Origin: a virus
IMG/VR virus record: IMGVR_UViG_3300047472_000237
Coordinates: 1 to 64,000 of that record
Length of the DNA: 64,000 nt
Reading direction: 5' to 3' (one strand)
The translations under genes and the position numbers were made by a program. The notes beneath the pieces were generated by a model, which made no database searches, had not been told where the DNA came from, and saw only the letters and a program-made list of their open reading frames with translations. Of the stretch, positions 1 through 64,000 are shown one piece after another. How positions within the stretch are numbered: the stretch's first letter is position 1; each line of letters begins with the position of its first letter.

Positions 1-19
1 CCCACCTGAATGAGCTCGA

Positions 20-47
20 CCGCCCCGCGCGGGGCGGCTTCGTTTTG
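20..47 (+). terminator. Rho-independent terminator of an upstream gene
   Basis: CCGCCCC (20-26) pairs with GGGGCGG (31-37) around GCGC, followed by CTTCGTTTTG. It ends the transcription unit that enters from the left edge, whose gene is not visible. Confidence 0.7.
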
Positions 48-61
48 TTGTCGCTTTGCTC

Positions 62-90
62 TTGCCTCTAGCCGAGCGATGAGGCATACT
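62..90 (+). promoter_or_regulatory. Sigma-70-like promoter
   Basis: TTGCCT (62-67), 17-nt spacer, CATACT (85-90). It sits directly after a terminator. Unlike most promoters here it gives a short leader carrying a Shine-Dalgarno AAGGAGA before the GTG at 115. Confidence 0.65.
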
Positions 91-114
91 CCGGTCACCT
101 AACCAAGGAGACCT

Positions 115-996
115 GTGGCAGCTGAACTCGAACGAATCAAAGACCAGATCCGCAAGCTGATGGCCGTAGCCAACGACGGCGCGGCGAGCGACGGCGAGAT
201 CACCAACTACATGAACGCGGCGGCGAAGCTGATCGACAAGCATCACCTCAAGGCCGAGGACTTCGAGAAGAAGGACGAGGCCCCGGACGCCGACGAGTCG
301 AAGATGGAGCTCCACCTGGGCAAGACGGGCAGCCCGAAGTTCCACCGCTGGAACACGATCCTCGCCAACGCCGTGGAGCAGCTGTTCGGCTGCGTAAAGC
401 ACTATCTTGACGGCGACAGCGAGCCGATGCGAATCGATGGCGTCGTTCAGTTCTACACCGGGAAGTACGCCGGCCAGCGGAAGGAGATCAAGCGGTTCGC
501 CTTCTATGGTCCTGCCCAGGAGGCTGCGGAAGCGGCTGAGCTCTACACGATGTGGGACAGGGCCATCGCGACGATGGCGGTCATGCGTTGGGGCGGGGCC
601 TACCGGGGCAGCGGCGAGAAGTACGCGGAAGGCTTCGCAGCCGCCCTGCTCGTCAAGGCCATGCAGATCAACAAGGCCCGCCAGCTGGTGGAGGCCAAGC
701 CGCTCGCCCTGCTGACCCACGAGGTCGCGGCCGGCAAGGACACGGCGCTCGCCATCGCCGAGTCGAAGACGACGTCGATCACCCTCTCGGAACGCTATGA
801 GAAGCTCCAGGAGCGGGCCGCTGAGTGGCTGGAGAACGACCAAGGAATCAAACTCGGCAAGGGTGCCGCCCGCCAAGGCGCTCAGAGCGGCGACAACACC
901 GCCTTCCGCGAGGGACACGAGCACGGCAGCAAGGCCGAGTTCACCCGCACGGGTCGAGCCGGCCAGCAGAAACAGTTGCCTGGCCCCAAGCAATGA
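115..996 (+). CDS. DUF2786-like protein
   Basis: This 293-residue protein of unknown function opens with a DUF2786-type helical domain (about residues 5-50: ERIKDQIRKLMAVAND, then an alternation ending in LIDKHHL). DUF2786 proteins are common in phages and their role is not established. The rest is helical and charged, with a Lys/Gln-rich C terminus. The GTG start is chosen because AAGGAGA lies 4-10 nt upstream and no ATG fits better. The stop overlaps ATGA with a possible upstream start of the next frame, suggesting translational coupling. Confidence 0.75.
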   Translation: MAAELERIKDQIRKLMAVANDGAASDGEITNYMNAAAKLIDKHHLKAEDFEKKDEAPDADESKMELHLGKTGSPKFHRWNTILANAVEQLFGCVKHYLDGDSEPMRIDGVVQFYTGKYAGQRKEIKRFAFYGPAQEAAEAAELYTMWDRAIATMAVMRWGGAYRGSGEKYAEGFAAALLVKAMQINKARQLVEAKPLALLTHEVAAGKDTALAIAESKTTSITLSERYEKLQERAAEWLENDQGIKLGKGAARQGAQSGDNTAFREGHEHGSKAEFTRTGRAGQQKQLPGPKQ

Positions 997-1010
997 GGGA
1001 GACTCCCGTC

Positions 1011-1427
1011 ATGCCCCTGAACGACGACGGCAAACTCGATGGTGTGTACGCCTACCTGTACACGGCGCTCCGCGACCCTCAGAAGTTCTACGGACGGATC
1101 TGTGGCAACATGATGACGGTCGGCTGCGGCTCCGCCGAGGAAGCGGAGAAGACCCGGCTGACCCTGCGTGTCTCCCAGTACGACATCCAGAAGGTCAAGA
1201 GCGGGCGGTGGATGCGGCCGGCAGAGTTCGCGGCAGCAGAGGCCGCTGCTCGGAAGGCCAACACCGCCCCGGCGGAGGACGGATGGGACGACGAGAAGCT
1301 GCGGCGGAAGGTCGACCAGTCGTGGGAGCTCGCCGGCTGCGCCCGCGTCGATGGCGATCGGGTGGACGAGGCCCGCCACACGGCCGAGGCGCGGCGGCTC
1401 CAGACGCTGCTGCGGATGCGAGGATAA
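1011..1427 (+). CDS. Hypothetical protein
   Basis: A 138-residue soluble protein that I do not recognise. The N-terminal half has a conserved-looking stretch (GVYAYLYTALRDP...GRICGNMMTVGC) and the C-terminal half is Ala/Arg-rich and helical. ATG 1011 is preferred because GAGGGAGA precedes it at good spacing; an in-frame ATG at 993 overlaps the previous stop and is the alternative. It forms a two-gene unit with the DUF2786 gene. Confidence 0.7.
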   Translation: MPLNDDGKLDGVYAYLYTALRDPQKFYGRICGNMMTVGCGSAEEAEKTRLTLRVSQYDIQKVKSGRWMRPAEFAAAEAAARKANTAPAEDGWDDEKLRRKVDQSWELAGCARVDGDRVDEARHTAEARRLQTLLRMRG

Positions 1428-1432
1428 TCGTC

Positions 1433-1461
1433 TTGCCTGGGCCACCGCCCTGGGCCATACT
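1433..1461 (+). promoter_or_regulatory. Promoter of the leaderless class
   Basis: TTGCCT (1433-1438), 17-nt spacer, CATACT (1456-1461), then 9 nt to ATG 1471. Confidence 0.65.
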
Positions 1462-1470
1462 CGGAGCACA

Positions 1471-1758
1471 ATGGCGATCCATATCAAGGCAGACGGAACT
1501 AAGACGGAAGTCACCCCGGCCAGCGGCAAGGCGTTCACCCTGGAAGAGCTCCAGGCGTTCGTCGGCGGCTACGTCGAGACGATCCGCGTGCAGTCCCCCG
1601 AAGGCTTCCTGCTGCTCGTGGACGAGGACGCGAAGCTCAAGTGCCCGACGTCCCCCATGAACCGTGTCGCCACCGAGATGTTCCACGGGGCACATGGGAG
1701 CGCGGTCGCCATCCTCGGAGACGTGCTGCTGGTCAGCCCCGATGAGATGGGGGAATAA
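1471..1758 (+). CDS. DUF3846-like protein
   Basis: A 95-residue protein resembling DUF3846 phage proteins: a short strand, then a helix ending in VGGYVETIRV, then a strand LLLVDEDAKLK and an NR motif (residues about 25-70). In DUF3846 the pattern is VGGYIE...DEEGKL...NR, and the function is unknown. The start lies 9 nt after a -10 box, so the transcript is probably leaderless, although GGAG at 1463 could act as a weak ribosome site. Confidence 0.65.
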   Translation: MAIHIKADGTKTEVTPASGKAFTLEELQAFVGGYVETIRVQSPEGFLLLVDEDAKLKCPTSPMNRVATEMFHGAHGSAVAILGDVLLVSPDEMGE

Positions 1759-1764
1759 CCTCCC

Positions 1765-1820
1765 ATAGGATCCTGATTTCCCTCGGAGGGCCTATAGGAT
1801 CCAGCATCTGTCAGGAGGGG
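1765..1820 (+). repeat. ATAGGATCC element, copy 1
   Basis: ATAGGATCC occurs at 1765 and 1794, the second followed by AGC, 7 nt and TCAGGAGGGGG. The same order and spacing recur at 5411-5470, so this is a dispersed intergenic repeat rather than chance. Confidence 0.6.
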
Positions 1821-2169
1821 GAGCGCCCTGGAGCCGTCCCAGAAGTGGGGTGGCCCAGGGCGAACTCGCACCCCGCGCCTCGAGGCCGCTCCAGAGGCCC
1901 GCCGACCAACCGCCCCGACGCCCGCCGCCGACCCCGCGCGGCCCTCCTCGTGTGCCGAGCGACGCGGGCCGGCCCTTCGAGCTCGAACGCCCGCCCGCCT
2001 CGACGCCAGGCCCGCCCCAGGCCGCCGCCCGATCGACCCACGCAGCCGGCCGCCGCCGGCGCGGACGCCCCTCGACGCGGCTCCAGAGCCGAGCGCGGAC
2101 TGAGCGCCGGCGCGGCGCACGACCGCGCGGCGCGGCGCGTGGACGGCGCACGACCGTGAGGCGTCGACG

Positions 2170-2250
2170 GATTCATCCCAAATTCACGAGGATTCACGAG
2201 GGTTCACGCGCGTCCCAAAATTCATGGGATTCACGAGTGATTCACGAGCT
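2170..2250 (+). repeat. TTCACG iteron-like array A
   Basis: TTCA-centred units start at 2172, 2183, 2193, 2203, 2221, 2230 and 2241, mostly 9-11 bp apart, with consensus ATTCACGAGG. The first unit is GGATTCATCCC, exactly as in array B at 5829. Confidence 0.65.
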
Positions 2251-2555
2251 CCCCTCAGCCTGCCGCCGGGGGTTCCCCGTGGAGCGGTTGGAGCAGACCG
2301 AGTCGTTGGACTTCGAGGAGTCGACGGAGTCGTTGGATCTGGAGGAAGCGGTGGAGGCAGTGAGCCAGGTGGAGCCTGGACCGCTTCAGCCTCTCTTCGA
2401 TGTCGTCGTCTCGTTGAAGGTCCATTATCTCTCCGACAGGGGCGTGCGTCCCCACAATCTCCCGCCCTGGTCCACGACCCGGCGCGGTCACGATCAAGTG
2501 GAGCATACCGCAGGAATCTTCTCCGCCAAATGTGAAATAAAAGAACGCGGGCCGC

Positions 2556-2584
2556 TTGGCGTTTCAACCGCCGTGTGTTACTGT
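2556..2584 (+). promoter_or_regulatory. Promoter of the leaderless class
   Basis: TTGGCG (2556-2561), TTTCAACCGCCGTGTGT spacer of 17 nt, TACTGT (2579-2584), 10 nt to ATG 2595 ending in GTACCT. Confidence 0.75.
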
Positions 2585-2594
2585 TCCCGTACCT

Positions 2595-3173
2595 ATGAGC
2601 ACGACCGCTACCCAACCCGCGTTCCTTGACCCCTCCGCCGCTGGCGTTCGCCGGCTGACCTGTTCTTTCGAGCGACTCGTGGCCGCCTTCGGCCAGCCAA
2701 CGAAGCGATACGAAAAGGGCACCAGCGACAAACTCCAGGTGGAGTGGAACATCCAGGTGGACCTGCCCCACGGCAGCGGCTGGGTGAATATCTACGACTA
2801 CAAAGAGGACGTCCCCGCTGAGCAGGTGATGCACTGGTCCATCCAGTTCACCCCTCCCTACCGCAGCAAGAACGAGCGCGGTTTGGACCCGAAGTGTGCG
2901 GACGAACTCGTGGATCGGTTGAACCAGGCCGAACCGAAGACGCCGGTGGACCCGCCGGACTTCCTGGAGATCTTGAAGGCTGATTGGATGCGGCCGGACA
3001 ACGCGAAGCGCACCGAACTTTCGAGCCGGTTGGAGCACAGCGATTGGACCGCCTTCGCCCATATCGGTTCGTTCATCGGACTCCTCGATGGCGAAGAGAT
3101 CCTCCTGTTCTACGTTGGCTCCAACGAACTCATCGGCCGCCTCGAGCTCACCATGTCGCAATCTGCGGTTTGA
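2595..3173 (+). CDS. Hypothetical protein
   Basis: A 192-residue soluble protein with no family I recognise. It looks like an alpha/beta fold with regular hydrophobic/polar alternation and no membrane segment. ATG 2595 is chosen because it follows the -10 TACTGT by 10 nt, the arrangement shared by neighbouring small genes; there is no Shine-Dalgarno. Three nucleotides after its stop the next promoter begins, so it is probably monocistronic. Confidence 0.7.
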   Translation: MSTTATQPAFLDPSAAGVRRLTCSFERLVAAFGQPTKRYEKGTSDKLQVEWNIQVDLPHGSGWVNIYDYKEDVPAEQVMHWSIQFTPPYRSKNERGLDPKCADELVDRLNQAEPKTPVDPPDFLEILKADWMRPDNAKRTELSSRLEHSDWTAFAHIGSFIGLLDGEEILLFYVGSNELIGRLELTMSQSAV

Positions 3174-3175
3174 GT

Positions 3176-3204
3176 TTGCCGTTTCAACCTTCGTGCCGTA
3201 CTGT
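3176..3204 (+). promoter_or_regulatory. Promoter of the leaderless class
   Basis: TTGCCG (3176-3181), 17-nt spacer beginning TTTCAAC, TACTGT (3199-3204), 9 nt to ATG 3214. Confidence 0.7.
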
Positions 3205-3213
3205 GAGCGTACT

Positions 3214-3696
3214 ATGAACGCAAAGCGAACCGACAACCTCGAGAACCTTCCTGACGCCCAGCAGCGGCTCGTCCGCTTCGCCCGCCTGGCGGTGGCTGAT
3301 ACCGTCCACGGCGGCGCGGCCGCCAAGGCGCAGGCCTCCAACGCGGTGGACCAGGACGACCGCTACGTCCTGGAAGGCATCGTGAGCGATGTCTACACTA
3401 GCTCCACCGGGAAGGTGCCCGACCACTTGGATGCTTTCGAGTGCAACGAGTGCGGCTGTGTTCACCTCGGGAAGGAGGCAGCCGACGTATGCTGCTCGGA
3501 CGACGAGGACGACTTCGAAGACGAGGATGAGGACGACGACTTCGAAGACGAGGATGAGGACGACGACTTCGACGACGAAGACGATGATGACGACCTGGAC
3601 GACGAAGACGACTTCGATGACGAGGACGACTTCGACGATGACGACGACCTCGATGACGAGGACGATGAAGAGGAGATGGATGATGACACTGAATGA
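3214..3696 (+). CDS. Protein with a cysteine cluster and a long Asp/Glu tail
   Basis: 160 residues. The first 75 are ordinary sequence, followed by a cysteine cluster (CNECGC, then CC about 13 residues on) that could bind zinc. The last roughly 65 residues are almost entirely Asp and Glu with a Phe or Leu every few residues (DDFEDEDEDD repeated). Such tails are typical of DNA mimics, histone-like chaperones and metal binders; which applies cannot be told. The repetitive GAC/GAG/GAT codons make this tract prone to length change. Confidence 0.7.
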   Translation: MNAKRTDNLENLPDAQQRLVRFARLAVADTVHGGAAAKAQASNAVDQDDRYVLEGIVSDVYTSSTGKVPDHLDAFECNECGCVHLGKEAADVCCSDDEDDFEDEDEDDDFEDEDEDDDFDDEDDDDDLDDEDDFDDEDDFDDDDDLDDEDDEEEMDDDTE

Positions 3697-3889
3697 GTGG
3701 AGCTCGGCGAGCAAGGTGAAGGTGGAGACCCATACGAACTCGGGAGCGAAGTTCGTCCACGTGGAGTACGACGACCCGATGAGGAAGGAGCTCTTCCACC
3801 TCACCGACTTCAAGGTCTCCAGCGTGAGCGGGCCGGTCCACTGGCTCGTGCCGATCGACCAGCCCGCTCACCGCTGTGTGAAGATTTAG
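3680..3889 (+). CDS. Small hypothetical protein
   Basis: 69 residues (start MMTLNEW), overlapping the end of the acidic-tail gene. AGGAG at 3671-3675 precedes two adjacent ATGs (3680 and 3683) and fits either. The C-terminal half (KVSSVSGPVHWLVPIDQPAH) looks like a short beta-rich domain. No family is recognised. The overlap suggests translational coupling to the acidic protein. Confidence 0.6.
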   Translation: MMTLNEWSSASKVKVETHTNSGAKFVHVEYDDPMRKELFHLTDFKVSSVSGPVHWLVPIDQPAHRCVKI

Positions 3890-3890
3890 T

Positions 3891-3918
3891 TTGCTTCCCG
3901 CCGGCGATGAGGCATCTT
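3891..3918 (+). promoter_or_regulatory. Promoter of the leaderless class
   Basis: TTGCTT (3891-3896), 16-nt spacer, CATCTT (3913-3918), 10 nt to ATG 3929. It shares GCGATGAGGCAT with the promoter at 62-90. Confidence 0.65.
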
Positions 3919-3928
3919 TCAACTACCT

Positions 3929-4231
3929 ATGGACAAAGAACCCACCGACACGCTCCTTCGCTACTTCCGGACGGGCGAGCTCATCGCCATCTTCCCCGCC
4001 GTAGCGGGTACGTCCGACCCGGACACCTGCATGAGTTACCAGACGGTTGGCCAGCACGGCTCGTGCGACCCCTCTGGGCTCATCCGCCTCACCCAGCCCG
4101 CCTCGCTCGTCAGCGACTCCACCAAGTCGTTCCTGGCTGAGCTAGAGCGCGTCGGCTACAAGGTGAATGTGGTGAAGCGTGCGACTGCGGCTCACCGCAA
4201 GGCGCGGGTTCAACAGATCGGCAACCGCTAA
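3929..4231 (+). CDS. Small hypothetical protein
   Basis: 100 residues, unrecognised, no membrane segment. The C terminus is basic (VVKRATAAHRKARVQQIGNR), as in nucleic-acid or ribosome-associated small proteins. The start is set by the promoter geometry (10 nt after the -10). The next promoter starts 5 nt after its stop. Confidence 0.65.
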   Translation: MDKEPTDTLLRYFRTGELIAIFPAVAGTSDPDTCMSYQTVGQHGSCDPSGLIRLTQPASLVSDSTKSFLAELERVGYKVNVVKRATAAHRKARVQQIGNR

Positions 4232-4236
4232 TCGGT

Positions 4237-4264
4237 TTGCCTTCGCCTTCGTGTGTTGTATCTT
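4237..4264 (+). promoter_or_regulatory. Promoter with a longer leader
   Basis: TTGCCT (4237-4242), 16-nt spacer, TATCTT (4259-4264). It is followed by a leader of about 50 nt containing the small inverted repeat CCGGACGCTACGCCGG before ATG 4321, so this unit is not leaderless. Confidence 0.6.
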
Positions 4265-4320
4265 TCGGGTGTTGCCGGACGCTACGCCGGCCTGGAAGTT
4301 GAAACCTGCTGGAGACCCCT

Positions 4321-4812
4321 ATGACCGTGGAACTTTCGAAAGTCGCCGAAGCCAAGATTCGCGTGCTGGCCGCCACCCTGGTCGCCGCGCCGCACGAACG
4401 CGAGCAGCTGGAAGCTACCCTCCACGAAGTCGTGAGCGAAGTGGTCGAGTCCCTCGACCTGCCCGACTTCAGCGAAATGCTGGACCTGAGCGACGAACGC
4501 CAGATCGAGCAGTTCATCGAGAACAACAGCCTGGTGAGCCAGAACGACCTGCCGAACACCGACGACTTCTTGGACCTGAACGACTCGGAGAGCATCCGGA
4601 GCTTTATCCGAGACAACGAGCTCGTGGACAAGGACGAGCTCGGTTCGATGCTGGACCTCGAGAACCAGGACCAGGTCGGCGAGATGATCGAGAACTACGA
4701 ACTGGTGACCGAAGAGGATCTGGACGCCGCGTTGAACGCGGTGAAGTCAAGCCACGTGACCGACGGGCGCGGCTTCTTCGGCCGGTTGAAGTGGCTCCTC
4801 ACTGGCCGCTGA
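4321..4812 (+). CDS. Acidic protein with three internal repeats
   Basis: 163 residues, strongly acidic. A repeating unit of roughly 30-35 residues appears three times, seen most clearly in FIENNSLVSQNDL, FIRDNELVDKDEL and MIENYELVTEEDL, each preceded by a DLsDxxxIxxF-like helix. The last residues (GRGFFGRLKWLLTGR) form a basic amphipathic end that could touch membrane or nucleic acid. No family is recognised. It has its own promoter upstream and a strong terminator after its stop, so it is a single-gene unit. GGAGACC before the ATG gives a usable ribosome site. Confidence 0.7.
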   Translation: MTVELSKVAEAKIRVLAATLVAAPHEREQLEATLHEVVSEVVESLDLPDFSEMLDLSDERQIEQFIENNSLVSQNDLPNTDDFLDLNDSESIRSFIRDNELVDKDELGSMLDLENQDQVGEMIENYELVTEEDLDAALNAVKSSHVTDGRGFFGRLKWLLTGR

Positions 4813-4854
4813 ACTTCCACGGGCCGCTACAGCCCCAACAATCGTTCCATAGGG

Positions 4855-4888
4855 TGCCGGTCCACTGTAGCGGTGGGCCGGCATTTTT
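4855..4888 (+). terminator. Rho-independent terminator
   Basis: TGCCGGTCCAC (4855-4865) pairs with GTGGGCCGGCA (4873-4883; one G-U pair), followed by TTTTT. Confidence 0.8.
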
Positions 4889-4925
4889 CATTTGTCGCGA
4901 AGGATACCTGAGCGAGACTGATCGT

Positions 4926-5117
4926 ATGAACCTCTTCCGCAGCCTCACCGCCCTCTACCTCGTGGCCGTCGTGCTCGCCTTGGCGGTCGCCTACCGCTAC
5001 CGGGTGCAGGACGCCGCGCCTGCGGCCCGCCAGAGCCTCGAGGAGCTCCGCCCCGGCCTGGAGCGTACCGCTACCGCCATCGAACGGGTACGCCGCTGGG
5101 CAGCGTCGCCAGATTAA
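4926..5117 (+). CDS. Small single-pass membrane protein
   Basis: 63 residues. Residues about 8-25 (ALYLVAVVLALAVAYRYR) form one transmembrane helix, followed by a charged helical tail. No family is recognised; small phage membrane proteins of this type may act in host takeover, superinfection exclusion or lysis, but nothing here decides. ATG 4926 is the only sensible start; no clear Shine-Dalgarno is visible. Confidence 0.55.
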   Translation: MNLFRSLTALYLVAVVLALAVAYRYRVQDAAPAARQSLEELRPGLERTATAIERVRRWAASPD

Positions 5118-5121
5118 CGGT

Positions 5122-5150
5122 TTGGCGTTTCAACGGGCGTGTGTTACTGT
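5122..5150 (+). promoter_or_regulatory. Promoter of the leaderless class
   Basis: TTGGCG (5122-5127), 17-nt spacer beginning TTTCAACGG, TACTGT (5145-5150), 10 nt to ATG 5161 ending in GTACCT. Confidence 0.75.
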
Positions 5151-5160
5151 TCGCGTACCT

Positions 5161-5370
5161 ATGGACCCGACTACCTGCCTGAAGGAGCTCATCGAGCTCA
5201 TCGTCGCCCCCGAACGGGACAACAGCGAAGTCCGAGAGAAGATCGACGACCTCGTCGGCTGGCTCGAGAAGGATGGAGCGAAGCCGGTTATCACGCCAGG
5301 CTACCGCATCCTCTACAAGTCCATCGTGAAGGCTTGGTCGCTTCCCCTCTACAACCTCCTCTTTTCGTAA
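5161..5370 (+). CDS. Small hypothetical protein
   Basis: 69 residues, predicted helical, unrecognised. The N-terminal 40 residues are acidic and amphipathic; the end (IVKAWSLPLYNLLFS) is hydrophobic but short for a membrane helix. The start is fixed by the promoter placed 10 nt upstream. Confidence 0.6.
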   Translation: MDPTTCLKELIELIVAPERDNSEVREKIDDLVGWLEKDGAKPVITPGYRILYKSIVKAWSLPLYNLLFS

Positions 5371-5410
5371 GCACGGATAGATGGACTGAGCCGGCTCGAG
5401 GAGCTCCTCC

Positions 5411-5470
5411 ATAGGATCCACCCGTTTCCGAGAGGGGACGGATAGGATCCAGCGATCCTCAGGAGGGGGT
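5411..5470 (+). repeat. ATAGGATCC element, copy 2
   Basis: ATAGGATCC at 5411 and 5442 (31 bp apart; 29 bp in copy 1), the second followed by AGC, 7 nt and TCAGGAGGGGG as in copy 1. It lies between two leaderless genes. Confidence 0.6.
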
Positions 5471-5521
5471 CCACCTTCTGGGCCCAGGAGATACCGGACG
5501 CCCGCCGCGCGGCGCAGCCGT

Positions 5522-5550
5522 TTGTCGGCTGGCCGTTCGTGTCGTACCTT
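5522..5550 (+). promoter_or_regulatory. Promoter of the leaderless class
   Basis: TTGTCG (5522-5527), 17-nt spacer, TACCTT (5545-5550), 10 nt to ATG 5561 ending in GTACCT. Confidence 0.7.
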
Positions 5551-5560
5551 TGGCGTACCT

Positions 5561-5785
5561 ATGCAACGCACTCAGGCTACCGTCGTTGATGTAACGCCCA
5601 CCGAATACCTCGTCGCCGCGTGCGACCCCGGCAACGAGCCGGAATTGTTGCCGGCGCTGGAAGTGTACGTCGTGAACAAAGACGACCCCAGCGATATACG
5701 GCTACCGACGCCAGCCGAGTGGAGCGCCCATTGGTTCGCGGTCGCAAAGGCGATACAGAGCCTGTTGGAGCAAGCGGCCGGATAG
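5561..5785 (+). CDS. Small hypothetical protein
   Basis: 74 residues, acidic, probably alpha/beta, unrecognised. Start set by the -10 box 10 nt upstream. It is isolated between the ATAGGATCC element and the second TTCACG array. Confidence 0.6.
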   Translation: MQRTQATVVDVTPTEYLVAACDPGNEPELLPALEVYVVNKDDPSDIRLPTPAEWSAHWFAVAKAIQSLLEQAAG

Positions 5786-6111
5786 TTGGACCCCGCGCGG
5801 CGCGGCCGGCCTGGTCCACGAGCCGAGGGATTCATCCCGGTTCACGAGGATTCACAGCTTCACGCTGATTCACACGTGATTCACAGGTGATTCACGACCT
5901 CCACCCTCAGATCCACTCGCCTCACCAGGTCGGGCGGCTCCACCAGATCCACGAGCTCCAATAGGTCTTACGACTCCACGAGCTCCAGCAGATCCACTGG
6001 CTCCACCCGCTCCACTACCTCCAACCAGGTTGGACCAGGTGGAGGTGGTGAGGCTTCGGGCTGCTCCAACCGTACGATACAGATACCGTCGCGACAAACT
6101 TGAAAAATGGT
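5786..6111. other. Non-coding stretch with repeats
   Basis: Contains TTCACG array B and then a CTCCA/GATCCA-rich tract (about 5895-6060) ending in CAGGTTGGACCAGGTGG. No gene is supported. Reverse-strand frames through the tract give a Val/Asp/Leu/Glu repeat that looks like a by-product of the low-complexity DNA. Confidence 0.55.
5829..5898 (+). repeat. TTCACG iteron-like array B
   Basis: Units with TTCA at 5831, 5841, 5851, 5859, 5869, 5880 and 5891, mostly 10-11 bp apart, starting with GGATTCATCCC as in array A. The regular 10-11 bp phase matches one DNA helical turn. Confidence 0.65.
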
Positions 6112-6140
6112 TTGGCGTACCGCCCGCCCTGTCGTATTGT
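6112..6140 (+). promoter_or_regulatory. Promoter of the leaderless class
   Basis: TTGGCG (6112-6117), 17-nt spacer, TATTGT (6135-6140), 10 nt to ATG 6151 ending in GTACCT. Confidence 0.75.
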
Positions 6141-6150
6141 TGGCGTACCT

Positions 6151-6522
6151 ATGAGCGACGCCCCTACCCCTAACGTCCCGCCCGCCCTTCCGCCCGGCTT
6201 CCGCCGCTTCACCAAGGAAGATTATTGGTGCTACGCCGGCGCGAACGCATTTCCGGACGGCCAGGAGCCGATAATCGGCACCGTGTCGTTGAAAGAAAAC
6301 GACCAGGTGGAGCAGCACGACGTGGTGGTTTCGGCCGACGAGAGCGACCCCACGAAGGTGATCTTCGGCGTGATGTTCGAACAGGTGAACGCGAACGACA
6401 CCAGCGAGTTTCAACGAGAAGTGGAGTCGCTCGAGGTCGCCCTTGAGCTCATCCAACTGCTCGCTCGCCTCCAGCCGCTCACCCGGCTCCAACTGTCGGC
6501 CATGGCGTTCAAGGCGCTGTAG
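6151..6522 (+). CDS. Hypothetical protein
   Basis: 123 residues, unrecognised. A Pro-rich N terminus (residues 4-17) precedes a mixed alpha/beta domain; the C-terminal 35 residues form a Leu-rich amphipathic helix (VALELIQLLARLQPLTRLQL). The start is the ATG 10 nt after the -10 box. Confidence 0.65.
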   Translation: MSDAPTPNVPPALPPGFRRFTKEDYWCYAGANAFPDGQEPIIGTVSLKENDQVEQHDVVVSADESDPTKVIFGVMFEQVNANDTSEFQREVESLEVALELIQLLARLQPLTRLQLSAMAFKAL

Positions 6523-6561
6523 GCTCACCCGCTCCACTATCGTGAAATATGCAAAAGCGGT

Positions 6562-6589
6562 TTGTCAACCGCCGCTGGTATCGTACATT
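6562..6589 (+). promoter_or_regulatory. Promoter with a short leader
   Basis: TTGTCA (6562-6567), 16-nt spacer, TACATT (6584-6589). The leader of about 18 nt carries AAAGGAA (6601-6607) before ATG 6615. Confidence 0.55.
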
Positions 6590-6614
6590 TGGGGTGTTCG
6601 AAAGGAATACCCCT

Positions 6615-6806
6615 ATGAGCTACCTAACCCAACTCGCCCTGCTCGCCGTCCTCAACGAAGGCACCCAGCTGACCTCCCTCGAGCTCGTCCAACGTACCGC
6701 CCTTGAAGGCGACGTCGTACGGGCCGGCCTGGTCGCCCTGCTCGAATCGAAGCAGGTTGTGCAGTTGACCCGGCGCGACGAGGTGAAGGTGTTCGCCAAG
6801 GCTTGA
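6615..6806 (+). CDS. Small winged-helix-like protein
   Basis: 63 residues whose pattern of three helices followed by a short hairpin (LTSLELVQRT, GDVVRAGLVALLESKQVVQLTRRDEVKVFAKA) resembles a minimal winged helix, so it may bind DNA; this is inference from shape only. First gene of a probable three-gene unit with 6836 and 7012. Confidence 0.6.
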   Translation: MSYLTQLALLAVLNEGTQLTSLELVQRTALEGDVVRAGLVALLESKQVVQLTRRDEVKVFAKA

Positions 6807-6835
6807 ACGACTTACGACCTTTTGGAGATACGCTG

Positions 6836-7015
6836 ATGCCGCTGACCCGTGAACAAATTGAAGAAGCACGAAATTGGATAGCCGATTGCCAGTGGGCCGA
6901 CGAAGTGGAGGTCGCTGAGCTAACCGACGAGGAGATCGTACGCGGAATCCGCCGCCATTACGACGGTGGCCTCACCGCCTTCATCGAGTCGTGCGAACCC
7001 GTGAGCTCCAAATGA
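6836..7015 (+). CDS. Small acidic hypothetical protein
   Basis: 59 residues, acidic and helical. ATG 6836 is preferred over an upstream TTG at 6803 because TTGGAGA lies about 7 nt before it. Its stop overlaps the next start (ATGA). Confidence 0.6.
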   Translation: MPLTREQIEEARNWIADCQWADEVEVAELTDEEIVRGIRRHYDGGLTAFIESCEPVSSK

Positions 7016-7242
7016 AGCTATTCGTCGCCCTGGTCGCGTTGGTCTCCCTGGGCCAACAGAACGTACTGCTCGCGTTGCTCGTTGCAGCCGCCTGGGCCGC
7101 CCTGGCCGCGTACCTACAACGCCGCGCCGTACGGGCCGCAACCGCCGCTAGGGCCGCCCGCGCCCGCCGTAGGGCCGCCCGCCTAGCCGCGAAGCGTAGG
7201 CCGAAGGCTAAGCGCCGCCCCGCGCCTACGGGCCGCCCGTAA
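7012..7242 (+). CDS. Membrane protein with an Arg/Lys/Ala-rich tail
   Basis: 76 residues. Residues 1-38 are a long hydrophobic segment (one or two membrane helices); residues 40-76 are dominated by Arg, Ala, Lys and Pro (RRRAARLAAKRRPKAKRRP). The tail would face the cytoplasm by the positive-inside rule and could bind nucleic acid or phospholipid. ATG overlaps the preceding stop, so it is translationally coupled. No family is recognised. Confidence 0.55.
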   Translation: MKLFVALVALVSLGQQNVLLALLVAAAWAALAAYLQRRAVRAATAARAARARRRAARLAAKRRPKAKRRPAPTGRP

Positions 7243-7257
7243 TTCTTGCCCGCCCGT

Positions 7258-7286
7258 TTGGCGTTTCAACGGTTATGCCGTATCTT
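7258..7286 (+). promoter_or_regulatory. Promoter of the leaderless class
   Basis: TTGGCG (7258-7263), 17-nt spacer TTTCAACGGTTATGCCG, TATCTT (7281-7286), only 6 nt to ATG 7293. Confidence 0.8.
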
Positions 7287-7292
7287 TACGGT

Positions 7293-7448
7293 ATGAATGA
7301 CCGCACCTACTCCTTCGCCCTGCCGACCGCTGAAACCTACGCCCGCATTGAGGCGAAGTGGAACAACCCGGCTCGCTTCAACGAGTTCCTCAAGAAGGCT
7401 ATCCGTACCGCCATCAACCAACGCAACAACTTCAACCAGGGCAAGTAA
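7293..7448 (+). CDS. Small hypothetical protein, 51 aa
   Basis: A short frame starting MNDRTYSFALPTAETYARIE and ending NNFNQGK. It begins 6 nt after a strong -10 box and ends 3 nt before the next gene, which makes a real gene likely despite its length. Basic, helical, unrecognised. Confidence 0.6.
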   Translation: MNDRTYSFALPTAETYARIEAKWNNPARFNEFLKKAIRTAINQRNNFNQGK

Positions 7449-7451
7449 CTC

Positions 7452-7733
7452 ATGCAAGTCCAACATGCTCAATGGAACGCCGTCTTCCGTTTGAACGGCA
7501 ACCTCTTCTATCTTCCCCATCTCTCGCCAGCGGCGGAGAAGCGGATGGAGGGGCGCGGCGACATCGTACTGGCCAAGCGACCTCAGAAGGTCGGCGAGGT
7601 CCATCAGCTCAACGTGGCCGGGCATTTCACCGAGATCGCCTGGGGCACCGAGGTCGAGCTCGTCCCCGAGATCCAACTTCGCGCCGACGAGAAGGCGTTG
7701 AAGCGGATGAGGGCACGAGAGCGGCGACAGTAG
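7452..7733 (+). CDS. Small hypothetical protein
   Basis: 93 residues, beta-rich first half (WNAVFRLNGNLFYLPHL) with a basic helical end (ALKRMRARERRQ). It follows the 51-residue gene by 3 nt and shares its promoter. Unrecognised. Confidence 0.6.
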   Translation: MQVQHAQWNAVFRLNGNLFYLPHLSPAAEKRMEGRGDIVLAKRPQKVGEVHQLNVAGHFTEIAWGTEVELVPEIQLRADEKALKRMRARERRQ

Positions 7734-7854
7734 TTTGACGTGTTGAAACAAGAGAGGAAGCTGGCCCAGATGGAGTGAACTCCAACGCCCTCCTCCCTTC
7801 GCCCAGGGCGTACGGGTCCACCCGGCGCAAGCGGTCCAAAAGGAACTACGACCC

Positions 7855-8094
7855 ATGAAGATCCGTCCAGACTACGTGCTCGTGCCGTTCATCCAGAACG
7901 GTGTATCCCTCCAGGTCCACTTCGATCCAACATCTAACCAACCCGTGATCTTCGTGGAGCTCGGCAGCGGGCAACGAACGATTCGGCGGGATGGAATCCG
8001 CGACCTGGTGAACAACCACCTTGGGCACGGGTTCGATCATGTGGTGAAGCTGCTGGAAGCCGCTTGCGACGTCGTGGATCTACGCGATGCGTGA
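7855..8094 (+). CDS. Small hypothetical protein
   Basis: 79 residues, probably a beta sheet followed by a helix; unrecognised. AAGGAA lies about 10 nt before the ATG. The 120 nt upstream hold no clear promoter, so it may be read through from 7258. Confidence 0.6.
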   Translation: MKIRPDYVLVPFIQNGVSLQVHFDPTSNQPVIFVELGSGQRTIRRDGIRDLVNNHLGHGFDHVVKLLEAACDVVDLRDA

Positions 8095-8112
8095 GTAAAA
8101 CGGTTCTAACCC

Positions 8113-8141
8113 TTGGCGTTTCAACGGTTGTGCCGTATCTT
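8113..8141 (+). promoter_or_regulatory. Promoter of the leaderless class
   Basis: TTGGCG (8113-8118), spacer TTTCAACGGTTGTGCCG (17 nt), TATCTT (8136-8141), 10 nt to ATG 8152. The spacer is almost identical to that of the promoter at 7258. Confidence 0.8.
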
Positions 8142-8151
8142 TCGTGTACCT

Positions 8152-8433
8152 ATGGAACGAATCACCGCTACCTTCCGCTCGGATACCGCTACGCTAACGC
8201 TCGCCCGCGTTCCCGCGCCTACCGGCCCCGCCCGCGTAGCCGTGAAGGTAGTGGACGAGGACGGCAAAACGAACGAGGAGACCTTCGAGGTCGGCGCTGA
8301 TCGCGACAAGCGGTGGAGCGACGCGATGAAGGTAGCTTCGTGGGTCTACGGGAATCGTAAGGGCCGACCGAACTGCACGACCAGCGAGGTCGCGTGGATT
8401 CGGGACGAGATGGCGACCTACGCCGGCCTGTGA
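8152..8433 (+). CDS. Small hypothetical protein
   Basis: 93 residues, beta-rich N terminus, helical C terminus. Unrecognised. Single-gene unit between a leaderless promoter and a terminator-like hairpin. Confidence 0.65.
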   Translation: MERITATFRSDTATLTLARVPAPTGPARVAVKVVDEDGKTNEETFEVGADRDKRWSDAMKVASWVYGNRKGRPNCTTSEVAWIRDEMATYAGL

Positions 8434-8459
8434 ACCCGTTGGAGCAGAACGAACTAGGG

Positions 8460-8492
8460 AAGCCGCCGGCCTAACCGCCGCGCGGCTTTCTT
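8460..8492 (+). terminator. Terminator-like hairpin
   Basis: AAGCCGC (8460-8466) pairs with GCGGCTT (8482-8488) over a 15-nt GC-rich loop, followed by TCTT. Confidence 0.5.
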
Positions 8493-9203
8493 ACAGGACG
8501 GTCGTATTGTTACCGGACGTTGGTTGCCCGCTAGGGAAGGCGGTTCGCTGGGGTAGCCGCGCCGTAGGCCGCCCGCCCTACGCCTTCTGCCCTACGCTGG
8601 AGCTCGCCGTTGCTACGGCCTGGGGTACTGGCCGCCTGGGCGTTCCCGGCCCGCCTGGGGTACACCGCCGGGCGTGGAGCGGCATTCATTTTTTGCGTCA
8701 CAAAGTCGCGAGCACGCACCCGACTCCTTATTATCACCCGGCTTCCCTGCTCCAACGGGTCGTTTTGGCCTCCAAACGGGCGTTTTCAGGGTGTTTTCGG
8801 CCTATTTCAGCTGTAAGAACAGCTGGAATCAAGCCTTCTGCTGGAGACAAGGAGCCAAGGGGAGCTCGAGGAGGGGTTGATACAGGTGGAGGAGCTCTCC
8901 TCGAGGTCGGCCAGGTCGTTCACTCTCCCCTGCTCCATTCGACAGAGGAGCTCCACGCGATTCAACCAAGGGAGAGGCTTCACCTGGCTCTGGGCCTCCC
9001 TTGCTCCACTGAATCAACTATCGCTGGGCTCCTTCCCTCCATCGTACTGCTTCATTGAGTCCACTCAACTGCTCCACCTCGAGCTCCAACAGTCTCTAGG
9101 ATTCCTGGGGATTCACAGGGTTCACGCCATCGAGGTCCACCTGCCGCGCGGCATGCCGAGGTGAATCACTCCCTCCATTCGTTCACTCACTGGCTCCACC
9201 CTA

Positions 9204-9231
9204 GTGTCTGATAATGGGCATTACGTTACAC
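9204..9231 (+). other. 28-bp recombinase-type site (dif/res-like)
   Basis: Arms GTGTCTGATAA (9204-9214) and TTACGTTACAC (9221-9231) are imperfect inverted repeats around TGGGCA, the 11-6-11 layout of XerC/XerD sites. The left arm also contains TGTCTGATAAT (9205-9215), the half-site of Tn3-type resolvases. Function is not shown; no integrase lies in the window. Confidence 0.4.
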
Positions 9232-9520
9232 ACATAGTGGAGCGAGTGAGCCAGGTGGACTTCCGCGACTGCTTCCACCTCCACCCGCTTCACCAAACGT
9301 TTGATCTCCAATGAGCCGGGGAGGGGTTCCCGCACGGCGCAGAGGCGAGCGTCGTCCACTTTCTCAGCCCTCTCGCGTGTTTGTGAGTTGAAGGGCCTGC
9401 ATCTGGCCCAGGCGGGCCGGCCGCGATCGTGGAGAGGAGTGGTCGACTTCGGACACTCATCTCAACGAGTCTGGCTGAGTACGCGGAAGTTCAGTAGTTG
9501 GAAAGAGTTACTCAAAATAC

Positions 9521-9540
9521 TCTTCTTCTTAAGAAGAAGA
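9521..9540. repeat. Perfect 20-bp palindrome
   Basis: TCTTCTTCTT is followed directly by its reverse complement AAGAAGAAGA. It is AT-rich against a GC-rich background; a protein-binding or cruciform-forming site is possible. Confidence 0.6.
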
Positions 9541-9808
9541 AGAGAAGTATAGGAGTTCGGTGTTTAAGAACCCCTCCCCGTCCCCCTTCCTACCACATAC
9601 CCCCTACCCTCGCGAATTGCGGCTGCCCTCCTGGGCGAGAGCAACCGCCCCAAACCGTCTCGAAACTCTGCATTCACCAGGGATTGCGCCTGCTCAGCCA
9701 CCCCCGGTCGGCTCTGAGTCAAAACGGCCGGCTGAGTCAGATCCAGGCCGCGCCAGCCTCCACCAGGGTCAATTCCGCAGAAAATCGATCCCCCAGCGTG
9801 AAAGTGGC

Positions 9809-9836
9809 TTGCCTTTGCGTAGCAGCCGGAGAGAAT
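9809..9836 (+). promoter_or_regulatory. Promoter of the leaderless class
   Basis: TTGCCT (9809-9814), 16-nt spacer, GAGAAT (9831-9836), 7 nt to ATG 9844. Confidence 0.55.
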
Positions 9837-9843
9837 CAGGGCC

Positions 9844-10353
9844 ATGGACATTACCCAGAAGAAATCGTTGATCAAAGCCGCGTCCGAAGCCGCCTTCGCA
9901 GCCTACACGGCCGCGCAGGGCGAACACGAGACGGCTTCCCGTAACCTCGTGGAGCTCAAAGGACAGCTGGCGAACCCGCCGGAAGTCGGCCCGCTCCCGC
10001 CGCGCGTCGCGGAGATCCAGGCCGAGCTCGCCCGCCTCGACCAGGCGAACGAACTGGCGAAGGCACCCTTCGTCGCTGAGCTCGCCACCTTCGGTGAGGT
10101 TCTCGACGCCGCCAAGACGGCGAAGAAGAGCCGCAACGGGGCCTACACCACGGCCATCGCGACTTCCAAGCGTGCCCGCGCGAAGAAACTTGCCTTGAAG
10201 AAGCAGTGGGATACCCTTCGGAAGCAGTACAACGACGCGGCCGGCAAGGGCATCGTGCCCGACGCGGTCGTCGAGTTCGTCCCCTACGTGGAGCCGACGA
10301 CGACTCCGACGGAAAACGATGGCCAAGGCACCCCCAACAACAGCGGCACCTGA
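9844..10353 (+). CDS. Coiled-coil hypothetical protein
   Basis: 169 residues. Residues 1-70 and 100-135 are Ala/Glu/Lys-rich helices that look like coiled coil; the end is a Thr/Pro/Asn-rich flexible tail. No family is recognised. It heads the virion block, directly upstream of a small basic protein and the small terminase, so a role around packaging is possible but unproven. Confidence 0.65.
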   Translation: MDITQKKSLIKAASEAAFAAYTAAQGEHETASRNLVELKGQLANPPEVGPLPPRVAEIQAELARLDQANELAKAPFVAELATFGEVLDAAKTAKKSRNGAYTTAIATSKRARAKKLALKKQWDTLRKQYNDAAGKGIVPDAVVEFVPYVEPTTTPTENDGQGTPNNSGT

Positions 10354-10570
10354 TCTCGAACCCGTCTACAACGAGGCATTGGCCTGGCTCGCGGAGGTAT
10401 CCCGAGTCAGGCCGATTCCCGTTGCTGTCAAGGCGTATTTCTTCAACGTAGCGTCCGAGGAACTCGCTGAGTACCGAAAGGGCAAGCGAGAAGCCGCCAA
10501 CGAGTTGAGACGAAAACGGCTCGGACAGGCCCGGAGAAATGGGCGAAATGCCGGAAAACGGGCTCAGTGA
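10319..10570 (+). CDS. Small basic hypothetical protein
   Basis: 83 residues overlapping the previous gene by 35 nt. It ends in a long basic helix (ANELRRKRLGQARRNGRNAG). Unrecognised; a nucleic-acid-binding role is plausible from charge alone. Confidence 0.5.
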   Translation: MAKAPPTTAAPDLEPVYNEALAWLAEVSRVRPIPVAVKAYFFNVASEELAEYRKGKREAANELRRKRLGQARRNGRNAGKRAQ

Positions 10571-10620
10571 GCTTTTTGCGGCTTTCGCCGATGTATCCGT
10601 GACAGTCGCCTCTCTTTTCA

Positions 10621-10652
10621 AGCGACCGCGTGCCATTTCGCACGCGGTCGCT
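10621..10652 (+). terminator. Perfect 12-bp hairpin overlapping the next promoter
   Basis: AGCGACCGCGTG (10621-10632) pairs perfectly with CACGCGGTCGCT (10641-10652). A T-rich run follows only weakly (TATCATTT). The 3' arm touches the -10 of the small terminase gene, so the palindrome may be terminator, operator or both. Confidence 0.55.
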
Positions 10653-10658
10653 TATCAT
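10630..10658 (+). promoter_or_regulatory. Putative promoter of the small terminase gene
   Basis: GTGCCA (10630-10635), 17-nt spacer, TATCAT (10653-10658), 7 nt to ATG 10666. The -35 is weak and lies inside the hairpin. Confidence 0.45.
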
Positions 10659-10665
10659 TTGGGGC

Positions 10666-11289
10666 ATGGACGACGGCAGCGAGATCATCGAAGGCGAAGA
10701 CGAGGTCGACCAGACGACCGAGTTGGCCCTGCTCAAGCCGGCCCCGCTCCCTGCGGCCCTGAAGAACCGCCGCGCCAGGGTGCGGGCGGAAGACGTCACG
10801 GTCGAGCACGTCGAGCGTTTCCTTCAGCATCTCGCCACTTCTGGCCTGTATCATGAGTCGAGTCGCACCTGCGGCCTCGCCCCAAGCACGATCGCACGTC
10901 TCCGCAAGGAGGAGCCTGAGTTCCAGGCCATGTGCGACGAGTCCATGGACGAGTACAAGGACTCCCTCGTCAGGGCGGCCCACAGCCGCGCGGTCGAGGG
11001 GTGGGAAGAGCCGGTCTTCTCCTCCAAGCACGGCGGAGAGATCGGTACGATCCGGAAATTCGACTCGCGACTGCTGGAACTGCTTCTCAAGCGTCATATG
11101 CCAGAGTTTCGCGAAAAGTTCGAGGGCGAGCTCAAGGTCAGTGGTGGCGTGCTCGTGGCCCCGATCCCGGCGACGAACATGGCCGATTGGATGGCAAAGC
11201 ACCAAGAAGCGACGTGGGAAGCTCAGGCCAAGCCGGACTTGGTCGAGCCAGACGCGCCGGCGGAGCCTTCTGGGCCAGTTTCGCCCTGA
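10666..11289 (+). CDS. terS: Terminase small subunit (putative)
   Basis: 207 residues. The central part (about residues 45-125) has the small-terminase pattern: a helix-turn-helix with LAPSTIARLRKEEPEFQAMC, then a long helix with AAHSRAVEGWEEPVF, GGEIGTIRKFDSRLLELLLKRHMPEFREK. In this family the HTH recognises the packaging site and the helical core oligomerises into a ring that feeds the large subunit. The N terminus is acidic and the C terminus Pro/Ala-rich. The large subunit follows about 4 kb downstream rather than directly, with six small genes and a tRNA-like element between. ATG 10666 is set by the promoter. Confidence 0.8.
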   Translation: MDDGSEIIEGEDEVDQTTELALLKPAPLPAALKNRRARVRAEDVTVEHVERFLQHLATSGLYHESSRTCGLAPSTIARLRKEEPEFQAMCDESMDEYKDSLVRAAHSRAVEGWEEPVFSSKHGGEIGTIRKFDSRLLELLLKRHMPEFREKFEGELKVSGGVLVAPIPATNMADWMAKHQEATWEAQAKPDLVEPDAPAEPSGPVSP

Positions 11290-11296
11290 AATGGCC

Positions 11297-11325
11297 TTGC
11301 CTTTCGTTCACTGGGCGGGGAAACT
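11297..11325 (+). promoter_or_regulatory. Promoter of the leaderless class
   Basis: TTGCCT (11297-11302), 17-nt spacer, GAAACT (11320-11325), 6 nt to ATG 11332. Confidence 0.55.
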
Positions 11326-11331
11326 TCGCTC

Positions 11332-11844
11332 ATGGCCGACGAAATCACTCCCCCTGATGAGACGCCGGACGAAATTCCGGAGATCATCGAAGAAAAGCCG
11401 GTTCCGGCCCCCGAGACTCCTCCGTTCGCGGATGGACCGCCGATAACGGTCGACATGCTTGACGGCCACGAAGGCCCCATCATGCGGATGACCTTCATTG
11501 GCAAGGGCAGCGGTGCCATCGGCGTCGAGAGCGAGTTTCTCATCCCGCTGACCGGCGCGGCCCTGATGTCTGTCTTCAAAACGTCGATCCAGGGCCTCAT
11601 CGCGACGTCGCTGGAGGTTGGCACGAGCATGGGGGCCACTCCCGACCAGGTCATGACGGCCATCGGCCTCGACCGCTACAGCGAGCAGCCCGATGACGAG
11701 GGCGACGCGGAAGACGAAATCGACGGCGACGAAGTCGTTGATTTTGTCGACCCCGTAGAGGCTGGCGAGATCATCGACGGCGAAATCATCAGCGGCAACG
11801 ACGTGGACGAGACCGGCGGCCCCCAAACTGACCCAGGAGACTGA
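11332..11844 (+). CDS. Acidic hypothetical protein
   Basis: 170 residues. The ends are very acidic and Pro-rich (residues 1-35 and 120-170); the middle (MRMTFIGKGSGAIGVESEFLIPLTGAALMSV) is a compact hydrophobic domain. No family is recognised. The stop codon lies 4 nt before the tRNA-like element. Confidence 0.6.
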   Translation: MADEITPPDETPDEIPEIIEEKPVPAPETPPFADGPPITVDMLDGHEGPIMRMTFIGKGSGAIGVESEFLIPLTGAALMSVFKTSIQGLIATSLEVGTSMGATPDQVMTAIGLDRYSEQPDDEGDAEDEIDGDEVVDFVDPVEAGEIIDGEIISGNDVDETGGPQTDPGD

Positions 11845-11847
11845 TCT

Positions 11848-11934
11848 GCGGGGGTAGTTTAATCGAGAAAACGGCCTGACGGGCGGGCAATAGCCTACGT
11901 CTGGGTCTTGTGGGTTCAAGTCCCGCTCCCTGCG
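11848..11934 (+). tRNA. Aberrant tRNA-like element, anticodon not assignable
   Basis: The acceptor (GCGGGGG with TCCCTGC), D arm (GTTT/AAAC) and T arm (GTGGG TTCAAGT CCCGC) are clear. The 37 nt between D and T arms do not form a standard anticodon arm with U33. GGCCT (11873-11877) can pair with GGGTC (11903-11907), enclosing a further GACG/CGTC helix, giving an oversized arm. Possibilities are a type II tRNA with an odd anticodon arm, a tRNA carrying a small insertion, or a decayed tRNA. CCA is not encoded. Confidence 0.5.
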
Positions 11935-11951
11935 TTTTGTAAGGACACACA

Positions 11952-13502
11952 ATGGCGAAGAGAAACGTAATCACCCAGACTCAGCTGTTCGCGATGGACG
12001 CGGGCGGCGTCAAGGTCACCACCTTCGACGGCAGCGGCATCGTCGAGGCGACCATCACTCTCCCGCTCGAGAACATCGACCAGGTCGAGCTCGGGGAACA
12101 CGGGTGGGTGCTGCGTCAGGACGGCACGCACGTCGACGGCACCGTCGAGACGTTCCCGTACGAGCCGACCAAGCACACCGGCCGCACCTACGGCCCCGGC
12201 GAGTGGCCGCTCAAGGACGTCAAGCACCCGCTCGGACCGCCCGGCCCGTCGAACCACCAGGTCACGAACAGCGGCGGCGAGGACGGGGCACCCGGTGTGG
12301 TCGTTTTCTCCGCTCCGACGACGGGCAAGCTGGAGGACGAGCAGGCGCGGGGCCGCGTGCTGCGTCCCACGGCTCACAAGTGCGACATGATGTGTGGCTG
12401 CATCGACGGCGAGACCCCACCGGAAGTGCAGAACGCCGTGGCCGCCATCGCGGTCGATCTCTTGACCAACGTCGTGGCGAACGGAGACGGCACGTTTACG
12501 ACGTCCGGCTACCCGCTTCCGCCGCAGTACGCTGAGAGCGAGCGGCGTGCCGCCCTGGAGGAAGAGGAGATCGCCAACGACAAGCGCGTCAGCCTGACCC
12601 AGGCCCCGGTCGACCACGCCAAGGACGAGCCGGAGCTCCCGCCCGTTGGCTGGAGCTATGGCGGCGGCTTCGAGGAGACGGAAGCAGCCGCGCTCGCTGA
12701 CGCCGAGACCTTCCTGGGCGACCCGTACCGCCCGCGTGAGCCTGTCGACCTTGACGCCGTCCGCGTCGAGATCACCGACCATGATGGTGAGGCTGACCCG
12801 CGTGACGGTTCAGCTCATCTATCCCAGATCAAGGAGCCTGGCCTGCTGCTCGAGCGGATCAAGGCCGGCCTGGAGGCTGGGGAAGCCGACGGACAGACCG
12901 AGGACGTCCACGTCTTCCGCACCCACGGCCTGACCGAGACGGAAGTCGCGGCGTTCACTCAGATCCCCGGCGCGAAGTGGATCAAGTCCACCAACGTCGT
13001 GCTTGTGCCCGTGAAGAGCATGTCGGCCGGCATGGCCGAGCTCATGCAGCGCGGCCTGTCACACCGACGGTTCCAGGCACGCGGGCCGGTCACGGTCAAG
13101 GTGACCCCGCCCAACATCCAGGACATGCCCAAGTCCGCCATCGGCGACCGCCTCCGCGCGGCCCTCCGGGGCGAGACCACGAGCTCGACCAACCCCACGC
13201 CCACCCACGAGCACAGCACGCCCGAAGGCTTCGCCCAAGGCGTCCTCGACCTCGTCCGCAACCGGGGCGGCGACTACGGCACGCCGGCCCAGAACCACCA
13301 ACTGACCGCCGACCTGATGTCGGCGTTCCTGAGCCGCAAGGCCCGTCAGACTATCACGATCACAGCGGAGGACGTCTGTATGTTCAACATCCTCCAGAAG
13401 ATCTCGAGGCTTGCGTACACGAGCAAGGACGACAGCTACGCGGACATTGCCGGCTACGTGGAGAACGTGGCCATGCTTCGCCCTGATCAACGTGCACGCT
13501 GA
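11952..13502 (+). CDS. DUF6378-containing protein
   Basis: 516 residues. The C-terminal 90 (from about residue 425: GGDYGTPAQNH..., ITAEDVCMFNILQKISRLAY, DSYADIAGYVENVAML) match DUF6378, a small helical domain common in phages and of unknown role. The first 330 residues are a mosaic: a beta-rich N terminus, a short segment with HKCDMMCGC, and acidic helical stretches, with no family recognised. DUF6378 is usually found as a small free protein, so the long N-terminal extension is unusual. A TAAGGA sequence precedes the ATG. Confidence 0.7.
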   Translation: MAKRNVITQTQLFAMDAGGVKVTTFDGSGIVEATITLPLENIDQVELGEHGWVLRQDGTHVDGTVETFPYEPTKHTGRTYGPGEWPLKDVKHPLGPPGPSNHQVTNSGGEDGAPGVVVFSAPTTGKLEDEQARGRVLRPTAHKCDMMCGCIDGETPPEVQNAVAAIAVDLLTNVVANGDGTFTTSGYPLPPQYAESERRAALEEEEIANDKRVSLTQAPVDHAKDEPELPPVGWSYGGGFEETEAAALADAETFLGDPYRPREPVDLDAVRVEITDHDGEADPRDGSAHLSQIKEPGLLLERIKAGLEAGEADGQTEDVHVFRTHGLTETEVAAFTQIPGAKWIKSTNVVLVPVKSMSAGMAELMQRGLSHRRFQARGPVTVKVTPPNIQDMPKSAIGDRLRAALRGETTSSTNPTPTHEHSTPEGFAQGVLDLVRNRGGDYGTPAQNHQLTADLMSAFLSRKARQTITITAEDVCMFNILQKISRLAYTSKDDSYADIAGYVENVAMLRPDQRAR

Positions 13503-13568
13503 GAAATGAGCGCGGTGGACCCATTGTAGGGTGCTCCGCTAAAAACTGGTTCAGGTAAGGGTTTCCCC

Positions 13569-13597
13569 TTGCTTCCGATAGGGGGCCACGGCACAAT
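13569..13597 (+). promoter_or_regulatory. Promoter with its -10 inside a palindrome
   Basis: TTGCTT (13569-13574), 17-nt spacer, CACAAT (13592-13597). The -10 lies in the loop and 3' start of CCACGGCA (13586-13593) / TGCCGTGG (13597-13604), a perfect 8-bp inverted repeat around CAA, an operator-like layout. Confidence 0.55.
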
Positions 13598-13645
13598 GCC
13601 GTGGTCGACTGCGGGAGTTAGCAACGCCCGCAATCGAGGTACGCA

Positions 13646-14008
13646 GTGGAAGACAGAAAGTCGAAGTTGCCGGTCAAGAGGATCATCACGGGCCAGGCCG
13701 ACACGGAAGTGCGCGTCCTGCTCAAGATGGACGATGTGACCAAGAAAGCCTGGGTGGAAGTGGGGGTCTGCTCCCTCGTCCGCCCCGGCCTCATCGGATG
13801 GCTCAAGGTCGACGCGAACAGTCAACGCCTCACTGAGGACGTTCGGCGGGCAGCGGAGTTGATCGCAATGAGCCAGTGTGCGGACTACAGCGACGGGCAC
13901 AACCCGCCTGCTGTCGCCCGCGCGGCCGAGGCAGCTTTGAAAGACGTGATGGCGAAGGCCGACCGTGCGAACAAACGCATCGTCAGTCTCCCAGGGGGTG
14001 GGGCGTGA
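13646..14008 (+). CDS. Hypothetical protein
   Basis: 120 residues starting at GTG. Beta-rich first half, then helices; residues about 85-110 resemble a regular helix hairpin. No family is recognised. It overlaps the next gene at GTGA, so the two are probably coupled. Confidence 0.6.
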   Translation: MEDRKSKLPVKRIITGQADTEVRVLLKMDDVTKKAWVEVGVCSLVRPGLIGWLKVDANSQRLTEDVRRAAELIAMSQCADYSDGHNPPAVARAAEAALKDVMAKADRANKRIVSLPGGGA

Positions 14009-14448
14009 GCCGAGGAGAACCACCCCGTCCTGAGTTCGTCAGTCACGTGCTTGAGGTGGCATACACGACCGGCGCAGTGCTCGTGGAAGCATTCGTCTGT
14101 CCGGCTTGCCATCTCCGGCAATTGTCGTGCCATCTTTGGTGCGAAACCCTGAGTTGCCGTGATCCACAATGCTCGGGACGTCTCCCGAGTAAGGTGTCAC
14201 GGCCGCCTCAGCCAGGTGAGGTCTCGCTGGAGTCCCTGGAGCTCGCGATGAAGACGCTTCGCGAGACATACGAGAACCAACAGCGCGTGGAACTCCCACC
14301 GCTAACGGCTGAGGAAGTCGCTGTGCTTCCTGTGGACGTGAAGTTGCTGCTTGCACGGCAGTCGGTCGCTGCTTCCCAGCATGTGCTGGTCAAAGCGGCG
14401 GCCTTGTCCGAAGAAATGGTGAAACTTCATGCCCCACACGAATCGTAA
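14005..14448 (+). CDS. Putative zinc-ribbon protein
   Basis: 147 residues from GTG 14005. Residues about 28-55 contain CPAC, then C, C and C spaced as in a zinc ribbon (CPACHLRQLSCHLWC...CRDPQC). The C-terminal half is one long helix. The role is unknown. GTGA overlap with the preceding stop supports the start. Confidence 0.6.
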   Translation: MSRGEPPRPEFVSHVLEVAYTTGAVLVEAFVCPACHLRQLSCHLWCETLSCRDPQCSGRLPSKVSRPPQPGEVSLESLELAMKTLRETYENQQRVELPPLTAEEVAVLPVDVKLLLARQSVAASQHVLVKAAALSEEMVKLHAPHES

Positions 14449-14749
14449 TCGCTCATCCAAGATCTCTGCTAAAACTGTCGGCGACTGCACGGTCACCGAG
14501 CTCATGGACGCCCTGACCGCGCGGTGTCCCGCTTGCGTGATCGCCCTCCAGCGGCCGGAGGACGGCAACGAGGTCTCGACGATTACGCTCCTGGAAGGCA
14601 ACCGAGCCACCAACCTGGGCCTCGCCACGCTGCTCCAGACTATGGCGAAGAAGAAACTGGTGGAAGCCGCGACCCCGACGGTCGACGACCAGCCCGACGA
14701 CCTCAGCGGTCAGGACCAAGACGATGACGACGCCAGCGAACCCGGATAA
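14429..14749 (+). CDS. Hypothetical protein
   Basis: 106 residues overlapping the zinc-ribbon gene. A helical domain (VTELMDALTARCPACVIAL...) is followed by an acidic Gln/Asp-rich tail. Unrecognised. Confidence 0.6.
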   Translation: MPHTNRNRSSKISAKTVGDCTVTELMDALTARCPACVIALQRPEDGNEVSTITLLEGNRATNLGLATLLQTMAKKKLVEAATPTVDDQPDDLSGQDQDDDDASEPG

Positions 14750-15041
14750 GGAATCCGAGAAACAAGCCAAAGCGGCTGCCCGCCGCCCTGTGCTCGAGCG
14801 GATGGTCGAAAGACTCCGCTCGAGCCGCCGCATTCGGGACAAGGGTCAACGCGAGCCGAATTGGTTGATGGAAGAGACAGATCTCCTTGCCCCGCTGGTG
14901 ATAAACCTCCAGAATAGAACCATGGGACTCACCCAGGCGGTCAACGCGGCCAAGCCGCACCTGCCCCGGCGGTCCATTTTCGCGATTCGGCAGCGGCTGA
15001 TTATCCTGAGGAAGAATGCCCAGCGTCCAAACAACAGCTAA
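14724..15041 (+). CDS. Basic helical protein, possible DNA binder
   Basis: 105 residues. Residues about 45-100 (NWLMEETDLLAPLVINLQNRTMGLTQAVNAAKPHLPRRS split over three helices) look like a Myb/SANT-like or HTH tri-helical domain. It overlaps both neighbours, the second being the large terminase, so it is co-translated with packaging genes. Confidence 0.6.
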   Translation: MTTPANPDKESEKQAKAAARRPVLERMVERLRSSRRIRDKGQREPNWLMEETDLLAPLVINLQNRTMGLTQAVNAAKPHLPRRSIFAIRQRLIILRKNAQRPNNS

Positions 15042-16542
15042 CGGCGTCGTGTGGAAAGAGCAGAACGGCTCGCTCATGCCGTTCATCGACGGCAAGAACG
15101 TGACGTGGGCTCCGCAGCCTGGCTCTCAGGCCGCCTTCCTCGAATGCCCCGCGTACGAAGTGCTCTACGAAGGGACGCGCGGCCCCGGCAAGACGGACGC
15201 CCTCCTCATGGACTTCGCGCAGCACGTCGGGCACGGCTACGGCCCCGACTGGCGCGGCGTCCTCTTTCGACAAACCTTCCCAGAACTCTCCGACGTCATC
15301 CAGAAGTCGAAGAAGTGGTTCAAGCTCATCTGGCCGAAGGCCGAGTTCAACGAAGCCAAGACCATGTGGACGTTCCCCGAGGGGGAGCAACTCATGTTCC
15401 GTCAGTTCCGTGTCGAAGACGACTATTGGTCGTATCACGGCCACGCGTACCCCTGGATCGCGTGGGAAGAATTGACGACGTGGGCCGACGCGAAGTGTTA
15501 CAAGGTGATGATGTCCTGTTCGCGTTCGACGCGGCCAGGCATGCCGCGTAAGTACCGCGCCACCACGAACCCGTACGGCGTCGGACACAACTGGGTCAAG
15601 ACCCGCTTCGGCCTTCCGTGCCCGCCCGGCAAGATCTTCGGCAAGCTGGTCATCGAGAAGGACGACCAGGGCAACACCCTGCCCGAACGCATGGCGATCA
15701 AGGGCCACATCAGCGAGAACAAGATTCTGTTGCACGCGGATCCGGGGTACATCCAACGTATCCGTGGTGCCGCGCGCAACGAGTCGGAGCTCGCGGCCTG
15801 GCTCGACGGCTCGTGGGACATCGTGGCCGGCGGCATGTTCGACGACGCGTGGCAGCCGAAGTACCACGTGCTGCCTGACCTGAACGCGAACATGATCCCG
15901 CGCGGCTGGAAGATCGTCCGCAGCTACGATCACGGCCAGTCGAAGCCGTTCTCGTATGGTCTGTGGGCCGTCAGCAACGGGGAGCCGATCACGCTGAGCT
16001 TCAGCGGCACCAACCGCAAGCAGATCATCGGCGCGATCAAGGGCGACGCCATCCGCATCTTCGAGTGGTACGGCTTCAACGGAGTGCCCAACGAGGGCAA
16101 ACGTCTCACTGCAATCGAGATCGCCCAGGGCATTCTCGAGCGAGAACGAGACTGGGGTCTGGTCGGCCGCGTCAGAATGGGCGTCGCCGACTCGGCCATC
16201 TTCACCGACTACGAACCCGGCCACTCGGTCGCCGGCGACATGGCTCGGATGGGAGTTCGATGGTATCCGGCTGACAAGGGCGCTGGCAGCCGCGCCCAAG
16301 GCTGGATGCAATGCCGAACGTGGCTCAAAAACTCTTGTCCGCCAGCTGGTGGTGTGCGAGAGTTCCCAGGGCTATTCGTGTGTGCCCGTTGCGACCAGTT
16401 CTTGCGGACGTTCCCGGTTCTGCCTCGCGACTCGAAGAATCTCGACGATGTCGATACGGACGCCGAAGACCACATCGGCGACGAGGTTCGATACTTCCTC
16501 CGCCGCGAGCGGATGGAAATGACCAAGTCCAAGTTCAAATGA
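15016..16542 (+). CDS. terL: Terminase large subunit
   Basis: 508 residues, normal family length. The ATPase domain shows a Walker A variant YEGTRGPGKTDALL (about residues 51-64) and Walker B YPWIAWEEL (about 140-148), with the glutamate in place. The C-terminal nuclease has VRSYDHGQ (first metal aspartate, about residue 305), GVADSAIF (about 395) and a terminal DDVDTDAEDHIGDEVRY. It translocates DNA into the prohead and makes the cuts. It overlaps the preceding basic protein by 26 nt, and its stop overlaps the HNH gene start. Confidence 0.92.
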   Translation: MPSVQTTANGVVWKEQNGSLMPFIDGKNVTWAPQPGSQAAFLECPAYEVLYEGTRGPGKTDALLMDFAQHVGHGYGPDWRGVLFRQTFPELSDVIQKSKKWFKLIWPKAEFNEAKTMWTFPEGEQLMFRQFRVEDDYWSYHGHAYPWIAWEELTTWADAKCYKVMMSCSRSTRPGMPRKYRATTNPYGVGHNWVKTRFGLPCPPGKIFGKLVIEKDDQGNTLPERMAIKGHISENKILLHADPGYIQRIRGAARNESELAAWLDGSWDIVAGGMFDDAWQPKYHVLPDLNANMIPRGWKIVRSYDHGQSKPFSYGLWAVSNGEPITLSFSGTNRKQIIGAIKGDAIRIFEWYGFNGVPNEGKRLTAIEIAQGILERERDWGLVGRVRMGVADSAIFTDYEPGHSVAGDMARMGVRWYPADKGAGSRAQGWMQCRTWLKNSCPPAGGVREFPGLFVCARCDQFLRTFPVLPRDSKNLDDVDTDAEDHIGDEVRYFLRRERMEMTKSKFK

Positions 16543-16985
16543 AGACGAAGATCTGCTCTCACGGAGAATGCCAGCTGGCCGGAAGGCACCAGCCGCTGGA
16601 GTCATTCTCCTTGCAGGCTCGCTCAAGAGACGGACGGAGCTCCAACTGCAAGGGGTGCGTCGCTCGAGAAAGAGACAAACCCGAGAACATTCGAAGGATG
16701 CTCTGGCTCATGGCCCGGCTCCGCGCGAAGAAGCGAGGAGTCCCGTTCTCCATCAAGGTTGATGAGATTGTGATCCCCGAGAGATGCCCGGCGCTGGGAA
16801 TCAAGCTCAGCCGGGGACGCCGCTCGCCGATGGGTCACTCCCCGTCGCTCGACCGCATTGTGCCTTCCCTGGGCTACGTCACAGGGAACATCATCGTGGT
16901 GAGCATGAAGGCCAACCTGATCAAGCAGGATGCGAACCCGGCGGAACTCATGAGAGTCGCGAAGTTCTACGCCAAGCTGAAATGA
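16539..16985 (+). CDS. HNH/endonuclease VII-like protein
   Basis: 148 residues. The N terminus has cysteines spaced as a zinc knuckle (C-HGEC ... SNCKGC), and the C-terminal half has the pattern CPALGIKL ... SLDRIVPSLGYVTGNIIVVS ... AN.IK typical of phage His-Me finger (HNH) proteins. These are often free-standing homing endonucleases. It sits between large terminase and portal, a frequent insertion point, with ATGA overlaps that keep it in the operon. Confidence 0.75.
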   Translation: MKTKICSHGECQLAGRHQPLESFSLQARSRDGRSSNCKGCVARERDKPENIRRMLWLMARLRAKKRGVPFSIKVDEIVIPERCPALGIKLSRGRRSPMGHSPSLDRIVPSLGYVTGNIIVVSMKANLIKQDANPAELMRVAKFYAKLK

Positions 16986-17023
16986 TACAGTCGCCGGTGA
17001 AGACCGGCACTATCATTTACGCT

Positions 17024-18532
17024 ATGGCAAAAGACAAGGGACCAGCGACAACGTCGGCCGCGTACGAAGCGATGCTGCCGATGTGGACAAAGATCCAGAC
17101 GCTCCTGGATGGCACTGACTCCATGCGCGCGGCGGGCACGGAGTACCTGCCGCAGCATCCGGAGGAGAGTGACGACGCATACAGCGAACGTCTCGCGAAG
17201 GCCACGCTCCTCAACATGCTGAAGATGACCCTCGACTCGTGGGTCGGCAAGCCGTTCAGCGCTCCCATCAAGTTCGGCGATGACATCCCGAAGGAGCTCA
17301 TCGACCTCACGGCCAACATCGACCTCCAGGGCAACGATCTCAACGTCTTTGGTCGCAACTGGTTCCGTGACGGCGTCGGCAAGGCGTTCAGTCACGTGCT
17401 GGTCGAGTTTCCCCGGCCGCAGCCGCGTGCTGACGGGCAGCCCCGCACGCTCGAGGACGACCGCCGCGACAAGCTGCGTCCGTACTGGGTGCACATCCGG
17501 CCGGAGAACGTCCTGTTCGCCAGCCGCGAGTTTCGCAATGGTGTCGAGCACGTGACCAGCGTCCGCATCCTCGAGCACCACACGACCCTGCAAGGCTTCG
17601 AGGAAGTCACCGTCTGCCGCATCCGCGAGATCACCCCCGGCTACGTCAAGATCTACGAAGAGATCAAGGACAAGAAGACGAAGAAGGTGGTCTGGAAGGT
17701 GGTCGACGAGTACCCGTACGACCTGCCGTACATCCCGCTCGTGACGTTCTACGCTGACCGCGAGGACTTCATGCGGGGCACCCCGCCGCTCAACGACCTG
17801 GCCGACCTGAACGTGTCCCACTGGCAGGGCCGCGCCGACCAGACCAGCGTGCTGACCGTCGCCCGCTTCCCGATCCTCGCCGTCAGCGGCGCGGTCACGG
17901 ACGACAAGATGGTCGTCGGCCCCAACGCGTGGCTTCACTGTCCCGACGCGGCCGGCCGGTTCTACTACGTCGAGCACTCCGGCAAGGCGATCAACGCCGG
18001 CCGCACCGACCTCATGGACCTCGAGGAGACCATGGCCGAGTACGGGGCGACCTTCCTCAAGAAGCGTCCCGGCGGTGCCAGCGCGACCGCTCGTGCCCTC
18101 GACACGGCGGAGACGACCTCGCCGCTCCAGGACATGGCGATCCGCTTCCAGTCGGCCCTGGCCCGCGCCATGCAGTTCACCGCTGACTGGCTCAAGATCA
18201 AGGCGGAAGTCGGCACGTGGTCGGTCAACCTCGACTTCGGCATCGACGCGTCGGATGCTCCCCACCTCACGAGCCTCAGCGAGGCCCGCAAGAACAAGGA
18301 CATCAGCCGGACGCGTTACACCAAGGAGCTCCAACGTATGGGAGTTCTGGACGAGGACTACGACTCGGAAGCCGACCTCAAGCTGCTGGATGCGGAAGCC
18401 GCCAAGGCCCTGGTCGAGCAGAAGGCTCAGCTGGAGCTCCAGGCGTCCATGGCACCCAAGCCGGCCCCCGGCGCGCCGGGCGACCCGCCGCAGCCTGGGC
18501 CGAAGCCGCCCGTGGAAAAGAAATCCGAGTGA
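17024..18532 (+). CDS. Portal protein (DUF4055-like)
   Basis: 502 residues. The order after the terminase, the length and motifs such as DSWVGKPFSAPI, YWVHIRPENVLFA, DLPYIPLVTFYADR and DLADLNVSHWQGRADQ fit the DUF4055 portal family, the dodecameric ring at the capsid vertex through which DNA passes. The C-terminal about 40 residues are Pro/Ala/Lys-rich and probably disordered. ATG 17024 follows TATCAT by 7 nt; an in-frame ATG at 16982 overlapping the HNH stop is the alternative and would add 14 residues. Confidence 0.85.
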   Translation: MAKDKGPATTSAAYEAMLPMWTKIQTLLDGTDSMRAAGTEYLPQHPEESDDAYSERLAKATLLNMLKMTLDSWVGKPFSAPIKFGDDIPKELIDLTANIDLQGNDLNVFGRNWFRDGVGKAFSHVLVEFPRPQPRADGQPRTLEDDRRDKLRPYWVHIRPENVLFASREFRNGVEHVTSVRILEHHTTLQGFEEVTVCRIREITPGYVKIYEEIKDKKTKKVVWKVVDEYPYDLPYIPLVTFYADREDFMRGTPPLNDLADLNVSHWQGRADQTSVLTVARFPILAVSGAVTDDKMVVGPNAWLHCPDAAGRFYYVEHSGKAINAGRTDLMDLEETMAEYGATFLKKRPGGASATARALDTAETTSPLQDMAIRFQSALARAMQFTADWLKIKAEVGTWSVNLDFGIDASDAPHLTSLSEARKNKDISRTRYTKELQRMGVLDEDYDSEADLKLLDAEAAKALVEQKAQLELQASMAPKPAPGAPGDPPQPGPKPPVEKKSE

Positions 18533-18534
18533 CG

Positions 18535-18564
18535 TTGTTGTCTTTCACTCGGCACTGCTATCGT
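18535..18564 (+). promoter_or_regulatory. Possible promoter before the capsid genes
   Basis: TTGTTG/TTGTCT (18535-18543) and TATCGT (18559-18564), spacing 15-18 nt depending on the -35 chosen. Weaker than the others. Confidence 0.35.
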
Positions 18565-18682
18565 TTGGTCCGCAAGGCAGCCGGCCCTCCTGTATCACGC
18601 GTCGCATGACGCCGGGAAGGGCCAACTGGAGCGTGATGCTCACAGAGTTCGAATCACAGCGTGATGCTGTGGGAAGGTCAGC

Positions 18683-19477
18683 ATGGAGTTCGATTTCGCC
18701 AAGAACACGTCGGTCACCGACGTGAACACGATCCCCTCCGATTTCCGCGGTCTCTACAAACAGGACGGCGACAAGTACGTTCTGGACAACGAGCACGTGG
18801 GCGTCAAGAGCGCCGTGTCCGCGATCACCGGCCTGAACAACGCACTCCGCGCCGCCCGCGCCGAGGCGAAGAACAAGACCACCGGCCCCGACCTCACGCC
18901 GCTGAAGGAATGGGGCGACACCCCCGAGGCCATCCTCGCGAAGTTCAACGAAACCAAGACCGGCCTGGAAGGGCAGATCAAGGGCGTGAACATCGAGAAG
19001 ATCAAGGAAGACCTCGCCAAGGAACACAGCGGCACCCACACCAAGCTCACCAAGCGCGCCGAGGCCCTCCAAGGCCAGCTGCACAAGCTGCTCGTGTCCG
19101 GCGAGGCGACCACCGCCATCAGCGGACTCAAGGGCGACGTCGAACTGCTCATGCCGTTTGTCGCTCAGCAGGTCAAGGTCGCCGAGAGCAAGGACGGCGA
19201 GTTCCTCGTGCACGTCGTCGACCAGGCCGGCGACATCCGCTACAGCGGCGTGACCGGCGCTCCCATGAGCATCAAGGAGCTCGTGGCTGAGATGAAGGCC
19301 AACGAACGCTACGGCAAGCTGTTCGCCAGCGAAGCCGCCAACGGTGGTGGTGCCGACGCGGGTGCGTCGAACAAGGCCCCGAACGCCGCGCAGCGCCAGG
19401 CCGCCGCCAAGGGTGACATGTCCGCCATGGACAAGATCCGTGCCGGTCTCACCAAGAAGGGCAATCTCTCCTCGTAA
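18683..19477 (+). CDS. Putative scaffold protein
   Basis: 264 residues, highly helical with coiled-coil character (about residues 45-125: KEWGDTPEAILAKFNETKTGLEGQ, then alternating Glu/Lys). The position between portal and major capsid and the Ala/Gly/Lys-rich C terminus are typical of HK97-type scaffolding proteins that organise the prohead and are then removed. No protease gene is recognised next to it. GGAAGG precedes the ATG. Confidence 0.7.
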   Translation: MEFDFAKNTSVTDVNTIPSDFRGLYKQDGDKYVLDNEHVGVKSAVSAITGLNNALRAARAEAKNKTTGPDLTPLKEWGDTPEAILAKFNETKTGLEGQIKGVNIEKIKEDLAKEHSGTHTKLTKRAEALQGQLHKLLVSGEATTAISGLKGDVELLMPFVAQQVKVAESKDGEFLVHVVDQAGDIRYSGVTGAPMSIKELVAEMKANERYGKLFASEAANGGGADAGASNKAPNAAQRQAAAKGDMSAMDKIRAGLTKKGNLSS

Positions 19478-19505
19478 ACACGAGACGAGATCCCGGTTCC
19501 AAGAA

Positions 19506-19545
19506 AAATCACCCCCGGCACTTGTAAGTGCCGGGGGTGATTTGC
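19506..19545. terminator. Strong (probably bidirectional) terminator
   Basis: A perfect stem of about 17 bp: arm 19506-19523 (AATCACCCCCGGCACTT core) and its complement 19526-19543, flanked by A-rich and T-rich sequence. It insulates the major capsid gene. Confidence 0.85.
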
Positions 19546-19677
19546 TATCGTTCACCGATTCACCTGACGACGATGTGTCGACAGGCAAAGATGCAGCCCT
19601 CAGGGTGATCCTGTTCGGGGCGGCGAAGAAGCTGCAACCGAACACACATTCGCCCCAGAAGGGCGGGAGAAGAAGCA

Positions 19678-20601
19678 ATGGCCTCCGTTACCCTCGCTGA
19701 AAGCGCCAAGCTCGCTCAGAACGATCTGATCGCTGGCGTCATCGAAAACGTCATCACCGTCAACAAGATGTTCGGCGTCCTGCCGTTCGACGGCATCGAC
19801 GGCAACGCGCTGGCCTACAACCGCGAGAACGTCCTCGGCGACGTTCAGGTCGCTGGTGTCGGCGACGCGGTGACCGCCAAGGCGGCTGCGACCTTCACGC
19901 AGGTCACGAGCTCCCTCACCACGATCATCGGCGATGCTGAGGTCAACGGCCTCATCCAGGCGACCCGCTCCGGCGACGGCAACGACCAGACCGCGATCCA
20001 GATCGCGTCGAAGTCGAAGTCGGCCGGCCGTAAGTACCAGGACATGCTGATCAACGGCGACGGCACCAGCAACACCTTCGCCGGTCTCCGCACCCTGTGT
20101 GCGAACGGCCAGAAGATCCCGGCGGTCGACGCGAACGGTGACAACCTCAGCTTCACCCTGCTCGACAACCTGATGGACACGGTCACGGACAAGGACGGTG
20201 CGGTCGACTACTTCGCGATGCACGCCCGTACCATCCGCAGCTACATGGTCCTGCTCCGCGCCCTCGGCGGTGCCAGCATCAGCGAGACGGTCACGCTGCC
20301 CAACGGCGAGCAGGTGCCCGCCTACCGTGGCGTCCCGATCTTCCGCAACGACTATATCCCGATCAACCTCACGACTGGTGCCAACAGCACCACGACCGTG
20401 GTCATCGCGGGTACGCTCGACGACGGCTCGCGTCAGCACGGTATCGCCGGCCTCACCGCCGAGAAGCAGGCCGGTCTGCACGTGGTCGACGTCGGTGAGA
20501 AGGAAGACGCCGACGAGCACATCTGGCGTGTCAAGTGGTACGCCGGCCTGGCCCTGTTCAGCGAGAAGGGCCTCGCGATGGCCACGGGCATCGAGGACTA
20601 A
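19678..20601 (+). CDS. Major capsid protein
   Basis: 307 residues with the layout of HK97-fold capsid proteins: N-terminal LAESAKLAQNDLIAGVIENVI, a spine-helix region, YQDMLINGDGTSNTFAGLRTL (about residues 118-140), and the C-terminal VPAYRGVPIFRNDYIP and VKWYAGLALFSEKGLAMATGI. It builds the icosahedral shell. It is flanked by two strong hairpins (19506 and 20633), consistent with a dedicated highly expressed transcript. GGGAGAAGAAG precedes the ATG. Confidence 0.85.
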   Translation: MASVTLAESAKLAQNDLIAGVIENVITVNKMFGVLPFDGIDGNALAYNRENVLGDVQVAGVGDAVTAKAAATFTQVTSSLTTIIGDAEVNGLIQATRSGDGNDQTAIQIASKSKSAGRKYQDMLINGDGTSNTFAGLRTLCANGQKIPAVDANGDNLSFTLLDNLMDTVTDKDGAVDYFAMHARTIRSYMVLLRALGGASISETVTLPNGEQVPAYRGVPIFRNDYIPINLTTGANSTTTVVIAGTLDDGSRQHGIAGLTAEKQAGLHVVDVGEKEDADEHIWRVKWYAGLALFSEKGLAMATGIED

Positions 20602-20632
20602 TCCTCGACGTGACGAGTGAAACCTGAACCAT

Positions 20633-20667
20633 GGACGGCCGGGGTCGTATAACGGCCCCGGCCGTCC
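20633..20667. terminator. Strong hairpin after the major capsid gene
   Basis: GGACGGCCGGGG (20633-20644) pairs perfectly with CCCCGGCCGTCC (20656-20667). No long T-run follows, so it may also protect the 3' end of the capsid mRNA. Confidence 0.7.
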
Positions 20668-20685
20668 GTCCAACTGGAGATCGCA

Positions 20686-21252
20686 ATGGCCTTGTTCAAA
20701 GTCGAATCCGCGCCGGGAGCTCCGGTTCCCCGCTTCAACGGCATCGATGCGTATGTCGTGCAGGCGAACAACTCGACGGAGGCCAAGGCACTCGCGAAGG
20801 GTGCCGTCAACGGCGACTCCGACGCCGTGTGGGACGCCGCTACCGTGACCGACCTCTCCACCGCTGGGCCTGTCGCCCTGACCGGCTGGGTGTTCGCGAT
20901 CGGTATCAACACCGCCTCGCCCATCGCCGTATCGGTGACCGGCGACTCGGACGACACGCTCGACGACGTCGGTGCCAAGCTGGTGACCGCGCTCAACGCG
21001 ACGGTGATCAACGCGGCGGCCTACAACACCGGCACGAACGTGCTGACCGTTGCGGCCGTTGCGGACGGTATCGGTGACAAGACCGTGACCATCACCGTCA
21101 CCCCTCCGGAAGGCGTCTACGCCACCGGCGGCTTCGTCCAGGGCAACCTGGTGGCGAGCAAGACGGACGGCGGCATCGCGGCGGCCGATCTGCGTGTGAC
21201 CTTCTCGACTTCGTGGGTGGTTCCCGGCCGGCTCACCGGCTACAAGCAGTAA
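20686..21252 (+). CDS. Putative structural (head decoration/fibre-like) protein
   Basis: 188 residues, almost entirely beta-rich with Ala/Thr/Val/Asp repeats such as LVTALNATVINAAAYNTGTN VLTV split by turns. It follows the capsid gene, so a capsid-decorating or virion surface role is likely from position and composition; no family match is claimed. Confidence 0.6.
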   Translation: MALFKVESAPGAPVPRFNGIDAYVVQANNSTEAKALAKGAVNGDSDAVWDAATVTDLSTAGPVALTGWVFAIGINTASPIAVSVTGDSDDTLDDVGAKLVTALNATVINAAAYNTGTNVLTVAAVADGIGDKTVTITVTPPEGVYATGGFVQGNLVASKTDGGIAAADLRVTFSTSWVVPGRLTGYKQ

Positions 21253-21261
21253 AGGTTCCCC

Positions 21262-21462
21262 ATGGCCAGCTTCAAGTTTGTCAGGCAGAACTCCGGCAAT
21301 GCCAATCGGCAGTACGGCGTTCACTTCGACCGGCTCGGTGCTGGCCTTGGCCGCCGCAAGCAACGGACGGCAGCGGACATGACCGAGATCAAAGCGGGTG
21401 CTCCCCGCGTGTACCCCACCGGGACGGACAGGAAGTCCCCTGTCCTCCCCGGCGGCCGATAA
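21262..21462 (+). CDS. Small basic virion-region protein
   Basis: 66 residues, basic and Gly/Arg-rich. AAAGG lies about 7 nt before the ATG. Unrecognised; it lies between the decoration-like protein and the connector. Confidence 0.55.
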   Translation: MASFKFVRQNSGNANRQYGVHFDRLGAGLGRRKQRTAADMTEIKAGAPRVYPTGTDRKSPVLPGGR

Positions 21463-21477
21463 GCCCAGGAGGTCAGC

Positions 21478-22128
21478 GTGGCGTTTGTCCCCGAAACTGG
21501 TGAGGGTCTCGAAACCGCGAACGCCTACATCGACGTGGCCTTCGCGGATTCGTACCATGCCGACCGGGGGCACATCTCTTGGGACGCCCTGGGCCTGAGC
21601 GATCCCCCGGCCATCCTCGCCAAGAAGCAACAGTGCATCGTCCGCGCCACCGACTACGTCAACAAGCGGTTCGGCCGCCGGTTCCGAGGCGTCAAGCAGA
21701 ACCGCCGCCAGGCCCTTGAGTGGCCCCGGATGAACGCATACGACAACGACGGCTACAGCCTCGCGGACATCGATGAGATCCCGCGTGCCCTTCAGGCCGC
21801 CATCGCCGAGTACGCCCTCCGCGCCGCACTCGTCGGCGAGCTCGCACCTGACCCCATCCCCGTGGTTCCCCGCCAAGACCTTGGCGTCGAGGAGCCGACC
21901 GTCGAGACGACGTATGCCGGCGGCCAGGTCAGCCGCGTGTCCGAGAAGGTCGACGTCATCGAGGAGACCGTGTCGTACATGACGCCGATCCAGATGGCGA
22001 GCGTCGGCCGGAACAAGACCATCCTGAGCACCCTGGTGTCGGATGCCATGATCCCCGAGTACCCGGCGGCAGACATGCTGCTGGAGGAACTCCTGACCTC
22101 CCAACGGCGAACCGTCGCGCGAGGATAA
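21478..22128 (+). CDS. Head-tail connector (DnaT-like family)
   Basis: 216 residues from GTG 21478, with a textbook AGGAGG at 21468-21473. The first 130 residues match the phage protein family named after DnaT (ANAYIDVAFADSYHADRG, RATDYVNKRFGRRF, LEWPRMNAYDNDGYSLADIDEIPRAL, IAEYALRAAL), which in siphophages is a connector/adaptor below the portal. The C-terminal third is specific to this phage. Confidence 0.75.
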   Translation: MAFVPETGEGLETANAYIDVAFADSYHADRGHISWDALGLSDPPAILAKKQQCIVRATDYVNKRFGRRFRGVKQNRRQALEWPRMNAYDNDGYSLADIDEIPRALQAAIAEYALRAALVGELAPDPIPVVPRQDLGVEEPTVETTYAGGQVSRVSEKVDVIEETVSYMTPIQMASVGRNKTILSTLVSDAMIPEYPAADMLLEELLTSQRRTVARG

Positions 22129-22131
22129 GAC

Positions 22132-22530
22132 ATGGCGAACTACACCAAGCTGGCGGCCACCGCCAAGCGGCTCATCGAGAAGAACGGGGCGGCCGTAACG
22201 CTCCGCCGCCCGCCCACGGAGCAGGCCGTCCTGAACGCCTCGCAGCCCTGGAGGGGCAACGACCCGGCCGCCGCCGCCAACGCCGGTGGGCAGGTCGAGC
22301 AAGCCGCCAAGGCGGTCCTGCTCGACTGGAAACTGGCCGACGGCTCAGCGGACACGACGCGCCGGGGCATGAAGCGGGCGCTGGTCGCCGCGAACTCCGT
22401 GCCCGGAGTGGACCTGGCCGATTACACCGCTTTGGTGGACCCGGCCGGCACTGTGTGGAAGATCGATGGCGTCAACCCGCTCGCCCCAGGGGGAATCACG
22501 CTGCTGTTCGAACTCACGTTGAAGAAGTAA
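22132..22530 (+). CDS. Head closure protein (putative)
   Basis: 132 residues. Beta-rich, with a C-terminal VWKIDGVNPLAPGGITLLFELTLKK similar in layout to head-completion proteins of the SPP1 gp16 type. The assignment rests mainly on position between connector and tail terminator. Confidence 0.6.
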   Translation: MANYTKLAATAKRLIEKNGAAVTLRRPPTEQAVLNASQPWRGNDPAAAANAGGQVEQAAKAVLLDWKLADGSADTTRRGMKRALVAANSVPGVDLADYTALVDPAGTVWKIDGVNPLAPGGITLLFELTLKK

Positions 22531-22531
22531 A

Positions 22532-22978
22532 ATGCCAGCAACCACTCGACAAGCTCGCGACCAGATGAACGCCCTGTTCAAGGTGGCGGTCGACGCCAAC
22601 ACTGCTCACCCGCAGATGGTCGGCTTCGTCACCATCTGGGACGGAGTCGACAAGCAGCCGGCTCCCCCGAACTCGCCCACGCCCTGGGCACGAGTCGCGA
22701 TTCGCCACAACTCCGGCGGACAGAAAAGTCTTGCCAACGATCGGGGGAAGAAGCGGTTCACCCGTACCGGCTTCGTCGTCATCCAGCTTTTCACCAACCC
22801 GAACGACGGCCTGGTGTCCAACGACGAAATCACTGCTATACTTCTCAGCGCGTACGAAGGGAAGACGACGTCAGGTGGCGTCTTCTTCCGCAACGTCCGC
22901 TCTCAGGAAGTCGGCCAGGACGGTGCCTGGTATCAGACGAATGTCTTCGCAGACTTCGAGTACGAACAGATCAAGTAA
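22532..22978 (+). CDS. Tail terminator protein (putative)
   Basis: 148 residues with strands and helices in the order seen in lambda gpU-type proteins (WARVAIRHNSGGQ, FTRTGFVVIQLFTNP, VFFRNVRSQEVG, WYQTNVFADFEYEQI). These cap the tail tube and join it to the head. Position directly before the tail tube gene supports this. Confidence 0.7.
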   Translation: MPATTRQARDQMNALFKVAVDANTAHPQMVGFVTIWDGVDKQPAPPNSPTPWARVAIRHNSGGQKSLANDRGKKRFTRTGFVVIQLFTNPNDGLVSNDEITAILLSAYEGKTTSGGVFFRNVRSQEVGQDGAWYQTNVFADFEYEQIK

Positions 22979-22993
22979 CTGGAGAACGATCCG

Positions 22994-24550
22994 ATGGCCA
23001 AGCTCAACAAAATTGACAGCAACTCGACCGCGTCGAGCTACTGTGAGGAAGCAAGCCTCGGCGTGCTCCCCGCCGCTGCGTCCCAGGTGTGGACGCCGCT
23101 CGAGCCGAACAGCTACAGCGACTTCGGTGGTCAGGTGACCACGGTCGCCCGCAATCCGATCAACAGCGGTCGTCAGCGCAAGAAGGGCGTCGTGACCGAC
23201 ATCGAGGCCAGCGGTGGCCTCAACTCGGACATCACGCAGACGAACATCCAGGGCCTCATGCAGGGGTTCACCTTCTCCGACCTCCGACGCAAGAACGAGA
23301 AGACGGCCATCACGTCCGTCACCGCCGGCACCAAGAAGTACGCCCTGGTCACGAGCGGCTACCGCGTCGGCGACCTGGTGTTCTTCAGCGGCTTCGCCAA
23401 CGCGGCCAACAACGGCCTCAAGCGCGTCACCGCCGTGGACGGCACGGACGTCACGGTCGCTGAGACCGTCGTCGACGAGACCGTCGCCGGCTCCGTCAAG
23501 GCGGTCGCAGTCGGCTTCCAGTTCACCGCTGCGGATGCCACCATCGACGGCGACGGTGCCTCGCTCCCGGCCCTCGAGACCACCACCAAGGATCTGACCC
23601 AACTCGGTCTGATCCCCGGCGAGTTCATCTTCATCGGCGGCGACGGTGCTGCGGAGAAGTTCGCGACGGCTGCCAACAACGGCTTCGCCCGCGTCCGCTC
23701 CGTCGCGGCCGGCGTGATCACCTTCGACAAGACCAGCGACACGATGGTCGATGACGCCGGCACGGGCAAGACCCTCCGGGTGTTCTTCGGCCGCGTGCTC
23801 AAGAACGAAGTCGGTACGCTGATCAAGCGTCGTTCCTACACGCTGGAGCGCCGCCTCGGTGCCAACGACGACTCCGACCTCACGCGGGAACAGGCCGAGT
23901 ATCTCGAGGGTGCCATCGCCAGCGAGTTCTCGCTGAACGTGCCCACCGCCGAGAAGGCCACGGTCGACATCTCCTTCATGGCGCTGCGGAACTCGACCAT
24001 CGACGAGAACATCAGCGGGGCCAACACCCTGCTCACCAAGGTCGCCAGCGTGGTGAACACCCCGCTGATCGAGGCGGACGCCTTCAACACGAGCTCGGAC
24101 GTCAGCCGCATCAAGCTGGCGTCGGTCGTCGCCGGCCAGCCGAACCCGGAGCCGCTCTTCGCGTTCGTGCAGGAGTTCAGCCTGACGGTCAACAACAACC
24201 TCACGGGCAACAAGGCCGTCGGTGTCACCGGCAGCTTCGAAGTCACGGCCGGCACCTTCGAGGTCGGCGGCAACATCACGGCATACTTCAGCGACGTCGC
24301 TGCGGTGGAAGCCGTGAAGAACAACGCTGACATCACGCTGGAAGCCCACTTCGTCAAGTCGAACGCGGGTATCACCTTCGACGTCCCGCTCATCACCCTG
24401 GGCGACGGCCGCCCGAACGTGGAACAGGACCAGGCAATCACCTTGCCGCTCGAGACGATGGCCGCCACCGGCGCGAAGATCGACCCGAACCTGAACCACA
24501 CCCTGTTGATCGTGTTCTGGGACTACCTCCCGAACGCGGCCGACCTGTAA
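22994..24550 (+). CDS. Major tail tube protein with an internal duplicated domain
   Basis: 518 residues, long for a tube protein. The N terminus (about 1-95) and the C-terminal 260 (RRLGANDDSDLTREQAEYL..., VQEFSLTVNNNL, VTGSFEVTAGTFEVGGNITAYF) fit the phage tail-tube-2 type fold. Residues about 95-260 look inserted: two related beta units, one with RVGDLVFFSGFANAANNG and one with IPGEFIFIGG...FATAANNGFARV. Such insertions decorate the outside of the tail. A strong terminator follows. Confidence 0.8.
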   Translation: MAKLNKIDSNSTASSYCEEASLGVLPAAASQVWTPLEPNSYSDFGGQVTTVARNPINSGRQRKKGVVTDIEASGGLNSDITQTNIQGLMQGFTFSDLRRKNEKTAITSVTAGTKKYALVTSGYRVGDLVFFSGFANAANNGLKRVTAVDGTDVTVAETVVDETVAGSVKAVAVGFQFTAADATIDGDGASLPALETTTKDLTQLGLIPGEFIFIGGDGAAEKFATAANNGFARVRSVAAGVITFDKTSDTMVDDAGTGKTLRVFFGRVLKNEVGTLIKRRSYTLERRLGANDDSDLTREQAEYLEGAIASEFSLNVPTAEKATVDISFMALRNSTIDENISGANTLLTKVASVVNTPLIEADAFNTSSDVSRIKLASVVAGQPNPEPLFAFVQEFSLTVNNNLTGNKAVGVTGSFEVTAGTFEVGGNITAYFSDVAAVEAVKNNADITLEAHFVKSNAGITFDVPLITLGDGRPNVEQDQAITLPLETMAATGAKIDPNLNHTLLIVFWDYLPNAADL

Positions 24551-24573
24551 TCGGTGAAGGGGAGAGCACCACG

Positions 24574-24609
24574 TGTCGGCTCCGGATTATTCCGGAGCCG
24601 ACATTGTTT
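24574..24609 (+). terminator. Rho-independent terminator after the tail tube gene
   Basis: TGTCGGCTCCGGA (24574-24586) pairs perfectly with TCCGGAGCCGACA (24591-24603), followed by TTGTTT. Confidence 0.85.
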
Positions 24610-24712
24610 CGGCTTGCCCACCGCTTCACCTTCCGGTACATTTCACTCCTCACGCTCGACAGCGGTCGGGCACTTGTAGAGAGTTCAGCGATAGTTTCAC
24701 GGAGCACTGATC

Positions 24713-25132
24713 ATGGCAAGCACTTACGGCGCATACAAGACCGACGAGAACCGCGAACGCACGGGCGTGAAGCTCGACCTCGGCGAGGCTGGCAAGTTCC
24801 AGATCGCCCGCGCCGGCGGCGGCAACTCGAACTTCGAGAAGCGCCTCCAGGCCGTCACGAAGCCGTACCGCCGCGCGATCCAGACCGGCAACATCGACAA
24901 GAAGATCGCGGATCGTCTTCTTGCCGAGACGTACGCCGACACGGTGCTGCTCGGCTGGGAAGGCGTCAGCGGCGAAGACGGCAAGGAGCTCCCGTTCAAT
25001 CGCGACAACGCGATCAAGCTGTTCACCGATCTCCCCGACCTGTTCAAGGAGATCCGCGAGACGGCGGAAGACGCGACCCTCTACCGCGCCGAGCTCAATG
25101 GGGTGGACGCAAAAAACTCTGTGACTGCCTGA
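24713..25132 (+). CDS. Tail assembly chaperone, short (G-like) form
   Basis: 139 residues. Position between tail tube and tape measure, helical composition (FNRDNAIKLFTDLPDLFKEIRETAEDATLYR) and a slippery site just before the stop identify the first part of a siphophage G/GT chaperone. The chaperone coats the tape measure during tail assembly and is not in the virion. Confidence 0.85.
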   Translation: MASTYGAYKTDENRERTGVKLDLGEAGKFQIARAGGGNSNFEKRLQAVTKPYRRAIQTGNIDKKIADRLLAETYADTVLLGWEGVSGEDGKELPFNRDNAIKLFTDLPDLFKEIRETAEDATLYRAELNGVDAKNSVTA

Positions 25133-25461
25133 TCTACGCCCTGGAGCAGGGCAAGACAGAGCAGAAGATCATCGCCGACTGCATACGCACGAGGCGGCCG
25201 TTCCCCAAGGCCATTGCGAATGCTCCCGAGCTCTTCTTGGGTCTCGAGTTCGTCTATGGTGCGTACTTCGAGCTGAGCTCGTGTCGCGATTACGGTTGGG
25301 GAATGGGGCCGATCCCCTGGACGGCCATCCAGGACTACGCCGAGTCTCATTCGCTCGACGAAGACGACACGCTCGACTTCCGGTATTTCATCCAGGAACT
25401 CGACCGCGCGCACCTGGAGTGGATCAACGCGAAGAGCGCCAAGGATTCGGCGAAGAAGTGA
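24713..25461 (+). CDS. Tail assembly chaperone, frameshifted (GT-like) form
   Basis: A -1 shift at A AAA AAC (25111-25117) joins the first 135 codons to a second frame that reads LCDCLIYALEQGK and ends at 25461, giving about 249 residues. The second part has no plausible start of its own and covers FPKAIANAPELFLGLEFVYGAY and a terminal helix. In lambda the ratio of G to GT matters for tail assembly. Confidence 0.85.
25111..25117 (+). promoter_or_regulatory. Programmed -1 frameshift site
   Basis: A_AAA_AAC read in the frame GCA AAA AAC; canonical X_XXY_YYZ heptamer positioned 13 nt before the short-form stop codon (TGA at 25130). Confidence 0.9.
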
Positions 25462-25494
25462 TGTTGGGAGGCCGTCGCGAGTGTATAATTCGTG

Positions 25495-25929
25495 ATGGCC
25501 TCCCTTCACGCATTCTCGGCTACGATGGACACTCGCGTGAAGGCGATTGGGAAGAACGTCAACGGCACAAAGCGTGCCGTCGCGAAGGCGGTCATCAGAG
25601 AGTGTATCGTCTCCACGCCCGTCGACAAGGGTGTCGCCCGTTCCAACTGGCAGGCACTTCTCGGAGACTACTCGGCCGACAAGGTTCCCGCGTTCGCACC
25701 AGGAAACCACCTGGGCCTGGCGGAAACCGCGAACGCTGACGCTGCCATCCAGGCGGCCAACTCGGCCATCGACCGAGCCGCGCCGGGGGAAGACATCGTA
25801 GTCCTGAACAACGTCGACTACATCGAGACGCTGAACAACGGATCGTCTACCCAGATGGCTGCGAACTTTGTCCAGAAGGGGATCGGGGCCGGCATTGCCG
25901 CCGTCAACAGCATGAAGGTGGTGCCGTAA
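25495..25929 (+). CDS. Neck/tail completion protein (HK97 gp10-like, putative)
   Basis: 144 residues. The pattern VSTPVDKGVARSNWQA (about residue 38) is typical of small tail-completion proteins of the HK97 gp10 type, and the C terminus reads NNVDYIETLNNGSSTQMA. TATAAT (25484-25489) lies just before two possible starts, GTG 25492 and ATG 25495; the latter is chosen. Its place after, not before, the chaperone is a rearrangement relative to the usual order. Confidence 0.65.
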   Translation: MASLHAFSATMDTRVKAIGKNVNGTKRAVAKAVIRECIVSTPVDKGVARSNWQALLGDYSADKVPAFAPGNHLGLAETANADAAIQAANSAIDRAAPGEDIVVLNNVDYIETLNNGSSTQMAANFVQKGIGAGIAAVNSMKVVP

Positions 25930-28434
25930 GTGACCGAACGCATTGTCATCGTCGTCAGTGAGAATGGCACTGAGCAGGTCATCAAGAAGCTCAAGGGCGT
26001 TGGCGCACAGGCCAAGAGCTCTGGCGACTCTGTCGGCTTTCTCCAGAACGCCCTCGGACTGCTCGGAGCCGCCGCCACCATCAAGGGCGTGCTTGGTTAC
26101 ATCGACGCCTTCACCGAGCTCCAGAACAAGCTGGCGACCGTCTCCCGCTCGCAGGAGGAAGCGGCCCTGGCCAGCCAGAAGCTGCTCGACGTCGCCAACC
26201 GCAGCCGCACGTCGTGGGAAGACACCGTCACGCTGTACCAGCGCGTCGTCCGCTCGACGGAACAACTCGGCCTCTCTCACAAAGAGTCGGCCCGGATCGT
26301 GGAGACCCTCAACAAGGCCACGATCGTCGGCGGTGCATCCGCCATCGAAGCCTCGAACGCCATCATCCAGTTGTCGCAGGCGTTCAGCGCCGGCGTGCTG
26401 CGTGGTCAGGAACTTCGCTCCGTCATGACGCAGATGCCGCTGATCGCGGACATCCTGGCGAAGAAGATGAACACGACGATGGGCGGCCTGTTGAAGCTCG
26501 GCCCGCAGGGCAAGATCTCGGCTCAGGTCATGGCCGACGCCCTCCTCGAGGCCAGCGACGAAATCGACAAGGCGTTCGCCAAGACCCTGCCGACCATCGG
26601 TCAGCAGATGAAGGTGCTCGGCAACCAGGTGCTGAAGTTCGTCGGCGACCTGAACAACAAGTACGAAATCCTGCCGAAGATCACCAAGGGCATCGAGTTC
26701 CTCGGTGCCAACATCGACACGTTCGCCCGCGCGGTGCTCGCCGGCTCGCTCGTGATCGGCATCCAGAAGGCCATCGGCGGGTTCAACGCACTGACCGCCG
26801 CGATCGCGGCCAACCCGGTCGGCCTCATCGCCGTCGCTATCACGGCCGGCCTGGTGGCCCTGATCGCCTTCAGCGACCAGCTGTCGCTTGCTGGTGAGGG
26901 CACCGCGACGCTCGCCGACTTCGCCAAGGCGTTCTGGGAAGAGCTCAAGTCGGACATCGCGTTCGCCGTGGAGCTCTTCCAGAAGAACTTCGGTTGGATC
27001 GCTGACTATCTCCGCCAGATCTTTGGCACGGACTTCGCCATCAGCATCAAGGGATTCTTGATGCTCGGTGCCAAGGCCGTTGACTCGTTCATCGGCATCT
27101 GGGTCGGTGCTGGCTTCGCCATCATCGAGGCGTTCCGGAACATCCCCGCGACGGTTGAACTGATCTTCAAGGGAATGATCAACGCCCTGATCGGTCAGAT
27201 CGAGTCGTTCATCAATACGTTTGTGTCCGCGATCAACGTCATCGCCGACTCCTCCCTGGGCAAGAAGTTGGGCCTGACCGCCCTCAAGCAGAACGTCCTC
27301 CCCCGACTGGAAATGTCGAAGGAGGCACAGACCACCGGCGCTGCCATCGGCAAGGCGTTCGTGGACGGCTTCAAGTCGGTCACCGACGCCCAGGACTTGG
27401 TTACGAAACTCAGTATCCGTGCAGAAGAGATCGGCAAGGATCGCCTGGCCAAGGCCGGCCCTGACCCGGCCCTGAACCCCAAGGCCCAGGAAGAGTTCGA
27501 GGCCAAGCAGGCTGCGGCCGCTGCCGCCCTGACCCGCGCTCAGTCGATCGCTGACGTCATCGAGTCGCTCGAGAACGAGAACGAAGCACTCACGAAGGTC
27601 ATCGACAATCGCCGGATCTCGAACGAGTACATCCGGATCGAGCAGGGCCTGCGGTCGAAGGGTGTGACCCTGACCGAAGCAGAGAGCCAGTCGATCCAGT
27701 CGGTGCTCGAGAAGAACCGTGCGTTGAAGGACCAGCAGTCGGCATACCAGTCGATCATGGGGCCGCAGGAAGAAGCCGCCCGCCGGATGACGGCACTCAG
27801 CGAGCTCTACCGCGCCGGCAAGATCGACGTGGACCAGTACACGGTCGCCCTCCGCGAGGCTCAGATCCAGCAACTGAGCACGTCGCGGGACGCGATGAGC
27901 GGCTTCAAGAGCGGCTTCCTCCAGGTGCAGGACGAGCTCTCGAACTTCGCTGAACTGTCCTCGAAGACGGTCGTCAACGCCTTCCACAACATGGAAGACT
28001 CGATGGTCGACTTCGTGAAGACTGGCAAGTTCAACTTCAGCGGCCTCATCGACAGCATCCTCGACGACATGATCCGCCTGGTCACGCGGCAGGCCATGAG
28101 CGGCCTGTTCAGCAGCCTCGGCGGGATGGGCGGCGGCCTCGGCTCGATGTTCGCTGGCCTCGCCGGAGCTCGTGCAGCGGGCGGCCCGGTCAGCCCCGGC
28201 GGAGCGTACCTGGTCGGCGAGCGCGGCCCCGAAGTCTTCACCCCGAACACGGGCGGGGCCATCAGCCCGAACGGCTCCATGGGTGGTGCCCCGCCTCAGG
28301 TCAACGTGAACGTGGTCAACGTGTCGGATCCTGACGAGGTCTCGTCGGCCCTGAACCACCCGGCGAACCAAGACCTCATCGTGAACATTCTCCGCAAGAA
28401 CAAGGGTGCCGCCCGCCAGGCGCTGGGAGTCTAA
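25930..28434 (+). CDS. Tail tape measure protein
   Basis: 834 residues from GTG 25930, directly after the previous stop. The N-terminal 220 residues match the tape-measure domain (FTELQNKLATVSRSQEEA, IQLSQAFSAGVLRGQELRSVMTQMP, ALLEASDEIDKAF). Hydrophobic helices lie at about 270-320 (ALTAAIAANPVGLIAVAITAG) and 365-425. The C terminus is Gly-rich with AGGPVSPGGAYLVGERGPEVF, a recurrent tape-measure tail. With the usual 0.15 nm per residue the tail would be about 125 nm. Confidence 0.9.
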   Translation: MTERIVIVVSENGTEQVIKKLKGVGAQAKSSGDSVGFLQNALGLLGAAATIKGVLGYIDAFTELQNKLATVSRSQEEAALASQKLLDVANRSRTSWEDTVTLYQRVVRSTEQLGLSHKESARIVETLNKATIVGGASAIEASNAIIQLSQAFSAGVLRGQELRSVMTQMPLIADILAKKMNTTMGGLLKLGPQGKISAQVMADALLEASDEIDKAFAKTLPTIGQQMKVLGNQVLKFVGDLNNKYEILPKITKGIEFLGANIDTFARAVLAGSLVIGIQKAIGGFNALTAAIAANPVGLIAVAITAGLVALIAFSDQLSLAGEGTATLADFAKAFWEELKSDIAFAVELFQKNFGWIADYLRQIFGTDFAISIKGFLMLGAKAVDSFIGIWVGAGFAIIEAFRNIPATVELIFKGMINALIGQIESFINTFVSAINVIADSSLGKKLGLTALKQNVLPRLEMSKEAQTTGAAIGKAFVDGFKSVTDAQDLVTKLSIRAEEIGKDRLAKAGPDPALNPKAQEEFEAKQAAAAAALTRAQSIADVIESLENENEALTKVIDNRRISNEYIRIEQGLRSKGVTLTEAESQSIQSVLEKNRALKDQQSAYQSIMGPQEEAARRMTALSELYRAGKIDVDQYTVALREAQIQQLSTSRDAMSGFKSGFLQVQDELSNFAELSSKTVVNAFHNMEDSMVDFVKTGKFNFSGLIDSILDDMIRLVTRQAMSGLFSSLGGMGGGLGSMFAGLAGARAAGGPVSPGGAYLVGERGPEVFTPNTGGAISPNGSMGGAPPQVNVNVVNVSDPDEVSSALNHPANQDLIVNILRKNKGAARQALGV

Positions 28435-29630
28435 TGCTCTTCGTGTATCGACCAGAAACCCCGCTCCAGGAGACCCTCCGGTTCCTCACGGACGTGCTCA
28501 TCCACAAGGACGGCACGGAGCAGCGCATCTGTCTCCGCATCGCAGCCCGCACGGAGTACGCGGGCGACGTGCTCGTCGAGGACGGGCCGGAGCGCCAACG
28601 CATCGAGAACATCCTGTTCGACCAGCAGGCGAGCACGTTCGAGATCCCCGCGTGGGTGGACGGGTGCTACCTGGGCAACGCCACGGCCGCCGGTGCCACC
28701 ATGCTGAACACCGACACGACCATGTCGATCTTCCGCAACGGTGCGAAGGCAATCCTCATCTCGCCCGATGACGGCACGTATGAAATCGTGACCGTTGTCG
28801 ACGTCGACGGCGACCACCTGGAGACCTCGGCCACCACGCTCGACTGGCCGGCCATGACGGAGATCTACCCCATCCGGAACGCCCTGCTGACCCAGCAGGT
28901 TCGCTCGCAGCGGTGGACCAACAGCCTGACCAAATACACGTTCAACTTCGCCCTGTTGGACGACACGCAGAACCTGTACCAGTACACCCCGGCCGCGCTC
29001 GATTTCGATGAGATCGGCTTCGGCGACGACGCGGCCAAGCTGCTGGTCGACGACCCGAACGCCGTCGAGGATCGTCTCACCGAATCGTCCGATCGTATGG
29101 TGTCGATCATCGACAACGCCACTGGCAAGTTCAGCATCTTCAGCAACTGGCCCAAGAGCCGGCGATCGTCCTCGAAGGGATTCGTCACGACGTCTCGTCA
29201 GAAGCTGTGGGCGGCCAAGGTGTGGCTCAGCTACCTCAACGGCCGGCAGACTTCGTTCCTCCTCCCGACCTTCGCGAGCGACATCACTCCGCTCGCTGGT
29301 CTCGTTGAGGATGCCACCACGTTGCTGGTTGCTAACGCCGGCCATTCAACGTACACTGCCCTCGGCGTCAACCCACGGAAGTACATCCGCGTGGAGCTCG
29401 CCAACGGCACCGCGACGTACCACCAGGTGACCAACGTGGTCGAGGTGAACGCGGTGCAGGAAACGATCACGGTGACGCCGGCCTGGCCGGACAGCGTGAG
29501 CCTCTCGAACATCGTGCGTATCTCCGTGGTGGAGAAGGTTCGACTTGACAGCGATGACATCACGATCACCCACGCCGACCTGAACGGCACGGCCACCATT
29601 AACATGCCCGTGAAGGCGGTACTCGAATGA
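28434..29630 (+). CDS. Distal tail protein
   Basis: 398 residues, beta-rich with no membrane segment. It follows the tape measure with a one-base overlap (TAATG) and precedes the BR0599-type protein. Its content (repeated beta domains, e.g. STFEIPAWVDG and VWLSYLNGRQTSFLLPTFASD) fits a distal tail/adaptor component; no exact family is claimed. Confidence 0.7.
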   Translation: MLFVYRPETPLQETLRFLTDVLIHKDGTEQRICLRIAARTEYAGDVLVEDGPERQRIENILFDQQASTFEIPAWVDGCYLGNATAAGATMLNTDTTMSIFRNGAKAILISPDDGTYEIVTVVDVDGDHLETSATTLDWPAMTEIYPIRNALLTQQVRSQRWTNSLTKYTFNFALLDDTQNLYQYTPAALDFDEIGFGDDAAKLLVDDPNAVEDRLTESSDRMVSIIDNATGKFSIFSNWPKSRRSSSKGFVTTSRQKLWAAKVWLSYLNGRQTSFLLPTFASDITPLAGLVEDATTLLVANAGHSTYTALGVNPRKYIRVELANGTATYHQVTNVVEVNAVQETITVTPAWPDSVSLSNIVRISVVEKVRLDSDDITITHADLNGTATINMPVKAVLE

Positions 29631-30439
29631 GCTACGACGCAAGAGAATCCAGCACCGAACGCGGCTCGCCAATCGAGCTCTACGATCTCGCTCTCGGCGG
29701 GACGCAGTACCACTTCACGTCCGGCGCGGAGCCGGTCACGTACACTGCCACCGACTATGAGCCGCTCGAGATCTCGCGTGACGAGGTTCGCGTCGGCCCT
29801 GAACAACGCACGGAGGTCATGACGATTGTCATGCCGTCCGCGCACCCCTTCGCCATGTCGTACGCCCGCGTGGTCCCCGGCCAACGGGCCAGCCTGACCA
29901 TCCGCCGCGTCCACCGCACCGACTCCGTCGACCAAGAGCTCATCACGCTGTTCAAGGGCATCGTCCGCTCCGTGTCGTTCAGCGACAAGGCCGGCACCGC
30001 CCGCATCGGCGTCATGCCCATCAGCGGGGCACTCGCCCGCGCCGTCCCCCGCTACACCTACAAGGGCATGTGCAACCACGTGCTCTTCGACTCCTGGTGC
30101 CAGCAGGATCCCGAGGAGTGGAACTATGTCGGCGAGGCCAGCGACGTGGACGCCAACACGTTCACCATCAGCGGCCTGACCGGCTCCAAGGGCAACGGGT
30201 GGGCGACGGGCGGCTTCGCCACCTTCAACGGCGACTACCGCCTCATCCTTCGCCAGACGAGCGACAGCATCAAGCTGCTGTTGCCGTTCAACGACGACAT
30301 CGATGGTGAGGATGTCACGATCTACACCGGCTGTGACCACTCCTTCAACGTGTGCGGAGACAAGTTCGCTAACACGATCAACTTCGGTGGCTTCCCCTTC
30401 GTCCCGACCAAGAACCCCTTCCAAAGCGGACTGAAATAA
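29627..30439 (+). CDS. Tail protein of the BR0599/DUF2163 type
   Basis: 270 residues. The N-terminal beta domain (IELYDLALGGTQYHFTSGAEPVTY) and the C-terminal Cys-containing block (YTGCDHSFNVCGDKF, NFGGFPFVP) are characteristic of the phage BR0599 family, found at the tail tip of siphophages and gene transfer agents; cysteines at CNHVLFDSWCQQ and GCDHSFNVC are likely iron-sulfur or structural ligands. It overlaps the preceding gene by 4 nt. Confidence 0.8.
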   Translation: MSYDARESSTERGSPIELYDLALGGTQYHFTSGAEPVTYTATDYEPLEISRDEVRVGPEQRTEVMTIVMPSAHPFAMSYARVVPGQRASLTIRRVHRTDSVDQELITLFKGIVRSVSFSDKAGTARIGVMPISGALARAVPRYTYKGMCNHVLFDSWCQQDPEEWNYVGEASDVDANTFTISGLTGSKGNGWATGGFATFNGDYRLILRQTSDSIKLLLPFNDDIDGEDVTIYTGCDHSFNVCGDKFANTINFGGFPFVPTKNPFQSGLK

Positions 30440-30440
30440 C

Positions 30441-33400
30441 ATGTTTGAATTCCTGTTCATGGTGGTGCTGACAGCGATCTTGACGGTCGTGGCGGAGCTC
30501 ATTCGCCCCAAGCCGAAGATCGAAAACGCTCGCCCCGCGCACCTCGGCGACTTCTCCTTCCCGACCGCCACCGAAGGCCGCGTCGTCCCGCTCGTCTGGG
30601 GCACCGTCCGCATCGACGGGCCGAACGTGGTGTGGTACGGCAACCTCGAGAACGAGCCGATCAAGAAGAAGGTCAAGACGGGAATGTTCTCGTCCAAGAA
30701 GGTTGTCACCGGCTATCAGTACTCTGTCGGCATGCAGTTCGCCCTGTGCCGTGGCGACGTTGACTTCCTCTCCAAGATTTGGATCGGTGAGGTCTCCGCC
30801 TGGGAGGGCGTGCTCGGCGAGTCGTTCGTCGAGATCGAAGATGAGAACTTCTTCGGCGGCAAGCTCGACAACGGCGGCATCGATGGCAAGTTCTCCTTCT
30901 ACCTCGGATCGCGCGAGCAGCTGCCGTCCGCCTACCTGGGCCAGACGCCGCCGGACTATCTCTGGTTCGACGACTTCTCGGCCAACGGTGGCGACCCGCT
31001 GAACGAGTACAAGGGCAGTGACGCCGGCGCTCACTACTTCGTCGCCAACAAGGGACAGGTCGGTGCTCCGACCGGCGGCGACACCAATGACGACAGCGAC
31101 GTCATGCGTGTGCTCGAACACACGGTGGCGGAAGACGCTCTGCCCTCTCCGAGCAACGAGGCGAAGGTTCGCAGCACGTACGGCGGCACGGCCCCCGGCG
31201 ACCTGAACCGCTACATGGCGCTCCTCCTGCACCCTGAGCGGCCCCGCCTCGGCGACAACGTCAAGGCCGTGATGACCTTCATCCCGAAGGCCGCCGGCGC
31301 GTTCGACTTCGCCGCCCACGGCCTCTGGCTCACGGTCAAGTGCGAAGACCAAGGCTCCCACAACAGCAACTATCACGTCGCTGTGAACGTGGACGACAGC
31401 ACGGTCAACCTGCACCTGTTCGCCCCTGGCATGGCGAACTCCGTCATCCTCGACACGGCCACCGCTGTCGGCGGCGACTTCACCATCATGACGGGCAAGC
31501 ACTCCATCGAACTTCGCGTCGAAGGTGACCGCGCTCGCGTGTTCCTCGACGGCATCAACATCATCGATGAGACCGACAGTCGCATCCTGGACATCCCGGA
31601 GAACTACTGCGGCGTGTGCGTCGGCATCGAAGGCAACCTGAACGTCGAGTTCTTCTCGTCCAACGACTGGTCAGCGGCGGGCATCTACTCGCTCGCCGTG
31701 GACAGCACCACTCGCAAGCTGGAGTCGTCCGTCCCCGCGTACCGTGGCACGTGCTACGGTGTGTGGGAGGGCGGTTACATCGGGAACAGCAGCCAGATCC
31801 AGCCCTGGGCATTCGAGCTTCGACGCTGCCCGAACCCGCTGGCCCTGACCAGCAATCGACACATCGTCAACGGATTCGACTGCAACCCGATGAACATGCT
31901 GTACGAGATCCTGCTTGATCCGGATTGGGGCCTTGCCCAGCTGAGCTCGGACATCGACGTCGACAACTTCCGCGAAGCGGCCTACACCCTGTTCGACGAG
32001 GGCAACGGCATCTCGATGAACATCGACGACGCCCTGGAGTGCTCGGAGCTCATCCGCGAGATCGAACGTCAGGTCGACGGTATCTTGTTCGTCAACCGCA
32101 CCACCGGCAAGTGGCAGATCACGCTGGCTCGCGGCGGCTACGAACTCGAAGACCTCACGTCCATCAATGAGACGAACACGGTCGAGGTCAAGGAGTTCAC
32201 CCGTGGTGCGTGGGAAGAAACCACGAACAACATCAACGTGGAGTTCGCCAACCGCACCAACGAGTACAAGGTCACGTATGCGACGGCCCAGGACTCGGCG
32301 AACATCCGGATCCAGGCGAACACGATGGTGTCCGTCACCGCCAAGTACCCTGGCGTCAAGAGCCGCGCCCTCGCGAACCAACTCGCGTGGCGTGACCTGC
32401 GGACGCTCGCGTACCCCATCGCCAAGTGCACTGTCCTCGTCGACCGCACCTTCCACAGCCGCAACCCCGGCGACCTGGTCCGCGTCACGATCACGAGCAA
32501 GGACATCGTGGATCTGCCGATGCGGATCACCCGCATGGACCTCGGCCGGCTCGACGACGGCGTCATCGAGCTCAACCTGATCCAGGACACGTTCGGCTAC
32601 GACCTCCCGTCGTTCGCCGACCCCGACAACACGCAGTGGCTGCTCCCCGGCGACACGGCCCCGCAGAACATCGAGACGGCCGACCGCGTCGTGTTCGAGG
32701 CCCCGCTCAAGTTCCTGCCGTTCGCAGACGAGAACCCTGGCGTGCCCGACCGCGTCTGGATCGGCGCTCGCTCGGCTGGCGGCGGTGGGGCCGGCTTCGC
32801 CCTGGCGGGCCGCCAAGGCTCCGACCCGTACGCCGAGTGCGGTGAGGTGGCCGGCTACCTCGTCCGTGGCAAGCTCAAGAACGCCGTCTCCGGCGGCACC
32901 ACGCAGGGCACCGACACGCTGGTCATCGAGACCGACGGCGGCGACACCCTGCTCGCCATCAGCAAGCAACTCGAGTCGCACACTTCCAAGGAAGTCGGCA
33001 CGAGCCTGTTCAACCTTCTGCTCATCGACAACGAGTTCGTGGCCCACACCGGCTACACGCTCGGCTCCGGCATCATCACGCTGACTGGCGTCTACCGTGG
33101 CATGCTGGATACCGTCCCGGCCGCCCACGCGGTCGGTGCCAAGGTCTGGTTCTTGTCGACGTCGGGCAACCTGACCGACCTGGCATGGACGCCCGGCGCG
33201 ACGGTGCAGATCCGCCCGCTGCCACAGAACCTCAAGGGCGAGCTCGACGTGTCGCTCGCCACGCCGTCCAACGTGCTGATGAACAACCGCGTTCGCCGGC
33301 CGTACCCGCCGACGAACTTCAAGCTCGACGGTGTGCCGTATCCGGAGACGATGAACCTCGACTCGCTGCCGGCCGAAGACATCCAAGGCTGGCACGACGC

Positions 33401-34544
33401 CAACCTCGGTGGCACGTACACTCCGGACACGCCGGACTACTTCGAGTCAGCGGGCATCCAGGAAGTCGGCATGAAGTTCGACGTGCTGTCGAACGGCTAC
33501 GTCCTCGCCGCCCGCTGGTTCCGCACGAACACCAACCAGACGGGCACGTTCACGGCCAACCTGTGGAACAAGGACACGGCCACGCTGCTCGCCACGAAGA
33601 CGTTCCCAACGCCGACCGGACTCGGCGCTCAATACGCCTACTTCGACCTGCCCGTCCCCGTCACGGTCGGTGTGAACTACATCATCAGCTACAGCAACCC
33701 GTCGCAGCACCTGTCGCTGAACGGCATCAACTTCTTCAACGCGGCGACCCGTGGTCAGTTGCACCACCCCGGCTACGGCTCGACGCGTAGTGCAGCCGGC
33801 TCGACGGGCACCATTCCGACGTCCGACGAATACAACGACTTCGGCATCGACCCGATCATCTTCTTCGGCACGGTCGGCCTGCTCGACGCCCCCGGCGCTG
33901 AGGCGTCCTACACCCGCCGCGACTACCGCAACACCAACGAGGTCAACGCCCTGCTCAACGAGTCGAGCCTGGCCGCCGACTTCCCAACGGCCAACACAAC
34001 CGAGTGGGCCGTCGACGTCCGCATCGACCCGGATACGACGAACACCCTGCTGTACACGGTGCCGTTCGCGAACCAGTCATCGGCGTTCCTCAGCCGCACG
34101 AAGATCCTCCGCTACGCCAACGGCGTGCCGGCTCGACTCCGCGTTGCTGTCCGCACGCAGCACACGCTCGACGCCACCGTCCGCGCGGCCACGCAGTTCC
34201 TTCAGTGGGACTTCGACACAGAGTCCACGTTGAGCCTCCAGACCTTCCTGGGCGTCAAGGCAGTCAACGTGGCGTCTACCGGGTATGTCGCTGTGACGAC
34301 TGGGACGTTTACCCTTATGATCGGGTCAGCGTTGACCACCGGCGCGGTCGAAGTAGAATTGAACGGCTCGGCGACCTGGACTCCGGTCATCGCGGCGACC
34401 GCGACCAGCGGGACGTTCTCCGTGACGGCCGCCGACTCGATCAAGGTGCGACACACCCAGACGGGTGCAAACACCAGCGAGACGCTCTTCCAGATCGTGG
34501 ACGACAGTGACGTTCCGGTTGCTTACGGAGTGCTTACTTATTGA
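30441..34544 (+). CDS. Tail hub/tip protein, probable host-recognition protein
   Basis: 1367 residues. A hydrophobic N-terminal helix (residues 3-21) is followed by PKIENARPAHLGDFSFPTATEGRVVPLVWGTVRI, the usual start of large tail-hub proteins of the lambda J/GTA hub class. Residues about 170-410 look like a lectin-like insertion (FHLWLTVKCEDQG-type strands), about 420-730 are the conserved hub core (NPMNMLYEILLDPDWGL, WEETTNNINVEF) and the last about 400 residues are variable beta domains likely to contact the host surface. Last gene of the virion block. Confidence 0.8.
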   Translation: MFEFLFMVVLTAILTVVAELIRPKPKIENARPAHLGDFSFPTATEGRVVPLVWGTVRIDGPNVVWYGNLENEPIKKKVKTGMFSSKKVVTGYQYSVGMQFALCRGDVDFLSKIWIGEVSAWEGVLGESFVEIEDENFFGGKLDNGGIDGKFSFYLGSREQLPSAYLGQTPPDYLWFDDFSANGGDPLNEYKGSDAGAHYFVANKGQVGAPTGGDTNDDSDVMRVLEHTVAEDALPSPSNEAKVRSTYGGTAPGDLNRYMALLLHPERPRLGDNVKAVMTFIPKAAGAFDFAAHGLWLTVKCEDQGSHNSNYHVAVNVDDSTVNLHLFAPGMANSVILDTATAVGGDFTIMTGKHSIELRVEGDRARVFLDGINIIDETDSRILDIPENYCGVCVGIEGNLNVEFFSSNDWSAAGIYSLAVDSTTRKLESSVPAYRGTCYGVWEGGYIGNSSQIQPWAFELRRCPNPLALTSNRHIVNGFDCNPMNMLYEILLDPDWGLAQLSSDIDVDNFREAAYTLFDEGNGISMNIDDALECSELIREIERQVDGILFVNRTTGKWQITLARGGYELEDLTSINETNTVEVKEFTRGAWEETTNNINVEFANRTNEYKVTYATAQDSANIRIQANTMVSVTAKYPGVKSRALANQLAWRDLRTLAYPIAKCTVLVDRTFHSRNPGDLVRVTITSKDIVDLPMRITRMDLGRLDDGVIELNLIQDTFGYDLPSFADPDNTQWLLPGDTAPQNIETADRVVFEAPLKFLPFADENPGVPDRVWIGARSAGGGGAGFALAGRQGSDPYAECGEVAGYLVRGKLKNAVSGGTTQGTDTLVIETDGGDTLLAISKQLESHTSKEVGTSLFNLLLIDNEFVAHTGYTLGSGIITLTGVYRGMLDTVPAAHAVGAKVWFLSTSGNLTDLAWTPGATVQIRPLPQNLKGELDVSLATPSNVLMNNRVRRPYPPTNFKLDGVPYPETMNLDSLPAEDIQGWHDANLGGTYTPDTPDYFESAGIQEVGMKFDVLSNGYVLAARWFRTNTNQTGTFTANLWNKDTATLLATKTFPTPTGLGAQYAYFDLPVPVTVGVNYIISYSNPSQHLSLNGINFFNAATRGQLHHPGYGSTRSAAGSTGTIPTSDEYNDFGIDPIIFFGTVGLLDAPGAEASYTRRDYRNTNEVNALLNESSLAADFPTANTTEWAVDVRIDPDTTNTLLYTVPFANQSSAFLSRTKILRYANGVPARLRVAVRTQHTLDATVRAATQFLQWDFDTESTLSLQTFLGVKAVNVASTGYVAVTTGTFTLMIGSALTTGAVEVELNGSATWTPVIAATATSGTFSVTAADSIKVRHTQTGANTSETLFQIVDDSDVPVAYGVLTY

Positions 34545-34553
34545 AGATGTGGT

Positions 34554-34582
34554 TGGCGCAAGGGTGAATTTTTCGTACAATT
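34554..34582 (+). promoter_or_regulatory. Promoter after the tail genes
   Basis: TTGGCG (34554-34559), 17-nt spacer, TACAAT (34577-34582), leader of about 50 nt to ATG 34639. Confidence 0.7.
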
Positions 34583-34638
34583 CAACGCGTCCGATTCGAC
34601 CCCTATTGTCGAGGTAAGAAACAGAAAGTACGACCGTC

Positions 34639-35229
34639 ATGGATGAACAACCCACCAGCCTCTGGCGAATCGTACTGGCGGGATTGTTCTCCACGTCTGT
34701 CCTCGGTGCAGTCGTCAAGGGCGCGTTCGACTTCCTGACCCGCCGCGCCAAGAACAAGGCGGCCCAGGCGATCGAAACCGCCACGCAGGTGTACGCGGTC
34801 CTGAACGATGCCGAGTACCGCGCCAAGGCTTCTCGCATTGTCCTCACGGCCGCCCACAACTGCGGCGGCCCCATCCGGCCCGACGTGGTCCTGTCCTCGA
34901 CGGCCCTCTACGAAGTCGTCTCCGGCGTCGAGCCGCGTCTCGAGCGACTCGCCAACGTACGCCTGGACCAGTGGCACGTCTCGCTCCTGGCCCGCATCGT
35001 CAAGGAAGACTTCGTGTGGATCAAGACCTCCGACATTCCGGTCGGCAATCTGATCCGCACCATCCTGACGATCGATGGGATCCAGGAAACGTGCTTCTTC
35101 CTCATCCGCACGGATGGCACCCGAATCCTCTACGGCGCGGTGGACTTCGTAACCACCCCGGCGTCTAACCCGCAGGCAGACGAGGCCCTTCGAACACTCC
35201 AGTCGAGCCTCGCAGCCCTGCTCAAGTGA
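34639..35229 (+). CDS. Membrane-anchored hypothetical protein
   Basis: 196 residues. Residues about 9-28 (WRIVLAGLFSTSVLGAVVKG) form one transmembrane helix near the N terminus; a basic linker and a soluble alpha/beta domain follow. Its position right after the tail tip is where lysis genes often sit, but the size and domain do not match a known holin. No family is recognised. Confidence 0.55.
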   Translation: MDEQPTSLWRIVLAGLFSTSVLGAVVKGAFDFLTRRAKNKAAQAIETATQVYAVLNDAEYRAKASRIVLTAAHNCGGPIRPDVVLSSTALYEVVSGVEPRLERLANVRLDQWHVSLLARIVKEDFVWIKTSDIPVGNLIRTILTIDGIQETCFFLIRTDGTRILYGAVDFVTTPASNPQADEALRTLQSSLAALLK

Positions 35230-35239
35230 ACGGATCCAC

Positions 35240-36838
35240 ATGCGTCAGAAAGTGATCGAGGCGTACGAACGCAATGGTGGCAACACCAGCGCGGCGGCCC
35301 GCGAGCTCGGCATCCCCCGCTCCACGGCTCAGTACCACGTCTCCGAGGCCGGCCTGAACAAGGCCAAGCCGCTCACCGGCGGCAGCCTCCTGGGCGTCTC
35401 GACGCTCCCTGCTGAGCTCCCTCCGGCCGGCCAGGTCAAGGTGTACATCGTCACGTCCGCGCAGAACAACACCAAGCTCAATGAGCGGGTGTGGGCCAGC
35501 CTGTTGGCACTCGCGGAACACTACGAAGCAGAGATTCTAGTCGGCACGTACAGCTACAACAAGAACGCATTCGGCAAAATGTCGGTGAAGCGTGGCACCG
35601 CGTCGCACGACACGACGCTGTGGTACGACAAGCGCATCGAGCCGTACACGTCAGACGTCCGGCGCGAGCTCGCCAACGGCCTGGTGTGGTGCGGCGAGAT
35701 GAACATCCAGCCCACCGCCGAGGATCCGCTCAGCGGCCTGGAGACGTACTCGTCCCGCGACTCCGCCATCTTCCCGCACGCCAAGATGGCTCTGCGTTCT
35801 ATCGCGGCCATGGCCGGGGCCGGGGTCAAGTTCAACTACACGACGGGCACGGTCACCCAACGCAACTACATCCAGAAGAAGGCCGGCCTGAAGGGGGAAC
35901 ACCACCACATCTACGGTGCCCTCATCGTTGAAGTCAACTCCAAGGGCAACTGGTGGGTGCGTCAGCTTGACGCGGACGACAAGGGCCGCATCCAGGATCT
36001 GACCGTGCTCGCCGATGGCGACAAAGTCACCACGAACAACCGCGTCGAGGCGATCACGTGGGGCGACCTCCACGCGACCACGATCGATGTGGCCGTCCTC
36101 AACACCGCCCTGGGCGACGGCGGCATGCTCGACTCCCTTCGGCCCAGGTACCAGTTCGTCCACGACCTTCTCGAGGGCGTGTCGATCAACCACCATGCGG
36201 CGAAGGATCCACACGAACAGTTCAAGGCGTTCCTGCGAGGCTTCGACAGCGTGGAGGCCGAACTCCGCTGTACCGCCAACACGCTCGGGGCGTTCACTCG
36301 CAAGGGCGTCACGACCGTTGTCGTCGACTCGAACCACGACAACTGGCTGAGCAAGTGGCTGAAGGAACACGACTACCGCCGCGACCCACGCAACGCGATG
36401 CTGTTCCTCGAGGCCCAGCTGGCCACGTTCACGGCGCTCCAGAACGGCAACAAGCGTTTCAACATCACCGAGTGGGCCATCCTCCACGATCGTGTCAAGA
36501 AAGCGACACACCGCCAGCTTGGTGAAGTCAAGTTCCTCCTGACCGACGACTCCTTCACCATCTGCGACGGGCGGATCGAATGCGGCATGCACGGACATCT
36601 CGGCCCCAACGGATCACGCGGCACTCCCGCCAACCTCAACAAGGTCGGACGCCGCGCCAACACCGGCCACACCCACGCGGCGACCATCCTCAACGGTCTG
36701 TACGTGGCGGGAACGAGCACCACGCTCAACATGGGATACAATCGCGGCCCTTCGTCATGGAGCCACTCCCACATCGTCACCTATCCGAATGGTAAGCGTT
36801 CGATCGTGACGATCTTCGCCGGTCAGTGGCGAGCTTGA
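35240..36838 (+). CDS. HTH plus metallophosphoesterase protein (T5 A1-like)
   Basis: 532 residues. Residues 1-40 form an HTH (VIEAYERNGGNTSAAARELGIPRSTAQYHV). The rest has calcineurin-like phosphoesterase motifs: WGDLHATTID (about residue 275), VDSNHDNWL (about 360) and RRANTGHTHAA (about 475), supplying the metal-binding Asp/His/Asn residues. The arrangement resembles the phage T5 A1 protein family, linked to early host DNA breakdown; the resemblance is by motif and length, not alignment. The substrate here is unknown. Confidence 0.7.
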   Translation: MRQKVIEAYERNGGNTSAAARELGIPRSTAQYHVSEAGLNKAKPLTGGSLLGVSTLPAELPPAGQVKVYIVTSAQNNTKLNERVWASLLALAEHYEAEILVGTYSYNKNAFGKMSVKRGTASHDTTLWYDKRIEPYTSDVRRELANGLVWCGEMNIQPTAEDPLSGLETYSSRDSAIFPHAKMALRSIAAMAGAGVKFNYTTGTVTQRNYIQKKAGLKGEHHHIYGALIVEVNSKGNWWVRQLDADDKGRIQDLTVLADGDKVTTNNRVEAITWGDLHATTIDVAVLNTALGDGGMLDSLRPRYQFVHDLLEGVSINHHAAKDPHEQFKAFLRGFDSVEAELRCTANTLGAFTRKGVTTVVVDSNHDNWLSKWLKEHDYRRDPRNAMLFLEAQLATFTALQNGNKRFNITEWAILHDRVKKATHRQLGEVKFLLTDDSFTICDGRIECGMHGHLGPNGSRGTPANLNKVGRRANTGHTHAATILNGLYVAGTSTTLNMGYNRGPSSWSHSHIVTYPNGKRSIVTIFAGQWRA

Positions 36839-36840
36839 GC

Positions 36841-36869
36841 TTGCTGGATCTTCAACGGCCGGTTACACT
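36841..36869 (+). promoter_or_regulatory. Promoter of the leaderless class
   Basis: TTGCTG (36841-36846), 17-nt spacer, TACACT (36864-36869), 9 nt to ATG 36879. Confidence 0.7.
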
Positions 36870-36878
36870 TCACTCCCC

Positions 36879-38414
36879 ATGACGCCTGACGACTTCAAGA
36901 AGCCGCCGTTCCCGCACCAGTTGTCCGAGTTCAACGGGCACAAGGACGACATTTCACGCGGACTGCTCTGGGAAATGGGCACCGGCAAGTCGAAGGAGAC
37001 CATCGACCAGTCGGCTCACCTCATCGACGAAGGCAAGGTCGACTGCATCCTCGTCGTGGCCCCGGACGGCGTCCACCGCAATTGGGTGACGGACGAGATG
37101 CCATCGCACATGCCCGACAGGCTCCTGAAGCAGATGAAGATGTTCTGCTATCAGACCGACAAGGCCGCGACCAAGTGGCACCAGGCCGACGCCGAGGCGG
37201 TCCTCGCCCACCCTGGGCCGATCCTCATCGCCATGACCTACGACTCCGTGGTCACGGACGCCATCACGAAGAAGTGCCCCAACTCCGGCCGCCGCCTGAC
37301 CATCTGGCGCGGCGGCAAGGCGTACCTGTGGGACATCCTCAAGAGCCGCAAGGTCATGTATGTCGCGGACGAGGCACGACGCATCAAGACCCCGACCGCA
37401 GACCGCACGAAGGTTGTAGTCAAGTCCTCCCCCTTCGCCAAGTACCGCCGTCTGCTGAACGGCACGCCAGTCCCCAACGGCCCGTTCGACCTGTTCAGCC
37501 AGATGCTGTTCCTTGACCCGAACTTCTGGCGGCCCCACGGCTGCTCCACGTTCGGTGCGTACAAGCAGATGTTCGGCACGTTCATCACGAGCCATGTCCG
37601 CGATGCGAACGGCAACGTGCGGCCGTTCCAGCAGCTGGTGGCGTACCGCAACCTCGACCTGCTCCAGAAGATTCTCGGCACCATCTGCTCGCGTGTGACC
37701 AAGGACGAAGTCCTGAACCTCCCGCCGAAGCTGTACAGCCGCGCGACGTTCCAGATGACCGCCGCTCAGGAGAAGATCTACTCCGCCCTCCGGGACGAGT
37801 ATCTCGCCGTGCTCGACGACGGCAGCCTGGTCACGGCCCCGCTGACCATCACGCGGATGCTCCGCTTCCAGCAGGTCACGAGCGGCTTCGTGCCGGTCAC
37901 GCAGGTCGACGCGGACGCAGAGCCGATCCACGACATCGGGACGTCGAACCCGCGTCTCGAGCTCCTGGGCCAGATCATCGAGGACATCCCCCACGGCTGC
38001 ATCATCTGGGGCCGCTTCAACCGCACCATCGACAAGATCATGGAAATGCTCGGCGACCGCGCCGTGCGGTACGACGGCCAGGTCTCCAGCGACGACCGCG
38101 CCGAGGCCAAGCGGAAGTTCCAGGCGGGTGAAGCCCAGTTCTTCGTGGCGAAGGCCCAGAGTGCAGGCGAGGGTCTGACGCTGACCAAGGCCCGCACGGT
38201 CATCTACGTCGAGAACACCTTCGACCTGGCGATGCGACAGCAGTCGGAAGACCGCGCCCACCGCATCGGCCAGGAGCACCCGGTCAACTACATCGACATC
38301 ATCGCCGAGAACACGGTCGACGACCATATCGTGAAGGCCCTTCTCGACAAGTTCGATGTCGCCAACCAGATCACTGGCGACAAGGTCAAGCAGTGGCTCC
38401 AGTCCGTTGAATAG
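36879..38414 (+). CDS. SNF2-family (SF2) helicase
   Basis: 511 residues. Motif I WEMGTGKSKE (about 28-37), motif Ia LVVAPDGVHRNW, motif II VADEARRIKT (DEAR instead of DEAH), motif III LLNGTPVPNGP, and the second lobe with AKAQSAGEGLTL and QQSEDRAHRIGQ (motif VI) match SNF2 enzymes. These translocate on double-stranded DNA, remodelling protein-DNA complexes or helping recombination. It opens the replication/recombination region. Confidence 0.9.
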   Translation: MTPDDFKKPPFPHQLSEFNGHKDDISRGLLWEMGTGKSKETIDQSAHLIDEGKVDCILVVAPDGVHRNWVTDEMPSHMPDRLLKQMKMFCYQTDKAATKWHQADAEAVLAHPGPILIAMTYDSVVTDAITKKCPNSGRRLTIWRGGKAYLWDILKSRKVMYVADEARRIKTPTADRTKVVVKSSPFAKYRRLLNGTPVPNGPFDLFSQMLFLDPNFWRPHGCSTFGAYKQMFGTFITSHVRDANGNVRPFQQLVAYRNLDLLQKILGTICSRVTKDEVLNLPPKLYSRATFQMTAAQEKIYSALRDEYLAVLDDGSLVTAPLTITRMLRFQQVTSGFVPVTQVDADAEPIHDIGTSNPRLELLGQIIEDIPHGCIIWGRFNRTIDKIMEMLGDRAVRYDGQVSSDDRAEAKRKFQAGEAQFFVAKAQSAGEGLTLTKARTVIYVENTFDLAMRQQSEDRAHRIGQEHPVNYIDIIAENTVDDHIVKALLDKFDVANQITGDKVKQWLQSVE

Positions 38415-38417
38415 TGC

Positions 38418-38446
38418 TTGCTTTCTTCGCTCAACCCCTAGAGAAT
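38418..38446 (+). promoter_or_regulatory. Promoter of the leaderless class
   Basis: TTGCTT (38418-38423), 17-nt spacer, GAGAAT (38441-38446), 10 nt to ATG 38457. Confidence 0.6.
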
Positions 38447-38456
38447 TGGTCCTTCA

Positions 38457-39029
38457 ATGACTGACCCAAACGCATACGCCGGCTTCACGGACGCTCCCGT
38501 CATCGCCGAAGGCCCGGCCGCCAACGTCAACCGGCTGATCGAAGAGCTCAACCAGCACGAGGCGGACGCTGAGAAGCACGCCAACGCCCTGAAGACTTCG
38601 CAGGAGCACATCCGCCGCATCCTGGAGCGCGAGCTCCCGGAGCAGATCGAAGCCATGGGTGTCGTCGAGTTCAAGACGGCCGAGGGCCTCAAGGTCGAGA
38701 TCAAGGAAGATGTCCAAGCGGGCATCAGCGAGGCCAATCGTGGCACCGCGTTCAAGTGGCTCGAGGACAACGGCCACGCCGGCCTGATCAAGCGCAACGT
38801 CCACGTCGCGTTCAACAAGGGCCAGGAGCAGGAGGCACGAGACCTCATCGCCGAGCTCACGCCCCGCTTCGCCGCTGTGTCCGAAGACCAGAAGGTGCAC
38901 CCGTCGACGCTGAAGGCGTTCGTCAAGGAACAGCTGACCGCCGGCATCGACATCCCGATCGAGCCGTTCGGTATCTTCAAGCAGAAGACGGCAAAGATCA
39001 CGCAGGTCAAGGGCAAGAGCAAGAAATAA
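38457..39029 (+). CDS. Coiled-coil hypothetical protein
   Basis: 190 residues. The first 75 are a probable coiled coil (NRLIEELNQHEADAEKHAN..., HIRRILERELPEQIEAMG); the rest is alpha/beta with FGIFKQKTAKI near the end. The layout recalls small phage recombination accessory proteins, but I cannot place it. It lies between the SNF2 helicase and an SSB-like protein and ends at a terminator. Confidence 0.65.
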   Translation: MTDPNAYAGFTDAPVIAEGPAANVNRLIEELNQHEADAEKHANALKTSQEHIRRILERELPEQIEAMGVVEFKTAEGLKVEIKEDVQAGISEANRGTAFKWLEDNGHAGLIKRNVHVAFNKGQEQEARDLIAELTPRFAAVSEDQKVHPSTLKAFVKEQLTAGIDIPIEPFGIFKQKTAKITQVKGKSKK

Positions 39030-39045
39030 CGAAACAAAAACGGTT

Positions 39046-39076
39046 GCCGGCCCACCGTGAAGGGCCGGCGTCTATT
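39046..39076 (+). terminator. Rho-independent terminator
   Basis: GCCGGCCC (39046-39053) pairs with GGGCCGGC (39062-39069) over ACCGTGAA, followed by GTCTATT. Confidence 0.65.
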
Positions 39077-39125
39077 GGTGGGGTGACGTTAATCAGCCTG
39101 CCAGACCCTGTCTCGGAGATCTGTT

Positions 39126-39971
39126 ATGAGTTCGACCCTTCCCGCTACGCAAGGCAAAGCCGCCAACGCGATTGCCACGTACGACTACGGCGACAGCGCC
39201 GGCGCTGGTTTCGACAACCAGACGAACGAGGACGTCAGCATCCCCTTCCTGGGCGTGCTCCAGTCCAACTCGCCGCAGGTGGCGAGCCGTGAGAACCGCA
39301 TCGAGGGCGCTCGCCCCGGCGACCTGATCAACACCGTCACGAACGAAGTGTTCGACGGCGGCAAGGGCGTCTACTTCCAGCCCAGCGACACGTCGCACGT
39401 GTTCGTCGAGTGGAAGCCGCGCGACGCGGGTGGTGGCTTCGTCGCCATCCACGCGCTCGACAGCCCGGTCGTGGCCCAGGCGAAGAAGGAATCGACCGTC
39501 TTCGGCAAGTACAAGACCCCGGCCGGCAACGATCTCATCGAGACGTTCTACATCACCGGCATGATCCACCGCTCGCTCAACATCGACGAGCAGGCGGCTG
39601 GCAGCATCGAGCCGGCCGTGATCGCCTTCTCGTCGACCAAGATCAAGGTCTACAAGTCGATCATGACGCGTCTCCGCACGTTCCAGAACGGCAAGCCGCC
39701 GCTCTTCGCGCACCGCCTGATCATCACGACCAGCGGCGAGAAGAACGATCGCGGCGAGTTCTACAACTTCAGCGTCAAGCCGGCCGTGAACAACGACCTG
39801 GCCCAGTCGCTGATCCCGCCGACGCTCGGCGACGGCAGCCCGAACCCGCTCCTGCTCGCCGGCCAGGAGCTCCTGAAGGCCAACCGTCGTGGCGACACGA
39901 AGGTCAAGCACGACACCCAGAACGCGGGTGAAGGCAAGAAGGATGAGAAGGGCGACGATATTCCGTTCTGA
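39126..39971 (+). CDS. Single-stranded DNA-binding protein (putative)
   Basis: 281 residues. The central part is beta-rich as in OB-fold phage SSBs (PFLGVLQSNSPQV, HVFVEWKPRDAGGG, IVIAFSSTK-like strands). The end, after a charged linker, is GDDIPF, the acidic/hydrophobic tip by which bacterial SSBs recruit partner proteins. The SF1 helicase gene follows at once. No canonical SSB core signature is visible, so the call rests on tip, layout and context. Confidence 0.65.
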   Translation: MSSTLPATQGKAANAIATYDYGDSAGAGFDNQTNEDVSIPFLGVLQSNSPQVASRENRIEGARPGDLINTVTNEVFDGGKGVYFQPSDTSHVFVEWKPRDAGGGFVAIHALDSPVVAQAKKESTVFGKYKTPAGNDLIETFYITGMIHRSLNIDEQAAGSIEPAVIAFSSTKIKVYKSIMTRLRTFQNGKPPLFAHRLIITTSGEKNDRGEFYNFSVKPAVNNDLAQSLIPPTLGDGSPNPLLLAGQELLKANRRGDTKVKHDTQNAGEGKKDEKGDDIPF

Positions 39972-39977
39972 TCTTGG

Positions 39978-40006
39978 TTGCCTCAACTGAGTGAATGCGG
40001 CATACT
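39978..40006 (+). promoter_or_regulatory. Promoter of the SF1 helicase gene
   Basis: TTGCCT (39978-39983), 17-nt spacer, CATACT (40001-40006), leader of about 48 nt containing TTTGGAGA before ATG 40061. Confidence 0.7.
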
Positions 40007-40060
40007 TCTGGCCGCCGGGTACGAAAGTGCTCGGCGGCCAGATTGTTTGGAGACGTACGA

Positions 40061-41287
40061 ATGGAATGGACGACAAAGCAACAACAGGCTCTCATCTCCG
40101 TCAAACGCTGGCTCGACAGTGGCGGAGAGGGCGTCTACCGCCTCTTCGGCTACGCGGGCACCGGCAAGACGACCCTCGCCAAGCACTTCGCTGAGGGCCT
40201 CGACGCCGGCTCTGTGCTCTACGCGGCCTTCACTGGCAAGGCCGCCTATGTGCTCCAGCAGAAGGGGTGCTTCGGGGCGACGACGCTCCACTCGCTCATC
40301 TACAAGCCGCAGGACAAGAGCCGCGCCCGGCTGACCGATCTCCGCAAGGCCCTCGACCACATCGAAGCCGCCCTGAAGGAGAAGGGCATGCCTGAGGACA
40401 AGTGGCGGTTCGACACGCAGTGGAAGCAGTTCAACGACATGTACAAGGCGGAGGAGCAGAACGTCAAGCGCATGTCGTTCGCCCTGAACACCGAGTCCGC
40501 TGTCGCCACCTGCAAGCTGCTCATCGTCGACGAGTGTTCGATGGTGGACGGCCGCATGGCCGAGGATCTCGCGACGTACAAGAAACCCATCCTCGTGCTG
40601 GGTGATCCCTTCCAGTTGCCGCCCGTGTTCGGCACCGGCGTCTACACCAACGCGGCCCCCGACTTCCTCCTGACCGAAGTGCGTCGTCAGGAAGCGGACA
40701 GCCCCGTGCTCCGCATTGCCACCGACATCCGCGAGGGCCGACCGATCACCAAGGGTGCGTATGGCTCGAGCCGGATCATCGACACCAAGTCCGTCGACAA
40801 GGACGAGGTCATGGCGTTCGACCAGGTGCTCGTCGGCACCAACAAGCGCCGGTATGGCACCAACGCCCGCATGCGTGAGCTCCTGGGCCGCTCGACGCCC
40901 CTCCCGGTCGCCACCGACAAGCTGGTCTGCCTTCGCAACAACCACGAGCAGGGCCTCCTGAACGGCGGCCTCTGGAACGTGGTGACGGCCGTCAACACTG
41001 ACGACACTTCTGTCGACCTCGACATCGAGAGCGACGACGGCAAGCTGCGTGTCGTAACTCAGGCACACGCCCAATACTTCCAGGGCGGCGAGCCAGCCTT
41101 CTGGGACATCAAGGACAAGGACTCGTTCGACTACGGGTACGCCTTGACCGTCCACAAGTCGCAGGGCAGCCAGTGGAAGAAAGTCTACATCTTCGACGAG
41201 AGCCGCGTGTTCCGCCAAGAGGCGCGACGCTGGCTCTACACGGCCGTCACCCGCGCCGCAGAAGATGTAGTTATCGTCCAAGACTAA
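40061..41287 (+). CDS. RecD/Dda-type SF1B helicase
   Basis: 408 residues with all helicase motifs: I GYAGTGKTTLAKH (about 24-36), II LLIVDECSMVDG (about 155), III LGDPFQLPPV (about 183), IV LTEVRRQ, V YGYALTVHKSQGSQWKKVYI (about 362) and VI RRWLYTAVTRAAEDVVIV at the C terminus. These 5'-3' DNA helicases act in replication start and recombination (as T4 Dda or RecD2). ATG 40061 is chosen because GGAGA lies 8 nt upstream. Confidence 0.92.
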   Translation: MEWTTKQQQALISVKRWLDSGGEGVYRLFGYAGTGKTTLAKHFAEGLDAGSVLYAAFTGKAAYVLQQKGCFGATTLHSLIYKPQDKSRARLTDLRKALDHIEAALKEKGMPEDKWRFDTQWKQFNDMYKAEEQNVKRMSFALNTESAVATCKLLIVDECSMVDGRMAEDLATYKKPILVLGDPFQLPPVFGTGVYTNAAPDFLLTEVRRQEADSPVLRIATDIREGRPITKGAYGSSRIIDTKSVDKDEVMAFDQVLVGTNKRRYGTNARMRELLGRSTPLPVATDKLVCLRNNHEQGLLNGGLWNVVTAVNTDDTSVDLDIESDDGKLRVVTQAHAQYFQGGEPAFWDIKDKDSFDYGYALTVHKSQGSQWKKVYIFDESRVFRQEARRWLYTAVTRAAEDVVIVQD

Positions 41288-41320
41288 CACTACAATTCGT
41301 TCACGCTTTGAGGTAACGCT

Positions 41321-42295
41321 ATGCGCCAACTATTCAACCCACGAGTCGCGTTCAAGCCGTTCGAGTACCCGGAGGTCACCGGGTATCGCGACGCGATCAA
41401 CCATTCCTTCTGGCTCGTCTCGGAATGGAACTTCATCGCGGACCAGGGAGACTTCTCCCAGATGACACCGCTCGAACGCCGCGCGATCCGCAACACGCTG
41501 CTGGCAATCTCGCAGATCGAAGTGTCTGTCAAGAAGTTCTGGGCTCAGTTGGGCGGCCGCATTCCCAAGGCCGAGTTCGACCAGGTCGGCATCACGTTCG
41601 GCGAGTCAGAAGTCCGCCACGCTGAAGCCTACAGCCACCTGCTGACCGTCCTGCACCTCAACGAAGACTTCGAGCAGATCCTGGAAGTCCCCGCCATTCG
41701 CGGCCGGGTGGACTACCTCGCCAAGTTCATGAAAGGTGCGAGCGCCTGCTCCGACCAGGAGTACGCCCTGACGCTGACGCTGTTCTCGTCCTTCATCGAG
41801 AACGTGTCGCTCTTCGCTCAGTTCGTCATCATCAAATCCTTCAACAAGCACCGCCAGGTGTTGAAGGACATCGACAATGTCGTATCGGCCACGCAGAAGG
41901 AAGAGCTCATCCACGCCGCCTTCGGCCAGTACGTCGTCAACACAATCCGTAGCGAGAACCCCGGATGGTTCGGAACGGATTTCTACATCCGGCTCGAGGA
42001 AGCCGCTCACGCCGCGTACAAGGCGGAACGTGCTATCCTCGACTGGATCTTCGAGGCCGGCGAGCTCCCATGGCTCAGCAAGGCCGCCCTCGACCAGTTC
42101 ATCCGTCAGCGGCTCAACGAGAGCCTGACGGCAGTCGGAGCGGACACGATCTTCGTCGTCGACCAGGCCCTCCTGGGCGAACTCACGTGGTTCTACGAAG
42201 AGCTCCACGCTGGCATCAGCGTCGACTTCTTCCACGTCCGCTCCGTTGACTATTCCAAGAAACAGCAGGCCGTGCAGGCAGGAGACTTGTTCTGA
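41321..42295 (+). CDS. nrdB: Ribonucleotide reductase, class I beta subunit
   Basis: 324 residues. The diiron/radical site motifs are visible: ESEVRHAEAY (E-x-x-H-x-x-x-Y, about residues 92-101, keeping the radical tyrosine), FIENVSLFAQF (about 153) and KEELIHAAFG (E-x-x-H, about 191). It makes and stores the tyrosyl radical used by the alpha subunit to reduce ribonucleotides. The beta gene preceding alpha is the reverse of the usual nrdAB order. It overlaps alpha by one base. Confidence 0.92.
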   Translation: MRQLFNPRVAFKPFEYPEVTGYRDAINHSFWLVSEWNFIADQGDFSQMTPLERRAIRNTLLAISQIEVSVKKFWAQLGGRIPKAEFDQVGITFGESEVRHAEAYSHLLTVLHLNEDFEQILEVPAIRGRVDYLAKFMKGASACSDQEYALTLTLFSSFIENVSLFAQFVIIKSFNKHRQVLKDIDNVVSATQKEELIHAAFGQYVVNTIRSENPGWFGTDFYIRLEEAAHAAYKAERAILDWIFEAGELPWLSKAALDQFIRQRLNESLTAVGADTIFVVDQALLGELTWFYEELHAGISVDFFHVRSVDYSKKQQAVQAGDLF

Positions 42296-43938
42296 TGTCG
42301 TACCGATGGCTCACACCCGAATCACAGACGTTTCTCGAACGCGACTACCTCATGCCGGGGCAGACCGTGGACGAGCGGATCGATATCATCTGCAACCGCG
42401 CGGAGGAGCTCCTGCAACGCCCAGGGCACGCGGCTCGGCTGAAGGAGTGTCTCCAGAAAGGGTGGATCACCCTCGCCTCGCCCATCCTGACCAACTTCGG
42501 CACCAGCCGGGGTCTGCCCATCAGCTGCTTCGGCAGCAGCATCGAAGACTCCATGGAGTCGATCGTCCGGACGCACGCTGAGGTGTGCATCATGACGAAG
42601 CACGGCGGCGGCACGAGCGGCTACTTCGGCAAGCTGCGTGGTCGTAATGTGCCGATCAAGGACAACGGCGTCTCGAGCGGCTCCGTCCACTTCATGCAGC
42701 TGTTCAACACGGCGATCAACGTCGTGTCCCAGGGCACCACCCGGCGCGGCCAGTTTGCCGCGTACCAGGACATCGAGCACCCCGACGTCGAAGAGTTCCT
42801 CAAGATCCGCTCGGATGGCAACAAGATCCAGGACATCCTGTTCGGGGTCTGCGTCAGCGATGCGTTCATGGAGCGGATGATCGACAACAACGGGCCGGAG
42901 CGGGTGCTGTGGGCGAAGGTGCTCCAGAGCCGCGCGGCCATCGGTCTGCCCTACATCTTCTTCACCGACAACGCCAACCGCCAGGCCCCCGACTGCTATC
43001 GCAACGAGGGGATGAAGATCACCCACTCGAACCTGTGCACCGAGATCATGCTCCCCGACTGCGACGAAGAGTCGTTCGTCTGCGATCTCTCGAGCATGGT
43101 CGATCTGTACTACGACGAGTGGAAGGACACGCACGCGGTCGAGACGCTGGCGTACACCCTGGAAGCCGTGATGACCGAGTTCATCATGAAGGGCCAGCAT
43201 GTGCCGTACCTCGAACGCGCCGTGCGGTTTGCCCGCCGCCACCGTGCCCTGGGCATTGGCCGCGTCGGCTGGCACAGCTACCTCCAGAGCCTCATGCTCC
43301 CGTTCGAGGGCCTGACCGCCCGACTGCTGAACGCGGAGATCTCCGCCACGATCCAGCGGCAGGCTCTGGCCGCGTCGAAGGCTATGGCTGTGACCTACGG
43401 CGAGCCTGAGGTGCTGAAAGGCTACGGCCGCCGCAACGCCACGCTCATCGCCATCGCCCCGACCAAGTCGACCGCGTTCATCTTCGGTCAGCTGTCCGAG
43501 GGCATCGAGCCGTGGACGACCAACTATCAGGTCTCGAAGCTCCAGAAGGGCAGCTTCCCCATCCGCAACCGCTTCCTCCAGAAGCTGCTCGCCGCCAAGG
43601 GCAAAGACACCGAAGAGACCTGGAAGAGCATCCTGGAGCACAGCGGCTCCGTGCAGCACTTCGACTTCCTCGACAAGGAAGAGAAGGCTGTGTTCAAGAC
43701 CTTCGTCGAGATCTCGCCGCTTGAGGTCGTTGAACAGGCGGCCGGCCGGCAACGCTTCATCGACCAGGGCCAGTCCACCAACCTCATGATCCAGCCGTCG
43801 ATCCCGATCAAGGACGTGAACGCGCTCCTGATCACGGCCTGGCGGAAGGGTCTCAAATCGCTCTACTATCAGAAGAGCGTGAACGCCGCACAGGAGTTCG
43901 CCCGCAACATCATGCACTGTGCCGCCTGCGAAGGCTGA
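42295..43938 (+). CDS. nrdA: Ribonucleotide reductase, class I alpha subunit
   Basis: 547 residues, shorter than cellular NrdA because the N-terminal ATP-cone is absent, so the usual dATP switch is probably missing. Active-site parts are present: PISCFGSS (redox Cys), HSNLCTEIMLP (N-x-C-x-E, thiyl radical Cys), ESFVCDLSS (second redox Cys) and LYYQKSVNAAQ (the Tyr-Tyr radical relay). The C terminus MHCAACEG supplies the CxxC that shuttles electrons from thioredoxin/glutaredoxin. A terminator follows. Confidence 0.92.
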   Translation: MSYRWLTPESQTFLERDYLMPGQTVDERIDIICNRAEELLQRPGHAARLKECLQKGWITLASPILTNFGTSRGLPISCFGSSIEDSMESIVRTHAEVCIMTKHGGGTSGYFGKLRGRNVPIKDNGVSSGSVHFMQLFNTAINVVSQGTTRRGQFAAYQDIEHPDVEEFLKIRSDGNKIQDILFGVCVSDAFMERMIDNNGPERVLWAKVLQSRAAIGLPYIFFTDNANRQAPDCYRNEGMKITHSNLCTEIMLPDCDEESFVCDLSSMVDLYYDEWKDTHAVETLAYTLEAVMTEFIMKGQHVPYLERAVRFARRHRALGIGRVGWHSYLQSLMLPFEGLTARLLNAEISATIQRQALAASKAMAVTYGEPEVLKGYGRRNATLIAIAPTKSTAFIFGQLSEGIEPWTTNYQVSKLQKGSFPIRNRFLQKLLAAKGKDTEETWKSILEHSGSVQHFDFLDKEEKAVFKTFVEISPLEVVEQAAGRQRFIDQGQSTNLMIQPSIPIKDVNALLITAWRKGLKSLYYQKSVNAAQEFARNIMHCAACEG

Positions 43939-43963
43939 TCGCTCTCGCCGAGCTCCAACGCAG

Positions 43964-43995
43964 ACGCCCTGGGCCAGCAGCCCAGGGCGTTTCGC
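43964..43995 (+). terminator. Rho-independent terminator after nrdBA
   Basis: ACGCCCTGGGC (43964-43974) pairs perfectly with GCCCAGGGCGT (43980-43990) around CAGCA, followed by TTCGCATTTT. Confidence 0.8.
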
Positions 43996-44013
43996 ATTTT
44001 GCGATGAATCAGC

Positions 44014-44042
44014 TTGCTTTCCGGGATAAGTGCGGGCATGAT
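44014..44042 (+). promoter_or_regulatory. Promoter of the DUF3489 gene
   Basis: TTGCTT (44014-44019), 17-nt spacer, CATGAT (44037-44042), leader of about 45 nt with GAGGAA before ATG 44093. Confidence 0.6.
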
Positions 44043-44092
44043 ACATCCCGTCGCCGAAAGGCATTAACCCTTCTCTATCTGAGGAACTGTCC

Positions 44093-44788
44093 ATGAACGT
44101 GCCGTACACTTCGAACGCGCTCGGCTTGACCATCAAGTCCGCTGACGACATCAAGACCCTCGAGCCCAAGCAGATGCTCTCGCTCCACAACGAGATCTCG
44201 AACGCCTCCGTCAAGCGGTTCGCCGACAAGAAGAGCGGCGTCAAGCGCACGGTCGAAGCGTTCCAGACCTGGCAAGGCCAGCAGACCGAGAAGACGCCCA
44301 AGCTGGTCACCGCCGACCACAAGTCCTTCCGCAAGGACAGTGCCCGTGGCAAGGTCATCGCCGCTGCCTCGAAGGCCGGCGGTGCGACCCGCGCCCAGCT
44401 GAAGGAGATCTCCGGCTGGGACGACACGAACCTGACGGCGGCCCTGAGCCGCGTCGAGTCGTACAACGGCCTGACCGTGACCCGCACCGGCGAAGGCGAC
44501 GAGCAGATCATCGTCATCACCGGCGTCCTCCGCACCCGCAAGGCGTTCGCCTTCGACCCGCTCCCCGAGAAGCAGCGTCGAGCACACAAGGAGAGCGGCA
44601 CGCCGACCAAGCGCTCCAAGGTCGTCGCCATGCTCACCGCCAAGGGCGGGGCCTCGTTCGAGGAGATCCAGGCGGCCACCGACTGGAACGACCGCGACGC
44701 GTACGAAGGCATCCGTCTCATCCACAGCTATCTTGGATATGGCCTGAAAGAGACGGGCGAAGGCAAGATCATCGCTTTCCGCGCGTAA
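44093..44788 (+). CDS. DUF3489 (winged-helix) protein
   Basis: 231 residues. The C-terminal about 65 (KRSKVVAMLTAKGGASFEEIQAATDWNDRDAYEGIRLI...) match DUF3489, a small winged-helix domain; a second, similar unit sits at about 85-130 (RGKVIAAASKAGGATRAQLKEISGWDDTNLTAALSRV). So it carries two related DNA-binding-like domains in tandem plus a basic N terminus. A regulator or DNA-modification accessory role is possible: it stands directly upstream of the modification cassette. Confidence 0.7.
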   Translation: MNVPYTSNALGLTIKSADDIKTLEPKQMLSLHNEISNASVKRFADKKSGVKRTVEAFQTWQGQQTEKTPKLVTADHKSFRKDSARGKVIAAASKAGGATRAQLKEISGWDDTNLTAALSRVESYNGLTVTRTGEGDEQIIVITGVLRTRKAFAFDPLPEKQRRAHKESGTPTKRSKVVAMLTAKGGASFEEIQAATDWNDRDAYEGIRLIHSYLGYGLKETGEGKIIAFRA

Positions 44789-44793
44789 TTCGC

Positions 44794-44821
44794 TTGCTAC
44801 TGCCGCCAAGTGCGGTAAACT
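44794..44821 (+). promoter_or_regulatory. Promoter of the structured RNA
   Basis: TTGCTA (44794-44799), 16-nt spacer, TAAACT (44816-44821). The expected start, about 44828, is 2 nt before the 5' strand of the RNA's closing helix. Confidence 0.7.
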
Positions 44822-44827
44822 GAAGTC

Positions 44828-45145
44828 GTCCTGATTGAGGCAGTCGGCCGCCCCGCTCACCCCGAGGGCGAAGACTGCAAAAATCAAAGTCGAGCAACGC
44901 CACAGAGGAGCTCCGGCTCCTCCAACCTGAGTCGCTTGCGGGTCTTCGGCCCCGTGAAGCGATGGCCCGTAAACGGTCGGGTCTGTAACCAGGCATCGGT
45001 TCTGGAATGTAAACCGCCAACAGACGACTTGTGCGTCAACCACTGGCGGAGCATGAAGGAATCGCGCGGCGGGTGAGTGCACCACTGCAAGATTTCGGGG
45101 GATGAACAACGTCGTTCGTCGACTGCCTCATCAGGACACTTTTCT
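44828..45145 (+). ncRNA. Structured RNA, about 310 nt, unknown class
   Basis: The ends pair: 44830-44846 (CCTGATTGAGGCAGTCG) with 45120-45135 (CGACTGCCTCATCAGG), 16 pairs with one bulge. Inside are a hairpin GAGGAG/CTCCTC (44905-44922), a two-part hairpin TCGCTT/AAGCGA with CGGG/CCCG and a UUCG loop (44932-44962), and GTCTGT/ACAGAC (44981-45025) enclosing CGGTT/AACCG. No open frame of worth spans it. It has its own promoter and ends 21 nt before the ATG at 45157, so it is either an independent RNA ending near CACTTTTCTC or a very large 5' leader of the transferase gene. It does not fit RNase P, tmRNA or 6S consensus as I know them. Confidence 0.7.
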
Positions 45146-45156
45146 CGAAAGAACCT

Positions 45157-46017
45157 ATGGCCTCCCAGAACTATCCCCGCGTCACGATTGAAGACTTTGG
45201 CAAGCACCTGCTCGACGCGGGCGATCTGGATCCCATCTATCTCGGCCTCCACCGGCTGGCCCTCCCCGCGAATCAGCTTCATCGCTGGCTCCTGGCATAC
45301 TGTTGCTTCTACAGCGCCGGCGTCGCTTCGTACCTCTCTGAGTTCGAGGGTGCGACCTTCTGGGAACACTTCCTCACCGCTGCCAAGAACGAGACCCCGG
45401 CCCCGCATGGCGGACGTTGGGAGCGTGGCAAGGAACGTCGCCACTTCCGTGGCGGACAGGCCATCAAGGCCACCAACGAGCTCATCGGCAAGTACCCCGT
45501 CCCCGAACTCGCCTTCAACGGGCACCTGGTCCGCCCCGGCGAGACCCGCCTACCCTTCAGCGTGGTCAGCGACCGCGCTCAGGAGTGGCGAGGCTTCGGC
45601 ACCTGGATCTCCTTCAAGGTCGGCGACCTGCTCGACCGTGTCGGCATTATCCCCGTCGACTTCGCGTTTGACGAGGCGATGTACGAAGATCCGACCAAGG
45701 CCGCGATCATGCAGTGGAAGCTGCGGCGCGACCTGCCCCAGGACTCGACCATCGACGACCCGAAGGCCGCCGTGCAGGAGATCGTCGCGTACCTCATCGA
45801 GCACTTCAAGGACTATCTGGCCCCGCCGCTGCTCGACCGCCCCATCGGCCTCCAGGAGGTCGAGACGATCCTCTGCAAGTGGAAGTCGCACATCAACGGG
45901 CACTACCCGTTCTTCAACGACACGGTCGAGATCCACCACGGTGTCTCTCCCTGGGCCAACCACAGCGACACGGCCAAGCGGTTCCTCGCTGCCATGCCTC
46001 AGCCGCCGGCCAAGTAA
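45157..46017 (+). CDS. Amino acid:DNA transferase-like protein (5-hmdU hypermodification)
   Basis: 286 residues. The block WLLAYCCFYSAGVASYLSEF (about 44-63), FWEHFLTAAKNE and KERRHFRGGQAI (about 90-101) is characteristic of the family first named alpha-glutamyl/putrescinyl-thymine pyrophosphorylase clade 2 and later shown to be amino acid:DNA transferases. In phages such as M6, ViI, SP10 and phiW-14 they join an amino acid to the activated (pyrophosphorylated) 5-hydroxymethyl of uracil in DNA. The assignment is by motif memory. GAAAGAA precedes the ATG; the structured RNA ends 21 nt upstream. Confidence 0.75.
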   Translation: MASQNYPRVTIEDFGKHLLDAGDLDPIYLGLHRLALPANQLHRWLLAYCCFYSAGVASYLSEFEGATFWEHFLTAAKNETPAPHGGRWERGKERRHFRGGQAIKATNELIGKYPVPELAFNGHLVRPGETRLPFSVVSDRAQEWRGFGTWISFKVGDLLDRVGIIPVDFAFDEAMYEDPTKAAIMQWKLRRDLPQDSTIDDPKAAVQEIVAYLIEHFKDYLAPPLLDRPIGLQEVETILCKWKSHINGHYPFFNDTVEIHHGVSPWANHSDTAKRFLAAMPQPPAK

Positions 46018-46022
46018 TCCGT

Positions 46023-46051
46023 TTGCCTTCTGTCGCCTTTCAGTGTATCTT
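46023..46051 (+). promoter_or_regulatory. Promoter of the leaderless class
   Basis: TTGCCT (46023-46028), 17-nt spacer, TATCTT (46046-46051), only 5 nt to ATG 46057. Confidence 0.75.
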
Positions 46052-46056
46052 CGATC

Positions 46057-46890
46057 ATGAGCACAACAGTCAACATCATCGGGGCCGGGATCGCTGGCTC
46101 CATCACTTCAACCCTCCTCCGCACGGCAGGGTTCAACACGCGGGTCATCGACGACGCTGACAAGTTCTCCGCCAGCGCGGCGAGCTCCAACCTGTTCATC
46201 GTCGATTGGTACGACACCGACCTGAAGCAGATCGCTGACGGCTTCGACGTGCTCGAGATGCTCTACAAGGACGTGACGGAGTTCCCGTTCAAGGCCGGCA
46301 TCAAGATCGCACCCCGCATGCTGCACATCGGGCAGCGTCACCTGCTGGTCAAGCCGGACGTGATCGGCACTGTGACCTACGCCGACGAGCAGGGAGTCGC
46401 CCTGGGCGACATGCAGCACTTCGATGGCCCAGTGATCCTGGCGGCCGGCTACCGCGCCAACACGCTCATCCGCGACCACGCTCAGCACCACGACATCGAG
46501 GTCTACGCGGGCCACCGCTACCTGTTCAAGGGAGACCTGGCCGAGGGCCGCCTCGACATGGTCGCACCGTACAAGCACGGCAAGCTGTACCAGTACGCAC
46601 CGGGGCAGATCTACTACGCCGACAGCGTGAAGCTCCAGCTGAAGTCCTACAACAAGCGACAGGCCGAGATCCAGGAGCGGACGCTCGCTCGTGCCCAGGC
46701 GGCACTAGGTCGTACAGACCTCGAGATCATCGACTTCCGAGTGGGGTATCGCCCTGTCATCGCTGAGAAACCGCTTGGCGTACTCGACCGCATCAGCAAG
46801 AATGTGTGGAGTATGAACGGCGGCGGCAAGAACGGCACTGTCGCCTATGCCGGCCTCGCCCGGCAGCTTCTCGAGGAGCTCAGGGCCTGA
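46057..46890 (+). CDS. FAD-dependent enzyme, probable amino-acid-thymine lyase
   Basis: 277 residues. The N terminus is a Rossmann FAD-binding fold (VNIIGAGIAGSITSTLLRTAGFNTRVIDD, GxGxxG then Asp at the end of strand 2), and the C terminus has FRVGYRPVIAEKPLGVL and a GGGKNGTVAYAGLA block as in small DAO-like oxidoreductases. Flavin-dependent lyases are known tailoring enzymes of phage thymidine hypermodification, cleaving an attached amino acid to leave 5-aminomethyl-dU. Role inferred from fold plus neighbours. Confidence 0.7.
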   Translation: MSTTVNIIGAGIAGSITSTLLRTAGFNTRVIDDADKFSASAASSNLFIVDWYDTDLKQIADGFDVLEMLYKDVTEFPFKAGIKIAPRMLHIGQRHLLVKPDVIGTVTYADEQGVALGDMQHFDGPVILAAGYRANTLIRDHAQHHDIEVYAGHRYLFKGDLAEGRLDMVAPYKHGKLYQYAPGQIYYADSVKLQLKSYNKRQAEIQERTLARAQAALGRTDLEIIDFRVGYRPVIAEKPLGVLDRISKNVWSMNGGGKNGTVAYAGLARQLLEELRA

Positions 46891-47177
46891 TGAGCAAGAA
46901 GGCCGGCAAACCTCTCCTGCCATTCTTCAAGTCGCTTCGCAAGCGCAAGAAGAAAGGGAAGAAGCGGACCATCGTAACTGACTGGGACTTGCCGCCGATC
47001 GTGGAGAAGACGAAGACCCTTGCCGATTGCTACGAAGAGGACTACAGTGACCGCAATGCAAATCCGCCCCGCCACCCCCGACGACCACAAACGCCTCTGC
47101 GAGATCGCCCGCTCACACCGCGCGGGGAACGGCTTCTCGAACATTCAAATGTTCAGCGGCCCGACCCACTACGCTAA
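46890..47177 (+). CDS. Small basic protein
   Basis: 95 residues, overlapping the FAD gene at TGATG. The N terminus is very basic (FFKSLRKRKKKGKKR), then DWDLPPIVEKTKTLADCYEEDY. The last 40 residues overlap the start of the acetyltransferase in another frame and look like a shadow, so the functional part may be only about 55 residues, or a frameshift may have extended it. Confidence 0.45.
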   Translation: MSKKAGKPLLPFFKSLRKRKKKGKKRTIVTDWDLPPIVEKTKTLADCYEEDYSDRNANPPRHPRRPQTPLRDRPLTPRGERLLEHSNVQRPDPLR

Positions 47178-47505
47178 CGGCTGGCTGCGTGTGATGGTCG
47201 ACGCCGAAGGCAAGATCGTCGCCTTCACCTGCATTCGTCAGAAGAAGACGACGAAGCAGACGAAGCTCTACTACATCATCGTGGACACGGCGTACCGCTC
47301 CGGCGGCATCGTCGACAACAAGCCGGTCGTCGGCATCGGCCAGGCGCTCCTGGATGACCTGATCACCAACTCCCCGTATCGCGAGCTCATCTGCGACTGC
47401 CTGAAGGACAATGAGCCGGCTCTGAAGTTCTACAAGAAGAACGGCTTCGAGATCGTGGGTGAGTCCCTCAAGGGCAAGGGACACATCCTCCTGAAGAAGT
47501 GGTGA
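47047..47505 (+). CDS. GNAT-family acetyltransferase
   Basis: 152 residues. The GNAT fold is clear: MQIRPATPDDHKRLCEIARSHR, LYYIIVDTAYRSGG, the acetyl-CoA loop KPVVGIGQALLDDLI (Q/RxxGxG/A) and NEPALKFYKKNGFEIVGE. GNAT enzymes acetylate amino groups; in this cassette the expected substrate is the aminomethyl group left on uracil. GTG 47047 (GAGG at 7 nt) or ATG 47056 can start it. Confidence 0.8.
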   Translation: MTAMQIRPATPDDHKRLCEIARSHRAGNGFSNIQMFSGPTHYANGWLRVMVDAEGKIVAFTCIRQKKTTKQTKLYYIIVDTAYRSGGIVDNKPVVGIGQALLDDLITNSPYRELICDCLKDNEPALKFYKKNGFEIVGESLKGKGHILLKKW

Positions 47506-47607
47506 GCACGGAGTGAACTTGTCGGGCCAAACCTCGTGCACGGCCTGCTTGCCTTAAATGCTGCCGCCCGGTCGAGGTCGGGAGAGGCGAATCCAGGTGC
47601 TCACCAC
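47499..47607 (+). ncRNA. Structured RNA element with a possible pseudoknot
   Basis: GTGGTGAGCAC (47499-47509) is perfectly complementary to GTGCTCACCAC (47597-47607). Inside, CGGGC (47523) pairs GCCCG (47566) and CCTCG (47532) pairs CGAGG (47573) in interleaved order, which makes a pseudoknot. The 5' strand overlaps the acetyltransferase stop codon. It precedes the kinase gene and could be a cis-regulatory leader. Confidence 0.45.
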
Positions 47608-47620
47608 TCTTGAGGGAACT

Positions 47621-47998
47621 ATGGACACCATCATCGTCGCTCATCATGTCGCACACTTCAGCTGTGCACTACTTACTCTCTTGTGCATCGCCTACGTCGC
47701 GAAGCCGAAGGACCGTTCCCAATGCGTAACCCGACCATCGTCAATATCCGTGGCACGAGCGGCTCTGGCAAGAGCACTCTGGTCAAGGCGATATTCGCCC
47801 GCTGCACCAATGTCGAGCCAGTGCGGGCACCTTCCACCGCGAAGCGCAAGCAGCCGCTCGGCTACACGATGCAATACAACTCGCTCGGCGCGGAGAACAA
47901 CCCGCAGAAGCTGTTCATCGCCGGCCACTACGAATCAGCCTGCGGCGGCTGCGACACGTTGGGGAAGTACCTTCCCGATGTCGTCACTCCTCGTCTGA
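47621..47998 (+). CDS. Possible small membrane or leader peptide
   Basis: A frame starting MDTIIVAHHVAHFSCALLTL with a hydrophobic helix in residues 9-26. GAGGG precedes the ATG. From about residue 40 it overlaps the kinase gene in another frame and becomes Arg/Ser-rich, which looks non-functional. It may be a leader peptide for the kinase or no gene at all. Confidence 0.3.
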   Translation: MDTIIVAHHVAHFSCALLTLLCIAYVAKPKDRSQCVTRPSSISVARAALARALWSRRYSPAAPMSSQCGHLPPRSASSRSATRCNTTRSARRTTRRSCSSPATTNQPAAAATRWGSTFPMSSLLV

Positions 47999-48375
47999 TC
48001 GGCGACGACACCGAGCCGAACAGCTACCACTTGACCTTCGGCCTGGTGCGTGAGTACTGGCGGCGCGGCTACAACGTCGTGTTCGAGGGCCTGCTCATCA
48101 GCGGCGACGTGCGGCACACCAAGGCCCTCCACGACGACGCCCTCCCCATCAACGTGGTCGGCTTCGACCTGCCCGTGGACTTCTGCATCGCGTCCGTCCT
48201 CGAGCGGCGGAAGGCCGCTGGCAACGTCAAGGAGTTCAACGAGGCCAACACGCGGGACAAGCACCGCCTCCTCGTGAACTGCCTCTCGAAGCTCGACGTG
48301 GCGGGCGTGCCCGTACAACGCTGCGGCACTCGAGAGCTCGCCTCGGACGCGGTCTACGCCCTCCTGGGCATGTAA
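47722..48375 (+). CDS. P-loop kinase, candidate 5-hmdU DNA kinase
   Basis: 217 residues. Walker A is near the N terminus: IVNIRGTSGSGKSTLVKAIF (about 6-25); a later segment YNVVFEGLLISGDVRHTKAL suits Walker B/lid functions. IRGTxGSGKS kinases of this size are the ATP-binding part of the 5-hydroxymethyluracil DNA kinase of hypermodifying phages, which phosphorylates the base hydroxymethyl in polymerised DNA. AAGGA lies about 10 nt before ATG 47722. A strong terminator follows. Confidence 0.7.
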   Translation: MRNPTIVNIRGTSGSGKSTLVKAIFARCTNVEPVRAPSTAKRKQPLGYTMQYNSLGAENNPQKLFIAGHYESACGGCDTLGKYLPDVVTPRLIGDDTEPNSYHLTFGLVREYWRRGYNVVFEGLLISGDVRHTKALHDDALPINVVGFDLPVDFCIASVLERRKAAGNVKEFNEANTRDKHRLLVNCLSKLDVAGVPVQRCGTRELASDAVYALLGM

Positions 48376-48391
48376 CGTGCGACGCCGCTCC

Positions 48392-48426
48392 AGGCCGCTC
48401 CGACCCGCTCGGAGCGGCCTCTCTTT
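48392..48426 (+). terminator. Rho-independent terminator after the kinase gene
   Basis: AGGCCGCTCCGA (48392-48403) pairs perfectly with TCGGAGCGGCCT (48409-48420) around CCCGC, followed by CTCTTT. Confidence 0.85.
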
Positions 48427-48443
48427 GGCCCCGAAAGTTCAAC

Positions 48444-49352
48444 ATGATCGACGCAAACGTCAACGTCTTCTTCGCGCTCGCACGAGAGCGGTACGCCATC
48501 CAGCGCCGGCGCGAGGGGACGATCCCCAACCCGCACGCTCCCCACTTCTCGGCCAACCCGATCTTCCAGCGGTATCGGTTCTGCAACCTGTTCCGCGAGC
48601 AGGATCGGACGACGGCCTGGTTCCGGGACACGCTGCGTGAGCCGCTCCGCAACGACGCGGCCCGCGTGCTGTTCGCCACCATCGCCTTCCGCTGGTTCAA
48701 CCGCATCAGCACCGGGAAGCTCATCAGCGGCTTCCTGATGGAGGGCCACCGGACGTGGAAGCCTGAGAGCATCCGCACGATCCTGAAGGACGTGAAGCCG
48801 GTCGTCACCGGCGCGTACATCATCAAGACGCCGAACGGCATGAACAAACTCGACGGCGTGCTGTGGTGCATCGAACAGGTGCGGAAGGACATCGACCATC
48901 TTGCGGGTGCCCTGGGCCACACGCCGCCCGATGAACGCTCGCTCGAAGGCACGTGGGAGGCGCTCCGCCAGTTCCCGTATCTCGGCGACTTCATGTCGTA
49001 CGAAGTCGTCACGGACTTGCGACACACCTGCTGGCTCGACCAGGCGTCCGACCGCTACACGTGGTGCAATCCTGGCCCAGGGTGTACGCGGGGCCTCGGG
49101 TGGGTCGTCCACGGCGACTTCGACCGCTGGAACAGGAGCTCGAAGACCGACCGCGCGGCCATGCAGCCTCACCTGGAGAAGCTGCTCGAGCTCGCCAACA
49201 GCGACAGCGAGCTCTGGCCCGACGACTTCCCGGACTGGGAGATGCGCGAGGTCGAGCACTGGCTCTGCGAAGTGTGCAAGTATGTCCGCGTTGAGAGCGG
49301 CGGCTCTCCGCCGAAGGAAATCTTCAGGAATGCGCTTGCCTCCGTGAAGTGA
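48444..49352 (+). CDS. 5-hmdU DNA kinase helical-domain (HMUDK_hel-like) protein
   Basis: 302 residues, helical. The N terminus VFFALARERYAIQRRREG, then NPIFQRYRFCNLFREQDRTTAWF (about 33-58) is the signature of the helical domain associated with 5-hydroxymethyl-dU DNA kinases; RFNRISTG-type and GYIIKTP-type motifs follow (here FRWFNRISTG, GAYIIKTPNG). In other phages this domain is fused to or next to the P-loop part; here it is a separate gene after a terminator. It probably gives DNA/base recognition to the kinase at 47722. Confidence 0.72.
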   Translation: MIDANVNVFFALARERYAIQRRREGTIPNPHAPHFSANPIFQRYRFCNLFREQDRTTAWFRDTLREPLRNDAARVLFATIAFRWFNRISTGKLISGFLMEGHRTWKPESIRTILKDVKPVVTGAYIIKTPNGMNKLDGVLWCIEQVRKDIDHLAGALGHTPPDERSLEGTWEALRQFPYLGDFMSYEVVTDLRHTCWLDQASDRYTWCNPGPGCTRGLGWVVHGDFDRWNRSSKTDRAAMQPHLEKLLELANSDSELWPDDFPDWEMREVEHWLCEVCKYVRVESGGSPPKEIFRNALASVK

Positions 49353-49364
49353 ACGGGATAACTT
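49336..49364 (+). promoter_or_regulatory. Promoter of the leaderless class
   Basis: TTGCCT (49336-49341), 17-nt spacer, TAACTT (49359-49364), 7 nt to GTG 49372. The -35 lies inside the previous gene. Confidence 0.65.
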
Positions 49365-49371
49365 CGCCGCA

Positions 49372-49914
49372 GTGCGTCGATTCAAGGCAGCGAAACCTCT
49401 GGCCCGTATCACCGACGAGAGCGTCAAGGCGCGGCTGGAAGAGAATCGGCGGCTCGCTCCCTGTCCGGTTGCGGCCTACGTGCCGGACGGCAGCCCGCTG
49501 AAGGGCGACTGCTGGGAGTGGACTGGATGTGCCCCGGATGGGTACGGCCAGATCAAGGTCGCGGGCGTCGTGCAGCGGGTGCACCGCGTCTCCTTCGCCG
49601 TGTACAAGGGCGAAGTCCCGAGGAAGATCACCGTCGATCACCTCTGCCACAACCCGAAGTGTTTCAATCCAGAGCACCTGGAACTACAGACTGCCGCCAT
49701 CAACTCTGGCTACAGTCGCATGGAGTACCGATATGATTGTTCTCAAGGCACGCAATGCCCACCAGGCCCTGCCGGAGATGATGCACCAGGTCCAGAGCAA
49801 CGACAAAGCGGTGACGCGGTCGAGCCGGAACGGGCCTGTGATCCAGTTTGTGGAGCCGTTCACGATCCAGTACGCGAAGCCGACGGAGCGGGTGGTGTTC
49901 TGGCCGGAACGTGA
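49372..49914 (+). CDS. HNH endonuclease
   Basis: 180 residues from GTG. Residues about 45-110 hold the HNH core: CWEWTGCAPDGYGQIKVAG, HRVSFAVYKGEVP, then VDHLCHNPKCFNPEHLEL with the catalytic DH and N-x-x-H and a CxxxxC zinc pair. The last about 60 residues overlap the thymidylate synthase homolog in another frame and look like read-on sequence, so the enzyme proper ends near residue 120. Such genes are often mobile. Confidence 0.75.
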   Translation: MRRFKAAKPLARITDESVKARLEENRRLAPCPVAAYVPDGSPLKGDCWEWTGCAPDGYGQIKVAGVVQRVHRVSFAVYKGEVPRKITVDHLCHNPKCFNPEHLELQTAAINSGYSRMEYRYDCSQGTQCPPGPAGDDAPGPEQRQSGDAVEPERACDPVCGAVHDPVREADGAGGVLAGT

Positions 49915-50809
49915 CGCCAACCCGTTCTTCCACCTGTTCGAGTCGCTCTGGATGCTCGCCGGCCGCAACGACGTGGCCTATCCCGCCCGCTACTCCAGCA
50001 ACATCGGTCAGTTCAGCGACGACGGCCAGACGTTCCACGGCGCGTACGGTCACCGCTGGCGTCGACACTTCCAGCTGACCGACGAGATGACCGGCCGCTC
50101 GCAGCCCATCGACCAGCTGAGCACCATCGCCGCCGCGCTCAAGGCCAACCCGGAGGACCGCCGCCAGGTGCTGTCGATGTGGGACGCCACGGTCGACTTG
50201 GGCCGACAGGGCAAGGATCTCCCCTGCAATCTCCAGATCGTCTTCCAGCGTGACCACAACGGCCGCTTGAACATGACGGTGTACAACCGCTCGAACGACA
50301 TCCTGTGGGGTGCTCTCGGCGCGAACTGCGTCCACATGAGCTACCTCCAGGAGTACATGGCGGCGGCCATCGGCTGCGAGGTCGGACAGTATTGGCAGAT
50401 CTCCGCCAACATGCACGCCTACACGGAGCTCACCCCGCTCCTGAAGAAGTGCCTGCCGCTCGACGACCACTGTTGGCCCTCGTCCGGCTACAAGCACACT
50501 GACCCGTACGAAGGGGCCATCGAGCCGTTCCCACTGGTCAACACGCCCCTGGCCCAGTGGGAGGGCGAGCTCCGCATGTTCATCGATGAGCCGACCGCCA
50601 TCGGCTTCCGTGACCCGTTCTTCCGCCGGGTGGCGTCGCCGCTCGCAGCGGCCTACGTCAAGTTCAGTGACCGCAGCGACCCGCACCGCTTCGAGCACGC
50701 CTTCAATGCCCTGAACAGCGCGGCCAACTGCGACTGGCGGCTCGCCGCCTTCGAGTGGCTGACCCGCCGCGAAGCCGCTGCGAAGTTGAAATCAACCACG
50801 GCTCAGTGA
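49733..50809 (+). CDS. Thymidylate synthase homolog, probable dUMP hydroxymethylase
   Basis: 358 residues. The TS fold is recognisable from FHLFESLWMLAGRND, YGHRWR, DRRQVLSMWD, LPCNLQIVFQR with the nucleophilic Cys (about residue 165), and NRSNDILWGALGANCVHMSYLQEYMA. The residue after the catalytic Cys is Asn where true TS has His (PCH), which, with the hypermodification cassette next door, favours a dUMP 5-hydroxymethylase; the Asn of GANC suggests uracil rather than cytosine. It would supply 5-hydroxymethyl-dUMP. An ordinary TS cannot be excluded. Confidence 0.75.
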   Translation: MIVLKARNAHQALPEMMHQVQSNDKAVTRSSRNGPVIQFVEPFTIQYAKPTERVVFWPERDANPFFHLFESLWMLAGRNDVAYPARYSSNIGQFSDDGQTFHGAYGHRWRRHFQLTDEMTGRSQPIDQLSTIAAALKANPEDRRQVLSMWDATVDLGRQGKDLPCNLQIVFQRDHNGRLNMTVYNRSNDILWGALGANCVHMSYLQEYMAAAIGCEVGQYWQISANMHAYTELTPLLKKCLPLDDHCWPSSGYKHTDPYEGAIEPFPLVNTPLAQWEGELRMFIDEPTAIGFRDPFFRRVASPLAAAYVKFSDRSDPHRFEHAFNALNSAANCDWRLAAFEWLTRREAAAKLKSTTAQ

Positions 50810-50816
50810 GCCTGTC

Positions 50817-50891
50817 TGACGCGATGGTCCAGATGGTAGGGCCGTGGGCTCATAACCCGCTGCATCGAAGGTTCGACTCCTTCCGCGTCAG
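50817..50891 (+). tRNA. tRNA-Met (anticodon CAT)
   Basis: Acceptor TGACGCG/CGCGTCA, D arm GTCC/GGGC, anticodon stem GTGGG/CCCGC with loop CTCATAA (U33 present, anticodon CAT) and T arm GAAGG TTCGACT CCTTC all pair. No CCA is encoded. CAT can mean elongator Met, initiator Met or Ile (if lysidine-modified); the weak acceptor first pair T-A argues against a standard initiator. Confidence 0.9.
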
Positions 50892-50894
50892 CTT

Positions 50895-51308
50895 ATGTCG
50901 AAAATCTACCTCATCTGCCCCGTCCGCAACGTGTCGAAGGACCAACTCGATGCGATGACGCTCTACGTCGCCAGCCTCGAACGGGATGGCCACACGGTCC
51001 ACTTCCCGAACCGGGACGTCGACCAGAGCAACGACGACGGCGGCGTTCGCATCTGCGACGAGCACCGCGCGGCGATGCATGAGTGCGATGAGGTGCACAC
51101 CTTCTGGGATCCGCTTTCGTACGGCTCCCACTTCGACCTGGGCATGGCGTTCATGCTCAGCTACGCCCGTGAGCAGATGGGCGGGGCACCGATCCGCTTC
51201 GTGGTGGCGAACCACACCGAGCGAGTGCCCGTGAAGTCCTTCCAGAATGTTCTCGTTCGCCTGTGTGAAAGTGAAGACGACTATGACATCGACTACCCCA
51301 ATCATTGA
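50895..51308 (+). CDS. Nucleoside 2-deoxyribosyltransferase-like protein
   Basis: 137 residues. IYLICPVRN at the N terminus, a middle acidic helix (RAAMHECDEVHTFWDPLSYGSHFDLGMAFML) and the single-domain size fit the nucleoside deoxyribosyltransferase/DUF1937-type fold. These enzymes make or break N-glycosidic bonds of deoxynucleotides. In this context it may remove unwanted dTMP or modified nucleotides. It starts 3 nt after the tRNA. Confidence 0.65.
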   Translation: MSKIYLICPVRNVSKDQLDAMTLYVASLERDGHTVHFPNRDVDQSNDDGGVRICDEHRAAMHECDEVHTFWDPLSYGSHFDLGMAFMLSYAREQMGGAPIRFVVANHTERVPVKSFQNVLVRLCESEDDYDIDYPNH

Positions 51309-51891
51309 TCTCGACAAGGACAGCGGCAACGAGTTCCTCGAGCGGCTCGAGGGCATTGCCCAGAAGGACGTGGCCGGCCTGAAGAAGGCTGCGGAGTCCT
51401 ACGGCCCAAGCTGGAAGCAGCGGGGCGGCGTCGGCGCGTTCATGATGCTCGCCCGCAAGTGGGATCGGATGGAGCAGCGGCTCAAGAAGCTCGGCGGACG
51501 GGTGTACGACATCTTCCACGGCATCGCCACCGACGACCGGGGCGAGGGCCTGATCGATGACGTCCGCGACCTCCGCCGCTACTTGCTCCTCGTCGAGGGC
51601 GAGATGGAGGCTCGCGGCTTCCAGGGCAAGGCCCAGCGCGACAACGCCGAAGCCTCGAAGGAGCTCAAGCAGTACCCGTTCACGACCCAGCTGATCCGCG
51701 TCGCCGGCACGTTCCAGATGGTCGTCAACACGGGGCGGCCCGGCCGCAACCTCGCCCTGGGCGTGACCACAGACCAGAACCAGGAGCCGGCGTACAACTT
51801 CCGCGTCCTCTTCGAGGTTCGAGACGACATGCGGCAGGAAGCCATCGACCAGCTGCGACTGATGGCGGACCATCTCGAGAAGGGGCACTGA
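51283..51891 (+). CDS. Hypothetical protein
   Basis: 202 residues. ATG 51283 overlaps the previous gene by 26 nt. A helical domain with GVGAFMMLARKWDRMEQRLKK and GEGLIDDVRDLRRYLLLVEGEM (about 40-105) is shared by many phage proteins of unknown role found near nucleotide-metabolism genes; the C-terminal half is alpha/beta. No function is claimed. Confidence 0.65.
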   Translation: MTSTTPIIDLDKDSGNEFLERLEGIAQKDVAGLKKAAESYGPSWKQRGGVGAFMMLARKWDRMEQRLKKLGGRVYDIFHGIATDDRGEGLIDDVRDLRRYLLLVEGEMEARGFQGKAQRDNAEASKELKQYPFTTQLIRVAGTFQMVVNTGRPGRNLALGVTTDQNQEPAYNFRVLFEVRDDMRQEAIDQLRLMADHLEKGH

Positions 51892-51894
51892 GCC

Positions 51895-52515
51895 ATGGCC
51901 AGCAAACCCGGCCGCAAGATGATCAATTGGGACAAGGACGACTTCAGTCGCTTCCTCAAGATGGTCGCGTTCGTCGTGTACCACTACGACGGGGAGCACT
52001 CCGTCAGTCGCCACTTCCGCCGGTTCTGCTGGATCCTGCCACAGCTGTCTCAGCGAGTGCTCGGCCGCGTAGTCACCTACGATGACGTGGTCGAGCACTT
52101 TCGTACGACGCAAACCCGAGAGGTCTCGGAGAACGCCATCTTCCAGCGAGGGGACAAGACTCAGCGGTATCAGGAGTTCAACTCGATGCAGCACCTGGTC
52201 GTCGGTGCCTACCACGACCTGAAGGGACTGTCGCTCGAGGACGGACCCGAGATCGACACGGTTCGAGACTTCACCAACGACCAGCTTGCCTGGGCCGTCA
52301 AGCGGTACGGCAACGGCTGCTATTGGTGCAAGGCCCCGTTCAGCGACATGGTTGGAAAGGTCGCGGATCATTACGTTCCCCACTCCAAGGGTGGCAGGAC
52401 GACGAAGGAAAACTGCCGTCCGTCGTGCCCGACCTGCAACGCGTCGAAGAGCGACATGATGCCAGACGAGTTCGTAGCCAAGCGGATGGCTCTCGCGGCG
52501 CGGTGCCGGAAATGA
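51895..52515 (+). CDS. HNH endonuclease (McrA-like zinc type)
   Basis: 206 residues. The C-terminal 70 hold CYWCKAPF, VADHYVPHSKGG (catalytic DH) and ENCRPSCPTCNASKSDMMP, the CxxC...CxxC HNH of the McrA/5-methylcytosine-endonuclease type. The N-terminal 120 residues are a helical domain I do not recognise. It lies between nucleotide-pathway genes and the DNA polymerase. Confidence 0.8.
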   Translation: MASKPGRKMINWDKDDFSRFLKMVAFVVYHYDGEHSVSRHFRRFCWILPQLSQRVLGRVVTYDDVVEHFRTTQTREVSENAIFQRGDKTQRYQEFNSMQHLVVGAYHDLKGLSLEDGPEIDTVRDFTNDQLAWAVKRYGNGCYWCKAPFSDMVGKVADHYVPHSKGGRTTKENCRPSCPTCNASKSDMMPDEFVAKRMALAARCRK

Positions 52516-52520
52516 ATTCG

Positions 52521-52549
52521 TTGCCTGAGCGTTGAGCTTCAGGTACAAG
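52521..52549 (+). promoter_or_regulatory. Promoter of the leaderless class
   Basis: TTGCCT (52521-52526), 17-nt spacer, TACAAG (52544-52549), 9 nt to ATG 52559. Confidence 0.55.
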
Positions 52550-52558
52550 GGTCGTCGA

Positions 52559-54481
52559 ATGTCGTTCAACAACATGCAACTCCCGCTGTGGAAACCGCAG
52601 CACGCCTGGCGTCCGACGCCTGTGAGCCAGATGCCCTCGTGGGCCGATGCCAAGCGCATCGCCATCGACATCGAGACGTACGACCCACAGCTGCGTGACC
52701 TGGGCCCAGGAGTTCGACGCGGCGGGTACATCGTCGGCATCAGCTTCAAGATCGAGGACGGCCCAGGGCACTACCTGCCAGTGCGGCACTTCGAAGACAA
52801 CCTGCCCTCCGACCAGGTGTACGGCTACCTGCGCGAACAGGCGAAGCACTTCAAGGGCGACCTCGTCGGCGCGAACATCACCTATGACCTCGACTACTTG
52901 TTCGAGCAGAAGGTGCTGTTCCCGCAGGTGCGTCGGTTCCGCGACGTTCAGGTCGCTGACCCACTGATCAACGAGCTCCACATGAGCTACTCGTTGGAGA
53001 ACATCGCGACCCGCTACGGCCTTCCAGGCAAGGACGAGCGGATGCTGAAGGAGGGTGCAGCCGCCTACGGCGTGGACCCCAAGAAGGGCCTCTACAAGCT
53101 CCCCGGCCGCTACGTGGGCGACTACGCCATCCAGGACGTGGCGCTCCCTCTGATGGTGCTCCGCCGCCAGGAGCGGCTCATCGAGGAGCACGGCCTCGAA
53201 CAGATCTACGACCTCGAGACCAGGCTGACCCCCGTCCTCCTGAAGATGCGCCGGCGCGGCGTCGCCATCGACCTCGGCCACCTTCAGAAGGTCGAGGACT
53301 GGTCGATCCAAGAGCAGACCGCCGCCCTCGAGAAGGTTCGCGAGCTCACGGGCGTACGCCTCGCCCTCGAGGACGTGAACAAGCCGCAGGCCCTCGTGCC
53401 GGCGCTGAAGCAGATCGGGTGCGACATCCCGAAGACGAGCCAGGGCAAGCCGTCCGTCCAGAAGGACTGGCTGAGGGGCCTGAAGCACCCAATCGCCGAC
53501 GCCCTGAACCGCGCTCGGAAGATGGACAAGCTGCGTGGCACCTTCTGTCGCAGCATCCGTGCTCACCTGGTCAACGGCCGGATCCACGCCACGTTCAACC
53601 AGATGCGTCGCTCGAGCGACAGCGACCTCGACGATGACACGGGTGCCCGCTACGGCCGCCTGTCGTGCACCGACCCGAACCTCCAGCAGCAGCCGGCTCG
53701 TGACCCTGAGATCGGCAAGTTCTGGAGGAAGATCTATATCCCAGACGACGGCATGCTGTGGGCCGCGATGGACTATTCGCAGCAGGAGCCGCGAATCACG
53801 TACCACTACGCCTTCGCCTCGAAGTGTGCCGGCGCTGAGGTCATCGTCAAGCGGTTCAACGACGACCTGTCCGCTGACTCCCACACCGAAATGGCTCGTA
53901 TCTGCTGGTCGGCCGCTGAGATCGAGGCCAACTTCAAGCAGCTGCGTGGCTACGCCAAGGAGATCTTCCTCGGCGTGACGTACGGCATGGGCGGGGCGAA
54001 GCTGTGCAAGAAACTCGGCAAGCCGACCATCTGGAAGTTCAGCGACCGTCTCAAGAAACAGATCGAAGTTGCCGGCCCCGAAGGTCAGGCCATCCTGGAC
54101 ACCGTGGACAAGCGGATGCCCTTCCTCCGCGAACTGGCACGCAAGTGCGAGAACCGAGCGAAGAGCACCGGGAAGATCAAGACCCTCCTGGGCCGGCTCT
54201 GCCACTTCCCGCTCAAGGACGACGGTCAGGTCGACTGGGCACACAAGGCCCTGAACCGCCTGGTCCAAGGCAGCGCGGCCGACCAGACGAAGCTCGCCGT
54301 CGTGACCTGCGACGACCTGGGCCTCGACCTCCAACTCCAGGTGCATGACGAAATCGACACTTCCGTGAACAGCCCAGAGCATGCCGAACAGATCGCAAAT
54401 GTGATGCGAACGTGTGTCCAGCTGGCTGTGCCCAGCAAGGTCGACGTCGAGATCGGCAAGTCCTGGGGCGATTCGATGTGA
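52559..54481 (+). CDS. DNA polymerase, family A, with 3'-5' exonuclease
   Basis: 640 residues. Exonuclease motif I is AIDIETYDP (about 38) and exo II GANITYDLDYLF (about 103). Polymerase motif A is AAMDYSQQEPR (about 403), motif B RGYAKEIFLGVTYGMG (about 465) and motif C LQVHDEID (about 600). No 5'-3' exonuclease domain is present. At the position equivalent to E. coli Phe762 the residue is Leu (K-x-x-x-L-G), a variant known among phage PolA and linked to fidelity and lifestyle. It replicates the phage genome and must accept 5-hmdUTP if the modification model holds. Confidence 0.92.
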   Translation: MSFNNMQLPLWKPQHAWRPTPVSQMPSWADAKRIAIDIETYDPQLRDLGPGVRRGGYIVGISFKIEDGPGHYLPVRHFEDNLPSDQVYGYLREQAKHFKGDLVGANITYDLDYLFEQKVLFPQVRRFRDVQVADPLINELHMSYSLENIATRYGLPGKDERMLKEGAAAYGVDPKKGLYKLPGRYVGDYAIQDVALPLMVLRRQERLIEEHGLEQIYDLETRLTPVLLKMRRRGVAIDLGHLQKVEDWSIQEQTAALEKVRELTGVRLALEDVNKPQALVPALKQIGCDIPKTSQGKPSVQKDWLRGLKHPIADALNRARKMDKLRGTFCRSIRAHLVNGRIHATFNQMRRSSDSDLDDDTGARYGRLSCTDPNLQQQPARDPEIGKFWRKIYIPDDGMLWAAMDYSQQEPRITYHYAFASKCAGAEVIVKRFNDDLSADSHTEMARICWSAAEIEANFKQLRGYAKEIFLGVTYGMGGAKLCKKLGKPTIWKFSDRLKKQIEVAGPEGQAILDTVDKRMPFLRELARKCENRAKSTGKIKTLLGRLCHFPLKDDGQVDWAHKALNRLVQGSAADQTKLAVVTCDDLGLDLQLQVHDEIDTSVNSPEHAEQIANVMRTCVQLAVPSKVDVEIGKSWGDSM

Positions 54482-54488
54482 GGACAAT

Positions 54489-54743
54489 ATGCTGACGACA
54501 CTGCTGTACATCTTCCTCGGCTGCTTCATCGCCTCCGCCGCGATCGACGTGATCAAGCTGGCGTGCACCTGGGTGCTCTTCCTCGCCTGCCTCGTCCTGT
54601 ACGACTGCACGTTCCTCTTCGCCACCTACGACGCCTGGACCGGCTGGTTCTGGGACAGCAAGAAGGGGCGGCTCTACGTGTTCCCCATCCCGATGTTCGG
54701 CTTCTACTTCGACTTCAAAGAGGATCCCACTTATGTCATGTGA
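54489..54743 (+). CDS. Small membrane protein
   Basis: 84 residues. Two hydrophobic segments (about 4-22 and 25-45) and an aromatic C-terminal half (WTGWFWDSKKGRLYVFPIPMFGFYF). AGGAC lies 4-8 nt before the ATG. It overlaps the dCMP deaminase gene. Unrecognised; a membrane-associated role only. Confidence 0.55.
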   Translation: MLTTLLYIFLGCFIASAAIDVIKLACTWVLFLACLVLYDCTFLFATYDAWTGWFWDSKKGRLYVFPIPMFGFYFDFKEDPTYVM

Positions 54744-55290
54744 CAACACCGACGGCCCTTGCTCGTGCGGAGCCTGGCACAAACCTGGCGACGGCACGTT
54801 GGGGTACATCCAGCCCGCATTCAATACGTGGGACATCCGCTTCCTCGAGCTCTCCGACCACATTGCTCTCTGGAGCAAGGATCCGTCCACCAAGTGCGGC
54901 GCGGTCATCGTGCGGCCCGACCGCAGCGTGGTCAGCGTCGGCTACAACGGCTTCCCCCGTGGCATGAGCGACGCCCCGGAGCTCTACGCCGACCGTGAGG
55001 TCAAGTACGACCGCGTCATCCACGCCGAAGTCAACGCGATGATGTCGGCCCACCAGAGTGTCAAGGGGTGCACGCTCTACACCAACGCCCCCTGCTGCTC
55101 ACGCTGTGCCGTCCACATGATCCAGGCCGGCATCACCAAGTTTGTCTTCTGGTCGCCGCTCCCCGGCCAACGCGAGCGTTGGGGCACCGACAAGTCGATC
55201 GGCTACATGCGAGAAGCCGGCGCGATCGTCATCGAAGTTTCACGCGGGCCGGCTGTATTGCCTGTTGCTCAAGAAACTCAACCAGGGTAA
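54733..55290 (+). CDS. dCMP deaminase
   Basis: 185 residues. Zinc motifs are HAEVNAMM (about 97, with catalytic Glu) and PCCSRCA (about 117). Family members convert dCMP to dUMP. Upstream, a Cys-rich N terminus (CDNTDGPCSCGAWH) may add a small zinc site. In this phage it would feed the thymidylate synthase/hydroxymethylase homolog. Confidence 0.88.
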   Translation: MSCDNTDGPCSCGAWHKPGDGTLGYIQPAFNTWDIRFLELSDHIALWSKDPSTKCGAVIVRPDRSVVSVGYNGFPRGMSDAPELYADREVKYDRVIHAEVNAMMSAHQSVKGCTLYTNAPCCSRCAVHMIQAGITKFVFWSPLPGQRERWGTDKSIGYMREAGAIVIEVSRGPAVLPVAQETQPG

Positions 55291-55293
55291 ACT
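55265..55293 (+). promoter_or_regulatory. Promoter of the leaderless class
   Basis: TTGCTC (55265-55270), 17-nt spacer, TAAACT (55288-55293), 12 nt to ATG 55306. It lies within the end of the deaminase gene. Confidence 0.65.
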
Positions 55294-55305
55294 TCAACCC
55301 GCTGT

Positions 55306-55707
55306 ATGGCTGAAGCTGCACTCAACACCCGTATCTTGAAGGCTCTGAAGCACCTCAATGCGTTCCGCGTTGAGAACGCTTGCCTGCCGGGGACGCCTGA
55401 CATCAACTTCACCCACGGGTGGATTGAAGCCAAGTATCTTCCGCGTTGGCCCTCCAAGGGCGGCGTTGTTGCGTGTCGTCACTTTCGCCCTGAGCAGAAG
55501 GCGTGGCACCTGAAGCACGCCCTGGCCGGCGGCGTGAGCTACGTCGTCATCCAGATCGACCGCACGGTCCTCGCCCTCGACGGCAAGGTGGCCGTCATGA
55601 AACTCGGGTCAACGACCGAGTCTGAGCTACGTGCCCTCGCCCTGGGCGTGTGGGAGAACAAACTTGACCCTGTGACCTTCGTGAAGGTCATGACGGAGCG
55701 CCGGTAA
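55306..55707 (+). CDS. VRR-NUC-like nuclease
   Basis: 133 residues. GTPDINFTHGWIEAKY (about 28-43) gives the PD...ExK metal-binding core of stand-alone phage VRR-NUC nucleases, with a helix starting at RHFRPEQKAWHLKH and the strand YVVIQI. These are structure-specific nucleases that accompany replication genes. The primase-helicase starts immediately after its stop. Confidence 0.75.
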   Translation: MAEAALNTRILKALKHLNAFRVENACLPGTPDINFTHGWIEAKYLPRWPSKGGVVACRHFRPEQKAWHLKHALAGGVSYVVIQIDRTVLALDGKVAVMKLGSTTESELRALALGVWENKLDPVTFVKVMTERR

Positions 55708-58101
55708 ATGTCGTCTGTTGCACCCAATTACGAAGCATCGATCGAGTTCCTGCGGCGGTTCCACCCGAACCGCAACTGGGTGCTGACGTCGATCTCCCTC
55801 GACAAGCGAAACATCTCGACGAAGACCTTCAACGAGGCCACGGCCGGCAAGTGCTTGGAATGGCTGAAGCTCGCTGGCTTCGAACGCAACATCTACTTCT
55901 CCGTTGGCGAAGTCGACAAGATCGTCGAGAAGAAGGCTGACCGCGAGGACATCAGCCGCGTTTGGTACCTCCACGTCGACATCGACCCCCGCGCGGGCGA
56001 GGACATCGAGTCAGAGCAGAAGCGGGCGTTGGCCCTCCTCCAGAACCCGCCCGGCCTCCAGGCCCCGACAGTCATCACGTTCTCCGGCGGCGGCTACCAA
56101 GCCTTCTGGGCACTCCGTGAGCCGTTCGAAACGAAGAACACCCTGGAGCTCGCCGAAGAGGCGAAGCTGTACAACCTCCAGATCGAAATCGCCTTGGGCG
56201 CGGACAACGTCCACAACATCGACCGCATCATGCGGTTGCCGGGCACGCTGAACCGCCCCGACGCCCTCAAGGTCAAGAAGGGCCGCAAGCCGGCGCTGGC
56301 CCAGGTGGTCGAGTGGCACGAGGACCGAACGTACACGCTCGCTCAGTTCACGAAGGCCCCGCTGGTGCAGACCGGCGAAGCCGGCTTCATCGGAACGGCT
56401 GGCGGCACCAGCAAGCCGAAGGTCAAGGTCAGCGGCAACGTGCGTCGTATCGAGTCCGTGGACGAGCTCCCCGAGCAGGTCAGCGGGCGTGCCAAGGTCA
56501 TCATCTGCCAGGGCGTCGACCCCGACGAGCCGACCAAGTTCGCCGGCCGCAGCGAGTGGTTGTTCTATGTCTGCTGCGAGCTCGTTCGTGGCGGCTGTGA
56601 CGACGACACGATCTACTCGATCATCACCGATCCGAAGTTCGAGATCTCGAAGTCTGTGCTCGACAAGGGCAGCATGACCGAGAAGTATGCCCTCCGCCAG
56701 ATCGAACGGGCACGCGAGGACGCCCACGACCCTGACCTCCGCGCGATGAACGAGCAGTTTGCCGTCATCAGCAACTGGTCGGGCAAGTGCCGCGTCGTCG
56801 AAGAGCAGTTCGACGAGTCCATGGGTCGGTTCCGTCTGACCAAGCAGACGTTCGAGGACTTCCGCAACCGCCTGATGCACCGCAAGAAGACGGTGGGCCA
56901 GAACGTACGCGGCGAGGACATCACGCGCGGGATGGGCGAGTGGTGGCTACAGGAGTCTGGCCGCCGGCAGTTCGACAAGATCGTGTTCGCCCCCGGCAAG
57001 GATGTTCCCGGCAGCTACAACCTGTGGCGCGGCTTTGCGTGCGACGCCCGCCCCGGCGACTGCTCGCTGTTCCTGACCCACCTTCGCGAGAACATCTGCC
57101 AAGGCAATGAGGTCCACTACGACTACCTCATCAAGTGGATGGCTCGAGCCGTTCAGATGCCCGACAGCCCAGGGTACTCCAGCGTGGTGTTCCGTGGCGG
57201 CCAGGGCACTGGCAAGTCGTTCGTCGCCAAGACGCTCGGCTCGCTGTTCGGTCGCCACTTCATGCAGGTCACCGACCCGAAGCACCTGGTCGGCTCGTTC
57301 AACAGCCACTTGCGTGACTGCGTGTTCCTGTTCGGTGACGAGGCGTTCTACGCCGGCGACAAGAAGCACGAGTCAGTGCTCAAGATGCTGATCACGGAAG
57401 AGATGATCACGATCGAAGCCAAGGGCGTCGACGCGGAAGTGTCCGGCAACTGCATCCACCTGATGATGGCGTCGAACGACGCCTGGGTGGTGCCCGCCGG
57501 TATGGACGACCGCCGCTTCTTCGTGCTCGACGTCGGCATCAAGTCGAAGAACGACGCCTCATACTTCCAGGCGATCAACGACCAGCTGCGGGCCGGGGGC
57601 CGCGAGGCGCTCCTCCACCACCTGCTCACGCTCGACCTCAAGGGGTACGAAGTCCGCAACGTGCCGAAGACGGCCGCCCTCCAGCAGCAGAAGATGTTCA
57701 GCATGGGCAGCCAGGACGGCTGGTGGTTCGAGAAGCTACGCGACGGCCGGCTCCTCGCCGAGCACGGCGACTGGCGTCTCGAGGTTGTGGTCAACGACCT
57801 GCACCAGGACTTCCTCGACTACTGCCGCCAGTTCAACGTGGCACGGCGCGGCACTGCCTTCTCGCTCCGCCAGACGATCGAGGGTTTCCTGCCGAAGGGC
57901 CTCCTGGGCAAGTATCAGACGAACTCGCCCGTCGAGACCACCACGCCGTCGGGCGAGAAGAAGATGATCCCCCGCCCGTACTGGTATCGCATTCCGTCGC
58001 TGGAAGTCTGTCGCAAGCACTGGGACGAGAACTTCGGCGGCCCCTACGACTGGGAAAGTGTCGAGATGCGGAACGTACCGCAGACCCCGGAAGTCTTCTA
58101 A
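55708..58101 (+). CDS. Primase-helicase (AEP primase plus SF3-like helicase)
   Basis: 797 residues. The N-terminal half is an archaeo-eukaryotic-type primase: YLHVDIDP (DxD, about 95), SGGGYQAFWAL (about 130) and HNIDRIMRLPGTLN (about 170). The C-terminal half is a DUF5906-like ATPase: FRGGQGTGKSFVAK (Walker A, about 495), CVFLFGDEAF (Walker B, about 540) and HLMMASNDAWVVPAGMDDRRFFVLD (sensor and arginine finger). It primes and opens the replication fork. Confidence 0.88.
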   Translation: MSSVAPNYEASIEFLRRFHPNRNWVLTSISLDKRNISTKTFNEATAGKCLEWLKLAGFERNIYFSVGEVDKIVEKKADREDISRVWYLHVDIDPRAGEDIESEQKRALALLQNPPGLQAPTVITFSGGGYQAFWALREPFETKNTLELAEEAKLYNLQIEIALGADNVHNIDRIMRLPGTLNRPDALKVKKGRKPALAQVVEWHEDRTYTLAQFTKAPLVQTGEAGFIGTAGGTSKPKVKVSGNVRRIESVDELPEQVSGRAKVIICQGVDPDEPTKFAGRSEWLFYVCCELVRGGCDDDTIYSIITDPKFEISKSVLDKGSMTEKYALRQIERAREDAHDPDLRAMNEQFAVISNWSGKCRVVEEQFDESMGRFRLTKQTFEDFRNRLMHRKKTVGQNVRGEDITRGMGEWWLQESGRRQFDKIVFAPGKDVPGSYNLWRGFACDARPGDCSLFLTHLRENICQGNEVHYDYLIKWMARAVQMPDSPGYSSVVFRGGQGTGKSFVAKTLGSLFGRHFMQVTDPKHLVGSFNSHLRDCVFLFGDEAFYAGDKKHESVLKMLITEEMITIEAKGVDAEVSGNCIHLMMASNDAWVVPAGMDDRRFFVLDVGIKSKNDASYFQAINDQLRAGGREALLHHLLTLDLKGYEVRNVPKTAALQQQKMFSMGSQDGWWFEKLRDGRLLAEHGDWRLEVVVNDLHQDFLDYCRQFNVARRGTAFSLRQTIEGFLPKGLLGKYQTNSPVETTTPSGEKKMIPRPYWYRIPSLEVCRKHWDENFGGPYDWESVEMRNVPQTPEVF

Positions 58102-58108
58102 GGACAAC

Positions 58109-59827
58109 ATGTCACAACTACGATGGATCGTTGACGCCGAGAACTTGTCGGCACAGAACTGTTACGGCTCCAAGCTGGGAGTCCACCCGCTGGTCGGGCA
58201 GATGCTCGTGAACCGGGGCATCAACAACATCCCGGAGGCGTACAACTTCCTGAACCCGAACCTCAGAGATCTCCACGATCCGATGCTCATGCACGACATG
58301 CAGCGGGCCGTGCTCCGGATCCGCGAGGCGATCCTGAAGGGCGAGAAGATTGCCGTGTTCGGAGACTACGACGTCGACGGCGTGACGGCCAGCGCGACCA
58401 TGTTCCACGCCCTGACGTACTTCGGCGTGTCGCCCCGCATGTACATCCCCCACCGGCTCAACGAAGGCTACGGCATCAGCCCGCAAGCCATCGAGACCCT
58501 GGCGGCCGAAGGCGTCAAGCTGATCATCAGCGTCGACTGCGGCGTCACGGCCGTGGAGCCGGCGGCGAAGGCACACGAGCTCGGCGTCGACCTGGTCGTG
58601 ACCGACCACCACCAGTGGAAGGACGAGCTCCCGAAGTGCTACGCCATCGTCCACCCGCGCCTCGACAACAAGTACCCCAACCCAGAGCTCTGCGGAGCCG
58701 GCGTGGCCCACAAGGTCGCCTGGGCCTTGGGCAAGGCCATGGAGGGCTCAGAGCGGGTCGCTCCGGCGTACGGAGAGCTCCTACAACAGCTGCTGGCGTT
58801 TACCGCCCTCGGCACCATCGCAGACGTCGTACCGCTCATCGGCGAGAACCGGGTCATCGCCCACCACGGCCTGAAGCGGCTCCCTGAGAGCGTGTTCAAG
58901 GGCCTGCGGGCGCTCATCGTGTCGGCCGGCCTCGACGGCGCGGACATCGACGGCTACCACGTCGGATTCTGTCTGGCGCCACGTCTCAACGCAGCTGGCC
59001 GCCTGGGCCATGCCCTGACCGCCCTGAAGATGCTGACCACCGACACGTGGGAGGAAGCACTCGAGACGGGCAAGTATCTCGAGCAGGAGAACAAGGCACG
59101 ACAGGACACCGAGCGAGCAATCGTCAAGGAGGCGAAGGCCCAGGCGGAAGCAGAGTTCCCCGGCGCGACCGCGTTGGTGCTCACTGGCAAGGACTGGCAC
59201 AGCGGCGTCGTCGGCATCGTGGCCAGTCGCGTCATCGACGAGCGGTACTGCCCGACCATCGTGCTGGTCGACAGCGGCGACGAACTCCACGGCTCTTGCC
59301 GCAGCATCGAGGGGTTCAACCTGTACGACGCCCTGAAGGCATGCGAGCACCACCTCATCCGCTGGGGCGGTCACGCCATGGCGGCCGGCATCAAGCTGAA
59401 GGCAGAGAACCTCGACGCCTTCCGCAGCGAGCTCCAGGCGTACGTGACCGAGCACTGCCCGCCTGAGCTCCTCCAGCGGCGGCTCCTCATCGACGCGTGG
59501 GCGACCATCGACCAGCTGACCGAGAAGCTGATCGACGACATGAACAAGCTGGGGCCGTTCGGCCAGGCCAACCGCAAGGTCATGCTGGCACTGAAGGACG
59601 CGGTCATCGTCGAGTCCCGCGCGATCGGCAAGGAGGGCAAGCACCTCAGCCTGATGATCTCGCAGAAGGGTCGCAAGATCAAGGCCATTGCCTTCGGCCG
59701 GGGCGACGACGCACATCTGGTCCCCACGGACACGCGAGTCGACATTGCGGCCGAGCCGACTATCAACGAGTGGCGCGGCCGTCGTAACGTGGAATTATTG
59801 GTTCGAGACATCGTAGTGAGGGGATAA
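58109..59827 (+). CDS. recJ: RecJ-type single-strand exonuclease
   Basis: 572 residues, full family length. DHH motifs are FGDYDVDGVTA (about 86), ISVDCGVTA (about 138) and VVTDHHQW (about 162, DHH); DHHA1 motifs are GKDWHSGVVGIVASR (about 365), CRSIEGFNLYDALKAC and RWGGHAMAAG (about 423). RecJ degrades 5' single strands in recombination repair. ATG 58109 is 8 nt after the primase stop and follows AAGGACA. Confidence 0.92.
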   Translation: MSQLRWIVDAENLSAQNCYGSKLGVHPLVGQMLVNRGINNIPEAYNFLNPNLRDLHDPMLMHDMQRAVLRIREAILKGEKIAVFGDYDVDGVTASATMFHALTYFGVSPRMYIPHRLNEGYGISPQAIETLAAEGVKLIISVDCGVTAVEPAAKAHELGVDLVVTDHHQWKDELPKCYAIVHPRLDNKYPNPELCGAGVAHKVAWALGKAMEGSERVAPAYGELLQQLLAFTALGTIADVVPLIGENRVIAHHGLKRLPESVFKGLRALIVSAGLDGADIDGYHVGFCLAPRLNAAGRLGHALTALKMLTTDTWEEALETGKYLEQENKARQDTERAIVKEAKAQAEAEFPGATALVLTGKDWHSGVVGIVASRVIDERYCPTIVLVDSGDELHGSCRSIEGFNLYDALKACEHHLIRWGGHAMAAGIKLKAENLDAFRSELQAYVTEHCPPELLQRRLLIDAWATIDQLTEKLIDDMNKLGPFGQANRKVMLALKDAVIVESRAIGKEGKHLSLMISQKGRKIKAIAFGRGDDAHLVPTDTRVDIAAEPTINEWRGRRNVELLVRDIVVRG

Positions 59828-59830
59828 CTG

Positions 59831-60676
59831 TTGCCTAACGAAGTGAAGTCGGAGAGACTTCAACGTATGGCCGCTGAACCCCGCACCAAGTTGAAGTTCG
59901 TCGATGCTCCCGAGTTCAAGGTGCGGAAGCACCGCAAGGAGCTCGACGACATGGCCTTACCTGCCATCCCGCCGGCGTTGCACTACGAACCCGGCCAGGG
60001 ACGTTCTTCCTCCGCTGTCACGTACGTCATGACGCGAGAGGAAGAGCGGGGCCGGTTCCTCCAGCTGAACTGGCTCAAGCGGCAGCACAACACCGCCATC
60101 AAGGACGAGGAGAAGGCCGCCCACTTCGTCAAGCAGATCACGCACCTGGTCGAGTACCTGGTCCGCACGAATCTGCCGCTTGTCTACAGCCAGGTCGCCC
60201 GCAACCTCGCTCGATACCAGAAGCTCGACTGGAACGAATCGGTCAGCGAGGCTCAGCTGTCGCTCATCCGCGCGGTCAACGGGTACAACTGCCAGTTCGG
60301 CATCAAGTTCAGCACTTATGCTTGCCGCATCATCCTCAACGCGTTAAACTCCGCCAACCAGAAGGCGGCGAAGCGGCAGTCCCGAGTGCACGACGCCTTG
60401 GTTCCTGAACACTACGGCGAGTCCGAAGACATCGCTCAGGAAGTGAACCAAGACGTGGAGCTCATCGACGCGATGAACCACGTCCTGTCCGAGAACGCGG
60501 CCGACCTCTCCGACGTGGAGAAGACGGTCGTGCAACGTCGGTACGGCTTGGGCGACCAGGAAGCTCAGACGCTCGAGGAGATCGGCAACGACATCGGCGT
60601 CAGCAAGGAACGCGTCCGCCAGATCCAGAACAAGGCGCTCGGGAAGCTCAAGAAAGCGATGACGGTGTACGCATGA
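59831..60676 (+). CDS. RNA polymerase sigma factor, sigma-70 family
   Basis: 281 residues. Region 2 is at about 110-180 (LVRTNLPLVYSQVARNLARY, WNESVSEAQLSLIRAVNGYN, IKFSTYACRIILNAL) and region 4 at about 220-278 (LSDVEKTVVQRRYGL, TLEEIGNDIGVSKERVRQIQNKALGKLKK). Region 3 is short. The N terminus is basic and unrecognised. It probably directs host polymerase to phage promoters such as the recurring class described here. TTG 59831 is chosen because GAGGGG precedes it; ATG 59868 is possible. Confidence 0.9.
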   Translation: MPNEVKSERLQRMAAEPRTKLKFVDAPEFKVRKHRKELDDMALPAIPPALHYEPGQGRSSSAVTYVMTREEERGRFLQLNWLKRQHNTAIKDEEKAAHFVKQITHLVEYLVRTNLPLVYSQVARNLARYQKLDWNESVSEAQLSLIRAVNGYNCQFGIKFSTYACRIILNALNSANQKAAKRQSRVHDALVPEHYGESEDIAQEVNQDVELIDAMNHVLSENAADLSDVEKTVVQRRYGLGDQEAQTLEEIGNDIGVSKERVRQIQNKALGKLKKAMTVYA

Positions 60677-60972
60677 CCAAGCAGCAGGTTGAAGACGCGT
60701 TGGCGGCCAACGGCACGTGCGGCTTCGAGATCGTCGAACACGTCGATCTCGAGAAGAAGGCACAGATGAAGGCCACCCGCCCCGACCTGTGCTTGGAGCT
60801 CTTGACGCGAGACCGGATGATGAGGTTCATCTCCCACGCGCTCCCTGCCGAGGACATGACGTTCACCCTGAAGTGGTCCACCCTGCTCATCGACCGCAAG
60901 CGCCAGACGGTCACAGACGAGAGATATGCGATCGAGAAGGTCATTCGCCTTGCGGTCGACATCCGTCTGTAG
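60673..60972 (+). CDS. Small hypothetical protein
   Basis: 99 residues, ATGA overlap with the sigma factor gene, so it is likely coupled to it. Alpha/beta, charged, unrecognised. Anti-sigma or co-factor activity is possible from position only. Confidence 0.6.
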   Translation: MTKQQVEDALAANGTCGFEIVEHVDLEKKAQMKATRPDLCLELLTRDRMMRFISHALPAEDMTFTLKWSTLLIDRKRQTVTDERYAIEKVIRLAVDIRL

Positions 60973-60978
60973 CACAAT
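60950..60978 (+). promoter_or_regulatory. Promoter of the leaderless class
   Basis: TTGCGG (60950-60955), 17-nt spacer, CACAAT (60973-60978), 8 nt to ATG 60987. Confidence 0.55.
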
Positions 60979-60986
60979 CGGGCCAT

Positions 60987-61508
60987 ATGGTAAAGGCCAA
61001 ACGCAACGAGCTCGGATACACCCTGTCCTACGGTGGCAAGTCGGCTGAGGCGGTACGCCGGCCCGACCTCTACTTCGACCTGGAGCTCGACGGGGTCAAG
61101 CACAAGGGGTATCTCAAAGGTCTGAAGGACATCTTCTTCGCCTGGGCAGAGGGCAACCCGGTTCAGGCCCAGGGCAAACCTGCGAAGGCTGGCGTCCGCG
61201 AAGTCGAGGAAGAGCCGGCCGGGCGCGGCGGTGGCGGGCGTCGTCCCGAACCGAAGGATCTGGACGCCACCGAGCTCGCTCAGTTCCGCATCCACGCAGC
61301 CGAAACGACACACGAGGCCGTGGCCGCGTACGTCGCCGCCTACAACCTCGAGACCGTCGCCGTCTCGATGGGCAAGAAACCACGACATCAGTTCGAGCTC
61401 CCCCACACTCCGAAGATCGACCCGCCGCTGAAGGCGTGCTATGACCCGGTGCGAGACCAGTACACCTGGCCGAACCTGCACAACCCGGAGCCAAAGTCCG
61501 ACGAATGA
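60987..61508 (+). CDS. Hypothetical protein
   Basis: 173 residues with a Gly/Arg/Glu-rich low-complexity middle (about 65-90) between a beta-rich N terminus and a helical C-terminal part. Unrecognised. Confidence 0.6.
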   Translation: MVKAKRNELGYTLSYGGKSAEAVRRPDLYFDLELDGVKHKGYLKGLKDIFFAWAEGNPVQAQGKPAKAGVREVEEEPAGRGGGGRRPEPKDLDATELAQFRIHAAETTHEAVAAYVAAYNLETVAVSMGKKPRHQFELPHTPKIDPPLKACYDPVRDQYTWPNLHNPEPKSDE

Positions 61509-61510
61509 GC

Positions 61511-61539
61511 TTGCCTTCGCTTCACCCCGCTGGGACAAT
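61511..61539 (+). promoter_or_regulatory. Promoter
   Basis: TTGCCT (61511-61516), 17-nt spacer, GACAAT (61534-61539), leader of about 23 nt with AAGGG before ATG 61569. Confidence 0.65.
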
Positions 61540-61568
61540 GACTCGCGTACCTCAACCGAAGGGCCGCG

Positions 61569-62021
61569 ATGACGATACGACTCGAGAATCCAGCTGACGA
61601 GATCCGCAAGGTGCTGAACGACCGCGACCGTCGTGGTCTCGACGAGTACCTGGTTCAGCTGCGTCCGTACATCGAGCTCAACAACCCGAACACGTCGGAC
61701 ATCGCCCTGATGTGCATCAAGGCCCTCAAGGTGCAGGTGTCGTGCTCCCAGATCACGAACCGCGTCGGCCCCAAGGGCAAGCTGTACGTCCACATCTGGC
61801 CGGGTACGGCGACGGCGCTCAAGGGCCGCGCGGCTGACCGGCTCCTGTCGAACCAGCTGCTCGAGCTCATGGCCGGTCTGTATCACCACGTCGAGCTCAT
61901 GACGCAGCGGATGCAGCTGGCCGGCCTGACCGTTCCCACCCTGACCGGGTCGGCGGCGATGAAGAACATTGTCGCTCAGTTCCAGAACGTGGAAGTCGAC
62001 GACGCCGAAGACGCTGACTGA
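61569..62021 (+). CDS. Hypothetical protein
   Basis: 150 residues, mainly helical, with an acidic end (VEVDDAEDAD). Unrecognised. A single-gene unit between two promoters. Confidence 0.6.
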   Translation: MTIRLENPADEIRKVLNDRDRRGLDEYLVQLRPYIELNNPNTSDIALMCIKALKVQVSCSQITNRVGPKGKLYVHIWPGTATALKGRAADRLLSNQLLELMAGLYHHVELMTQRMQLAGLTVPTLTGSAAMKNIVAQFQNVEVDDAEDAD

Positions 62022-62037
62022 TTCGTGTTGGCCTCCG

Positions 62038-62066
62038 TTGAACGAGACTGTAGAATTGCCGTCTCA
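62038..62066 (+). promoter_or_regulatory. Promoter
   Basis: TTGGCC (62038-62043), 17-nt spacer, TAGAAT (62061-62066), leader with TTGGAGG before ATG 62090. Confidence 0.7.
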
Positions 62067-62089
62067 GTTCAACCCCATTTGGAGGCCGT

Positions 62090-62827
62090 ATGCGTATCGC
62101 CCGATCGTTCCTTTGCTCCTTCCTCGTGCTCACGCTCGTGGGCCTTCTCACTTTGCCGTCCGGTGGCTGTAAGGGCCACATCGAGAACGCGAAGTCCATC
62201 AACGCCCAGGTCAAGCTCAAGACCGCCGAGATCGGGAAGGCTGCGGCCGTGGCGACCGCCCACGTTGTCGCCGCAGACGTAGCGGTCAAGCGGGCCGACG
62301 TAGCCGTCCGCGCGGCGGCCACGCAGCCCTCCAACCCGCCGGAGACCGTACGCCTCCTGAGCGAGGCGACGGACGACCACAAGGTGGCCCTGGCGGAGCT
62401 ACCGAAGGCCGTCGTCGAGCTCAAGAAGGTCGCCCCGGCGACCCAGGCGGTGGCCGTCCTCTCCGACAAGGCAGAGGCCGTAACGGTCAAGGCCGTCGAG
62501 CAGCGTGACGCCGAGCGCGACCATTGGGTCGGATACAAGACGCGACAAGCGTTGCTGAAGGGGGTGATCGGCTTCGGCGGCATTGCACTCGTCCTGGGCG
62601 TGATCACGTTTATCGTCAAGACGAACGGGGCCACGCCCATCCTTATGGCCCTCCGGCAGGTCGGCGGAATTATTGTTCAATTGGCCTTGCGTTTCCTTCG
62701 CTGGTTGGGCAGAATCACCTTCACGTTGGTGACGTTGGGAGCGAATAAGCTGGCCGACATTACCAACGAGAAGTACGAACAGCATGAACAGGCGAAGGCG
62801 GCCGACGCCACGCAGAGCTCCGCGTGA
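62090..62827 (+). CDS. Lipoprotein-like membrane protein (possible lysis factor)
   Basis: 245 residues. An N-terminal signal (RIARSFLCSFLVLTLVGLLTL) ends in PSGGC, a non-ideal lipobox with Cys about residue 27. A long helical stretch (about 30-155) follows, with two transmembrane helices near the C terminus (LLKGVIGFGGIALVLGVITF and VGGIIVQLALRFLRWLG). Lipoprotein plus coiled coil plus C-terminal helix recalls unimolecular spanins, but two C-terminal helices do not fit that model exactly. It may also act in entry or exclusion. A strong terminator follows. Confidence 0.55.
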   Translation: MRIARSFLCSFLVLTLVGLLTLPSGGCKGHIENAKSINAQVKLKTAEIGKAAAVATAHVVAADVAVKRADVAVRAAATQPSNPPETVRLLSEATDDHKVALAELPKAVVELKKVAPATQAVAVLSDKAEAVTVKAVEQRDAERDHWVGYKTRQALLKGVIGFGGIALVLGVITFIVKTNGATPILMALRQVGGIIVQLALRFLRWLGRITFTLVTLGANKLADITNEKYEQHEQAKAADATQSSA

Positions 62828-62845
62828 AGTGAGCTCCACTCAAGC

Positions 62846-62886
62846 CGACGTCAGGCGGAGTGCCCACTCCGCCTGACGTCGTTTTG
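62846..62886 (+). terminator. Strong Rho-independent terminator
   Basis: CGACGTCAGGCGGAGTG (62846-62862) pairs perfectly with CACTCCGCCTGACGTCG (62865-62881), followed by TTTT. Confidence 0.9.
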
Positions 62887-62897
62887 GAGTCAGCTCA

Positions 62898-63635
62898 ATG
62901 GCCGTGAAGATCTCAATCATCAACCACTCCCACAAGGGATACGCGGACACCATCCCCGGCGTCCCATCCCTCGTCGACCTCGCCTTCGCTGATCCCCCGT
63001 ACAACTTCGGCGTCAAGTACGCCGACGATCCGACCAAGGATCGCATGACGCCCGCCGCCTACGAAGACTTCTGTAGCGGCATCATCTACACGATGTCGCA
63101 GAACCTGAAGCCGGGCGGCACCGCCTGGTGGCTGTGCCCGTCGGCGCACATGGACTTCATCCCGGCGCTGATGACCAAGCACGTCGGCCCGCTCATCTAT
63201 CGGATCATCAAGACCGAGACGTTCGCCCAGTACCAGCAGGCGAACTTGACCGACGACTACCGGATGTTGTTCGTGGCCCAGAAGCCTGGCGGCCCGCTGA
63301 CCCTGAACCCGGACGCGATCCGCATCCCGTCCAAGCGGCAGGAGCTCTACAAGGACAAGCGTGCTGACCCGCGCGGTCGCGTCCCCGGCCAGACTTGGGA
63401 GATCCGCCGCCTCCAGGGCACCAGCACCGACCACGTCGACTGGCACAAGGCTCAGCTTCCGCCCGAACTACTCTCACGCATCGCCCTCGGTTGGACAAAC
63501 CCCGGCGACACAATCCTCGATATGTTTGCAGGCTCCGGCAACTTCGCACTCGTGTGCAAGGCCCTCGGCCGCAACTTCTACGGCGTCGATCAATCCCCCA
63601 CGTACGTCGGCAAGATGAAGGAACGGATAGCGTAA
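62898..63635 (+). CDS. DNA methyltransferase (DPPY type)
   Basis: 245 residues. The catalytic motif IV is LAFADPPYNFGVKY (about 28-41) and comes before the AdoMet motif I MFAGSGNFALVCKAL (about 215), which is the beta order of amino-methyltransferases (N6-adenine or N4-cytosine). The target cannot be read from sequence; DPPY is commoner in adenine methyltransferases. No restriction gene lies next to it. Confidence 0.85.
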   Translation: MAVKISIINHSHKGYADTIPGVPSLVDLAFADPPYNFGVKYADDPTKDRMTPAAYEDFCSGIIYTMSQNLKPGGTAWWLCPSAHMDFIPALMTKHVGPLIYRIIKTETFAQYQQANLTDDYRMLFVAQKPGGPLTLNPDAIRIPSKRQELYKDKRADPRGRVPGQTWEIRRLQGTSTDHVDWHKAQLPPELLSRIALGWTNPGDTILDMFAGSGNFALVCKALGRNFYGVDQSPTYVGKMKERIA

Positions 63636-64000
63636 TGTCGAACACCATCAAACTGAACACGTCGCATCGTGATGCCATCCAGCGGAAGCTCATCGAGAAC
63701 AAGTTCAGCCCGCGCGAGAAGCAGCTGGTCCTGGACAACGAGAAGCTGGCCCTGGACGTCTACCACGCCACCTTCTCGCCCTCAGAGCGGAAGAAGATGG
63801 ACGAGCTCCCGGTCGGCTGGCTCCGCCGCGTGCACACCATCCGTGCCCGCCTGGGCGGCGTCGACTTCGGCTACAAGCTGGCCGGCAAGAAGAGCGTACC
63901 GATGCCAGCTGAGAAGTGCGACACGTACAACGAGCAGAGCACCTTCCTGCTCGCCGTCAGCGACGGCCCACTTGCGGTCGAGGCCCGCCGGCTCGAGCGG
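63635..64000 (+). CDS. Hypothetical protein, cut by the window end
   Basis: 122 codons are visible, open to the edge (TAATG overlap with the methyltransferase stop). The pattern KLNTSHRDAIQRKLIENKF ... LALDVYHATFS ... LPVGWL is reminiscent of phage proteins of the nucleotide-modification-associated type 5 group, but this is a weak impression. Confidence 0.55.
   Translation, partial: MSNTIKLNTSHRDAIQRKLIENKFSPREKQLVLDNEKLALDVYHATFSPSERKKMDELPVGWLRRVHTIRARLGGVDFGYKLAGKKSVPMPAEKCDTYNEQSTFLLAVSDGPLAVEARRLER

Follow-up and report, generated by a model that had tools for sequence, protein, structure and literature searches.

A tRNA body with a rod-like hairpin in place of the anticodon arm among phage late genes: possibly a non-decoding RNA

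Does a phage gene that has the body of a tRNA and no usable anticodon arm encode a tRNA at all, and what could its RNA do instead? The question is raised by an element at positions 11848-11934 (plus strand) of the window analyzed here, which is the stretch of bases 1-64000 of an 82,787-base IMG/VR virus record. A sequence-only reading had described the element as tRNA-like and had offered a tRNA mimic, an intron-bearing tRNA and a processing or stability element as explanations. We confirmed the coordinates and found the tRNA body intact except for the anticodon arm. That reading as a whole was partly supported, the mimic being the best of its three options in view of the intact body, the missing decoding arm and comparable objects in other phages.

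The virus encodes a large terminase subunit that is ~57-60% identical to TerL of Pseudomonas and Bordetella phages of the Mesyanzhinovviridae. An integrase at 72801-73292 of the record suggests a temperate phage. Together this suggests a Mesyanzhinovviridae-like temperate phage. The gene order around the element is TerS, 170-aa gene, element, DUF6378 gene, small genes, TerL and portal:

10630..11289, plus strand: terminase small subunit (TerS; phrog_4044, E 7.5e-34)
11332..11844, plus strand: 170-aa gene upstream of the element, without PHROG or Pfam match
11940..11945, plus strand: Shine-Dalgarno-like TAAGGA for the downstream gene (by eye)
11952..13502, plus strand: 516-aa gene downstream of the element, DUF6378 domain near the C terminus (PF19905, E 3.7e-11)
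15016..16542, plus strand: terminase large subunit (TerL), which places the phage near Mesyanzhinovviridae
16784..18532: portal gene

Both flanking genes are located on the same strand. The TGA of the 170-aa gene occupies 11842-11844, the element begins 3 nt later, TAAGGA lies directly behind it, and 17 nt separate its end from the ATG at 11952. The tight fit noted earlier was thus confirmed, with a correction of the spacing from 4 and 18 nt. The element is single-copy in the 82,787-base record, and ARAGORN called just one further tRNA in the window, a tRNA-Met at 50817-50892. Upstream of the late genes, the ~1.4-kb stretch 8434-9843 of the window contained no ORFs other than mutually overlapping ones whose frames conflict, and it may be non-coding.

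The element itself is composed as follows, with pairing probabilities in brackets:

11848..11854, plus strand: acceptor stem, 5' strand GCGGGGG (0.59-1.0)
11857..11872, plus strand: D arm GTTT-AATCGAGA-AAAC, stem 4/4, loop without G18-G19 (0.78-0.81)
11873..11907, plus strand: extended hairpin (rod) replacing the anticodon arm, 13 pairs (0.68-0.97)
11910..11926, plus strand: T arm GTGGG-TTCAAGT-CCCGC, stem 5/5 (0.96-0.97)
11927..11934, plus strand: acceptor stem, 3' strand TCCCTGC, and position 73 (G), followed by TTT, with no encoded CCA

The two acceptor strands pair at 7/7 positions, including two G-U pairs (3-70 and 7-66), and T8 and A9 connect them to the D stem. A 7-bp acceptor, a 5-bp T stem and a TTCRA T loop are the features of a canonical elongator tRNA. 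The D arm departs in part from the standard, since its complete stem closes a loop lacking the G18-G19 pair; the earlier statement that acceptor, D and T arms are good holds for the stems (7/7, 4/4, 5/5) but not for this loop. A canonical anticodon arm with a 5-bp stem and a 7-nt loop containing U33 was absent. Within the 37 nt between D and T arm (11873-11909) three candidate 7-nt loops on stems of at least 4 bp were found, none of them with U33, which bears out the claim that no normal anticodon loop can form there.

The extended helix that had been proposed instead was recovered in the minimum free energy structure (MFE) of the element, a cloverleaf of -36.1 kcal/mol in which a 13-pair hairpin replaces the anticodon arm. 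The rod consists of GGCCU/GGGUC, a U bulge, GACG/CGUC, a GGC//A internal loop, GGGC/GCCU and an AAUA loop. The MFE of the whole element was only modestly special (z -2.06; 10/200 shuffles equally good). The Rfam tRNA model matched with 32.5 bits (gathering 29; E 4e-5) in a permissive run on 401 bases and skipped the anticodon arm, so that the covariance search suggested as a check yielded no standard anticodon; the element was not among the matches of a fast whole-window Rfam run at gathering thresholds. Units of acceptor plus T arm (acceptor 7/7 with at least five Watson-Crick pairs) occurred once in the real window and not at all in 100 dinucleotide-shuffled windows.

Comparable objects were found in other phages. 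The acceptor-plus-T-arm scan covered 89 sequences (the window, L156 and 87 TerL-related loci; 1,038,359 bases) and gave four matches, namely the element, one unit in L128, and two units of ordinary tRNA length in L098 and L150. An analogous object was thus present in 1/87 TerL-related loci. This unit (L128:6576-6695; IMG/VR 3300038441_001522) is 120 nt long, follows directly after TerL and has the D arm TAGTTTAACCGGCGAGAAAAC. It shares with the element the TAGTTTAA..GAAAAC style of D arm, a full body and a long middle without U33 arm, but its 68-nt middle is unrelated in sequence, its 3' end is ACCA and its site after TerL is a different one. Right behind it, at L128:6701-6775, a second tRNA-like unit was seen by eye, with the stem GCAGC/GCTGC, the loop GGGACGC, thus a 5-bp anticodon stem without U33, and one acceptor mismatch; its MFE structure is not a cloverleaf.

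Wider scans joined a D arm to a T arm, and a match passed if the T stem was 5/5 and the acceptor had at least 6/7 pairs. The first pattern, a TAGTTTAA..AAAC D arm with 46-76 nt to the T arm, was applied to 205 viral loci. Among the matches listed, 48/119 viral ones passed (35 with a 7/7 acceptor), as did 17/121 from GTDB genome contigs (16 with 7/7) and 79/126 viral ones with a TAGCTCAA..GAGC D arm; these sets hold repeats (40, 16 and 75 distinct middles, respectively), some type II tRNAs of the ordinary kind and, probably, a few tandem-tRNA artefacts (L286, L467). Sorted by middle, again among the matches listed, a U33 arm was present in canonical position in 9 of the 48, in a shifted position in 17 and not at all in 22; the corresponding figures were 1, 7 and 9 for the set of 17 and 8, 31 and 40 for the set of 79. 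The shifted class is inflated by chance U33 arms and the canonical class by type II tRNAs. A rod-type unit was also observed outside the viral collection: in the genome contig L450 (match from 5925) the middle of a tRNA body is, by eye, a long near-perfect hairpin, CCTCTTTTTTTAACACA / TGTGTTAAAAAAAGAGG.

One of the viral units is conserved. L296 matched 48 phage records at E 1e-5, all of them Streptomyces phages, including Yaboi, Karimac and StarPlatinum. In the listed records the site carries no annotated feature, except in Sushi23, where it is labelled tRNA-Thr. The Yaboi copy lies at 86142-86255 (L481:2501-2614) within a tRNA array. An alignment of 13 sequences, from which the Tomas phage (L492) was omitted as its acceptor was not detected by the scan, showed that the body and the inner rod are kept while the rod tip varies freely. 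All cells (100%) of a 23-pair structure pair, 7/23 pairs change on both sides, double-changed cells number 27 versus 9.5 expected and 0/500 shuffles reached the covariation score, in a test that favors this structure because it derives partly from the prediction of the same alignment. Two of the seven covarying pairs are located in the rod (2/8 rod pairs). Judged from this comparison of sequences, selection acts on the fold of at least one tRNA-like RNA of phages that has a rod for an anticodon arm.

This RNA resembles the element in its tRNA acceptor, the identical GTTT/AAAC D stem, the T arm and an irregular rod that takes the place of the anticodon arm without any U33 arm. It differs in its site within a tRNA array, in an invariant A-G mismatch as first acceptor pair and in a conserved rod core (GAAATGC..TGYCGAA ... 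AGTAGRTAWCAGAGTARCAG), the GAA/AGTA strand pair of which we take to resemble a loop E motif. The element at 11848-11934 has the architecture of a tRNA body with a rod and no U33 arm; the rod core is absent from it.

We favor, at somewhat less than even confidence, the reading that 11848-11934 is a gene for a non-decoding tRNA-like RNA that is matured like a tRNA and probably serves as a tRNA-shaped decoy. The element would be transcribed together with the surrounding late genes, and host tRNA maturation would excise the RNA, with RNase P cutting its 5' end and the 3' end being trimmed and given a CCA. The acceptor/T half is what RNase P, the enzymes of 3' processing and the CCA-adding enzyme mainly recognize, and for this reason the element should leave the late transcript and become stable. 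The predicted product is a stable RNA that combines an irregular 13-pair rod with a tRNA's D arm and acceptor/T half. Lacking an anticodon arm it cannot decode, and because codons cannot be read it would most likely act in trans on tRNA-body-binding proteins, serving them as a ligand or decoy of tRNA shape. Candidate targets are tRNA-targeting defence nucleases or toxins, aminoacyl-tRNA synthetases and modification or maturation enzymes. The missing homologue, the modest fold score, the D loop without G18-G19, the lack of CCA and the type II spacing were counted against a non-decoding RNA. With regard to aminoacylation, the acceptor contains G3-U70, with G at position 73, and G3-U70 is also present in 6/65 analogues. 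This is the classical anticodon-independent identity pair for alanine (AlaRS), and we regard it as a lead only.

Searches for homologues of this particular copy bear on the alternative that it is a phage tRNA pseudogene, probably derived from a type II tRNA, which is decaying, has lost its anticodon arm and has no function. The 1301-base neighbourhood had no match in 50,697 phage records, the element alone gave short partial matches to phages at E ~0.3 or more and none covering 80%, the exact 18-base D arm had no match in IMG/VR, and the neighbouring 516-aa and 170-aa proteins had none in the phage collection. Searches with the 516-aa protein and with TerL alone found no relative in IMG/VR, whereas the TerL alignment did work and found 80 loci. 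The nearest syntenic relative, L076, shares 45% identity in TerS, 62% in the DUF6378 domain and 67% in the portal, and ARAGORN, the acceptor-plus-T-arm scan and cmscan detected no tRNA-like element in it. The element is therefore accessory, and without a homologue no covariation is available for this copy. Phage tRNA genes are often accessory too, so these results fit a pseudogene, as do the already atypical D loop and the 37-nt spacing, which suits a tRNA of type II (Ser/Leu/Tyr type). Its decay would have been uneven, though, with 16/16 body pairs intact (acceptor 7, D 4, T 5) and the decoding arm gone. Furthermore, the 37-nt middle alone folds at -16.9 kcal/mol (z -2.44), better than 198/200 shuffles and equalled by the other two. 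We consider a pseudogene unlikely but still deserving of weight: this one copy may have decayed from a tRNA, and the interest lies in the class.

Rather improbable is a role in cis, in which cuts by RNase P and a 3' endonuclease separate the flanking mRNAs or protect a 3' end and the RNA is a by-product. The close fit between stop codon, TAAGGA and ATG would suit such punctuation. So would the absence of a promoter-like site in 11100-12200, where the single terminator-like site was no more than shuffles give. On the other hand, L076 keeps the gene with the DUF6378 domain without such an element, and the analogues are located in tRNA arrays or after TerL and thus have no fixed gene link.

A decoding type II tRNA-Pro(CGG), which would have A33, an anticodon stem of 4 bp and a long variable arm, is less probable still. 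It corresponds to the call of ARAGORN, which, run as a check, did name an anticodon (cgg), though only by means of the 4-bp stem and A33 instead of U33. Although the D-to-T spacing fits type II and a type II fold is available, the cloverleaf with the ARAGORN arm has -23.5 kcal/mol and reaches -28.1 kcal/mol with the best variable arm, so that the rod is ~8 kcal/mol better. The four anticodon-stem pairs of the ARAGORN fold have a probability of 0.0003, the Rfam alignment omits the arm, and a normal anticodon arm next to a long variable arm, as in type II tRNAs, was not found. Moreover, tRNA-Pro is not a type II tRNA, and G1-C72 and G73 are not its acceptor signals. Gene-finder names of such phage genes can be wrong, as with Pro here and Thr in Sushi23.

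The intron-bearing tRNA of the sequence-only reading fared no better, and we regard it as very improbable that the anticodon arm contains a short insertion and regains a normal anticodon once this has been cut from the transcript. Many viral tRNA genes do carry 25-55-nt insertions whose removal restores canonical arms, and the excision test works, since it recovered such arms in many of them. Among the matches listed, a single excision restored a canonical arm in 13/40 and 33/75 viral and in 9/16 genome distinct middles, of which about 5, 4 and 1 are long variable arms or tandem tRNAs; 0.015-0.019 are expected per shuffled middle. Under the strict rule (5/5 pairs, U33, purine 37, variable region of 4-5) no single excision in the 37-nt middle gave a canonical arm, while 111/5000 shuffled middles gave one. 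Relaxed rules allowed three excisions, which is at chance level, as 1720/5000 shuffled middles (34%) also have one. The best of them removes 16 nt and yields GCCTG-CTACGTC-TGGGT, with three of five pairs G-U and two Watson-Crick, a 3-nt variable region and U37. Matches to the tRNA repair and ligase families RtcB and RNA_ligase were absent from the 82.8-kb record. A group I intron was rejected on size only, the excess length over a type I tRNA being ~15 nt.

The inserted tRNA genes are of two kinds. In 24 distinct middles, from L209, L256, L309, L335, L516, L530, L577, L582, L601, L603 and others, an insertion of 39-49 nt lies between anticodon-stem positions 28 and 29. It forms an extra hairpin (TATCTT/AAGATA type, covarying), followed by the motif NCAGCAR and often by a normal loop (CTGCTAA, CTGGTAA, CTTGTAA, ATGTTAA). 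Across the insertion, pairs 27-43 and 28-42 of the outer stem were kept in 21/24 as compared with a mean of 8.2 and a maximum of 16 in 1000 shuffles, where the real rows, but not the shuffles, took the better of two variable-region lengths. These insertions may represent short tRNA introns of a new kind, or the genes may encode a five-arm tRNA. Their motif (ACAGCAA there) is absent from 11873-11909 of the window. The second kind, found in L501, L503, L508, L511, L532, L546, L550, L566 and L607, has 36-51-nt insertions inside the anticodon loop, bordered by a 5/5 anticodon stem, and removal restores e.g. CTGTTAA. These inserts are too short for group I introns, and by eye several contain a hairpin resembling a T arm and are closed by an inverted repeat.

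That mere chance hairpins resemble a tRNA here can hardly be credited, since the modest z of the whole element is set against 0/100 shuffled windows with acceptor plus T arm, the Rfam E of 4e-5 in 401 bases and the precise fit between two genes.

Other known RNAs and sites did not account for the element either. No tmRNA model matched in 11700-12100 at E up to 10, nor did ARAGORN report one there. A tRNA-derived integration site is not indicated, with the integrase ~61 kb off on the linear record. The engineered tRNA scaffold, in which a foreign RNA is mounted on a tRNA body where the anticodon arm would be, is man-made, whereas the element is natural. Irregular tRNAs and allo-tRNAs from soil metatranscriptomes, some of them unusable in E. 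coli translation, are covered in the available part of a review (PMC7609411). According to that part, allo-tRNA(UAU) and irregular tRNAs (Mukai et al. 2017, as described there) have 12-bp acceptor branches (8/4 or 9/3). They resemble the element in tRNA shape, doubtful decoding and possible extra stems, but they keep an anticodon and the 12-bp branch, whereas the element has a 7/5 branch and no anticodon (PMC7609411, same part). The word phage does not occur in the available text of this review. In the part of the open-licence PMC literature that was covered, we found reports neither of phage tRNA-like RNAs without anticodon arm nor of phage tRNA genes interrupted by short insertions.

Two explanations compete for the presence of tRNA genes in phages, namely that they serve codon supply and that they help to evade defences which cleave tRNAs (PMC10264068, in part); the same source reports phage tRNAs that resist such defences through anticodon-loop changes. 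The nuclease Cas12a3 has been reported to cleave tRNA tails (PMC12851939, in part). A tRNA body without the cleaved loop would be a plausible next step in this conflict. Non-decoding tRNA-shaped RNAs separate the two ideas: they cannot supply codons and, if made and kept, must serve something else. As a wider proposal, put forward more tentatively than our reading of the single locus, phages may possess a large class of RNAs, almost without annotation, that are built on the chassis of a tRNA body and have the decoding arm replaced or interrupted. The element at 11848-11934 would be a member of the rod type, relying on the system that matures and stabilizes tRNAs and working as a non-coding RNA, e.g. 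as a decoy against tRNA-targeting defences. Yaboi and its kin provide a cultured, conserved example that makes the question testable now in laboratory strains of Streptomyces, which are harmless.

As a minor observation, many viral contigs (within L159-L274) contained a tRNA with a long variable arm and the loop NTTATAN (anticodon TAT), often with an ACCA end. They share this anticodon resemblance with the allo-tRNA(UAU) of soil metagenomes, as outlined in the part of PMC7609411 mentioned above.

Follow-up and report, generated by a model that had tools for sequence, protein, structure and literature searches.

A predicted PaMx11-type thymidine hypermodification cassette with a diverged flavoenzyme in an uncultivated phage

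A cluster of predicted DNA-modifying enzymes in an uncultivated phage raises the question of which base these enzymes would leave in the viral DNA. The window, i.e. the whole stretch of 64,000 nucleotides that was analysed (positions 1 to 64,000 of IMG/VR record IMGVR_UViG_3300047472_000237), carries five such genes side by side and two outlying ones (Table 1). A sequence-only reading had grouped the amino acid:DNA transferase (ADDT), FAD enzyme, GNAT, P-loop kinase and HMUDK_hel protein, with a hydroxymethylase-like TS homolog and a dCMP deaminase close by; Pfam and PaMx11 homology bore out the former, and phrog_5131 and PF00383 the latter. In profile searches, the check that this reading had proposed, the genes starting at 45157 and 48444 fell into ADDT (PF18724) and HMUDK_hel (PF18723), and all five named proteins were genuine plus-strand ORFs, each backed by a profile or homolog match. 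From these homologies, the virus is likely a YuA/PaMx11-like siphovirus with PaMx11-type thymidine hypermodification and 5-(acetylaminomethyl)-dU as the end product. Very probably, the cassette exchanges part of the phage's thymine for an acetylated 5-aminomethyl-uracil, which is predicted to hide the DNA from bacterial restriction enzymes. The pathway is already known from PaMx11, and this phage is a further, somewhat diverged example of it.

Table 1. Coordinates and main profile or homolog support of the cassette genes and their neighbours.
Feature	Position	Strand	Support or remark
Cassette span	45157-49352	+	with outlying TS homolog 49733-50809 and dCMP deaminase 54733-55290
DUF3489 protein	44093..44788	+	Pfam PF11994 E 4.7e-10; not claimed as pathway enzyme
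Amino acid:DNA transferase (ADDT)	45157..46017	+	PF18724 E 1.1e-21, cut-off passed; phrog_6364 E 1.3e-91
FAD-dependent glycinylthymidine-lyase-like enzyme, diverged subclade	46057..46890	+	DAO PF01266 E 3.4e-11
GNAT acetyltransferase, ortholog of PaMx11 gp48	47056..47505	+	Acetyltransf_7 E 1.7e-8 to 2.3e-8
P-loop 5-hmdU DNA kinase, NTPase part	47722..48375	+	PaMx11 gp49 homology, P-loop GTSGSGKS
5-hmdU DNA kinase helical-domain protein	48444..49352	+	PF18723 HMUDK_hel E 1.5e-36
HNH endonuclease-like ORF	49372..49914	+	PF13392 E 4.2e-11
TS homolog, predicted dUMP hydroxymethylase	49733..50809	+	phrog_5131 E 9e-134 to 1e-133
dCMP deaminase, predicted dUMP source	54733..55290	+	PF00383 E 4.6e-19; phrog_174 E 3.2e-45

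Gene order, transferase and kinase pair

The genes, their families and their order were established directly. M6, ViI, SP10 and phiW-14 had been named earlier for comparison, but the proper comparator is PaMx11 with the other Abidjanvirus/Epaquintavirus phages. The gene set and its arrangement are those of PaMx11 gp46-gp51 (Abidjanvirus), a transferase followed by flavin lyase and acetyltransferase, then kinase, helical protein and TS homolog; Epa5, PA_LZ03 and Lucjan share this order with both, and the dCMP deaminase of PaMx11 follows the polymerase, as in the window. The window differs from the PaMx11 type in having a flavoenzyme of another subclade (23-25% identity), a nine-residue insertion in the GNAT and an HNH ORF before the TS homolog; unlike PaMx11, it has no HD 5'-deoxynucleotidase gene, and Epa5 also gave no match to that profile. 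Stenotrophomonas phage Sonora has a transferase 53% identical and, in the same slot, a flavoenzyme 26% identical to those of the window, but lacks a GNAT and has an Nmad5 gene within its cassette.

YuA/M6 and Bordetella CN2, of the 5-(2-aminoethyl)-dU type, have the genome layout of the window, with identities of ~50% for the transferase, 56% for the TS homolog and 32% for the helical protein, but carry PLP and radical SAM enzymes where the window has the flavoenzyme and GNAT. Searches of the 82,787-base contig gave no match to radical SAM (PF04055) or PALP (PF00291), with positive controls detected in 14/14 genomes, and profiles built from the YuA tailoring enzymes were negative on this contig too. 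No radical SAM or PLP enzyme, both of which the M6/YuA type (5-aminoethyl-dU) requires, was present in the window or in the 18.8 kb beyond it, and the absence claimed earlier for these enzymes thus held over the entire contig, in which no other recognised tailoring gene was found.

The transferase matched PDB entries 8z2m/8z2n ("Glycinyltransferase", E 5.9e-82) and 25qc (E 2.1e-86), shares about 50% identity with PaMx11 gp46, a solved glycinyltransferase, and is predicted to attach glycine to phosphorylated 5-hmdU in DNA. It is equidistant (~50% identity) from the transferases of PaMx11 and of YuA, of the radical-SAM/PLP type, and the lineages in the transferase tree were mixed with no split by tailoring type; sequence therefore does not single out one amino acid. 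Glycine and serine would give the same product on N-C-alpha cleavage, and the predicted product is therefore independent of the amino acid attached. The upstream DUF3489 gene has the position of the gene before the transferase in Epa5, as judged by a similar-looking ORF at L009:5648-6232 immediately ahead of the transferase.

Sequence comparison indicates that both kinase parts, P-loop and helical, are present. The P-loop protein is 37.5% identical to PaMx11 gp49 (E 5e-37), with AAA_33 and HMUD2, both sub-threshold, as its only Pfam matches, and the helical protein is 49% identical to PaMx11 gp50 and 32% to YuA gp14; both proteins resemble their PaMx11 counterparts more closely than those of YuA, a phage of the radical-SAM/PLP type. 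Alignment with relatives favoured ATG 47722 over GTG 47683 as the kinase start. PHROG labels this kinase "terminase small subunit" (phrog_800), which the P-loop and the gp49 orthology rule out. The same label on PaMx11 gp49 in GenBank looks like an identical mistake.

The flavoenzyme and its diverged subclade

By sequence, the flavoenzyme matched PDB entries 8z2o/8z79 ("Flavin-dependent lyase", E 2.4e-14). Its AlphaFold model (pLDDT 90) had TM values of 0.84/0.82 to gp47/NGTO, the solved PaMx11 glycinylthymidine lyase, which was the best match by a wide margin among 350,542 chains, other folds among the matches listed reaching at most 0.72. Moreover, Arg232 (RP motif), Lys258 and Gly260 were invariant across 32 homologs. 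The predicted fold places the enzyme in the gp47/NGTO lyase family, with a corresponding predicted activity.

The enzyme is only 23-25% identical to PaMx11 gp47, and in the tree it belongs with L036, L043, L049 and L054 to a separate subclade of five (support 100/97). Compared with the gp47 side, this subclade has changes of GLFGS to GIAGS, CLMKPSW to NLFIVDW, GDGTAIK to ADSVKLQ and TGGAKNG to NGGGKNG. Such divergence (~24% identity, separate subclade) makes the exact reaction less certain, and the subclade is the somewhat new element of this cassette. The pathway might run as in PaMx11 up to the amino acid and then depart from it, the flavoenzyme using another substrate or oxidising without release, so that a different acetylated base would result. 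The well-supported subclade with its consistent changes around conserved motifs would fit such a departure, as would a transferase that leaves the amino acid open; we nevertheless consider it unlikely, since the fold is the same, Arg232, Lys258 and the FAD motif are invariant, and 3/5 subclade members are accompanied by a PaMx11-family GNAT, suggesting an identical acceptor amine. That the substrate or the chemistry of all five members has shifted, and that they and the co-inherited GNAT make an undescribed acylated thymidine derivative, is unlikely too. With 5-(acetylaminomethyl)-dU as the preferred product, the PaMx11-type pathway extends to a larger uncultivated phage (at least 82.8 kb) and to a diverged lyase branch, and a second, distant lyase-like enzyme becomes available for learning what sets lyase specificity.

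The acetyltransferase in surveyed cassettes

Among 50,697 phage records, tblastn with the GNAT matched solely 15 PaMx11-type records (35-42% identity), and the motif FSNxxMFSSxxxYxxGW is common to the window GNAT and these relatives. Its preferred start by alignment with relatives is ATG 47056 rather than TTG 47020. A small basic ORF (46890-47177) overlaps it, has no family match and is probably not a pathway gene.

When viral contigs were scanned with a transferase alignment, 130 matches were obtained and 80 were kept; the single-sequence transferase scan of viral contigs gave no confirmed match. The flavoenzyme and GNAT occurred together in 15/67 surveyed IMG/VR cassettes, about a fifth, so that a combination earlier thought specific is neither novel nor rare. 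The orthologous GNAT adjoins the lyase-like gene, and it was found in 15/32 flavoenzyme cassettes and in 0/35 others (Fisher p 1.6e-6, uncorrected for kinship), a linkage across phages that supports acetylation as a post-lyase step. Six cassettes without any known tailoring gene have another FAD-like enzyme in the flavoenzyme slot.

Alternatively, the GNAT could have a protein or a small molecule as its substrate, which would leave unacetylated 5-aminomethyl-dU as the final base, as expected for Sonora-like flavoenzyme-only cassettes. GNATs as a class have many substrates, and flavoenzyme-only cassettes are as frequent as those with both genes (15 each). However, the GNAT family is missing from all 35 cassettes without a flavoenzyme, its relatives occur nowhere else among the phage records searched, and the pairing persists in L070, where the GNAT is displaced to between the kinase and helical protein, all of which makes another target very improbable.

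Predicted route and nucleotide supply

Homology to the PaMx11 enzymes supports the route proposed earlier, from 5-hmdU through kinase, amino acid and flavin lyase to acetylation, and 5-(acetylaminomethyl)-dU is our top-ranked product prediction; reactions, amino acid, acyl donor and final base are all predicted from this homology. The dCMP deaminase would supply dUMP, which the TS homolog would convert to 5-hmdUMP for incorporation into DNA via the triphosphate. The P-loop kinase and helical protein would phosphorylate 5-hmdU within DNA, and the transferase would then replace the phosphate with an amino acid bound through its amine, most likely glycine. The flavoenzyme may then oxidise the N-C-alpha bond, the remainder leaving as an oxo acid to give 5-aminomethyl-dU, whose amine the GNAT would acetylate. 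The DNA of PaMx11 reportedly contains the acetylated base.

The TS homolog is 56%/54% identical to the YuA/PaMx11 homologs, and its top PDB match was the CMP 5-hydroxymethylase MilA (E 1.2e-15), ahead of all TS entries. It keeps the catalytic Cys165 and the uracil-side Asn198, and has other residues at the two Trp positions of the IWDEW segment known from E. coli; together with phrog_5131, these features point to a predicted dUMP hydroxymethylase. Its start, by alignment with relatives, is preferably ATG 49733 and not GTG 49529, and no strong Shine-Dalgarno sequence precedes any of the three corrected starts (GNAT, kinase, TS homolog). The dCMP deaminase gene follows that of the DNA polymerase.

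The HNH ORF follows the helical-protein gene and precedes the TS homolog, and is probably a selfish or homing insertion outside the pathway. Its 3' part overlaps the TS homolog start, as might be seen if the cassette were broken or unexpressed and the DNA held plain thymidine or just 5-hmdU; such a state is barely conceivable here, because every frame is intact and full-length relative to its relatives, with the conserved residues retained.

A PaMx11-type cassette

The window spans bases 1-64,000 of an IMG/VR virus record that is 82,787 bases long; the virus is a siphovirus with the genome layout of the Mesyanzhinovviridae, encoding portal, tape measure and tail proteins, helicases, ribonucleotide reductase, polymerase A, primase, a RecJ-like exonuclease and a sigma-like factor. 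The sequence-only reading had placed a thymidine hypermodification cassette here, and Pfam confirmed it by assigning the transferase and the helical-domain protein to the expected families. The starts of the GNAT, P-loop and TS homolog ORFs were moved 3' (ATG 47056, 47722 and 49733) by alignment to relatives. The order transferase, flavoenzyme, acetyltransferase, kinase, helical protein and TS homolog is that of PaMx11 gp46-gp51, and PA_LZ03, Lucjan and Epa5 have the identical order. The window transferase shares about 50% identity with PaMx11 gp46, which has a deposited structure named 'Glycinyltransferase' (8z2m, 8z2n), and a search of 50,697 phage records returned only PaMx11-type acetyltransferases as relatives of the GNAT. 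The cassette is one more example of the PaMx11-type pathway, notable for its diverged lyase, and adds little that is new. PaMx11 DNA reportedly holds the acetylated 5-aminomethyl-dU, and acetyltransferases are said to act in such hypermodification pathways.

Positions of the cassette genes and of further-flavoenzyme genes (L015 to L057, surveyed IMG/VR cassettes)
Feature	Position	Assignment
Amino acid:DNA transferase	45157-46017	Pfam ADDT, E 1.1e-21
Flavoenzyme	46057-46890	DAO-family flavoprotein (Pfam)
GNAT acetyltransferase	47056-47505	Pfam
P-loop NTPase (kinase)	47722-48375	Pfam AAA_33 and HMUD2, both below cut-off
Kinase helical-domain protein	48444-49352	Pfam HMUDK_hel, E 1.5e-36
Thymidylate synthase (TS) homolog	49733-50809	
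dCMP deaminase	54733-55290	
Further flavoenzyme	L015:2499-3425	
Further flavoenzyme	L016:8669-9565	
Further flavoenzyme	L017:7867-8781	
Further flavoenzyme	L035:5332-6273	
Further flavoenzyme	L038:975-1949	
Further flavoenzyme	L057:1936-2925	
Further-flavoenzyme relative	L091:3054-3926	Gordonia phage CaiB gene 5
Further-flavoenzyme relative	3761-4588 of PP978825.1	Rhodococcus phage Tonitrus

The closest PDB relative of the TS homolog was the CMP 5-hydroxymethylase MilA, ranked above every thymidylate synthase. Compared with E. coli ThyA, the catalytic C165 and the uracil-side N198 are retained and both Trp of the IWDEW segment are substituted. The missing Trp, with the Asn retained, fits a predicted dUMP hydroxymethylase. 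Two HNH endonuclease-like ORFs flank this gene, one (49372-49914) running about 180 bases into its start and the other (51895-52515) lying between the TS homolog and the polymerase; many relatives carry an HD 5'-deoxynucleotidase there, which was absent from the window contig.

Flavoenzyme and acetyltransferase

The top PDB sequence match of the flavoenzyme was the PaMx11 'Flavin-dependent lyase' (E 2.4e-14). Its AlphaFold model, built from 32 homologs (pLDDT 90, pTM 0.90), was closest to this same protein, entered as gp47/NGTO, the FAD-dependent lyase for 5-N-alpha-glycinylthymidine (TM 0.84/0.82), and all other folds among the matches listed, with opine dehydrogenase, D-amino acid oxidase and glycine oxidase among them, reached TM 0.72 at most. 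The flavoenzyme and four metagenomic homologs formed one subclade in the tree (support 100/97), in which it shares 42-45% identity with the other members, against about 24% with gp47; three of the five members have a GNAT and two lack it. The subclade has an altered motif set (GLFGS to GIAGS, CLMKPSW to NLFIVDW, GDGTAIK to ADSVKLQ, TGGAKNG to NGGGKNG) and keeps Lys258, the FAD glycines and R232, the Arg of an RP motif that aligns by profile on that of glycine oxidase. Most likely this diverged subclade performs the same reaction as gp47, with a minority chance that its substrate is altered.

Among 67 IMG/VR cassettes with a transferase and a helical protein (window counted), 27 had PLP and radical SAM genes, 15 the flavoenzyme with a GNAT (window counted), 15 the flavoenzyme alone, seven none of these and three mixtures. 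A GNAT was present in 15/32 cassettes with the flavoenzyme versus 0/35 without it (Fisher p 1.6e-6, which overstates the strength, the rows being kin and a few redundant: L031 matches PaMx11 and L019 matches Epa5 in sequence, the flavoenzyme and GNAT of L014 are identical to those of L063, and the L079 GNAT formed a very long tree branch). Because the GNAT follows the flavoenzyme, the survey supports its acting on the flavoenzyme's product. Tailoring types were intermixed in the transferase tree, so the tailoring genes appear to pass from one transferase lineage to another, the GNAT tracking the flavoenzyme. Unlike the usual PLP and radical SAM set, L059, L065 and L083 combine a transferase, a flavoenzyme homolog (very remote in L065 and L083) and a radical SAM enzyme.

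Predicted route to the modified base

Gene content, families, order, predicted fold and linkage are the observed basis of the predicted pathway, and the acetylated 5-aminomethyl-dU proposed earlier is supported by PaMx11 homology, gene order, fold and GNAT linkage. dUMP would be converted to 5-hmdUMP and enter DNA, where 5-hmdU would be phosphorylated and an amino acid then attached; oxidative cleavage by the flavoenzyme would leave 5-aminomethyl-dU, to be acetylated as the last step. The uncertain amino acid hardly weakens this product prediction, because N-C-alpha cleavage would leave one and the same base whether glycine or serine had been attached. For M6, ViI and a Delftia phage, all related, one paper gives restriction escape as the benefit (PMC6449724), and the window phage may benefit likewise.

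Other possible modification genes

An Nmad5 gene (nucleotide modification associated domain 5, PF18757, E 6e-19) occupies 63635-64000 and continues to contig position 64219 (L100:335-919, the contig stretch running past 64,000), directly 3' of an N6/N4 DNA methylase (62898-63635) and 13 kb from the cassette, whereas in YuA and Sonora it lies within the cassette. The 5-hmdU kinase P-loop protein is called 'terminase small subunit' in GenBank (PaMx11 gp49, YuA, CN2), as is PHROG phrog_800, which the window kinase matches; the label has the look of an annotation error passed on between records.

Of the seven cassettes that have no lyase, PLP or radical SAM gene, six carry in the transferase-kinase slot another Rossmann FAD-like enzyme, which begins VHIEGMGxxG, finishes GIRHFP and is 41-60% identical to the L017 copy. 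Neither Pfam nor PHROG matched it, and no PDB sequence did so convincingly; its model (pLDDT 80) resembles DAO-type flavoproteins, and it is possibly an undescribed tailoring enzyme. The L016 cassette also has a different GNAT-like ORF (L016:9763-10200; weak, sub-cut-off PF00583). In Gordonia and Rhodococcus phages, relatives of the further flavoenzyme (36-38%) adjoin a gene named 'adenylate kinase', and the first genes of Tonitrus have been described as forming a thymidine hypermodification system of Tet/J-binding-protein-like type.
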